Shown in pieces: positions 1 through 32,135 of a stretch of DNA of 32,135 nucleotides. The notes beneath the pieces are model-generated. The model did not search any database and had not been told where the DNA came from. It saw only the letters and a program-made list of their open reading frames with translations. The position numbers were made by a program, and so were the translations under genes. Each line of letters begins with the position of its first letter. Within the stretch, counting starts at the first letter, position 1. This stretch comes from Parcubacteria group bacterium CG08_land_8_20_14_0_20_48_21. Lineage in GTDB: Bacteria; Patescibacteriota; Patescibacteriia; UBA1544. The stretch is from the NCBI GenBank assembly GCA_002774425.1, contig PEYJ01000030.1, positions 1 through 32,135 of the forward strand, given 5' to 3'.

Positions 1-391
1 GCAGGTGTGGAAAAAGGAAGCATGCGTATGGAAAATATTTTACAAAAAACGGAAAAAGTAATGCGGTTGCGAAATTACAGCGCAAAAACGATACCACTAA
101 ACGATACTACTATGTATACAGACAAAGGGAAGTCATATGACGGGCTTGTTCTTGATGGCTACAAGCCTAAAAAAATTAACCACCCAAAAACTATTATAAT
201 CGCAAAGGCACGCATGTGAACGGCATTGAAAACTTTTTGAGCTTTGCCAAAAGACGATTGGCGAAACTAATGGAGTTTCGAGAAAAACATTCCTTCTCCA
301 TTTGAAAGAATGTGCATTTCGCTACAATCATAAAAATTCATATATTATGAAAGGGAATTATGAAGAATTTGCTGGTCTAGAGCCAAAATAA
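1..391 (+). pseudogene. Degraded IS1595-family (ISXO2-like) transposase C-terminal remnant, truncated by window edge
   Basis: Pieces in different frames: MYTDKGKSYDGLVLDGYKPKKINHPK, then KGTHVNGIENFLSFAKRRLAK, then TNGVSRKTFLLHLKECAFRYNHKNSYIMKGNYEEFAGLEPK*; matches the YTD..SYDGL..GY...NH...HVNGIE.FW.FAKRRL.K.NGV....F..HLKEC.FR.NH pattern of IS1595 transposases; at least two frameshifts. Confidence 0.75.
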
Positions 392-524
392 TAAGGAGTT
401 TTGGGCTTCGGAAATGCACCCCTTTAATTCCTCTCTTCCCGTAGCAAAAAACTAAAAAATCAAATTTCCCTTCGCCAAGAGCGCGGGGAAAAATCAGGGT
501 CTTGAACCAATACCCCCAAACCTC

Positions 525-553
525 TTGACCCGATTCAAATAATTAGCTATACT
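525..553 (+). promoter_or_regulatory. Sigma70-type promoter for rpsL operon: TTGACC-17-TATACT
   Basis: TTGACC 525-530, 17-nt spacer, TATACT 548-553; ATG at 564. Confidence 0.75.
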
Positions 554-563
554 CTGCTCTGTT

Positions 564-983
564 ATGCCAACCGTCAACCAACTGGTGCGCAAAGGGCGAA
601 CATCATCTTCCAAAAAGTCAAAAAGCCCGGCTTTGCAAACCGTCAACAATACACTTCGGAGAAAGATTACCGCGTTGCCCAAAGGTAGTCCGTTTAAGCG
701 CGGGGTATGTCTCAAGGTAACCACCATGACACCGAAAAAACCGAATTCCGCATTGCGCAAGTTTGCGAGAGTCCGGCTTTCCAATGGCCAGGAGGTCAAT
801 GCGTACATTCCGGGCGAGGGACATAATTTACAGGAACACTCCATTGTGCTCTTGCGCGGCGGCAAGGTCAAGGACTTGAGCGGTGTGCGCTATCATATCG
901 TGCGTGGCGTGTTTGATGCGCAAGGGGTGGATGGACGCCGGCGCAGCCGATCTATCTATGGTGCGAAGAAACCGAAGGAATAA
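564..983 (+). CDS. rpsL: 30S ribosomal protein S12
   Basis: [12 protein letters not shown]...[23 protein letters not shown]...[26 protein letters not shown]. Confidence 0.98.
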
Positions 984-1053
984 ACACGAAATTGCCGCGA
1001 AACTTTACAGCATAGCTCGTGAAACCGACGTACACAATATTACCAGTTAACCT

Positions 1054-1521
1054 ATGAGAGGAAAAAAAGCGCCACGACGGAAAGTCAAAGCAGATACACA
1101 GTATCAAAATGCGAACGTTGCACGCCTGGTCAACAAGCTGATGCGGGATGGCAAGAAATCGGTTGCGCAAAAAGTTGTGTATGATTGCTTTGCGCTCATT
1201 AAAGAAAAAACGAAGCAGGATCCGCTGGAAATTTTTGATGGTGCGTTGAAAAACGTCACGCCGTTGGTTGAGGTAAAGGGAAGACGCATTGGAGGCGCAA
1301 ATTATCAAATCCCCATTCCCGTGAAAGGCGACCGCAAACTGACGCTCGCATTGCGCTGGATTTTAGATGCATCGCGTACACGCAAAGGAAAACCCATGCG
1401 GGAAAAACTGGCAATGGAAATACTGGATGCCTATAAAAATGAGGGTTCGGCAATTAAGAAGCGAGCGGATGTGCAGCGCATGGCGGAAGCCAATCGGGCA
1501 TTTGCGCACTTTGCGCGTTAA
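1054..1521 (+). CDS. rpsG: 30S ribosomal protein S7
   Basis: MRGKKAPRRKVKAD...LVNKLMRDGKKSVAQ...RRIGGANYQIPIPV...NRAFAHFAR. Confidence 0.98.
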   Translation: MRGKKAPRRKVKADTQYQNANVARLVNKLMRDGKKSVAQKVVYDCFALIKEKTKQDPLEIFDGALKNVTPLVEVKGRRIGGANYQIPIPVKGDRKLTLALRWILDASRTRKGKPMREKLAMEILDAYKNEGSAIKKRADVQRMAEANRAFAHFAR

Positions 1522-1557
1522 GTGTGCACAAAATAGTATGGAACATATGGCGTAACA

Positions 1558-1597
1558 TTACGAAGACCCACAGAAGGTGGGCTTTATCATTTCGTAA
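1558..1597 (+). other. Two-tier inverted repeat/hairpin in rpsG-fusA gap
   Basis: Outer TTACGAA (1558-1564)/TTCGTAA (1591-1597), inner CCCAC (1567-1571)/GTGGG (1577-1581). Confidence 0.5.
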
Positions 1598-1691
1598 GTG
1601 AGGTAAGGCGGCGCAGGAGTATAACTTTGTAACTTTTAAGTAGCACCTTCCCTGTTCAAGCGACACACTACCAATCTACATACTCACATCT

Positions 1692-3770
1692 ATGGCCAGA
1701 GAATATTCACTTGAAAAAACCAGAAATATCGGCATTATTGCGCATATTGATGCCGGAAAAACCACGGTTACCGAACGCGTGCTGTTCTACACGGGTAAAA
1801 AGCATAAAATAGGCGAAGTACATGAGGGTGAAGCGACTATGGATTGGATGGAGCAGGAGCAGGAACGTGGTATTACCATTACCGCAGCTGCCACCACCTG
1901 TTTTTGGAAAGACTGCCGCATCAACATCATTGATACGCCGGGGCACGTGGACTTTACCGTGGAAGTGGAGCGTTCGCTGCGCGTTTTGGACGGTGGCGTG
2001 GTCGTGTTTGATGGTGTTGCGGGCGTGGAGCCGCAATCGGAAACCGTATGGCACCAGGCGGACAAATACCATGTGCCGCGCATTGCTTTTATCAATAAAT
2101 TGGATAGAACGGGAGCGGATTTTTACAAGGATGTGGATTCTATTTTGCACCGGCTGACGAAGCATGCGCACCCCATACAATTGCCCATCGGCGCGGAATC
2201 TGATTTTAAGGGCATTATTGATGTTATTGAACAGAAAGCGTATATCTACGAAGATGATTTAGGCACCAAGTGGCATGAAGAAGCAATTCCTGCGGACATG
2301 CAAGAAAATGCAGTCGCCTATCGTGCGGCACTCGTTGAGGTAGTTGCGGAGACTGACGAAACGCTTATGGACAAGTATTTGGGCGGCGAGGAACTCACGG
2401 TGGATGAAATCAAAAAGGGTTTGCGCAAAGGAACTATCGCAAACGCGATCGTGCCGGTATTATGCGGTTCCGCTTTAAAAAACAAAGGCGTGCAGTTTTT
2501 GCTGGACGCGGTAACGGCGTACTTGCCCTCACCCTTGGACGTGCCGCCGATTGACGGCAAAGACATTAAAGATCCGGAAAAGACCATCCGCATACCTGCA
2601 TCCGACAGCGAACCGTTTACGGCGCTGGCATTTAAAGTGGCAACCGATCCGTATGTCGGCAAACTCTGCTTTTTCCGCGTGTATGCGGGCATGCTCAAAG
2701 CCGGTTCCTATGTGCTCAATACGAGTACGGGAAATAAAGAGCGCATTGGTCGCATTGTCCGCCTGCACGCCAACGAACGCGAGGATGTGGAGGAAGTGTA
2801 TGCGGGTGAAATTGCGGCTGCCGTAGGCCTCAAAAATACCTTTACAGGTCATACGCTGACGGATCCCGCTCGTCCCTTGGTGCTAGAGAGTATTACGTTT
2901 CCGGAACCGGTCATTCAAATTGCAATTGAACCGAAAACCAAGCAAGACCAGGAGAAGATGGGCGTTGCGCTGCAAAAACTTGCGGAAGAAGATCCGACGT
3001 TTCGGGTAAGTACGAATGAAGAGACACTGCAGACACTGATTGCCGGCATGGGTGAGTTGCACTTGGAAATTATCGTGGACCGCATGAAGCGTGAATTTCA
3101 AGTTGAAGCGAATATCGGCGCGCCCCAAGTTGCGTACAAAGAAACCATCAAGCATGAAGCGGAAGGAGAGGGTAAGTACATCAAGCAGTCCGGTGGACGT
3201 GGTCAGTACGGTCACTGCTGGATTCGCGTGCAACCCCTGGATCCGGAAAGCGAGGAGCGGTTTGTTTTTCACGATGCAATCAAGGGAGGTACGATTCCCA
3301 AAGAGTATATTCCGGCGATTCAAAAAGGCGTGCGCGAAGCACTGGATCGGGGCGTTATCGCGGGGTATCCCATCATTGACGTGGAGGCAACGGTGTTTGA
3401 TGGTTCATTTCATGAGGTGGACTCGTCTGAAGCCGCGTTTAAAGTTGCGGGATCCATGGCATTCCAAGATGCCGCGAAAAAAGCGGGAGCCGTATTGCTT
3501 GAGCCGGTCATGAAAGTGGAAGTTATCACACCCGAAATATCCATGGGTGATGTCATAGGCGATCTGAACGCCCGCCGCGGACAAATTCAGGAAATGAGCG
3601 ATCGGGGTACCATGAAGGTTATTGACGCGATCGTGCCGCTTGCAGAAATGTTCGGCTACGCGACACAGATCCGCTCGCTGACCCAAGGGCGTGCAAGCTA
3701 CAGTATGGAATTTTTAAAATATGCGGAAGTTCCAAAAAATGTAGCGGAAGGGATAGCGGGGAAAAAGTAA
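1692..3770 (+). CDS. fusA: Elongation factor G
   Basis: [37 protein letters not shown], full-length 692 aa. Confidence 0.98.
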
Positions 3771-3833
3771 GTCTCTAGGTGCGTACAACGGCAAGAAAAT
3801 ACGCGCGAAACAGACGTGACCTATCAGCGTTTT

Positions 3834-4211
3834 ATGACAACTTCATTGAAAGATATACTGGAATTAGCGAGAAAGACAGGCGATACGCTGATTGTGGCAC
3901 ATGCGGATGGTACGGCGAGTGTGCTGATGCCTCTTGCGACCTACCAAAAATTTATTGCAGATACGAGTGCACATGCGAATAAAAAAATGGCTGAAAATAG
4001 CATATATGAGGGAATGATCCTTGGGAAAAACCGGGAAAGCACCATAGCTCTTGACAATGAAGGGTATTATGGTACAATGGCGGGGTTGTCTGGTGTATCT
4101 ACAGCGGGCATGCCACGGGAAGAAAAGCCAGAAATACCCTTTGAACCCGAACCTGAACCACAAAAAGAAGAAACCCTGGAAGATTATTTCTACATTGAGC
4201 CGGTTCAGTAA
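3834..4211 (+). CDS. Hypothetical protein with Phd/YefM-like N-terminal segment and acidic tail, between fusA and tuf
   Basis: MTTSLKDILELARKTGDTLIVAHADGTASVLMPLATYQKFI resembles the Phd-type '..VVI...G.PVAVLMSLEEYE.L' segment; tail EKPEIPFEPEPEPQKEETLEDYFYIEPVQ; start at 3834 chosen because it has the local UAUG context. Confidence 0.65.
   Translation: MTTSLKDILELARKTGDTLIVAHADGTASVLMPLATYQKFIADTSAHANKKMAENSIYEGMILGKNRESTIALDNEGYYGTMAGLSGVSTAGMPREEKPEIPFEPEPEPQKEETLEDYFYIEPVQ
4051..4078 (+). promoter_or_regulatory. Candidate internal promoter for tuf: TTGACA-16-TACAAT
   Basis: TTGACA 4051-4056, 16-nt spacer, TACAAT 4073-4078, inside the preceding ORF about 220 nt upstream of the tuf ATG. 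Confidence 0.55.
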
Positions 4212-4297
4212 GATTTACAGAACATTTATTATTTGTTTAACAGGTTGTAATTGGCATAAAACCTCATGCATGAGGATTACAGCCGCCTTCTACACAC

Positions 4298-5485
4298 ATG
4301 GCAGAGAAATTTGAGAGAAGTAAGCCGCATATCAATATCGGCACGATCGGTCACGTGGACCATGGAAAGACCACGTTGACCGCGGCAATTTTGTCGGTCT
4401 TGGCTGCAGCGGGTAAAATCGCTCAATCCAAGAGCGTTGATCAAATTGACAACGCTCCGGAAGAAAAGGAGCGTGGTATTACCATTGCGACTTCGCATGT
4501 GGAATATGAGTCGGACAAACGCCACTACGCTCATGTGGATTGTCCCGGACATGCCGATTACATCAAAAACATGATTACGGGTGCCGCGCAAATGGACGGT
4601 GCCATTTTGGTTGTATCCGCAACAGACGGTCCCATGCCCCAGACGCGCGAGCATATTCTGCTTGCCCGCCAGGTAGGTGTGCCGTACATCGTGGTGTTTC
4701 TAAATAAAGTGGACATGGTGGACGATCCGGAACTGATTGATTTGGTGGAGGAAGAAGTCCGCGACCTCTTGAAGCAGTACGAGTTTCCAGGCGATACCAC
4801 CCCAATTATCCGCGGAAGCGCATTGAAAGCGGTGGAAGATCCGAAGGGTGAAGCCGCCAAGCCGATTTTGGAACTTATTGATCAGGTTGATGCGTATATT
4901 CCGGTGCCCGAACGCGCGGTAAATTTGGACTTCTTAATGCCGATTGAAGACATTTTTTCCATTGAAGGTCGCGGTACCGTGGTTACCGGACGCATTGAAC
5001 GCGGCGTGATCAACCTGAATGATGAAGTGGAGATTGTGGGTATTAAAGATACGAGCAAAACGGTCATTACCGGCATTGAAATGTTCAATAAGCAGTTGGA
5101 TCGCGGTGAAGCGGGTGATAATGCGGGACTACTTTTGCGCGGTACCAAGAAAGATGATGTGGAGCGTGGTCAGGTGTTGGCGAAACCCGGAACCATTACG
5201 CCGCATACGGAATTTATCGCGAACGTTTATGTCTTAAAGAAAGAGGAAGGCGGACGCCACAAGCCATTCTTCAAGGGTTATAAGCCGCAGTTCTACTTCC
5301 GTACTACTGATGTTACAGGTGAAATTACCCTTCCGGAGGGAACGGAAATGGTTATGCCAGGCGATACGGTTGACTTGACCATCAAACTGATGGTGCCGAT
5401 TGCTATGGAAGAAAAACTTCGCTTTGCTATTCGCGAAGGCGGCCATACGGTTGGCGCGGGCGTTGTTACCAAAGTTATTAAGTAA
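4298..5485 (+). CDS. tuf: Elongation factor Tu
   Basis: [70 protein letters not shown], 395 aa. Confidence 0.98.
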
Positions 5486-5489
5486 TAAA

Positions 5490-5525
5490 TCTCCGCCTCT
5501 CCCGATTTTTCGGGAGAGGCGGAGA
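5490..5525 (+). other. Perfect 16-bp hairpin between tuf and rpsJ, no U tract
   Basis: TCTCCGCCTCTCCCGA (5490-5505) TTTT TCGGGAGAGGCGGAGA (5510-5525). Confidence 0.8.
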
Positions 5526-5549
5526 GCGTATTTCGTACCTTATACAGCC

Positions 5550-5903
5550 ATGACTGAAGTAAAAAAAAGAAAGGCAAGCGCGAAAATGAAAGAAGGGGTG
5601 CACCAGCGTATACGCATCAAAATCAAGGCGTTTGACCACAAGATTATTGACCAGTCAACGCGCACGATTATGGATACGGCGCAGCGCTCCGGAGCCAAAA
5701 TTGCCGGTCCCATATTGCTGCCGACTGAAAAGAAAAAATACACGGTGTTGAAATCAACCTTTGTGCATAAAGATGCCCGCGAACAGTATGAAATGCGCAC
5801 GCATAAGCGATTGATTGATATTTATGATCCGAGCGCGGCAACGGTTGATGCGCTCATGAATCTCAATCTGCCTGCGGGTGTTGATGTGGAAATAAAAATG
5901 TAA
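5550..5903 (+). CDS. rpsJ: 30S ribosomal protein S10
   Basis: [73 protein letters not shown]; start within the larger ORF 5400-5903. Confidence 0.95.
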
Positions 5904-5931
5904 ACTCCAATCGCCCTCTTGTGGAAGGCGC

Positions 5932-6089
5932 AACCCCGACGTTTTCGGGCAGTACGCTCTCACCAACACGGCGAATAAAAGGAAATTGACAACCAGGGAT
6001 CCAATTCAGCACGAGAATAGCGCGGTTAGCGCACTGATAAGTATTTAAACGTTAAATATTTAAAAGGCTCCGTGTTGTCGGGGTTTTTT
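5932..6089 (+). ncRNA. Candidate structured RNA/attenuator in rpsJ-rplC gap, ending in GC stem plus U6
   Basis: AACCCCGA (5932-5939) and CAACACGG (5964-5971) both pair with the contiguous strand CCGTGTTGTCGGGGTT (6070-6085), followed by T tract 6084-6089; competing local hairpin CCCGA (5935-5939)/TCGGG (5945-5949); internal hairpin TATTTAA-acg-TTAAATA. Confidence 0.5.
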
Positions 6090-6218
6090 GTTACCTACAC
6101 CTCTTTCCACCTGTGCAAAAAAAAACATGGGGAGAAATATGTGGAGGCAACGCTCCTCGCATGCCGCATCGCTGCATAATTTTCTGCAAGCTGTTGGTTA
6201 ACAAACTCGTACATCGTT

Positions 6219-6839
6219 ATGAAGATGCTTATAGGAACAAAACTGCGCATGACCCAAATCTATTCCCAGGAGGGGAAAGTGGTTCCGGTTACGATCGTAA
6301 AAGCTGATCCGTGTACCATAGTGCAGGTAAAAACCGAACCTACGGACGGTTATAATGCCGTACAGCTTGGCTATGGGGCAAAAAAATATGCGACCAAACC
6401 TATGGCAGGCCACACCAAGGGCAAAGGTCCTTATCGGCTTTTACGTGAGTTTCGTGTTGAGGATGTGGGAACTCTTAGTAGTTTAAAAATAGGTGATGCG
6501 TTGACCATCGCGCAATTTACCGAAGGAGATATGTTGGTGGTAGCGGGCATCTCAAAAGGCAAGGGGTTTCAGGGTGTCGTGAGGCGCCACGGTTTTGCCG
6601 GACAGCGTGCGACCCATGGCAATAAGGACCAGTTGCGTATGCCCGGATCCATTGGCTCAACGGACCCACAGCGCGTCTTTAAAGGTATGCGCATGGCAGG
6701 ACATATGGGTGCGGATCGCGTAACGGTGCATAATTTGAAAGTCGCAAAAGTTGATACCCAGCTCAATGAGCTCTACATAGCTGGTGCGATTCCCGGAAGC
6801 AGAAACAGCATCATACTCGTAACAGCAAACGCCGCGTAA
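6219..6839 (+). CDS. rplC: 50S ribosomal protein L3
   Basis: LIGTKLRMTQIY...GKGFQGVVRRHGFAGQRATHGNKDQLRMPGSIGSTDPQRVFKGMRMAGHMG. Confidence 0.97.
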   Translation: MKMLIGTKLRMTQIYSQEGKVVPVTIVKADPCTIVQVKTEPTDGYNAVQLGYGAKKYATKPMAGHTKGKGPYRLLREFRVEDVGTLSSLKIGDALTIAQFTEGDMLVVAGISKGKGFQGVVRRHGFAGQRATHGNKDQLRMPGSIGSTDPQRVFKGMRMAGHMGADRVTVHNLKVAKVDTQLNELYIAGAIPGSRNSIILVTANAA

Positions 6840-6843
6840 TCTT

Positions 6844-7476
6844 ATGGTGAAAGTTTCCGTATACAATCAGGAAGGAAAGTCTGTCGGAGAACTTGAACTC
6901 GCGCAAGATGTCTTTGCGGTTGAGATGCGTCCCCAGGCGATAGCCCAAGTCGTGCATGCGCAAGCTGCATCGGCACGCAAACCGTATGCGCATACAAAAG
7001 ATCGTTCAGAGGTACGTGGTGGAGGAAAAAAGCCCTGGAAACAAAAAGGTACGGGACGTGCGCGACACGGATCCATTCGGTCGCCGCTTTGGGTTGGCGG
7101 AGGCATAACGTTCGGACCTACCAAGGAGCGTAACTATGCTAAAAAAATAAATAAAAAAGCGAGGCGCGCCGCGGTCAAAATGTGCCTTTCGGACAAGGTA
7201 AGAGGAAACAAGTTTATTGTTCTGGAATCATTGGGCGAACTCAAGAAGACGCGTGATCTGGAAAAGATGCTCATGAAACTGCCATCGGCGAAACATTCCA
7301 CACTCTTGACGCTCGGAGTTGCTTCTCAAGACGTACTGCGCAGCGTACGCAATCTGGAGCATCTCGCGACCCTTCCGGCAAAAAGTTTAAATGTGGGAGA
7401 TGTACTGAAGTATGAGTATCTCGTTACGACCAAAGAGGGTGTGGAAACTATGACGCAGGCACTTGCCAACATATAA
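6844..7476 (+). CDS. rplD: 50S ribosomal protein L4
   Basis: AHTKDRSEVRGGGKKPWKQKGTGRARHGSIRSPLWVGGGITFGP. Confidence 0.97.
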   Translation: MVKVSVYNQEGKSVGELELAQDVFAVEMRPQAIAQVVHAQAASARKPYAHTKDRSEVRGGGKKPWKQKGTGRARHGSIRSPLWVGGGITFGPTKERNYAKKINKKARRAAVKMCLSDKVRGNKFIVLESLGELKKTRDLEKMLMKLPSAKHSTLLTLGVASQDVLRSVRNLEHLATLPAKSLNVGDVLKYEYLVTTKEGVETMTQALANI

Positions 7477-7478
7477 GT

Positions 7479-7934
7479 ATGGGTATTCTCAATGCACTCA
7501 AAAAAAATAAAAAGGAAGAGCATAAAACCGAAAAGCATCCGGTGGCTTCTGCTGTGGCGCAAGAGAAACAAGAATTGAAGGAATCCTCTGCAAAAAAAAC
7601 TCCCGAAAAGAAATTGACTGCTATAAAAAATCGTGACGAGAAAGCTTTTTATGATGCCGGTGCGGTACTGGTCAAGCCCCTCGTATCGGAAAAAGGTTCT
7701 TATGTGGGAGAATTTAACCAGTATCTCTTTGAGGTGGTGGATGGGACAACGAAGATTGAAATAAAAAAAGCAATAGCACAAACTTTCGGTGTGACACCGA
7801 TTAGGGTGCGCACGTTGCGCCGCAAGGGGAAGCGTGTCCGAACCGGTCGGGTTGCGGGTACGCAAAAGTTGAGAAAAAAAGCTCTAGTAACGCTGAAAAA
7901 AGGCGATCGCATTGAAGCGTACCAAGGTGTATAA
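7479..7934 (+). CDS. rplW: 50S ribosomal protein L23 with N-terminal charged extension
   Basis: C-terminal LVKPLVSEKGSYVGEFNQYLFEVVDGTTKIEIKKAIAQTFGVTPIRVRTLRRKGK; about 55 extra N-terminal residues. Confidence 0.93.
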   Translation: MGILNALKKNKKEEHKTEKHPVASAVAQEKQELKESSAKKTPEKKLTAIKNRDEKAFYDAGAVLVKPLVSEKGSYVGEFNQYLFEVVDGTTKIEIKKAIAQTFGVTPIRVRTLRRKGKRVRTGRVAGTQKLRKKALVTLKKGDRIEAYQGV

Positions 7935-8008
7935 AGCAAGTTATAACCTACAGCGTATCATCAAAACGTCTATAAAGAACCATCAGCAACCGAAAAATTC
8001 TATAACGT

Positions 8009-8857
8009 ATGGCAATTCATATTTACAAACCTACCACTCCCGCACGACGCAAGACGAGCGTTGATAAGGCAACGGATACGACGAAAGGTGCAAAACCCCA
8101 TAAACCTCTTTTGGTTGCCCTACCTAAAAAATCGGGAAGAAATAATCAAGGTAAGATAACAATACGGCACCGGGGAGGCGGCGCAAAGCGCAACTACCGC
8201 ATTGTTGACTTTAAGCAGCAGAAGTTTTCTATACCCGGGAAAATCGTTTCGGTGGAGTATGATCCTAACCGCAACGCGCGCATCATGCTGGTGGTGTATC
8301 GGGATGGTGAAAAAGCGTATGCACTCGCGTATGAAGGCGCAAAAGCCGGTGCGCCGGTTCTGTCGGCAAAGGAAAAAATCGCGCCAAAAACCGGTAACCG
8401 CATGCCACTGGCTTTCATTCCGGTTGGCTTGCCGGTCCATAACGTTGAGCTGACCCAAGGGCGCGGCGGAGCCATTGTGCGTTCCGCGGGAACGAGCGCG
8501 CAGCTCATGGGGGTTGAAGGAAAATTTGCGCTGCTGAAACTTCCGTCGGGGGAGGTGCGGCAAGTTTACAAGGAGTGCCTCGCGACCATTGGCGTCGTCA
8601 GCAATCCGGAGTATAAAAATATTCGCTGGGGAAAAGCAGGGCGTACGCGCCTTCGAGGTGTACGGCCTACGGTACGCGGTAAAGCCATGAATCCGGTTGA
8701 TCACCCGCATGGCGGGGGCGAAGGAAGTAATCCCATCGGTCTGAAGGGTCCAAAAACTCCATGGGGCAAATATGCGCTTGGCGTACGTACCCGCAAAAAG
8801 AAGAAGTATTCCCACCGTTATATTTTACAGCGTCGCAAGACGAAGAAGAAGCGATAG
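8009..8857 (+). CDS. rplB: 50S ribosomal protein L2
   Basis: GRNNQGKITIRHRGGGAKRNYRIVDFKQ...GKAMNPVDHPHGGGEG. Confidence 0.98.
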   Translation: MAIHIYKPTTPARRKTSVDKATDTTKGAKPHKPLLVALPKKSGRNNQGKITIRHRGGGAKRNYRIVDFKQQKFSIPGKIVSVEYDPNRNARIMLVVYRDGEKAYALAYEGAKAGAPVLSAKEKIAPKTGNRMPLAFIPVGLPVHNVELTQGRGGAIVRSAGTSAQLMGVEGKFALLKLPSGEVRQVYKECLATIGVVSNPEYKNIRWGKAGRTRLRGVRPTVRGKAMNPVDHPHGGGEGSNPIGLKGPKTPWGKYALGVRTRKKKKYSHRYILQRRKTKKKR

Positions 8858-8924
8858 TACACCCTTGCTTCTTTCGCGAAGCTAACTTGAAAGAAAAACA
8901 CTCAACCGATACTCCATACATTAT

Positions 8925-9209
8925 ATGTCACGATCACTCAAAAAAGGTCCTTACATAGACCATAAATTGCAACAAAAAATATTGGAAGTGAAACCAGGAG
9001 ACAAAACGGTGGTGAAGACTTGGGCCCGCGCCGCAACCATTACGCCGGAGATGGTGGGAAAAACATTGGGCGTACATAATGGCAGACAGCATGTAGCCGT
9101 ACTGGTGGTGGAAAATATGGTTGGTCACAAACTTGGGGAATTTGCACCCACGAGGAAATTCATCGGTCATGGAGGTAAAATGGCAAAATCACAAGAATCA
9201 GCGAAATAA
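8925..9209 (+). CDS. rpsS: 30S ribosomal protein S19
   Basis: [15 protein letters not shown]...[26 protein letters not shown]...[13 protein letters not shown]. Confidence 0.97.
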
Positions 9210-9251
9210 CACTTTATATACCCAATTACTCCTTAAAGATTAAAACGTAGT

Positions 9252-9794
9252 ATGGAGGTTCGCGCAACATTACGCTATCTACGCATGTCACCGAAAAAAG
9301 TTCGGCTCATTGTGGATATGGTGCGGGGTATGGGAGCGGAAGCTGCAGTTACGCAGCTGCAGTTCTCACGAAAAGGAGCAAGTCATCCGTTGGAGAAGTT
9401 GCTGCGCTCGGCGCTTGCAAATGCAAAAAATAATTTCGGCTTTGAAAAAACTGATGACCTTTATATCAAGCATATTGCCGTTGACCAGGGACCGACGCTG
9501 AAGCGGTGGCGCGCGCGTGCCATGGGGAGAGCGGCGACTATACGCAAACGCACCTCGCACATTTCACTGGTATTGGAGGAAGCGCATGGCACCGCGCAGA
9601 TGCGAAAGACGATGCCGGCTCCACAAGACGTCTCCACGCTACCCAAGGATAAAAAAAATTCAAAAACGCACGATGTTGCGCCCGCGCACGGAAATTTTCG
9701 GGAACGTACTGGCACTACTACAGGAAAATCTTCGGTGAAGCCAAAGACAGCGCCTCGGCACACCAGAGCGCACAAAGCGCGTTCATCTACCTAA
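9252..9794 (+). CDS. rplV: 50S ribosomal protein L22 with C-terminal extension
   Basis: RATLRYLRMSPKKVRLIVDMVRG...LEKLLRSALANAKNN...HISLVLEE followed by about 70 basic, low-complexity residues. Confidence 0.95.
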   Translation: MEVRATLRYLRMSPKKVRLIVDMVRGMGAEAAVTQLQFSRKGASHPLEKLLRSALANAKNNFGFEKTDDLYIKHIAVDQGPTLKRWRARAMGRAATIRKRTSHISLVLEEAHGTAQMRKTMPAPQDVSTLPKDKKNSKTHDVAPAHGNFRERTGTTTGKSSVKPKTAPRHTRAHKARSST

Positions 9795-9808
9795 TTACGC
9801 ACTTTTGT

Positions 9809-10468
9809 ATGGGGCAAAAAGTTCATCCAATCATATTTCGCATCGGTACGACGAAGGAATGGCCATCGCGATGGTTTGCGGCGCAGGACACCTACCGTGC
9901 GTATTTGCGGCAAGACGTGGGGATTCGCAAGTTTCTCCAGAAAGAACTTGTACGGGCGGGTATCGCGGAGATCGGCATAGAGCGGTCCGCTAAAGAGGTC
10001 AAAATCACCATTAATGCCGCAAAACCCGGAATGATTATCGGCAGATCGGGAGCAGGTATTGAAGATATTAAGAAAAAAATGGAGCAAAAGTTTTTTCGTG
10101 GGTCACGGGTAGGATTGCAGCTGAATGTCAGCGAAATAAAGAATCCCTCGTTGAACGCGCGCGTCGTGGTACAAGATATTATTGCCGAGATTGAGAAGCG
10201 CGTGCCATTTCGGCGCGTGATGAAGCAAGCGGTTGGGCGTGTGGAGCGCGCAGGAGCGGAAGGTGTAAAAATAGTTGTCGCCGGACGCCTCAACGGAGCC
10301 GAAATTGCGCGCACGGAAAAACTGGTTGTAGGCAAAATACCTCTGCATACGCTGCGCGCGGATATTGATTATGCCCGGGGTGTGGCAAAAACCATTTTCG
10401 GCGCCATTGGCGTCAAAGTCTGGATATATAAAGGAGAAGTATTTAGAAAAAAAAAGAAAAACGCATAA
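9809..10468 (+). CDS. rpsC: 30S ribosomal protein S3
   Basis: MGQKVHPIIFRIG...ITINAAKPGMIIGRSGAGIEDIKK (KH domain). Confidence 0.97.
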   Translation: MGQKVHPIIFRIGTTKEWPSRWFAAQDTYRAYLRQDVGIRKFLQKELVRAGIAEIGIERSAKEVKITINAAKPGMIIGRSGAGIEDIKKKMEQKFFRGSRVGLQLNVSEIKNPSLNARVVVQDIIAEIEKRVPFRRVMKQAVGRVERAGAEGVKIVVAGRLNGAEIARTEKLVVGKIPLHTLRADIDYARGVAKTIFGAIGVKVWIYKGEVFRKKKKNA

Positions 10469-10480
10469 AAATCCTCTACT

Positions 10481-10888
10481 ATGCTTGCACCGAAAAAAAT
10501 AAAACATAGAAAATGGCATAAAGGGAGAATCCGTGGATTGGCTACGCGCATGAATGCCGTGAGCTACGGCTCGTACGGACTCAAGGCCACAACCGCTTCC
10601 TGGGTTACCTCTCGGCAGATTGAGGCGGCACGTCGCGTAATGACGCGCTATACGAAACGTACCGGAAAAATTTGGATTCGCATCTTTCCCGATAAGCCGG
10701 TGACGGCGAAGGGCAATGAGATTCCCATGGGAGGCGGAAAAGGAGCGGTTGAGCACTACGTTGCGGTCGTTAAGCCCGGTTGTGTCATGTTTGAAATGGA
10801 GGGTGTTGAGGAAGGTCAGGCGCGTGAAGCGCTGGAACTCGCCGCGTATAAACTTCCGGTTAAGGCAAAATTTGTCATGAAACACTAA
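10481..10888 (+). CDS. rplP: 50S ribosomal protein L16
   Basis: [14 protein letters not shown]...[71 protein letters not shown]. Confidence 0.97.
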
Positions 10889-10891
10889 GCT

Positions 10892-11098
10892 ATGAAGATG
10901 CAAGAATTAAAAACAAAAACCGTGCAGGAGCAAAGCAAACTGTTGCAAGAAACGCGTGAAGCGGTGCGTAGACTGCGTTTTGAAATTTCCGGACATGCGG
11001 GAAAAAAGAATCTGCGTGCTTTGCGCGATGCCAAAAAATTTATCGCGCAGCTACTTACCTTACAGAATGCGGATAAGCGCGCGAAAGCAAAATCATAG
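10892..11098 (+). CDS. rpmC: 50S ribosomal protein L29
   Basis: MKMQELKTKTVQEQSKLLQETREAVRRLRFE...; position between rplP and rpsQ. Confidence 0.88.
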   Translation: MKMQELKTKTVQEQSKLLQETREAVRRLRFEISGHAGKKNLRALRDAKKFIAQLLTLQNADKRAKAKS

Positions 11099-11138
11099 CG
11101 CATCCTAGAAGCTCCAACCTAATTCTTATAAGCTTTTT

Positions 11139-11408
11139 ATGGCAACAACCACAACAACTACTTCAACCATCACAAAGCCACGTCCCCGCATCTTTACAGG
11201 AACGGTCGTCTCCGATACAATGCGCAAGACGCTTGTCGTGCGCGTGGATAGGGTGATTGTGCATCCGAAATACCAGAAGCGTTATACGAGTTCAAAAAAA
11301 TACAAGGTGCATGATGAACATGAGTCGCATAAGGTAGGTGAGGTCGTGCGCTTTCAGGAATGTCGGCCTTTGAGCCGAGATAAACGTTGGCGGGTGATCG
11401 CCTCATAA
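11139..11408 (+). CDS. rpsQ: 30S ribosomal protein S17
   Basis: FTGTVVSDTMRKTLVVRVDRVIVHPKYQKRYTSSKKYKVHDEHESHKVGEVVRFQECRPLSRDKRWRVI. Confidence 0.96.
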   Translation: MATTTTTTSTITKPRPRIFTGTVVSDTMRKTLVVRVDRVIVHPKYQKRYTSSKKYKVHDEHESHKVGEVVRFQECRPLSRDKRWRVIAS

Positions 11409-11423
11409 CCGTCGTACCGTACT

Positions 11424-11795
11424 ATGATTCAAGAACGAGCCATTTTAGTATCAGCGGACAATAGCGGAGCAAAAAAACTTCGTTGTATTCGCGTGCTTGG
11501 CGGAGGAAGGAAACGCTACACGCGCCTGGGAGAGATGCTGACGGCTACGGTACGCGAAGCGCAGCCTCACTCAAGCGTCAAGAAAGGTGAAGTGGTACAT
11601 GCGGTTCTGGTGCGCGCGCGCAAAGAAACACGGCGTCCGGACGGCTCGTATATTCGTTTTTCTGAAAATGCGGTTGTGATCGTAGATCCGAAAACCAAGG
11701 AACCGAAAGCGACGCGCATATTTGGTCCGATTGCCCGCGAGTTGCGCGCAGCGGGGTATATGAAAATTATTTCATTGGCTCCGGAAGTACTGTAA
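11424..11795 (+). CDS. rplN: 50S ribosomal protein L14
   Basis: [27 protein letters not shown]...[32 protein letters not shown]. Confidence 0.98.
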
Positions 11796-11805
11796 CGCAT
11801 AAGCT

Positions 11806-12120
11806 ATGTTCAAGATTAAAAAAGGAGATATGGTGCGCATACGGCGCGGGAAAGACAAGGGAAAAACGGGAAAGGTCATTAAAGTCTTTCCGGAGAAGCT
11901 TGCCGTTGTCGTGGAAGGGCTGCAGATGCAGATCAAGCATGTGCGCAAGCGCAAAGAAGGCGAAAAGGGGCAGAAAATTCCCTATCCTATGCCAATCCCT
12001 TTCGCGGCTGTGAGCATCGTGTGCAGCCAGTGTCAACAACCGTCACGCATTGGCATCAAAGTGCTTGAGGACGGTAAAAAGCTGCGCACGTGCACAAAAT
12101 GTAAAGCGGAATTTAAATAA
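11806..12120 (+). CDS. rplX: 50S ribosomal protein L24 with Cys4 motif
   Basis: KIKKGDMVRIRRGKDKGKTGKVIKVFPEK (KOW); CSQC...CTKC. Confidence 0.95.
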   Translation: MFKIKKGDMVRIRRGKDKGKTGKVIKVFPEKLAVVVEGLQMQIKHVRKRKEGEKGQKIPYPMPIPFAAVSIVCSQCQQPSRIGIKVLEDGKKLRTCTKCKAEFK

Positions 12121-12123
12121 CCT

Positions 12124-12672
12124 ATGCAGCATCAATCCATACAGCAGCGTTATGAAAAAGTGGCCGTGCCGAAACTCATGGAGATGTTTGGTTATGCCAA
12201 TACCCTGGCGGTTCCCCGCATGACTAAGATCGTGCTGAACGTGGGAACGGGAAAGCATGTCAAAGACAAGGCGTTTACCGAACATGCTGAAAAAATACTC
12301 ACGGCGATTACCGGACAGAAGCCGCTTACCACATTTGCGAAAAAAGCTATTGCAAACTTTAAGATACGCGCCGGACAGCCGGTTGGGCTTAAGGTAACAC
12401 TTCGAGGAAAGCGCATGGATGATTTTTTGGAGAAGCTCATTAACGTTACACTTCCGCGAATTCGTGATTTTCACGGACTCTCAACAAAAGGTTTTGACAA
12501 AAAAGGAAATTATACCATGGGTTTCAAAGAACATACGGCGTTTCCCGAAATTACATCGGATGATATTGAACGCTTGCACGGACTTGAAGTTACACTGGTG
12601 ATGAACACGCAGCATAAGCAAGAAGGGGAGGTATTGTTGCGCGCGCTCAACTTTCCTTTAAAGGCCACCTAA
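12124..12672 (+). CDS. rplE: 50S ribosomal protein L5
   Basis: LMEMFGYANTLAVPRMTKIVLNVGTGKHVKD...ITGQKPLTTFAKKAIANFKIRAGQPVGLKVTLRGKRM. Confidence 0.97.
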   Translation: MQHQSIQQRYEKVAVPKLMEMFGYANTLAVPRMTKIVLNVGTGKHVKDKAFTEHAEKILTAITGQKPLTTFAKKAIANFKIRAGQPVGLKVTLRGKRMDDFLEKLINVTLPRIRDFHGLSTKGFDKKGNYTMGFKEHTAFPEITSDDIERLHGLEVTLVMNTQHKQEGEVLLRALNFPLKAT

Positions 12673-12681
12673 TATCTCTCT

Positions 12682-12876
12682 ATGGCAACAGAAGCACACA
12701 AAGTAAAATCGCTGCGGTCGCAGAAAAATCCAAAATACAGCACCCGCAAGCACAATAGATGCTGGCGCTGCGGCAGAAGATCCGGTTATATGCGGCAATT
12801 TGCCGTATGCCGTATTTGCTTCCGAGAACTTGCCAATAAAGGCGAAGTGCCGGGTATAAAAAAAGCAAGCTGGTAA
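12682..12876 (+). CDS. rpsN: 30S ribosomal protein S14, zinc-binding type
   Basis: [47 protein letters not shown]. Confidence 0.96.
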
Positions 12877-12890
12877 CGCCGCAAAGATTC

Positions 12891-12911
12891 TATTCTCTAT
12901 TCTCTATTCTC
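12891..12911 (+). repeat. Three tandem copies of TATTCTC immediately upstream of rpsH
   Basis: TATTCTC 12891-12897, 12898-12904, 12905-12911. Confidence 0.9.
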
Positions 12912-12915
12912 GCTT

Positions 12916-13305
12916 ATGCATACAGATCCACTCGCAGACATGCTCACCAGAATTCGCAACGCCTCCGCCGTTTATAAAGCCGAGGTGCGGATTCCCTATT
13001 CTAAAATGAAATTACACATTGCGCATATTCTGGAAAAAGAAGGATATGTCGCCGCGGTGCGCGTTGCGGAAAAGCCCGTTAACGATATCATTCTCGCACT
13101 GAAGTATGAAGGGAAAAAACGCGCGATTTCACACATACGGCGTGTGAGTAAACCGGGGAAGCGTTCCTACAGCGGAAAGAGCGACATCCCGAAAGTATTA
13201 AGCGGCTACGGCATTGCCATTATAACTACCTCTAAGGGTGTTATGACGAGTAATGAGGCGCGCAAAAAGGGCGTGGGAGGAGAAATTGTCTGCGAAGTAT
13301 ATTAA
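12916..13305 (+). CDS. rpsH: 30S ribosomal protein S8
   Basis: DPLADMLTRIRNASAVYKAEVRIPYSKMKLHIAHILEKEGY...GYGIAIITTSKGVMTSNEARKKGVGGEIVCEVY. Confidence 0.97.
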   Translation: MHTDPLADMLTRIRNASAVYKAEVRIPYSKMKLHIAHILEKEGYVAAVRVAEKPVNDIILALKYEGKKRAISHIRRVSKPGKRSYSGKSDIPKVLSGYGIAIITTSKGVMTSNEARKKGVGGEIVCEVY

Positions 13306-13309
13306 TACT

Positions 13310-13855
13310 ATGTCAAGAATCGGTAAACAACCTATCACACTTCCAACCGGCGTTACCGCGACCATTGCTGATGGCGGGGTTGAAATCAAGGGTCCCAAAG
13401 GCACGCTTCGTGAAAAGCTCCATTCGCATGTGCAAGTCGCGCACATAGACGATGGATTGCGGATTACCGTGGCAAACGTGCACGATGGACGGGATAAGGC
13501 GCTGTGGGGACTGTTTGGCAGCCTACTGCGCAATATGATTGTTGGTGTTATCACCGGCTATCAAAAACAGCTTGAAATAAACGGAGTAGGATACAAGGTC
13601 GCGCTCCAGGGAAAAAATTTGGTGCTGCATGTCGGCTATTCGCATCCGGTAACCTTTCCGCTTCCCGAGGGCATTACCGCAGGTATTGAAAAAAACGTTA
13701 TTACGATTAACGGAATTGATAAGCAACTGGTCGGAGAAACAGCAGCGCGGATTCGCAAAATACGCAAGCCCGAGCCTTATAAAGGCAAAGGCATCAAGTA
13801 TATGGATGAAGTACTGCGCAGAAAAGCCGGAAAAGCGGCAAAGACTGCCAAGTAA
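13310..13855 (+). CDS. rplF: 50S ribosomal protein L6
   Basis: MSRIGKQPITLPTGVTATIADGGVEIKGPKGTL...PEPYKGKGIKYMDEVLRRKAGKA; start within ORF 13253-13855. Confidence 0.97.
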   Translation: MSRIGKQPITLPTGVTATIADGGVEIKGPKGTLREKLHSHVQVAHIDDGLRITVANVHDGRDKALWGLFGSLLRNMIVGVITGYQKQLEINGVGYKVALQGKNLVLHVGYSHPVTFPLPEGITAGIEKNVITINGIDKQLVGETAARIRKIRKPEPYKGKGIKYMDEVLRRKAGKAAKTAK

Positions 13856-13927
13856 GTGTCAAGAAAATCCCGAAGAAAAAATCCAAATCCATACGCAAAC
13901 ATACACTCATATTCTACAAGCTATTTT

Positions 13928-14278
13928 ATGAAACTCACGAAACATCAGGGAAGAATACGGCGTCATAAGCGCATACGTGCAACCGTACGCGGTACGGCGG
14001 ATCGTCCGAGACTTTGTGTGTTCAGAGGATTGCGCTTTATAGAAGCGCAGATCATTGACGATGCGGCGGGAAAAACATTGTGTGCGGTTAGCAGCACAAC
14101 CTTAACGGGAAAGAAAGGAACCAAAACCGAGCAAAGCGCGCAGGTAGGTAAGCAATTGGGCAAGATTGCGAAAGAAAAAGGGATAGATACGATTGTGTTT
14201 GACCGAGGTGGCTATGCTTATCATGGACGCGTCAAAGCATTAGCCGAAAGTGCGCGGGAAGCCGGATTGCAATTTTAA
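13928..14278 (+). CDS. rplR: 50S ribosomal protein L18
   Basis: RIRRHKRIRATVRGTADRPRLCVFRGLRFIEAQIIDD...FDRGGYAYHGRVKALAESAREAGLQF. Confidence 0.96.
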   Translation: MKLTKHQGRIRRHKRIRATVRGTADRPRLCVFRGLRFIEAQIIDDAAGKTLCAVSSTTLTGKKGTKTEQSAQVGKQLGKIAKEKGIDTIVFDRGGYAYHGRVKALAESAREAGLQF

Positions 14279-14298
14279 ATATAGATTTTCATTAATGT

Positions 14299-14898
14299 AT
14301 GGCTGAAGAAAAAAAACAATCACCGGAGCAAGGATCGCCGAAAAGAGAACATCGGCCTGAAAAGCGAGGTATAAGACGGGGGAGAAATCCACGGAAACCT
14401 CGTGAAGACGACGGTCTTGAGCAAAAGATCGTTGATCTTGCGCGCGTGACGCGGGTTATGCAGGGCGGTAAGCGTATGCGTTTTCGTGCTTGCGTGGCTG
14501 TTGGCGATGGTAAGGGCAAGATTGGCATCGGTATGGCCAAAGGAGCCGATATAACTCTAGCTATCCAGAAAGCGGTTACCAAGGCGAAGAAAACTATGGT
14601 GCGTATTCCCCTCAAGAATGAAACCCTGCCGCATGTGCTGGAGGCGCGATTTAAAGCGGCTCACATACTCTTAAAACCGGCGCCAAAGGGAACGGGTGTC
14701 AAAGCCGGAGGCGTCGTGCGCATTCTGTTGGAGCTTGGACATGTTCCGAACGCAAGCGCAAAAATTCTCGGTACGAGTAATAAAGTAACCAATGCGCGCG
14801 CTTTCATGAACAGCCTTGATCAGTTTATGCGCGGTTCACGCGGAGAAAAAACGGCTTCAACCGCAAAAAAAACAGGTACGGCGGCGAGCACAGCCTAG
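14299..14898 (+). CDS. rpsE: 30S ribosomal protein S5
   Basis: VDLARVTRVMQGGKRMRFRACVAVGDGKGKIGIGMAKGADITLAIQKAVTKAKK. Confidence 0.97.
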   Translation: MAEEKKQSPEQGSPKREHRPEKRGIRRGRNPRKPREDDGLEQKIVDLARVTRVMQGGKRMRFRACVAVGDGKGKIGIGMAKGADITLAIQKAVTKAKKTMVRIPLKNETLPHVLEARFKAAHILLKPAPKGTGVKAGGVVRILLELGHVPNASAKILGTSNKVTNARAFMNSLDQFMRGSRGEKTASTAKKTGTAASTA

Positions 14899-14919
14899 GC
14901 TAGCAGCATATTCCATTAT

Positions 14920-15357
14920 ATGACACTTCACTTACACCAACTTCCCAAGCTTTCAAGAAAATTCAAAAAGCGGCTCGGACGAGGCAATAGTTCGCATGGT
15001 AATTATAGCGGTCGTGGTATGAAAGGTCAGCGCGCGCGATCAGGCGGCAGATCAGGCTTGCTGTTGAAAGGTTTGAAAGCAAATATACAAAATATACCCA
15101 AAATCAAGGGCTTTACCAGTCTCCAAGAGAAGCCGTGGAGCGTTCGCATTGGGCACCTTGAAGCGTTGGTGCATGATGGCGCGCAGGTTACGCCGAGATT
15201 CCTCAACAAATGCGGACTTACGCAGCATACGCGGCGGGCGGTGAAGCTGGTCGCGGGCGGAACATTTACGAAAAAAATTACCCTTCAAGGCATTGCGGTA
15301 ACGAAAAGCGTGAAAGAACTGATAGAAAAAAACGGAGGAAGCATTGCCAGCAAATAA
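14920..15357 (+). CDS. rplO: 50S ribosomal protein L15
   Basis: KRLGRGNSSHGNYSGRGMKGQRARSGG...; directly follows rpsE (no rpmD). Confidence 0.96.
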   Translation: MTLHLHQLPKLSRKFKKRLGRGNSSHGNYSGRGMKGQRARSGGRSGLLLKGLKANIQNIPKIKGFTSLQEKPWSVRIGHLEALVHDGAQVTPRFLNKCGLTQHTRRAVKLVAGGTFTKKITLQGIAVTKSVKELIEKNGGSIASK

Positions 15358-15358
15358 C

Positions 15359-15401
15359 CGACAACCTGCAACCCATCGTATTTTTTGGTTGCGGGTGGTC
15401 G
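15359..15401 (+). other. 15-bp inverted repeat in rplO-secY gap
   Basis: CGACAACCTGCAACC (15359-15373) / GGTTGCGGGTGGTCG (15387-15401), one mismatch plus one G-U; 13-nt loop CATCGTATTTTTT. Confidence 0.65.
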
Positions 15402-15424
15402 CGTGAATTGCAAGTTAGTTTAGT

Positions 15425-16708
15425 ATGTACACACTTACCGAAAAAATAGTACATATCTGGAAGCTCCGGGATTTGCGTAAGAATATTCTCTACGTACTTC
15501 TCATGCTGGTGATATTCCGCTTTGCGGCGCATATTCCGGTTCCCGGTATTGATCGCGAAGTCTTGCGGGAGTTTTTTGCCGGTAACCAATTCTTAGGACT
15601 TTTGAATATATTTTCGGGCGGAGGTATGGAGAATTTCTCCGTTGTAGCGCTGGGTATCGCACCGTTTATCACCTCATCCATCATCTTTCAGCTGCTCGCG
15701 ATGGTGGTACCATCTCTTGAAGAGTTGTCAAAAGAAGGGGAATACGGCAGACAAAAAATTAACCAGTATACGCGCTGGCTCACCGTTCCGCTTGCCGCGT
15801 TGCAGGGGTATGGACTCATCGCAATTCTCCGAAATCAAACCAATGCCATGTTGGGAAATATCAGTGCGCTGCAGCTGGGAGGTATGCTCATCACCTTGAC
15901 CGCGGGAACCATATTCCTCATGTGGATAGGGGAGCTCATATCCGGGAAGCACGTGGGGAACGGCATCTCCCTGCTCATTTTTGCCGGTATTGTTGCGTCG
16001 TTGCCCACCATCATACAGCGCAATATCGTAACGTTTGATCCGACGCGCCTGACCACCATGCTTATCTTTACCGTTATTGCGGTCATCACGGTCGTTGGTG
16101 TCGTGATTATCACCGAGGGACAGCGCAATGTGCCCGTATCCTACGCCAAGCGCGTGCGTGGCACGCGGATGTTCGGCGGCGTGGATACGCACCTTCCTCT
16201 GCGCGTCAATATGGCGGGGGTGATTCCCATTATCTTTGCCATATCACTCATACTCTTTCCGCCGATGATTGCGCAGTTTTTCCTGCGATCAACCACAACA
16301 TGGGTTGCAGCACTCGCGGACAATATCATGGCGCTGTTCAACAACCAACTGATTTATGGCATACTCTATTTTGTTCTGGTGTTTGGTTTTACCTATTTCT
16401 ATACGGCGGTTATTTTTCATCCCGATCAAATTGCGGAAAATCTGCAAAAACAAGGAGGTTTTATTCCGGGTATTCGTCCCGGAAAACCAACTGCGGATTA
16501 TCTGGGCTATACCATCAATAGAATACTGCTTGCAGGTGCTTTATTTTTAGGGCTTATTGCCATCTTGCCGCTCATCACGCAGCGCATTACGGGAACGCAG
16601 GCTTTGGTGATTGGCGGTACCTCGTTGCTGATTGTGGTGAGCGTAGTTATTGAGACGGTCAAGCAGATACAATCGCAACTCACTATGCATGATTACGAGC
16701 GGATGTAA
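15425..16708 (+). CDS. secY: Protein translocase subunit SecY
   Basis: DLRKNILYVLLMLVIFRFAAHIPVPGID...SGGGMENFSVVALGIAPFITSSIIFQLL...VGNGISLLIFAGI. Confidence 0.98.
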   Translation: MYTLTEKIVHIWKLRDLRKNILYVLLMLVIFRFAAHIPVPGIDREVLREFFAGNQFLGLLNIFSGGGMENFSVVALGIAPFITSSIIFQLLAMVVPSLEELSKEGEYGRQKINQYTRWLTVPLAALQGYGLIAILRNQTNAMLGNISALQLGGMLITLTAGTIFLMWIGELISGKHVGNGISLLIFAGIVASLPTIIQRNIVTFDPTRLTTMLIFTVIAVITVVGVVIITEGQRNVPVSYAKRVRGTRMFGGVDTHLPLRVNMAGVIPIIFAISLILFPPMIAQFFLRSTTTWVAALADNIMALFNNQLIYGILYFVLVFGFTYFYTAVIFHPDQIAENLQKQGGFIPGIRPGKPTADYLGYTINRILLAGALFLGLIAILPLITQRITGTQALVIGGTSLLIVVSVVIETVKQIQSQLTMHDYERM

Positions 16709-16745
16709 GCGCATGACCTGCATGGCAGATGGCACAATCAGCCGT

Positions 16746-16773
16746 TTGTTTTTTTACTCCGCTCTGCTATACT
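16746..16773 (+). promoter_or_regulatory. Candidate promoter (extended -10 TGCTATACT) upstream of CaCA exchanger
   Basis: TTGTTT 16746-16751, 16-nt spacer, TATACT 16768-16773 preceded by TGC. Confidence 0.45.
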
Positions 16774-16884
16774 TGGATGACGGCATATGCGGCAAGGCAA
16801 GCACTGAAGAGCTTCATACACACGTTGCCTTATCAGTAAATCAGCGCTGCTAAGCTGTTTTTGTCATTCGTAATGCACAACGAC

Positions 16885-17832
16885 ATGTCTCTTCCCATCG
16901 CGTTATTTGTCTTTATCGCCAGCATTTTCTTTCTCGTCAAATCAGCCGACTACTTTACCACATACAGCGAAAAAGTAGGTCGGTTGATGCACATGCCCGC
17001 GTTTATTGTCGGTATTGTGATTGTTGCGGTTGGCACGTCGCTGCCTGAATTGGCAACCTCGCTTATGGCAGTTATGCAACAACATTCTGATATTGTGGTC
17101 GGCAATGTTGTGGGGAGCAATGTAACTAATATCCTTTTGGGTATTGGGTTTACCATGCTGGTAACACAGAAAATATTCAAAGCCGAGTGGAATATTTTTT
17201 TTGGAGATTACACGATGCTCATAGCGGGTATGGGACTTATCTACTTTGCGGCGCATGACGGTGTAATTACTTTCGCAGAGTCTTTGCTCTTTATTTCGGG
17301 GTATGTGGTATATCTCTTTTATGCGTATGGCGTCCATAAAACGAATCACGAAGTTGTGGTGCATGCAGTGCAAGTGCGCAAGCAGCTGGTTGCGGCATAC
17401 TGGGCAGCGCTTCTCGCAAGCTTGGTGGTCATTTTTCTTTCTTCAAGATATACGATTCTTTCGGTTGTGGCGATCGCTCAAGCACTCCATATAGGTACGG
17501 AAGTGCTTGCGACCAGTGTCGTAGCGCTTGGTACGTCTTTTCCGGAAATATTTGTCGCTATCAGCGCGGCACGCAAAGGGAAGTTTGATCTGCTTGCAGG
17601 CGATATTATCGGTTCAAATATTTTTAATACCTATGTCATTATAGGTGTGAGCGGCATGGTTGGTACGCTCATTATTCCCGCGTCACTCATTGCTTTTGCC
17701 ATTCCCTTTGCTATTTTTACAACCATTATGTACTGGGTTATATTGCAGGATCATAAAATATTGCCGTCCGAAGGCGCGATACTCACCCTACTCTACGTAG
17801 TGTTTATTGTAAAACTTTTTAACTGGTTCTAA
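16885..17832 (+). CDS. CaCA-type sodium/calcium exchanger family protein (YrbG-like)
   Basis: Two alpha repeats: VGTSLPELATSLMAV...GNVVGSNVTNILLGIG and ALGTSFPEIFVAISAARKGKFDLLAGDIIGSNIFNTYVIIG; exact start among 16861/16873/16885 uncertain. Confidence 0.9.
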   Translation: MSLPIALFVFIASIFFLVKSADYFTTYSEKVGRLMHMPAFIVGIVIVAVGTSLPELATSLMAVMQQHSDIVVGNVVGSNVTNILLGIGFTMLVTQKIFKAEWNIFFGDYTMLIAGMGLIYFAAHDGVITFAESLLFISGYVVYLFYAYGVHKTNHEVVVHAVQVRKQLVAAYWAALLASLVVIFLSSRYTILSVVAIAQALHIGTEVLATSVVALGTSFPEIFVAISAARKGKFDLLAGDIIGSNIFNTYVIIGVSGMVGTLIIPASLIAFAIPFAIFTTIMYWVILQDHKILPSEGAILTLLYVVFIVKLFNWF

Positions 17833-17837
17833 TGCCT

Positions 17838-18491
17838 ATGGCATCATACCTGGTACTTTTTGGACCGCAAGGTTCGGGCAAGGGTACGCAAGCGGAGTAT
17901 CTGGTTGCGGCGCTACGTGTATCGCGCATCGCGCCTGGCGATATCTTTCGGCGGGAAAAAGAAGCGGGAACGGATCTGGGAAAACTTGTGGCAGCATATA
18001 CTGCTAGAGGAGAACTTGCGCCGTTAGACATTACCAACAGCTTGATGGAAAAGCGTCTGGGAGAAGCGGACTGCGTCCGTGGGTTTATTCTCGACGGCTA
18101 TCCGAGAAATGTGCTGCAGGCCGATGCGCTTGACGGGATGCTGCGTACACTGGAAAAAACACTCTCACAGGTCTTTGAGATTTGGATATCGGACGACGAA
18201 GCGGTTGCGCGCATAGGCGGCAGGCGGGTGTGCGCGTGCGGAGCGAGTTATCACGTGGTGCATAACCCTCCAAAAAAAGAAGGTATCTGTGATAGTTGCG
18301 GCAAGCCGCTCTCCGTCAGGGACGACGATAAACCGGATGCAATCAAAAGGCGGTTGGAAATTTACCACCATGATACGGAGCCGCTCTTTGAGCGGTATCG
18401 TGCGAGGGGAATTTTTACCCGCATCAACGGTGAACAATCCATATCAAAGGTCAGGGAAGATATTTTTACCGCACTCACGACTGCTTCCTAG
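17838..18491 (+). CDS. adk: Adenylate kinase, zinc-lid type
   Basis: LVLFGPQGSGKGTQAEYL...GFILDGYPRN...CACGASYHVVHNPPKKEGICDSCGKPLSVRDDDKPDAIKRRL. Confidence 0.94.
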   Translation: MASYLVLFGPQGSGKGTQAEYLVAALRVSRIAPGDIFRREKEAGTDLGKLVAAYTARGELAPLDITNSLMEKRLGEADCVRGFILDGYPRNVLQADALDGMLRTLEKTLSQVFEIWISDDEAVARIGGRRVCACGASYHVVHNPPKKEGICDSCGKPLSVRDDDKPDAIKRRLEIYHHDTEPLFERYRARGIFTRINGEQSISKVREDIFTALTTAS

Positions 18492-18524
18492 GGAGAGTGG
18501 CAAATTCCCGTTTATGGAAAGTCT

Positions 18525-19313
18525 ATGATTACGTACAAAACTCCGCAGGAAATAAAAACATTGCAAGAAGGTGGAAAGCATCTTTCCGCTATTTTGGATA
18601 TGGTGGTAGCTGCGGTAGCACCGGGCGTAACGACGCAAGAACTTGAAATAATCGCGGTACGGGAAATACACAAAGTGGGAGGAGAACCTTCTTTTAAAGG
18701 TTATAAAAGCCATGATGACGAAGTGCCGTTTCCCACCGCGCTCTGCACCTCCATAAATGAAGCGGTGGTGCATGGTCCGGCAATTCCCGGAAAAACGTTG
18801 CGCAAAGGCAATATCATTGGCATTGATATCGGTATGCGCTGGCCAATGGGGAAAAAAGGAATGAAGTCACTCTACACTGACATGGCGCGTACGGTTCCGG
18901 TTGGCGCTATTCCAAAAAAAACACAAGAACTGCTCCAGGTGACCAAAGCATCGCTTGCTGCAGGGATTGCCGCGGCAAAGATTGGCGGGAACATCGGGGA
19001 TATTTCAGCAGCTATTGAAGCGGTGATTACGCCGCATGGCTTTGGCATCATTCGGGACTTGGCTGGACATGGCGTCGGGTACGCGGTACACGAGGATCCG
19101 CGTATTCCTAATTACTTTGATCGGCGTTTCGCGGAAATTCCTTTAAAAAAAGGAATGGTCTTAGCGCTTGAACCCATGGTGGCGCTTGGTGATTATCATC
19201 TCAACGTTCTGGATGATGCCTGGACCATTGTAACGGCGGATCGTAGTCTGGCGGCGCATTTTGAGCATACGATTGCGGTGGGAAAAAACGGCGGAGAAAT
19301 TCTCACCATATGA
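18525..19313 (+). CDS. map: Methionine aminopeptidase type I
   Basis: SFKGYKSHDDEVPFPTALCTSINEAVVHGPAI...GHGVGYAVHEDPRIPNY...LEPM. Confidence 0.95.
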   Translation: MITYKTPQEIKTLQEGGKHLSAILDMVVAAVAPGVTTQELEIIAVREIHKVGGEPSFKGYKSHDDEVPFPTALCTSINEAVVHGPAIPGKTLRKGNIIGIDIGMRWPMGKKGMKSLYTDMARTVPVGAIPKKTQELLQVTKASLAAGIAAAKIGGNIGDISAAIEAVITPHGFGIIRDLAGHGVGYAVHEDPRIPNYFDRRFAEIPLKKGMVLALEPMVALGDYHLNVLDDAWTIVTADRSLAAHFEHTIAVGKNGGEILTI

Positions 19314-19720
19314 AATACCTGGGGATTGATTATGGCACCAAACGGATAGGACTTGCGATAGGTGATGATATGACCAAACTCGCACTGCCTCTCACCACAC
19401 TTACTTCCCAGTCGGAAAAAGATGCGCTTGCCGCAATTACCCGCATCATCATGGAGGAGCATATAGGAAAAGCCGTGGTAGGCAAGCCCACAACCAAAGA
19501 AGGGAAATTTCGTTCCATAACCAAACACGCTGAAACATTTTGCAAAAAGTTGTACCTGCACGCCGGTATCCAGGTTGTTTTTTTTGATGAACGGCTGACG
19601 AGCAAAGCCGCGGACGCACTGATACGGGAGAGAAGTCAACAGGGCGCGGGACGCGACGAACTTGCTGCCATGGTCATTTTACAGAATTATCTTGACTGGC
19701 AACTCAATACGGGAGTCTAG
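19310..19720 (+). CDS. ruvX: Putative Holliday junction resolvase RuvX/YqgF
   Basis: MKYLGIDYGTKRIGLAIGDD...VVFFDERLTSKAAD...GAGRDELAAMVILQNYLD. Confidence 0.92.
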   Translation: MKYLGIDYGTKRIGLAIGDDMTKLALPLTTLTSQSEKDALAAITRIIMEEHIGKAVVGKPTTKEGKFRSITKHAETFCKKLYLHAGIQVVFFDERLTSKAADALIRERSQQGAGRDELAAMVILQNYLDWQLNTGV

Positions 19721-19855
19721 CTCTAAACCTGCCCACAGGTTTTGGCGCACTACAACATGCACTCTTCATACCAAAATGACTGCGTTGCGCACGGACATTT
19801 TTGATCGTTGGCATGTGTTTGGAATGTAGAAATTCGCTGTAGGATTTTTTCATGT

Positions 19856-20635
19856 ATGCCCTCCTATCTCACTACCAATACTATTGTTTTGCGCCACGAC
19901 ACTTTTCGCGAGAAAGATCGGCGTGTGTTGTTGTATACGGAAACACGGGGTAAAATGGAGGCGGTGGCGCGCAGCGCGCTTGCGGTGTGCAGCAAATTGG
20001 CGGGGCATATTGAACCCTTAAGCCTTGTGCGTGTCATGATTGCGCAGGGCCGCGTGTTTGACCACATAGCGGGCGCGGTACTCGTGAATCCGTTCAAATA
20101 CCTGCGCCGCAATTTTCGGGCCTACACGTGCGCGTCGTTTATCTGCGAGGCAACATATCGCTTGATCAAACCCGAAGAACCCGATGGATATATCTATCAT
20201 GAACTCACCGATGCGTTGCATAAACTGAATACATCTTTGCATGCGGCGTCAACTGACGACTTCTGGTGGCGAACACCCGAAGGAGGCATCGCTCTTGTCT
20301 ATATATGGCGTCTTTTGGCGCAGCTGGGCTACAAGCCGGAATTGACGTATTGTATAATCTGCAAAACCGCGAAAGACTCGGCATACTTTGATTGCGATCA
20401 TGGGGGTTATGTGTGTGACGTTTGCGCACGTACGGTTATATCCCGCGCGCGCTATGCTTTGCCAAATCCCGCGCGCACACTGCTGCAGGAGTTGTTTGCA
20501 CATGATATGCAACCGAACATTGACGCCCAAACACTCAAGCAATGCGTGGCGGTGATTGTGCAACACTTGCTCTACCATACGGAAAAACCTCTGTACAGTA
20601 CCACGTCTTTTCGGTATAGTACTAACTTGTTCTAG
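19856..20635 (+). CDS. recO: DNA repair protein RecO
   Basis: MPSYLTTNTIVLRHDTFREKDRRVLLYTETRGKMEAVARSA...; Cys motif CIICKTAKDSAYFDCDHGGYVCDVC; start inside ORF 19808-20635. Confidence 0.85.
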   Translation: MPSYLTTNTIVLRHDTFREKDRRVLLYTETRGKMEAVARSALAVCSKLAGHIEPLSLVRVMIAQGRVFDHIAGAVLVNPFKYLRRNFRAYTCASFICEATYRLIKPEEPDGYIYHELTDALHKLNTSLHAASTDDFWWRTPEGGIALVYIWRLLAQLGYKPELTYCIICKTAKDSAYFDCDHGGYVCDVCARTVISRARYALPNPARTLLQELFAHDMQPNIDAQTLKQCVAVIVQHLLYHTEKPLYSTTSFRYSTNLF

Positions 20636-20688
20636 CAAAAACAAGTAGACGATCTTTTCATAAACCTTGTATACGGAAAGGGATGGTT

Positions 20689-21420
20689 ATGTCGCCGCAC
20701 ACAACAAAATTTGAACAGTGGCTATATGACACGGAAGCGCTCAAGAAAGGGCATTTTGCTCTCACGCCAAAAGATGGTATCGGTCAGGTGCATTCTGACC
20801 TATACTTCAACAAAAAATTTATTTTGGAAGACGATGCCGCAAGAGCGTATATTGCGGTGAGCATGGCGAAGCGTATAAAATGGGAGCTTGCAAAACGCTT
20901 TTTTATGACCGTACGGTTGACGCGGTGGTTGGCATTGAAAGCGGATCCCTCTTGTTGGGAAATGAAGTTCGACGGGAACTGGAGTATGTGTTCGGCTACC
21001 CCATACGTTATGTGGAAGCGCGTAAGCGTGACTCCAGCAAAGCTCGCAGTGATTTTGTCCTGCCAAGCGGCATGTACCGCGCGCGTGTTTGGATTGTGGA
21101 AGATGTTGGATCATCGGCAAAGGCGGCAACGCATGGCGTGTGATGCAAGAAGTGCAAAAGAACTCTGGTGAGGGTACTTGGGGGTGATCTATCTCTTTAA
21201 CCGAGGCGTGGTTACCTCCAAGCAACTCGGTGTGCTGGTTGCGTCGCTCGTGAGAAGAAAAATCGCAATGTTTTCCGCTGACCCGAAGATACATCCTCAT
21301 CTGCGCAAATGCCGCCAATGTTGGGAAGGTGTGCCAATTGACACAGAACTAGGTCACGGGAAGAAGTGGCTCGCGGAAGCTATAGCTGCCGGTACAACGT
21401 TTCAAACCATGTCTCTCTAG
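20689..21420 (+). pseudogene. Orotate phosphoribosyltransferase-like (pyrE-like) gene broken by three frame changes
   Basis: EALKKGHFALTPKDGIGQVHSDLYF... (frame 1) -> YDRTVDAVVGIESGSLLLGNEV...VWIVEDV (frame 0) -> GKGGNAWRVMQEVQKNSG (frame 2) -> LGVIYLFNRG...CRQCWEGVPIDTELG* (frame 1). Confidence 0.75.
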
Positions 21421-21443
21421 CATACCCTCCGAACCTTAGTAAC

Positions 21444-21469
21444 GGCATCTCGCCCGAGAGCCTTTTTTT
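21444..21469 (+). terminator. Rho-independent terminator downstream of pyrE-like gene
   Basis: GGC(A)TCTC gccc GAGAGCC followed by TTTTTTT (21463-21469). Confidence 0.75.
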
Positions 21470-21584
21470 ATCCCCTATAAAACCCTTTAGGTCAAATATA
21501 CGACATCGTAGACGCATTTTTGTTATCAGGAACTGTGCCGTAGGGATTTGCGATGGTTCATTTTTTGCATAGGGACGCTTCTTA

Positions 21585-21613
21585 TTGCAAAACTCCCTAA
21601 TCTACGCTATGAT
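21585..21613 (+). promoter_or_regulatory. Promoter for aspS: TTGCAA-17-TATGAT
   Basis: TTGCAA, 17-nt spacer aactccctaatctacgc, TATGAT 21608-21613; ATG at 21623. Confidence 0.6.
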
Positions 21614-21622
21614 TTCTCCTGT

Positions 21623-23410
21623 ATGTTGCGCACACACACGAACGGAGAGCTCACCAAAAAACATATTAAAAAGATCGTTATCCTGACCGGCTGGGTACAC
21701 CGCCGACGCGACCACGGCAGTCTTATTTTTATTGACCTGCGTGATCGTTATGGGCTTACCCAATGCACCTTTGATCCCGAAAAAGATAAGGCTTCCTGGC
21801 AAGCGGCGGATGTTTTGCGCCCCGAGGACGTGGTCAAAATTGAAGGTGTGGTTGTGGCAAGACCCGCAGAAATGGTCAATAAAAAATTGGCAACGGGGGA
21901 AATTGAAGTGGAGGGAACGGCAATTGAAGTATTGAGTAAGTCGGCAACGCCGCCCTTTGAGATTAAGGCGGAACACGAACTGCAAAAACCGGTAAATGAA
22001 GACCTGCGTTTGCAATATCGGTATCTGGATATGCGCCAGCCGCACATGCAGACAAATTTACGCCGCCGCCATGAGATGGTGAAAGTAATGCGTGATTATT
22101 TCCACGAGGAAGGTTTTTTGGAAATTGAGACGCCGATACTCATCAAGGGTACGCCAGAGGGGTCGCGCGAATATATCGTACCCTCGCGCCTTCATCGGGG
22201 GAAGGTGTATGTATTGCCGCAAAGTCCCCAGCAGTTGAAACAGCTGTGCATGGTTGGTGGATTGGACAAGTATTTTCAGATCGCGCGCTGTTTTCGCGAT
22301 GAAGACTTGCGCGCGGATCGCCAGCCGGAATTTACACAGCTTGATATTGAAATGAGCTTCTGCGAAGAAGAGGACATCCGGCAGATCGTAGAAAAACTGC
22401 TCATCAAGTTAAGTACAAAATTTTTACCGCATAAGAAAATTGCCGCGGTGCCTTTCACGCGCCTCACCTGGCATGAAGCGATGTTGAAATATGGATCGGA
22501 CAAACCGGACTTGCGTTTTGATCTGGAGATCGTGGACGTAAGCGATATCGTGCGGGGTTCGGGGTTTACCGTTTTTTCTCATGCGCTTGCCAACAAAGGA
22601 GTAGTGCGCGCACTCACTATTGCCGATGGCGCGAAATTTTCCCGCAAAGAAATTGATGAGCTGGCAGAAGCGGCAAAGATACACGGCGCGAAGGGGTTGG
22701 CGTATATCATCGTTGCAGACGAGCTCAAATCACCCATAGTGAAGTTTCTTACTGATGTGGAACAGCAATCTCTACTCAAAGCAACGGGTGCAAAAAAAGG
22801 CGATATTATTTTCTTTGGTGCTGATGGCGAAACGGTTGTTGCGGAAAGCTTGGGGGCAGTGCGTTTGGCGTGTGCCGATAAACTGGGGCTACGCGATCCG
22901 AACCTGCTTGCGTATGCGTGGATAACGAATTTTCCGCTGTTTGTGAGGGGTGAAGAAACGGGGGAAATTGCCTCGGCGCACCATCCGTTTACCCGTCCAC
23001 GGGATGAAGACCTGCCACTATTGGATATGGATCCGTTGCGCGTACTCGCTCAGCAGTCGGACATCGTATTGAATGGCGTTGAGTTGGGAGGTGGTGGTAT
23101 GCGCATCCACCAGGGAGATTTACAGGCGAAACAATTTGAAATTTTAGGCATATCTTCTGCACAGGCGCAAGCGCGATTTGGACATTTATTGGAGGCATTT
23201 CGCTACGGCGTCCCCCCGCATGGCGGTACGGCCTTAGGCATTGATCGGCTGGTCATGCTATTCCAGGAAGCGACGTCGGTACGCGACGTGATCGCCTTCC
23301 CGAAAAATAGCCGTGCGGAAGATACGATGTTGGGAGCTCCGTCCGACCCTGATCCCACAACGGTAAAGGAATTAGGGATTTCTCTACTCAAGAAGAAGAT
23401 CAATGCATAA
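21623..23410 (+). CDS. aspS: Aspartate-tRNA ligase (bacterial AspRS/AspRS-AsnRS type)
   Basis: LTGWVHRRRDHGSLIFIDLRDRYGLTQ...YRYLDMRQPHMQTNLRRRHEM...FLEIETPILIKGTPEGSREYIVPSR...GVPPHGGTALGIDRLVMLF. Confidence 0.96.
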   Translation: MLRTHTNGELTKKHIKKIVILTGWVHRRRDHGSLIFIDLRDRYGLTQCTFDPEKDKASWQAADVLRPEDVVKIEGVVVARPAEMVNKKLATGEIEVEGTAIEVLSKSATPPFEIKAEHELQKPVNEDLRLQYRYLDMRQPHMQTNLRRRHEMVKVMRDYFHEEGFLEIETPILIKGTPEGSREYIVPSRLHRGKVYVLPQSPQQLKQLCMVGGLDKYFQIARCFRDEDLRADRQPEFTQLDIEMSFCEEEDIRQIVEKLLIKLSTKFLPHKKIAAVPFTRLTWHEAMLKYGSDKPDLRFDLEIVDVSDIVRGSGFTVFSHALANKGVVRALTIADGAKFSRKEIDELAEAAKIHGAKGLAYIIVADELKSPIVKFLTDVEQQSLLKATGAKKGDIIFFGADGETVVAESLGAVRLACADKLGLRDPNLLAYAWITNFPLFVRGEETGEIASAHHPFTRPRDEDLPLLDMDPLRVLAQQSDIVLNGVELGGGGMRIHQGDLQAKQFEILGISSAQAQARFGHLLEAFRYGVPPHGGTALGIDRLVMLFQEATSVRDVIAFPKNSRAEDTMLGAPSDPDPTTVKELGISLLKKKINA

Positions 23411-23651
23411 GGAAAAATTACCCGGAGACACCTACAAGCATTACCTGGGCAAACACTACGAAGTGTTAGGCGTGGTTAAACACCGTGAAACACTCGAAGA
23501 TATGGTGATCTATAAATCATGGTATGGTGCAGGACAAATCTGGACTCGGCCATCACCTGTGTTTTTGGAAGAAGTTGCAGTTGAGGGAAAGCACATACCG
23601 CGATTTCTCTATATTTCCGCAAAGAAGCGGTGCGCTGTTGAATTTTTATGA
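23403..23651 (+). CDS. DUF1653 family protein
   Basis: YKHYLGKHYEVLGVVKHRETLEDMVIYKSWYG...WTRPSPVFLEEVAVEGKHIPRF. Confidence 0.85.
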   Translation: MHKEKLPGDTYKHYLGKHYEVLGVVKHRETLEDMVIYKSWYGAGQIWTRPSPVFLEEVAVEGKHIPRFLYISAKKRCAVEFL

Positions 23652-24355
23652 CCGTCATGCAAAAATCTTTTGAACTCCACCTTGAGCCGTTTGATGGTCC
23701 GATGGCCCTGCTCTTACAGCTTATCCAGGGAGAAAAAATGGACATCACCACGATTGCGCTCGCGCAAGTGACCGAACGGTATCTCAAAGAAATAGAAAAA
23801 GTTGCAGAAACCTATCCGGAACTCTTGGCGGATTTTTTGGTGGTTGCCACGCGTCTGGTGTATCTTAAATCACAGGCGTTATTGCCCTATTTAACCTGGG
23901 AGGAAGATGAAGCGGATCTTGAGGCTCAGCTCAAGATGTACAAACTCTACTTTGAAGCGGCAAAAAAACTGTACAAGCGCATTTCGCGAAAAACATTTGC
24001 ACATTTTCGGGGAATACAAACTACAACGCTTGAAGTGCGTTTTGCGCCACCCGCGTCTGTAACCACAAAAAAACTTGCGGACATCTACCACGCGCTCCTG
24101 CAACGCCAGCCGAAACTCACCCTGTTACCTCAACAGGTAATTTTACGCACGATCCATATTCACGAGAAAATAGCGGAAATAAAAAAACATGTCATGGAAA
24201 AAGCAAGCGTTGCTTTTGAGGAAATACTGAAAGACCGCCGGGATACACTGGAGTTGGTTGTGAGTTTTTTGGCGCTGTTGGAGCTGGTCAAGCAACGGAT
24301 GGTGCGCGTCCAACAGGGAGGTAATTTTACCTCCATTACCATCGTGAAGATGTAG
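23648..24355 (+). CDS. scpA: Segregation and condensation protein A
   Basis: FELHLEPFDGPMALLLQLIQGEKMDITTIALAQVTERYL...ADFLVVATRLVYLKSQALLP. Confidence 0.95.
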   Translation: MTVMQKSFELHLEPFDGPMALLLQLIQGEKMDITTIALAQVTERYLKEIEKVAETYPELLADFLVVATRLVYLKSQALLPYLTWEEDEADLEAQLKMYKLYFEAAKKLYKRISRKTFAHFRGIQTTTLEVRFAPPASVTTKKLADIYHALLQRQPKLTLLPQQVILRTIHIHEKIAEIKKHVMEKASVAFEEILKDRRDTLELVVSFLALLELVKQRMVRVQQGGNFTSITIVKM

Positions 24356-24396
24356 CATCGTTCTCTTCCAGCATTTTATATTCTCACCTCCATTCT

Positions 24397-24939
24397 ATGA
24401 GCCTTATTTCCCAAATTGAAAGTATGCTCTTTGCTTCAGCAAAGCCTCTTACGGTCGCACAGCTGGCTTCTGCGTGCGCTAGGGATAAACAAGAGGTGCA
24501 GGAGGCTCTTGCTTTACTCAAAGAAAAATATGCGGCACAAGATAGCGGTCTCGTGCTCTTGGAAACCGACACGCAGGTGCAACTGGCAAGCACTCCCCGA
24601 AATGCGAATCTTGTCAAGAAGTTCCTGAAAGAGGAGCTGACTGGAGAATTCACCCGACCGTCGCTTGAAACGCTGACCGTAGTTGCGTACCGCGGGCCGA
24701 TTACCAAAGCGGCGATAGAAGAAATTCGCGGTGTCAATTGCGGAATGATTTTGCGTAGCTTGCTTATGCGCGGACTGATAGAGGAAGAAAAGGACGAGCA
24801 GGGGAACATCGTATATCGCATCACAACAGAATTTTTGCGCTATCTTGGCGTTGCGCATACACGCGAACTTCCGGATTACACACAACTGCATGCCGCACAC
24901 GCAGCGCAGGAACTTGAGGATGCAACCGCTGTGCAATAA
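24397..24939 (+). CDS. scpB: Segregation and condensation protein B
   Basis: IESMLFASAKPLTVAQLA...LETLTVVAYRGPITKAAIEEIRGVNCGMILRSLLMRGLIE. Confidence 0.94.
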   Translation: MSLISQIESMLFASAKPLTVAQLASACARDKQEVQEALALLKEKYAAQDSGLVLLETDTQVQLASTPRNANLVKKFLKEELTGEFTRPSLETLTVVAYRGPITKAAIEEIRGVNCGMILRSLLMRGLIEEEKDEQGNIVYRITTEFLRYLGVAHTRELPDYTQLHAAHAAQELEDATAVQ

Positions 24940-24983
24940 TATATTCACTACACCTACCTGGCATACACTAAACTCCAAGATAC

Positions 24984-25874
24984 ATGTTTGAACTCTTTCT
25001 TCCTTTTCTCGCATTGATGTGGCGCTCCTGGCAAGAAAACATCTCAGTGATTCCCGCGCAAATCCAAATTGCAACCCAACCCGCACCTCGCGTGCGGGTG
25101 CTTGATGTCGAAACAACGGCATGGGCGCAAGGCGTGTATGACATGGAAAACGACACGTGGTCCTTGGAGCGCCGCAGTGATGAGCCGCGTCCTATTGCAA
25201 GTATCACCAAACTCATGGCCGTCCTCACGGTACTCTCCTATAATCCGGATTTGTCTGTGCGCATTGCATTTACCGGTGACGACATAGTTGCCGGTGGGCG
25301 CATCTATTTCGGCTCTGGCGAACAACTCTCAAGGGAGGAGTTGTTGGAGGCATCGCTGGTTGCATCAGATAATTCCGCCATCACGCTACTAGCGAGATCG
25401 GTTGAGCCGCACCGAGATGCTTTTGTGGCACGCATGAATGCGGTTGCGGAAAACTTGGGCATGGTTACGGCACATTTTACCGATCCTACGGGATTGGATC
25501 CCGCCAATATCGCTTCAGTCAGAGATATCGGAAAACTCTATGGTGAGGTGTTGCGGCATAATGAGCTCTTGGCCATATTGCGCAAACCTGAAACAACGCT
25601 CACCGTACTCAATACCGGAAGGCAAGAACATCTGCTCGCGACCGACTGGCTTACGGACAGTTTTTTACAGGAAGATCCCTATACGTTCATGGGTGGCAAA
25701 ACCGGCTATCTGGATGAAGCGGGATATTGCCTCGTGTCCGCGGTTACCAGCGGCGATCATACTCAACCCATAATCGCGATTGTATTGGGAAGCGAATCAA
25801 AAGAGTCGCGCATGCAAGAGGTGAAGAGTCTCTTGTGGACGGCACTCACGTATGGCGTTGAAGCAATACGGTAA
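24984..25874 (+). CDS. D-alanyl-D-alanine carboxypeptidase (peptidase S11 family)
   Basis: S11 motifs SITK (SxxK), SDN (SxN) and GGKTGYLDEAGYCLVSA (KTG). Confidence 0.9.
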   Translation: MFELFLPFLALMWRSWQENISVIPAQIQIATQPAPRVRVLDVETTAWAQGVYDMENDTWSLERRSDEPRPIASITKLMAVLTVLSYNPDLSVRIAFTGDDIVAGGRIYFGSGEQLSREELLEASLVASDNSAITLLARSVEPHRDAFVARMNAVAENLGMVTAHFTDPTGLDPANIASVRDIGKLYGEVLRHNELLAILRKPETTLTVLNTGRQEHLLATDWLTDSFLQEDPYTFMGGKTGYLDEAGYCLVSAVTSGDHTQPIIAIVLGSESKESRMQEVKSLLWTALTYGVEAIR

Positions 25875-25886
25875 ATACAGTATACT
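25858..25886 (+). promoter_or_regulatory. Candidate promoter TTGAAG-17-TATACT at 3' end of carboxypeptidase gene
   Basis: TTGAAG 25858-25863, 17-nt spacer, TATACT 25881-25886. Confidence 0.55.
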
Positions 25887-25997
25887 GGAACTATGCGGTA
25901 GGGAGTGAGCAGTTCTGGTGCATGCCGTGAACATACACCTCTTTCACGCATGACGATATCCCGAACCGCGTACTGTCGGCTGCGAACCTCCACTACT

Positions 25998-26468
25998 ATG
26001 CATCTACCACCCGAACTCTCCGTTTTCCTGCTCTCCATGCTACCCCTGACCGAATTGCGCGGAGCGCTTCCGCTTGCGCTCACGTACTATCATATGCCGG
26101 TAGTACGCGCGATCGCACTGACTGTTTTCGGGAATATTATTCCAGGGGTTGTGCTGCTCTATGTGCTTGATCCGGTGTCGCGGTTGTTGCGGAAAAAATC
26201 TCGTCTTTGCAACCGGCTCTTGCCCTGGCTTTTTGCGCGTACGAGAAACAAGTTTACGCAAAAATATGAACGCTGGGGAGAAGCGGCACTTGCGGTATTT
26301 GTCGCAATTCCCTTGCCCGTAACCGGAGCGTGGACGGGTGCGGTAGCCGCGTATCTTTTTGATATTCCACGGTATCGCGCCGTACTTTCGTTGCTTGTAG
26401 GTTTGTGCATATCAGGCGGCATTGTCGCGGGGGTAACACTCGGCATATTTCATCTCATTTCTTTATGA
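25998..26468 (+). CDS. Putative small multidrug export family protein
   Basis: LSMLPLTELRGALPLAL...VFGNIIPGVVLLYVLDPVSRLLR...KYERWGEAALAVFVAIPLPVTGAWTGAVAAYLF. Confidence 0.8.
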   Translation: MHLPPELSVFLLSMLPLTELRGALPLALTYYHMPVVRAIALTVFGNIIPGVVLLYVLDPVSRLLRKKSRLCNRLLPWLFARTRNKFTQKYERWGEAALAVFVAIPLPVTGAWTGAVAAYLFDIPRYRAVLSLLVGLCISGGIVAGVTLGIFHLISL

Positions 26469-26477
26469 AGCAACCGT

Positions 26478-27233
26478 ATGCCTAAAACAATTATTGCGAA
26501 CTGGAAAATGAGTTTATCACTCAAGGAGAGCGTGGACCTTGCAAAAAAACTTTCCCGAGATCTCCGCAGTATTACGGGACACGCGGTGGTACTCTGCCCT
26601 TCCTTTCCGGCGCTTCTTCCCGTTGGGCAGGTACTTGCAGGGAGTAAAATCGCCCTGGGGGCCCAAGATATGTTTTGGGAGACGCACGGGGCGTATACGG
26701 GAGAGGTGGCGGCAGGGATGCTGCAAGAGGTCGGCTGTACGCATGTGATTATCGGTCATTCAGAAAGAAGAAATATCGCGGGAGAAACGGACGCGATGGT
26801 GCGTAAAAAGGTTGCGGCGGCAATTGCGGCGGGACTTACGCCAATTCTCTGTGTCGGAGAAAAGTTTCAGGAGCGGCAGGAGGGATTGAAGGATCACGTG
26901 ATTGCGGAACAGGTGCGGAGCGCTTTGGAGGGTATTGCCATTTCTTCCGCCGCAAAACTTTACATCGCGTATGAACCGGTCTGGGTCATAGGATCGGGGC
27001 AGGCGGTGGAACCGGAGGAAGCGCAGTACACCGCCGAAGTGATTCGGCAGGTTGCGGTTGATCTGTTTACGGAGTATAATTCGGCATCCGCTATCCGGGT
27101 GCTCTATGGAGGAAGCGTTGATGCGGCGAACATCACCTCATTCTTGCGGCAGCCCGATGTTCATGGCGTCTTAGTGGGCGGCGCCAGCCTCAAAGCGGAA
27201 ACATTTTCCTCCATGATCCAAGCTCTCGTCTAA
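26478..27233 (+). CDS. tpiA: Triosephosphate isomerase
   Basis: IIANWKMSLS...THVIIGHSERRNIAGETD...IAYEPVWVIGSG...VLYGGSVDAAN. Confidence 0.97.
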   Translation: MPKTIIANWKMSLSLKESVDLAKKLSRDLRSITGHAVVLCPSFPALLPVGQVLAGSKIALGAQDMFWETHGAYTGEVAAGMLQEVGCTHVIIGHSERRNIAGETDAMVRKKVAAAIAAGLTPILCVGEKFQERQEGLKDHVIAEQVRSALEGIAISSAAKLYIAYEPVWVIGSGQAVEPEEAQYTAEVIRQVAVDLFTEYNSASAIRVLYGGSVDAANITSFLRQPDVHGVLVGGASLKAETFSSMIQALV

Positions 27234-27277
27234 CTCCTCGCTACGCGCAAACGCATACTTGTTAAGAGTTGTTTACC

Positions 27278-28180
27278 ATGCCTTACGATATTCTTGCATT
27301 AGTTATCATGATCGCCGGTGTCATACTGGTTGGAGCGGTTGTTATACGTAAATTTCCCGATCTCGTTTCACTGGATGTGGAACGTATGCCACAAGAGCGG
27401 CAGAGGCGCACCAAAAAGCGTATTTTAACAGAACGGCTTGAGCGTGGCATGCTGGAAAAGTTCGGAGCTCTCGGAAACTTATTGCGTCCCATTTGGCACG
27501 CGATCAAAAAATCGTTTTATGATCGGTATGAAAAGATTGTGCGCATTGAACGAGTGCGCCGCCATGAACGTACGCGCGTGAAAATGGAGCCGAAGTCTAC
27601 CGAACAAGTGCGGGACAAGGTACACAATCTTTTGGATAAAGCGCAAGCGTATACACAGCAGGATGATTTTGAAAAAGCCGAGGACTCCTATGTGGAAGCG
27701 CTGGGTATAGACGGGACGCTCCTTGAAGCGTATCGCGGGCTTGGCGCAGTGTATGAAGCGCGCAAAGACTATGAGTTGGCGAAGCAAACATATCTCCACA
27801 TCATTAAACTGGCGCGAGGAACGGATCCGGGAGCATATTTTCACCTTGGGGAAGTGCAGCAGAAAATGGGCAATTTCTCTGAAGCCAAAGAGGATTTGGA
27901 AAAGGTGGTGGATGTGGAGCAGTATCACACACGCGCGCTTGCCGATTTGGCGGATGTCTGCGGTAAACTGGGTGAACATGCATTGCGCAAAAAGTATCTG
28001 CAACAGGTGGTTGCACTTGAACCGCACAACCCGCATTATCTTGACGAGCTGGCGGAAATCAGTATACTGGTAGGGGATTTTGCGGAAGCGCAAAAAGCGT
28101 ATGAACGGCTGGAAGAGGTGAATCCGGAAAATCAAAAACTTGCAGAACTGGCACAGAGAATTCATGAAATGCAAAAGTAG
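27278..28180 (+). CDS. TPR-repeat protein with N-terminal transmembrane helix
   Basis: YDILALVIMIAGVILVGAVVI followed by TPR-like repeats (AQAYTQQDDFEKAEDSYVEALGIDG; GLGAVYEARKDYELAKQTYLHII; GEVQQKMGNFSEAKEDLEKVV). Confidence 0.8.
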   Translation: MPYDILALVIMIAGVILVGAVVIRKFPDLVSLDVERMPQERQRRTKKRILTERLERGMLEKFGALGNLLRPIWHAIKKSFYDRYEKIVRIERVRRHERTRVKMEPKSTEQVRDKVHNLLDKAQAYTQQDDFEKAEDSYVEALGIDGTLLEAYRGLGAVYEARKDYELAKQTYLHIIKLARGTDPGAYFHLGEVQQKMGNFSEAKEDLEKVVDVEQYHTRALADLADVCGKLGEHALRKKYLQQVVALEPHNPHYLDELAEISILVGDFAEAQKAYERLEEVNPENQKLAELAQRIHEMQK

Positions 28181-28199
28181 TAAATCATCGTAGTATCAT

Positions 28200-28275
28200 G
28201 CCGTCGTAGCTCAGTTGGTAGAGCGCATCCATGGTAAGGATGAGGTCTCGGGTTCAACCCCCGACGACGGCTCCA
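28200..28275 (+). tRNA. tRNA-Thr (anticodon GGT), CCA encoded
   Basis: Cloverleaf GCCGTCG/CGACGGC, anticodon loop ATGGTAA, TTCAACC T-loop, terminal CCA. Confidence 0.95.
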
Positions 28276-28361
28276 GGGTCGGTACTCAAGCGGTCAACGA
28301 GAGCAGACTGTAAATCTGCTGGCATACGCCTTCGCAGGTTCGAATCCTGCCCGGCCCACCA
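28276..28361 (+). tRNA. tRNA-Tyr (anticodon GTA), long variable arm, CCA encoded
   Basis: GGGTCGG/CCGGCCC, anticodon stem GCAGA/TCTGC with loop CTGTAAA, T arm GCAGGTTCGAATCCTGC. Confidence 0.95.
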
Positions 28362-28396
28362 CTACAAAACAAGACGGCTTTTTCAAAGCCAGAAGG

Positions 28397-28419
28397 TGGG
28401 CGACGCTCTGCGTCGCCCA
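28397..28419. other. Perfect 10-bp GC-rich hairpin with 3-nt loop
   Basis: TGGGCGACGC TCT GCGTCGCCCA. Confidence 0.8.
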
Positions 28420-28504
28420 TAAAAAAGTCGGTCAATTTTCCGAAAGTCAGATTTTGGTTTGCGGCTTTATAAGCACGTTCGAAACTATTTTAGCAAAAAT
28501 TATT

Positions 28505-28696
28505 ATGTATGCATCGCTTGAGAAACTTATAGAAAAACTCAAAACCTCACCAAGGGTGAAAGGCATTTTTTCTACTGGTACAACTGCAACAAGAATGAAT
28601 CCATCAAGCGATATTGATCTTATAGTTGTATTGGACAAGAATACTGAAAATATCAAATCGGTTTATACGAGTTTGTTAAAAGGACAGGCATTATGA
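28505..28696 (+). CDS. Truncated nucleotidyltransferase-like domain protein (64 aa)
   Basis: GIFSTGTTATRMNPSSDIDLIVVLDK resembles the G[S/T]x10DxD minimal nucleotidyltransferase core; stops soon after. Confidence 0.55.
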   Translation: MYASLEKLIEKLKTSPRVKGIFSTGTTATRMNPSSDIDLIVVLDKNTENIKSVYTSLLKGQAL

Positions 28697-29322
28697 AAAA
28701 ACAGGTTGTCGTCATTCACGGAGGAACAAGTTTTAAGACATACGAGGATTACATCTCGTATCTTAAGAACAAGAAAATAAGTATTGAAAAACTGCGACTG
28801 CGCAAAGAATGGAAAGATACATTGCCATCGGAACTTGGTGATGATTATGAAATTCTCGTACCGCGCATGCCCAATGGCATGAACGCGCACTACGAGGAAT
28901 GGAAACTTTGGTTTGAGAGAATAGCTAACTTACTCAACGACAATGTTGTGCTCGTTGGACATTCTCTTGGCGGAATTTTTCTCGCGAAGTATCTTTCCGA
29001 AAATATTTTCCCAAAAAGAGTTATAGCCACTATGCTTGTAGCGCCTCCTTTTGATGACGGAGGTGAACTTGAGAGCGGAGAGTCGCTTGCGGATTTTGCC
29101 CTACCTTCATCGTTGGCAAAATTTACAGAGCAAAGCGGTAAAATCTATTTAATACACAGTAAAGACGATCCGGTTGTTCCATTTACGCACCTGAAGAAAT
29201 ACCAACAAGCTTTACCCAACGCGGAAACGGTTGTTTTTGAGCATAGAGAGCACTTCAATCAAGAAACGTTTCCCGAAATCATAGCATTGATTAAATCAAT
29301 AGGGTGGCATGGTAATAATTAA
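28693..29322 (+). CDS. Alpha/beta hydrolase, RBBP9/YdeN-like
   Basis: VVVIHGG, nucleophile elbow GHSLGG, DDPVVP, EHRHF-like (HREHFNQ) triad positions. Confidence 0.8.
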   Translation: MKKQVVVIHGGTSFKTYEDYISYLKNKKISIEKLRLRKEWKDTLPSELGDDYEILVPRMPNGMNAHYEEWKLWFERIANLLNDNVVLVGHSLGGIFLAKYLSENIFPKRVIATMLVAPPFDDGGELESGESLADFALPSSLAKFTEQSGKIYLIHSKDDPVVPFTHLKKYQQALPNAETVVFEHREHFNQETFPEIIALIKSIGWHGNN

Positions 29323-29380
29323 CAAAAAAAGCCCCTCTTCCTTTTAAAAATAGCGCCGCGTGAAATACGAAGAACTTTTT

Positions 29381-29409
29381 TTGCCATAATTTCAATAAAA
29401 CGCTATACT
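29381..29409 (+). promoter_or_regulatory. Promoter TTGCCA-17-TATACT
   Basis: TTGCCA 29381-29386, 17-nt spacer, TATACT 29404-29409; ATG at 29417. Confidence 0.65.
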
Positions 29410-29416
29410 TATATTT

Positions 29417-29638
29417 ATGACGACGGTCATTTTTATCACCGGCATACTGAATATCTTGGGCGTGTTGCTACTATTTTTTTCCTGCCGATGTATCGGAGGA
29501 AACTATGCGGCGCGTGCTATGCAATGGTCGTGGTTTCGCTGGTTCTATAAATATCACTGCTGGTACTGGTGGCTGTTTTTCGGGTCGGTTGCGGTGCATG
29601 CCGTACTGGCTTTATATGTCTTTGGTACGCCTTTTTAG
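29417..29638 (+). CDS. Hypothetical small membrane protein (73 aa), two predicted TM segments, Trp-rich
   Basis: ITGILNILGVLLLFFSCRCIGG...WFRWFYKYHCWYWWLFFGSVAVHAVLALYVFGTPF; good promoter directly upstream. Confidence 0.65.
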   Translation: MTTVIFITGILNILGVLLLFFSCRCIGGNYAARAMQWSWFRWFYKYHCWYWWLFFGSVAVHAVLALYVFGTPF

Positions 29639-29698
29639 TCATTGATCCTGTAAAATATTTGCAAAGCAAAATAACGGTTTTACCGTATTTCACTAGGA

Positions 29699-29727
29699 TT
29701 GACGCACGGGAAAATTTTATGTATACT
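29699..29727 (+). promoter_or_regulatory. Promoter for tRNA-Thr(TGT)/rpmG: TTGACG-17-TATACT
   Basis: TTGACG 29699-29704, 17-nt spacer, TATACT 29722-29727. Confidence 0.65.
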
Positions 29728-29730
29728 GTG

Positions 29731-29758
29731 TCGGTAGGGGAAACCTGCCGATGTTTTT
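29731..29758 (+). terminator. Terminator/attenuator-like hairpin between promoter and tRNA-Thr
   Basis: TCGGTAGG GGAAA CCTGCCGA followed by TGTTTTT. Confidence 0.5.
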
Positions 29759-29779
29759 ATCTCACGGTTTTTTATTGAT

Positions 29780-29854
29780 GCCGGGATAGCTCAGTGGTAG
29801 AGCAACGGTTTTGTAAACCGTGGGTCGCAGGTTCAAATCCTGTTCCCGGCTCCA
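29780..29854 (+). tRNA. tRNA-Thr (anticodon TGT), CCA encoded
   Basis: GCCGGGA/TCCCGGC, anticodon stem ACGGT/ACCGT, loop TTTGTAA. Confidence 0.95.
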
Positions 29855-29938
29855 TATAGAACAATTAACATGTGACCATTGACCGTTAATTCGTAACCGG
29901 TGTCATCGTTAGAGTTACCGTCATCGTCATTGAAACGT

Positions 29939-30094
29939 ATGTCCCAAGACAATCTCATGAAGCTTGAGTGTACCGTGTGCAAGAACATCAACTATTTTTC
30001 CCGCAAGAACAAAAAAAAGCTCAAAGATCGTATTGAGCTCAAAAAGCATTGCGCTGCCTGCGGGAAGCACACCTTGCACAAGGAAACGAAATAA
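29939..30094 (+). CDS. rpmG: 50S ribosomal protein L33
   Basis: [44 protein letters not shown], Cys4 L33 pattern. Confidence 0.9.
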
Positions 30095-30127
30095 CGATAC
30101 GATACTTGCACAACGATCCGGGTTCAA

Positions 30128-30201
30128 GGGGGTGTCGGTTAATGGTAAACCACGGGTCTCCAAAACCCGAACTGGGGGTTCGATTCCCTCCACCCCTGCC
30201 A
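30128..30201 (+). tRNA. tRNA-Trp (anticodon CCA), CCA encoded
   Basis: GGGGGTG/CACCCCT acceptor, anticodon stem CGGGT/ACCCG with loop CTCCAAA, discriminator G. Confidence 0.92.
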
Positions 30202-30242
30202 AGAACACAGGAGCCGAGCTTATTGCTCGGTTTGTGTGTTCT
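30202..30242 (+). other. Long hairpin directly 3' of tRNA-Trp (candidate terminator/processing element)
   Basis: AGAACACAGGAGCCGAGC TTATT GCTCGGTTTGTGTGTTCT: 18-position stem, two G-U, one mismatch. Confidence 0.6.
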
Positions 30243-30266
30243 AATACCATCCAGCGCGCTTTGCAC

Positions 30267-30397
30267 CTATTCGGTGATCAGCCGATCTTTTAATCCGTCC
30301 TGGCGTTCCTCAAATTTTTTGTCAACGTATGCAATCGGCGTAAGATCATCGGAAAGCGGCAACGACTTTTTTGACCCATAGCGTTTTATCCTCACGA
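30267..30397 (-). pseudogene. Remnant of triosephosphate isomerase-like sequence on minus strand
   Basis: Minus-strand frames: REDKTLWVKKVVAAF (frameshift) DLTPIAYVDKKFEERQDGLKDRLITE*; compare the intact TpiA here, [45 protein letters not shown]. Confidence 0.6.
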
Positions 30398-30404
30398 AAC
30401 TTAT

Positions 30405-31910
30405 ATGAAGCACACTGCTGCAATAGCAAAAACTGAAGACTTAAGTAAAAGCACAATAATGCAACTGGCACTTTGTGCCGGGTTAGCATTCTATGGGATT
30501 GTTTTTTTATGGAATTTTTTTGAGCGTGGTATTTTTGCTTTGGGAATTAACGCGAGTGTTTTCTTAGCGTTATGCTTATGGCTGTTTGTTTGGACGCTCC
30601 GTAAAAAAGGACGATATTCCCGTTCTGATTTTGCATGGATCATCCCGATCGCTTTGATTATGGCGAGCTACGCCTTTTATGACAACTTGTTCCTCAAAAT
30701 GACCAATTTTCTCGTGCTGCCTATCAGCTTTGTCATCTTTTATAACCAAGCAGTCCTTCCGGACAAAAAAACCAAACCTTGGGATTTTGAGTTTATCCTC
30801 AAGGTCATCGGACGGTTGTTTTCTTTCTTTAAGGATATACGTGTCGTATGTTCAAGTTATGTCAATCTCATTCTTCCTGCAAGAAAAGCAAAGCAGCGTA
30901 TTGCGGCAAGAATTCTCATGGGGCTCATCTTGTTTTTTGCACTCGCATTTACCATCGTTATTCCTCTTTTATCTGCAGCTGATACCATCTTTGCTGAAAA
31001 AATGCAGCATCTGTACCAGTTGATCAAGCAGTTCATTTCCCCGCTATGCATCTATAAACTCATTGCGCTCGCCGTTCTTTCTGTGGTACTTGCAGCAGTA
31101 CTCCGTGCATGGAGTAGGGACTTTCATTATAAGGAAAAAGAAAAACAGAACACCAATATCGATACCATTGTGTCGGGCATTGTTTTAGGAGGTATTTTGG
31201 TGCTGTACATACTTTTTTTATGGGTACAGGTGCATAGATTATGGGTTGGCACTCTGCCCTTTGATTTTAAGGAAACGGAAGATCTTGTTAAAAGCGGGTT
31301 CTGGCAGTTGTTGTTTTTATCATTGCTCAATATTGCTATCTACTTTTTTACCTATAGAAAGACCGTAGCACAGCTGCAAAAGCTATTAGGTGCATTCACC
31401 GTAACTTCATTATTGTTGCTTATTTCAGCAGGCTACCGCATGACTATGTATGTTACATACTACGGCTTCAGCTATGAGAAGTTTTTTGCTTCTTACGCGA
31501 TTCTCTATTGCGCTGTTGTTTTCATCTGGCTTATATCGCGCCTCATGATGAAGCAAAGATCAGATATTTTAAAATTTCTTGCCTTTCTCTTTATTTGGAT
31601 GTACGCGCTGGTAACCATTTTTCCGGTTGAACAAACTATCATGCGTACGAATATTGTGCTTGCACAGGGGGATGGGGCGCGTCTACGATTGTTCGAAATG
31701 ACCATGTTATCACCGGATGTCCTTGGCTTGATACGGCAGTATCAGCAGCAAGGAAAACTCCGAGAGCCGGTTGGTTATTTAGCTCGCGAAGGCGAAGCAA
31801 AATCAAAGGAAGAGTTTGATTGGAATCCATGGATTGAACGGCAGGAAAAAGTGGTAGAGGATAAGAAATGGTACGAGTTGAACGTAATGAATATTCATTA
31901 CCTGCAATAA
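30405..31910 (+). CDS. DUF4173/DUF4153-like multi-TM membrane protein
   Basis: 501 aa, many TM helices; SGYRMTMYVTYYGFSYEKFFASYAIL-type region (here SAGYRMTMYVTYYGFSYEKFFASYA) and C-terminal Ala/Leu repeat region characteristic of DUF4173. Confidence 0.7.
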   Translation: MKHTAAIAKTEDLSKSTIMQLALCAGLAFYGIVFLWNFFERGIFALGINASVFLALCLWLFVWTLRKKGRYSRSDFAWIIPIALIMASYAFYDNLFLKMTNFLVLPISFVIFYNQAVLPDKKTKPWDFEFILKVIGRLFSFFKDIRVVCSSYVNLILPARKAKQRIAARILMGLILFFALAFTIVIPLLSAADTIFAEKMQHLYQLIKQFISPLCIYKLIALAVLSVVLAAVLRAWSRDFHYKEKEKQNTNIDTIVSGIVLGGILVLYILFLWVQVHRLWVGTLPFDFKETEDLVKSGFWQLLFLSLLNIAIYFFTYRKTVAQLQKLLGAFTVTSLLLLISAGYRMTMYVTYYGFSYEKFFASYAILYCAVVFIWLISRLMMKQRSDILKFLAFLFIWMYALVTIFPVEQTIMRTNIVLAQGDGARLRLFEMTMLSPDVLGLIRQYQQQGKLREPVGYLAREGEAKSKEEFDWNPWIERQEKVVEDKKWYELNVMNIHYLQ

Positions 31911-32135
31911 AAGAAATAATAGAGCTTATTGTTGTCCCATGAGGTGCTGTTGCTCAATTGTCGGAAGCATAAAGGACGGCATGCACAATTATCGGGATTA
32001 TTACACCAAAGAAAAAGAAAAAATTTTGCAGAGATATGAGCAGTATCTGTGGATAACTCAAACATCCAACCATCTTTACTCCATCCGCATACATTGAAAT
32101 ACGCTGATATCAGCTAAATATAAACACTCTTGACA

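Follow-up and report, generated by a model that had tools for sequence, protein, structure and literature searches.

An attenuator-like RNA element between rpsJ and rplC in the S10 operon of Patescibacteria

In the window analysed here (a whole stretch of 32,135 nucleotides of DNA from a Parcubacteria group bacterium), the genes for ribosomal proteins S10 and L3 are separated by 315 nt, rpsJ ending at 5903 and rplC starting at 6219, and the question that this locus raises is what occupies the space between them. By the ORF list this is the longest intergenic gap from rpsL to secY, the runner-up being rpsG–fusA with 170 nt, so that both the size and the rank given to it in the initial annotation hold. 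The genes that frame it, rpsJ coming after tuf, are as follows:

5550–5903, + strand: rpsJ (ribosomal protein S10), the 5′ neighbour (Pfam PF00338, E 1.8e-36)
6219–6839, + strand: rplC (ribosomal protein L3), first gene 3′ of the element (Pfam PF00297, E 1.2e-17)
6844–7476, + strand: rplD (ribosomal protein L4), second gene 3′ of the element (Pfam PF00573, E 6.1e-62)

Farther upstream, a 131-aa ORF at 3816–4211, between fusA and tuf, has no Pfam match, and a 16-bp hairpin with a 4-base loop lies between tuf and rpsJ at 5490–5525; this hairpin lacks a T-run on the + strand, and on the − strand TTTATTACTT comes next.

The nearest relatives of the window genome in the searched set belong to the same class, with none closer, and a DNA search for relatives, in which the gap plus flanking sequence was the query, gave matches only at the 3′ end of rpsJ. 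For these reasons rplC was located instead by protein search in class members and the DNA upstream of it extracted. Long gaps proved to be the rule, 140 of 145 same-class entries having at least 150 nt between rpsJ and rplC (median 253), and a terminator-like hairpin followed by a T-run, that is, an intrinsic terminator ahead of the gene presumed to be regulated, is present in 103 of 141 distinct class gaps, where dinucleotide shuffles would give 7.2 and the opposite strand has 16. Outside the class, where sampling of the phylum is thin, 25 gaps in which rpsJ precedes rplC have a median of 150 nt, and 13 of the 21 suitable ones carry a terminator (0.95 expected; 7 on the opposite strand). One class member (L155) has a gap of 15 nt and no element. 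In another (L146) no recognisable rpsJ is found in the 900 nt upstream of rplC, yet rplC is immediately preceded by a promoter-like site, an AGGAG sequence and a terminator; the presence of the element there even without an adjacent rpsJ supports rplC as the gene served. Gaps of about 270–290 nt between rpsJ and rplC were also seen in several Bacteroidota (at loci such as L031, L042 and L079).

The initial annotation had described the gap of the window as a structured, terminator-ended and attenuator-like element, a description borne out by same-class relatives, in which this place likewise holds a long gap with a terminator and with rods that recur. The pairings that had been pointed out are exact, and the smaller helices named between the long-range arms are visible in the sequence and turn up in computed folds; the folding energy itself is unremarkable, both for the whole gap (z −1.1) and for 5920–6095 (z −1.4). 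The local hairpin CCCGA/TCGGG (5935–5949) is present as described and excludes the pairing of the 16-bp helix discussed below. Folding also brought out what had not been listed, namely a longer rod that encloses this hairpin, and a local terminator hairpin with the core CUCCG/CGGGG. The features on which the argument turns are these:

5911–5974, + strand: rod, with base TCGCC/GGCGA, then TTG/CAA, GGCG/CGCT and inner stem CCCGA/TCGGG; predicted default fold
5931–5934, + strand: loop strand YAAC, here CAAC; the recurrent loop in A-type relatives
5932–5939, + strand: AACCCCGA, arm 1 of the long-range helix, complementary to 6078–6085; within the rod
5950–5954, + strand: loop strand NAGUR, here CAGTA; AAGTR in most relatives, CAGT also in L211
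5964–5971, + strand: CAACACGG, arm 2 of the long-range helix, complementary to 6070–6077; in the 3′ strand of the rod base
5980–5983, + strand: AGGA directly 3′ of the rod; a landmark at this place in many relatives, read by eye
5986–5993, + strand: TTGACAAC, alternative partner of 6074–6081 (8 pairs, two G-U), pair probability about 0.3
6062–6089, + strand: local terminator-like hairpin AAAAGGCUCCG-UGUUGU-CGGGGUUUUUU, core 6068–6083 and then U6; −12.9 kcal/mol alone
6070–6085, + strand: CCGTGTTGTCGGGGTT, segment common to the local hairpin and the 16-bp long-range helix

The rod, whose base in the window pairs TCGCC (5911–5915) with GGCGA (5970–5974), is predicted to form once position 5975 has been transcribed, and it is presumed to be the protein-binding domain of the element. 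Its start lies 7 nt past rpsJ and no promoter-like site was found in the rpsJ–rplC gap of the window, including the stretch between rpsJ and the rod and that after the terminator; the element therefore probably acts inside a longer transcript.

About a quarter of class gaps contain a rod whose internal loop reads YAAC/(A)AGUR. The pattern of the loop plus short stems was matched by 41 of 147 entries, about 37 of which were kept, with 3 matches among reverse complements and 5 among reversed sequences, and these controls offset only partly the fact that the loop and rod patterns were framed after the data had been viewed. In an alignment of 30 members, from which the window was left out and which were chosen partly on pairing, 89.5% of cells pair as against 66.1% after shuffling, and two-sided changes number 73 as against 25.5. 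Because of that mode of selection the pairing test was repeated on 57 segments (the window included) selected by sequence pattern only, and here too the outer stems pair more often than shuffled ones (65.8% as against 49.4 ± 2.2%), the observed value exceeding the maximum of 2000 shuffles, 55.6%. A covariance model (R1) derived from the 30-member alignment, which lacks the window, has its top match on both strands of the 32 kb at 5922–5963, with 17.2 bits and an E-value of 0.11, which is not significant window-wide; within 5800–6300 (501 bp) the same match has E 0.0018. A match at the expected place supports membership of the window in the group of rods, alone being no proof of it; together with the recurrent loop and the covariation among relatives it suggests a conserved structured sensor. 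Across 58 whole genomes the model gave six matches at E ≤ 1, four of them in rpsJ–rplC gaps, of which two (in G048 and G008) were outside the training set, while neither S10 nor L3 lies close to the remaining two (E 0.25 and 0.77).

Mimicry of a binding site on rRNA was considered and set aside: R1 gave only two weak minus-strand matches on the E. coli rRNA operon and pieces of 23S rRNA from the window genome, a simple pattern scan yielded nothing convincing, and no rRNA match that would name the ligand was found in these sequences. Several relatives (L105–L108, L110, L126 and related gaps) have, directly past the rod on its 3′ side, an AGGA or AGGAG that looks like a Shine-Dalgarno sequence, although in those inspected no start codon followed. 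At L108 321–349 the flpD RNA family of Rfam (RF01737) gave a match that, at 29.3 bits, stays below the gathering score of 40.

The internal loop also appears with its strands in the opposite order. AAG[AT], a stem and then AAC are found in 37 of 142 class gaps, with 2 and 2 in the strand controls; patterns with altered loop letters, run as further controls, were found in 1 to 12 gaps, so that the exact letters do not account for all of this signal, and chance probably produced a few of the 37. Both loop types scored in only one gap. As read from the sequences, the AAGW…AAC gaps may be circularly permuted forms of the YAAC/(A)AGUR site, AAGU and AAGA being a difference between them. A further group is marked by GGTTCT…GATAACRATTTGC, its 3′ pattern being found in 20 of 142 class gaps (several of which belong to other groups) with 1 in each control, and in 4 of 24 gaps from other classes. 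In this group the 3′ strand of the rod base looks, by eye, complementary to the upstream arm of the terminator, which would make formation of the rod and formation of the terminator go together. Neither main loop type fits 69 of the 142 class gaps.

At the other end of the element, two pairings compete for the segment that runs into the U tract. As the initial annotation had noted, AACCCCGA and CAACACGG are jointly the exact reverse complement of CCGTGTTGTCGGGGTT, after which T continues to 6089, and this is not a product of chance: when the terminator arm was kept constant and the DNA upstream of it was shuffled by dinucleotides, none of 5000 shuffles reached the full 16-nt two-piece match, the best being 15, once. 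The local hairpin, whose core reads CUCCG-UGUUGU-CGGGG-U6, is modest on its own, its score being matched by 3.6% of gap shuffles. For 5904–6092 the predicted energies are −54.4 kcal/mol for the rod state, −52.5 for the 16-bp helix and −50.1 for the rod together with the local terminator, and in the predicted ensemble an inner-stem pair of the rod has a probability of 0.98, the 16-bp helix one of 0.02 and the local hairpin one of 0.001. The 16-bp helix excludes both the rod and the local hairpin. Since at equilibrium the 3′ part is mostly engaged in other pairings, any action of a terminator here must be kinetic.

In the reading first proposed, the role of intrinsic terminator falls to the 16-bp split helix, the CCCGA/TCGGG hairpin then serving as antiterminator. 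The complementarity of the helix is exact and non-random and runs into the U tract, and its energy comes within 2 kcal/mol of the rod state. Yet it would have to prevail over a rod that forms first and is predicted to dominate the ensemble, its arms are more than 90 nt apart, a distance that makes a terminator slow, and a local terminator is available in the window. Nor do relatives generally pair the rod with the terminator arm, as only 3 of 36 A-type gaps do so at p ≤ 0.05, which leaves this pairing unsupported as a general mechanism; the helix, as judged from these comparisons, is peculiar to the lineage of the window or to few lineages. On this evidence we consider the split helix unlikely to be the terminator, and the local hairpin at 6062–6089 the likelier one. 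Because the 16-bp helix disrupts both strands of that hairpin, it is more likely, by analogy with the upstream arm of relatives described next, to be its competitor, and the earlier reading of it was probably the reverse of its role.

In relatives the terminator is a local hairpin, and an arm upstream of it competes for the pairing. Three arms X, Y and Z can be distinguished in 15 sequences of one type, most of them from one family; Y can pair with either X or Z, and Z leads into the T-run. In four of these sequences Y has changed from C to T, and there X and Z have both changed from G to A; with matching changes in all arms, this has the signature of a three-arm antiterminator/terminator switch in that family. 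Across the class there is a moderate excess of competing upstream arms, the competitor of the terminator arm surpassing those of shuffled sequence at p ≤ 0.1 in 36 of 131 gaps (13 expected) and at p ≤ 0.05 in 17 of 131 (6.6 expected). For the window the automated test of a competing arm was not significant (p 0.56). TTGACAAC stands at the place of arm X, and by analogy may have its role. Mutually exclusive pairings are shown in one family by the three-arm changes and in the window by exact alternatives.

The explanation that we favour, and hold to be probable with some reserve, is that the element is a cis-acting transcription-attenuation leader of the rplC–rplD–… part of the S10 operon, whose rod is probably bound by a ribosomal protein. 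The rod with its recurrent internal loop would fold first and would probably bind a ribosomal protein encoded downstream, for which L4 or L3 are natural candidates by position and analogy, L4 (rplD) being the candidate by analogy with E. coli. Once the rod had formed, AACCCCGA and CAACACGG would be sequestered and the local hairpin could form, stopping transcription before rplC. When no protein is bound, the two segments would be free to pair with 6070–6085, the local hairpin would come apart and the polymerase would read through, so that in effect a ribosomal protein would switch off its own genes. We infer the production of the transcript, the involvement of a protein ligand and the direction of control, and the ligand is named by genomic position and analogy alone.

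One could also see in the gap an unregulated operon boundary, at which rpsJ closes an rpsL–rpsG–fusA–tuf transcript at a plain terminator and rplC opens a new one. The position of rpsJ after tuf would fit, as would the consensus promoters in the gaps of some relatives (19 of 141 class gaps, with 9.2 expected and 5 on the opposite strand). This reading leaves unexplained, however, both the recurrent, covarying rods and an antiterminator arm that changes together with the terminator, and it finds no promoter in the window, past the terminator or elsewhere in the gap; we regard it as quite unlikely.

The initial annotation had suggested as a further possibility an independent small RNA, which with a length of about 160–180 nt could be a housekeeping RNA that lies in the rpsJ–rplC gap by chance. 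Such an RNA would be consistent with the constant genomic place, with a promoter of its own in some lineages and a terminator in most, and with the absence of a 6S RNA elsewhere in the genomes tested. The specific identities fared poorly, however. The 6S RNA model (RF00013) had no match at E ≤ 0.001 in 19 genomes, and neither had RF00169 for SRP RNA, RF01854 giving only two weak sub-cut-off matches, in other genomes. With positive controls, SRP RNA was not found by these two Rfam families in the window genome and the other same-class genomes (19 in all), and no full-length SRP54 GTPase domain was found in 11 genomes, only short P-loop-like matches. An SRP RNA identity is unlikely because the full-length SRP54 match is absent as well, and the class may be one without a signal recognition particle. 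Moreover, the element is more variable in sequence and structure than known housekeeping RNAs are, the alternative partners of the terminator point to control of read-through, and at L146 a promoter and the element stand directly before rplC where rpsJ is not adjacent. An independent RNA is therefore improbable. That a metabolite rather than a protein is sensed, as in a riboswitch, is highly improbable. A compact recurrent internal loop on an attenuator-like platform would fit it too, but the element was seen only before ribosomal-protein genes, and ribosomal-protein sites commonly take the form of a short irregular rod that has a single internal loop.

Whether the relatives form a family is a broader proposition, on which our confidence is evenly divided: they may represent an undescribed family of ribosomal-protein attenuator leaders, widespread in Patescibacteria, that would control the S10 operon from inside and carry its loop in both strand orders (YAAC…AAGUR and AAGW…AAC) as a permuted binding site. 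If this is true, it provides a concrete cis-regulatory RNA for ribosome production in a largely uncultivated phylum, and an instance of S10-operon autoregulation far from E. coli that uses another position and another RNA; lineages that apparently differ in loop orientation would then amount to a natural experiment in which a protein site was rearranged and its function kept. In the window the Rfam gathering score was reached only by four tRNAs and by no leader family, and in 18 relatives’ loci none of the ribosomal-protein leader families in Rfam was found at E ≤ 0.5. No published description of an rpsJ–rplC element was found in the literature searched, which included few subscription papers.

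Among known systems the nearest in kind is the S10 operon of E. coli, where a leader ahead of rpsJ is bound by L4, which favours early termination (PMC10931766; PMC2704228). Like that leader (uL4), the element has rplC, rplD and further S10-operon genes downstream, and like it the element is structured and has a Rho-independent terminator, the premature termination in E. coli being promoted by a ribosomal protein (PMC10931766). The two differ in place, since the E. coli leader lies in the 5′ UTR upstream of rpsJ and the window element after rpsJ, outside the place of the former, a difference that the initial annotation had rightly pointed out; they differ also in that the element matches no leader family of Rfam, in the window or in the 18 relatives’ loci, and has L4 as a candidate ligand. 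The rpsJ motif RLC-47-1 of Peptostreptococcaceae is likewise a candidate ribosomal-protein leader in the S10 operon, but is set apart by its location in the rpsJ 5′ UTR and is known from three genera of one family (PMC11109978). The rpsL-leader and other attenuators that came out of an analysis of premature terminators (Naville and Gautheret 2010, PMC2965389) share with the element a terminator and alternative antiterminator pairings before ribosomal-protein genes, and a place that is kept across divergent species as sequence and structure differ (PMC2965389). Theirs precede other genes, and whereas the published text describes no globally conserved feature for the rpsL-leader (PMC2965389), here an internal loop recurs.
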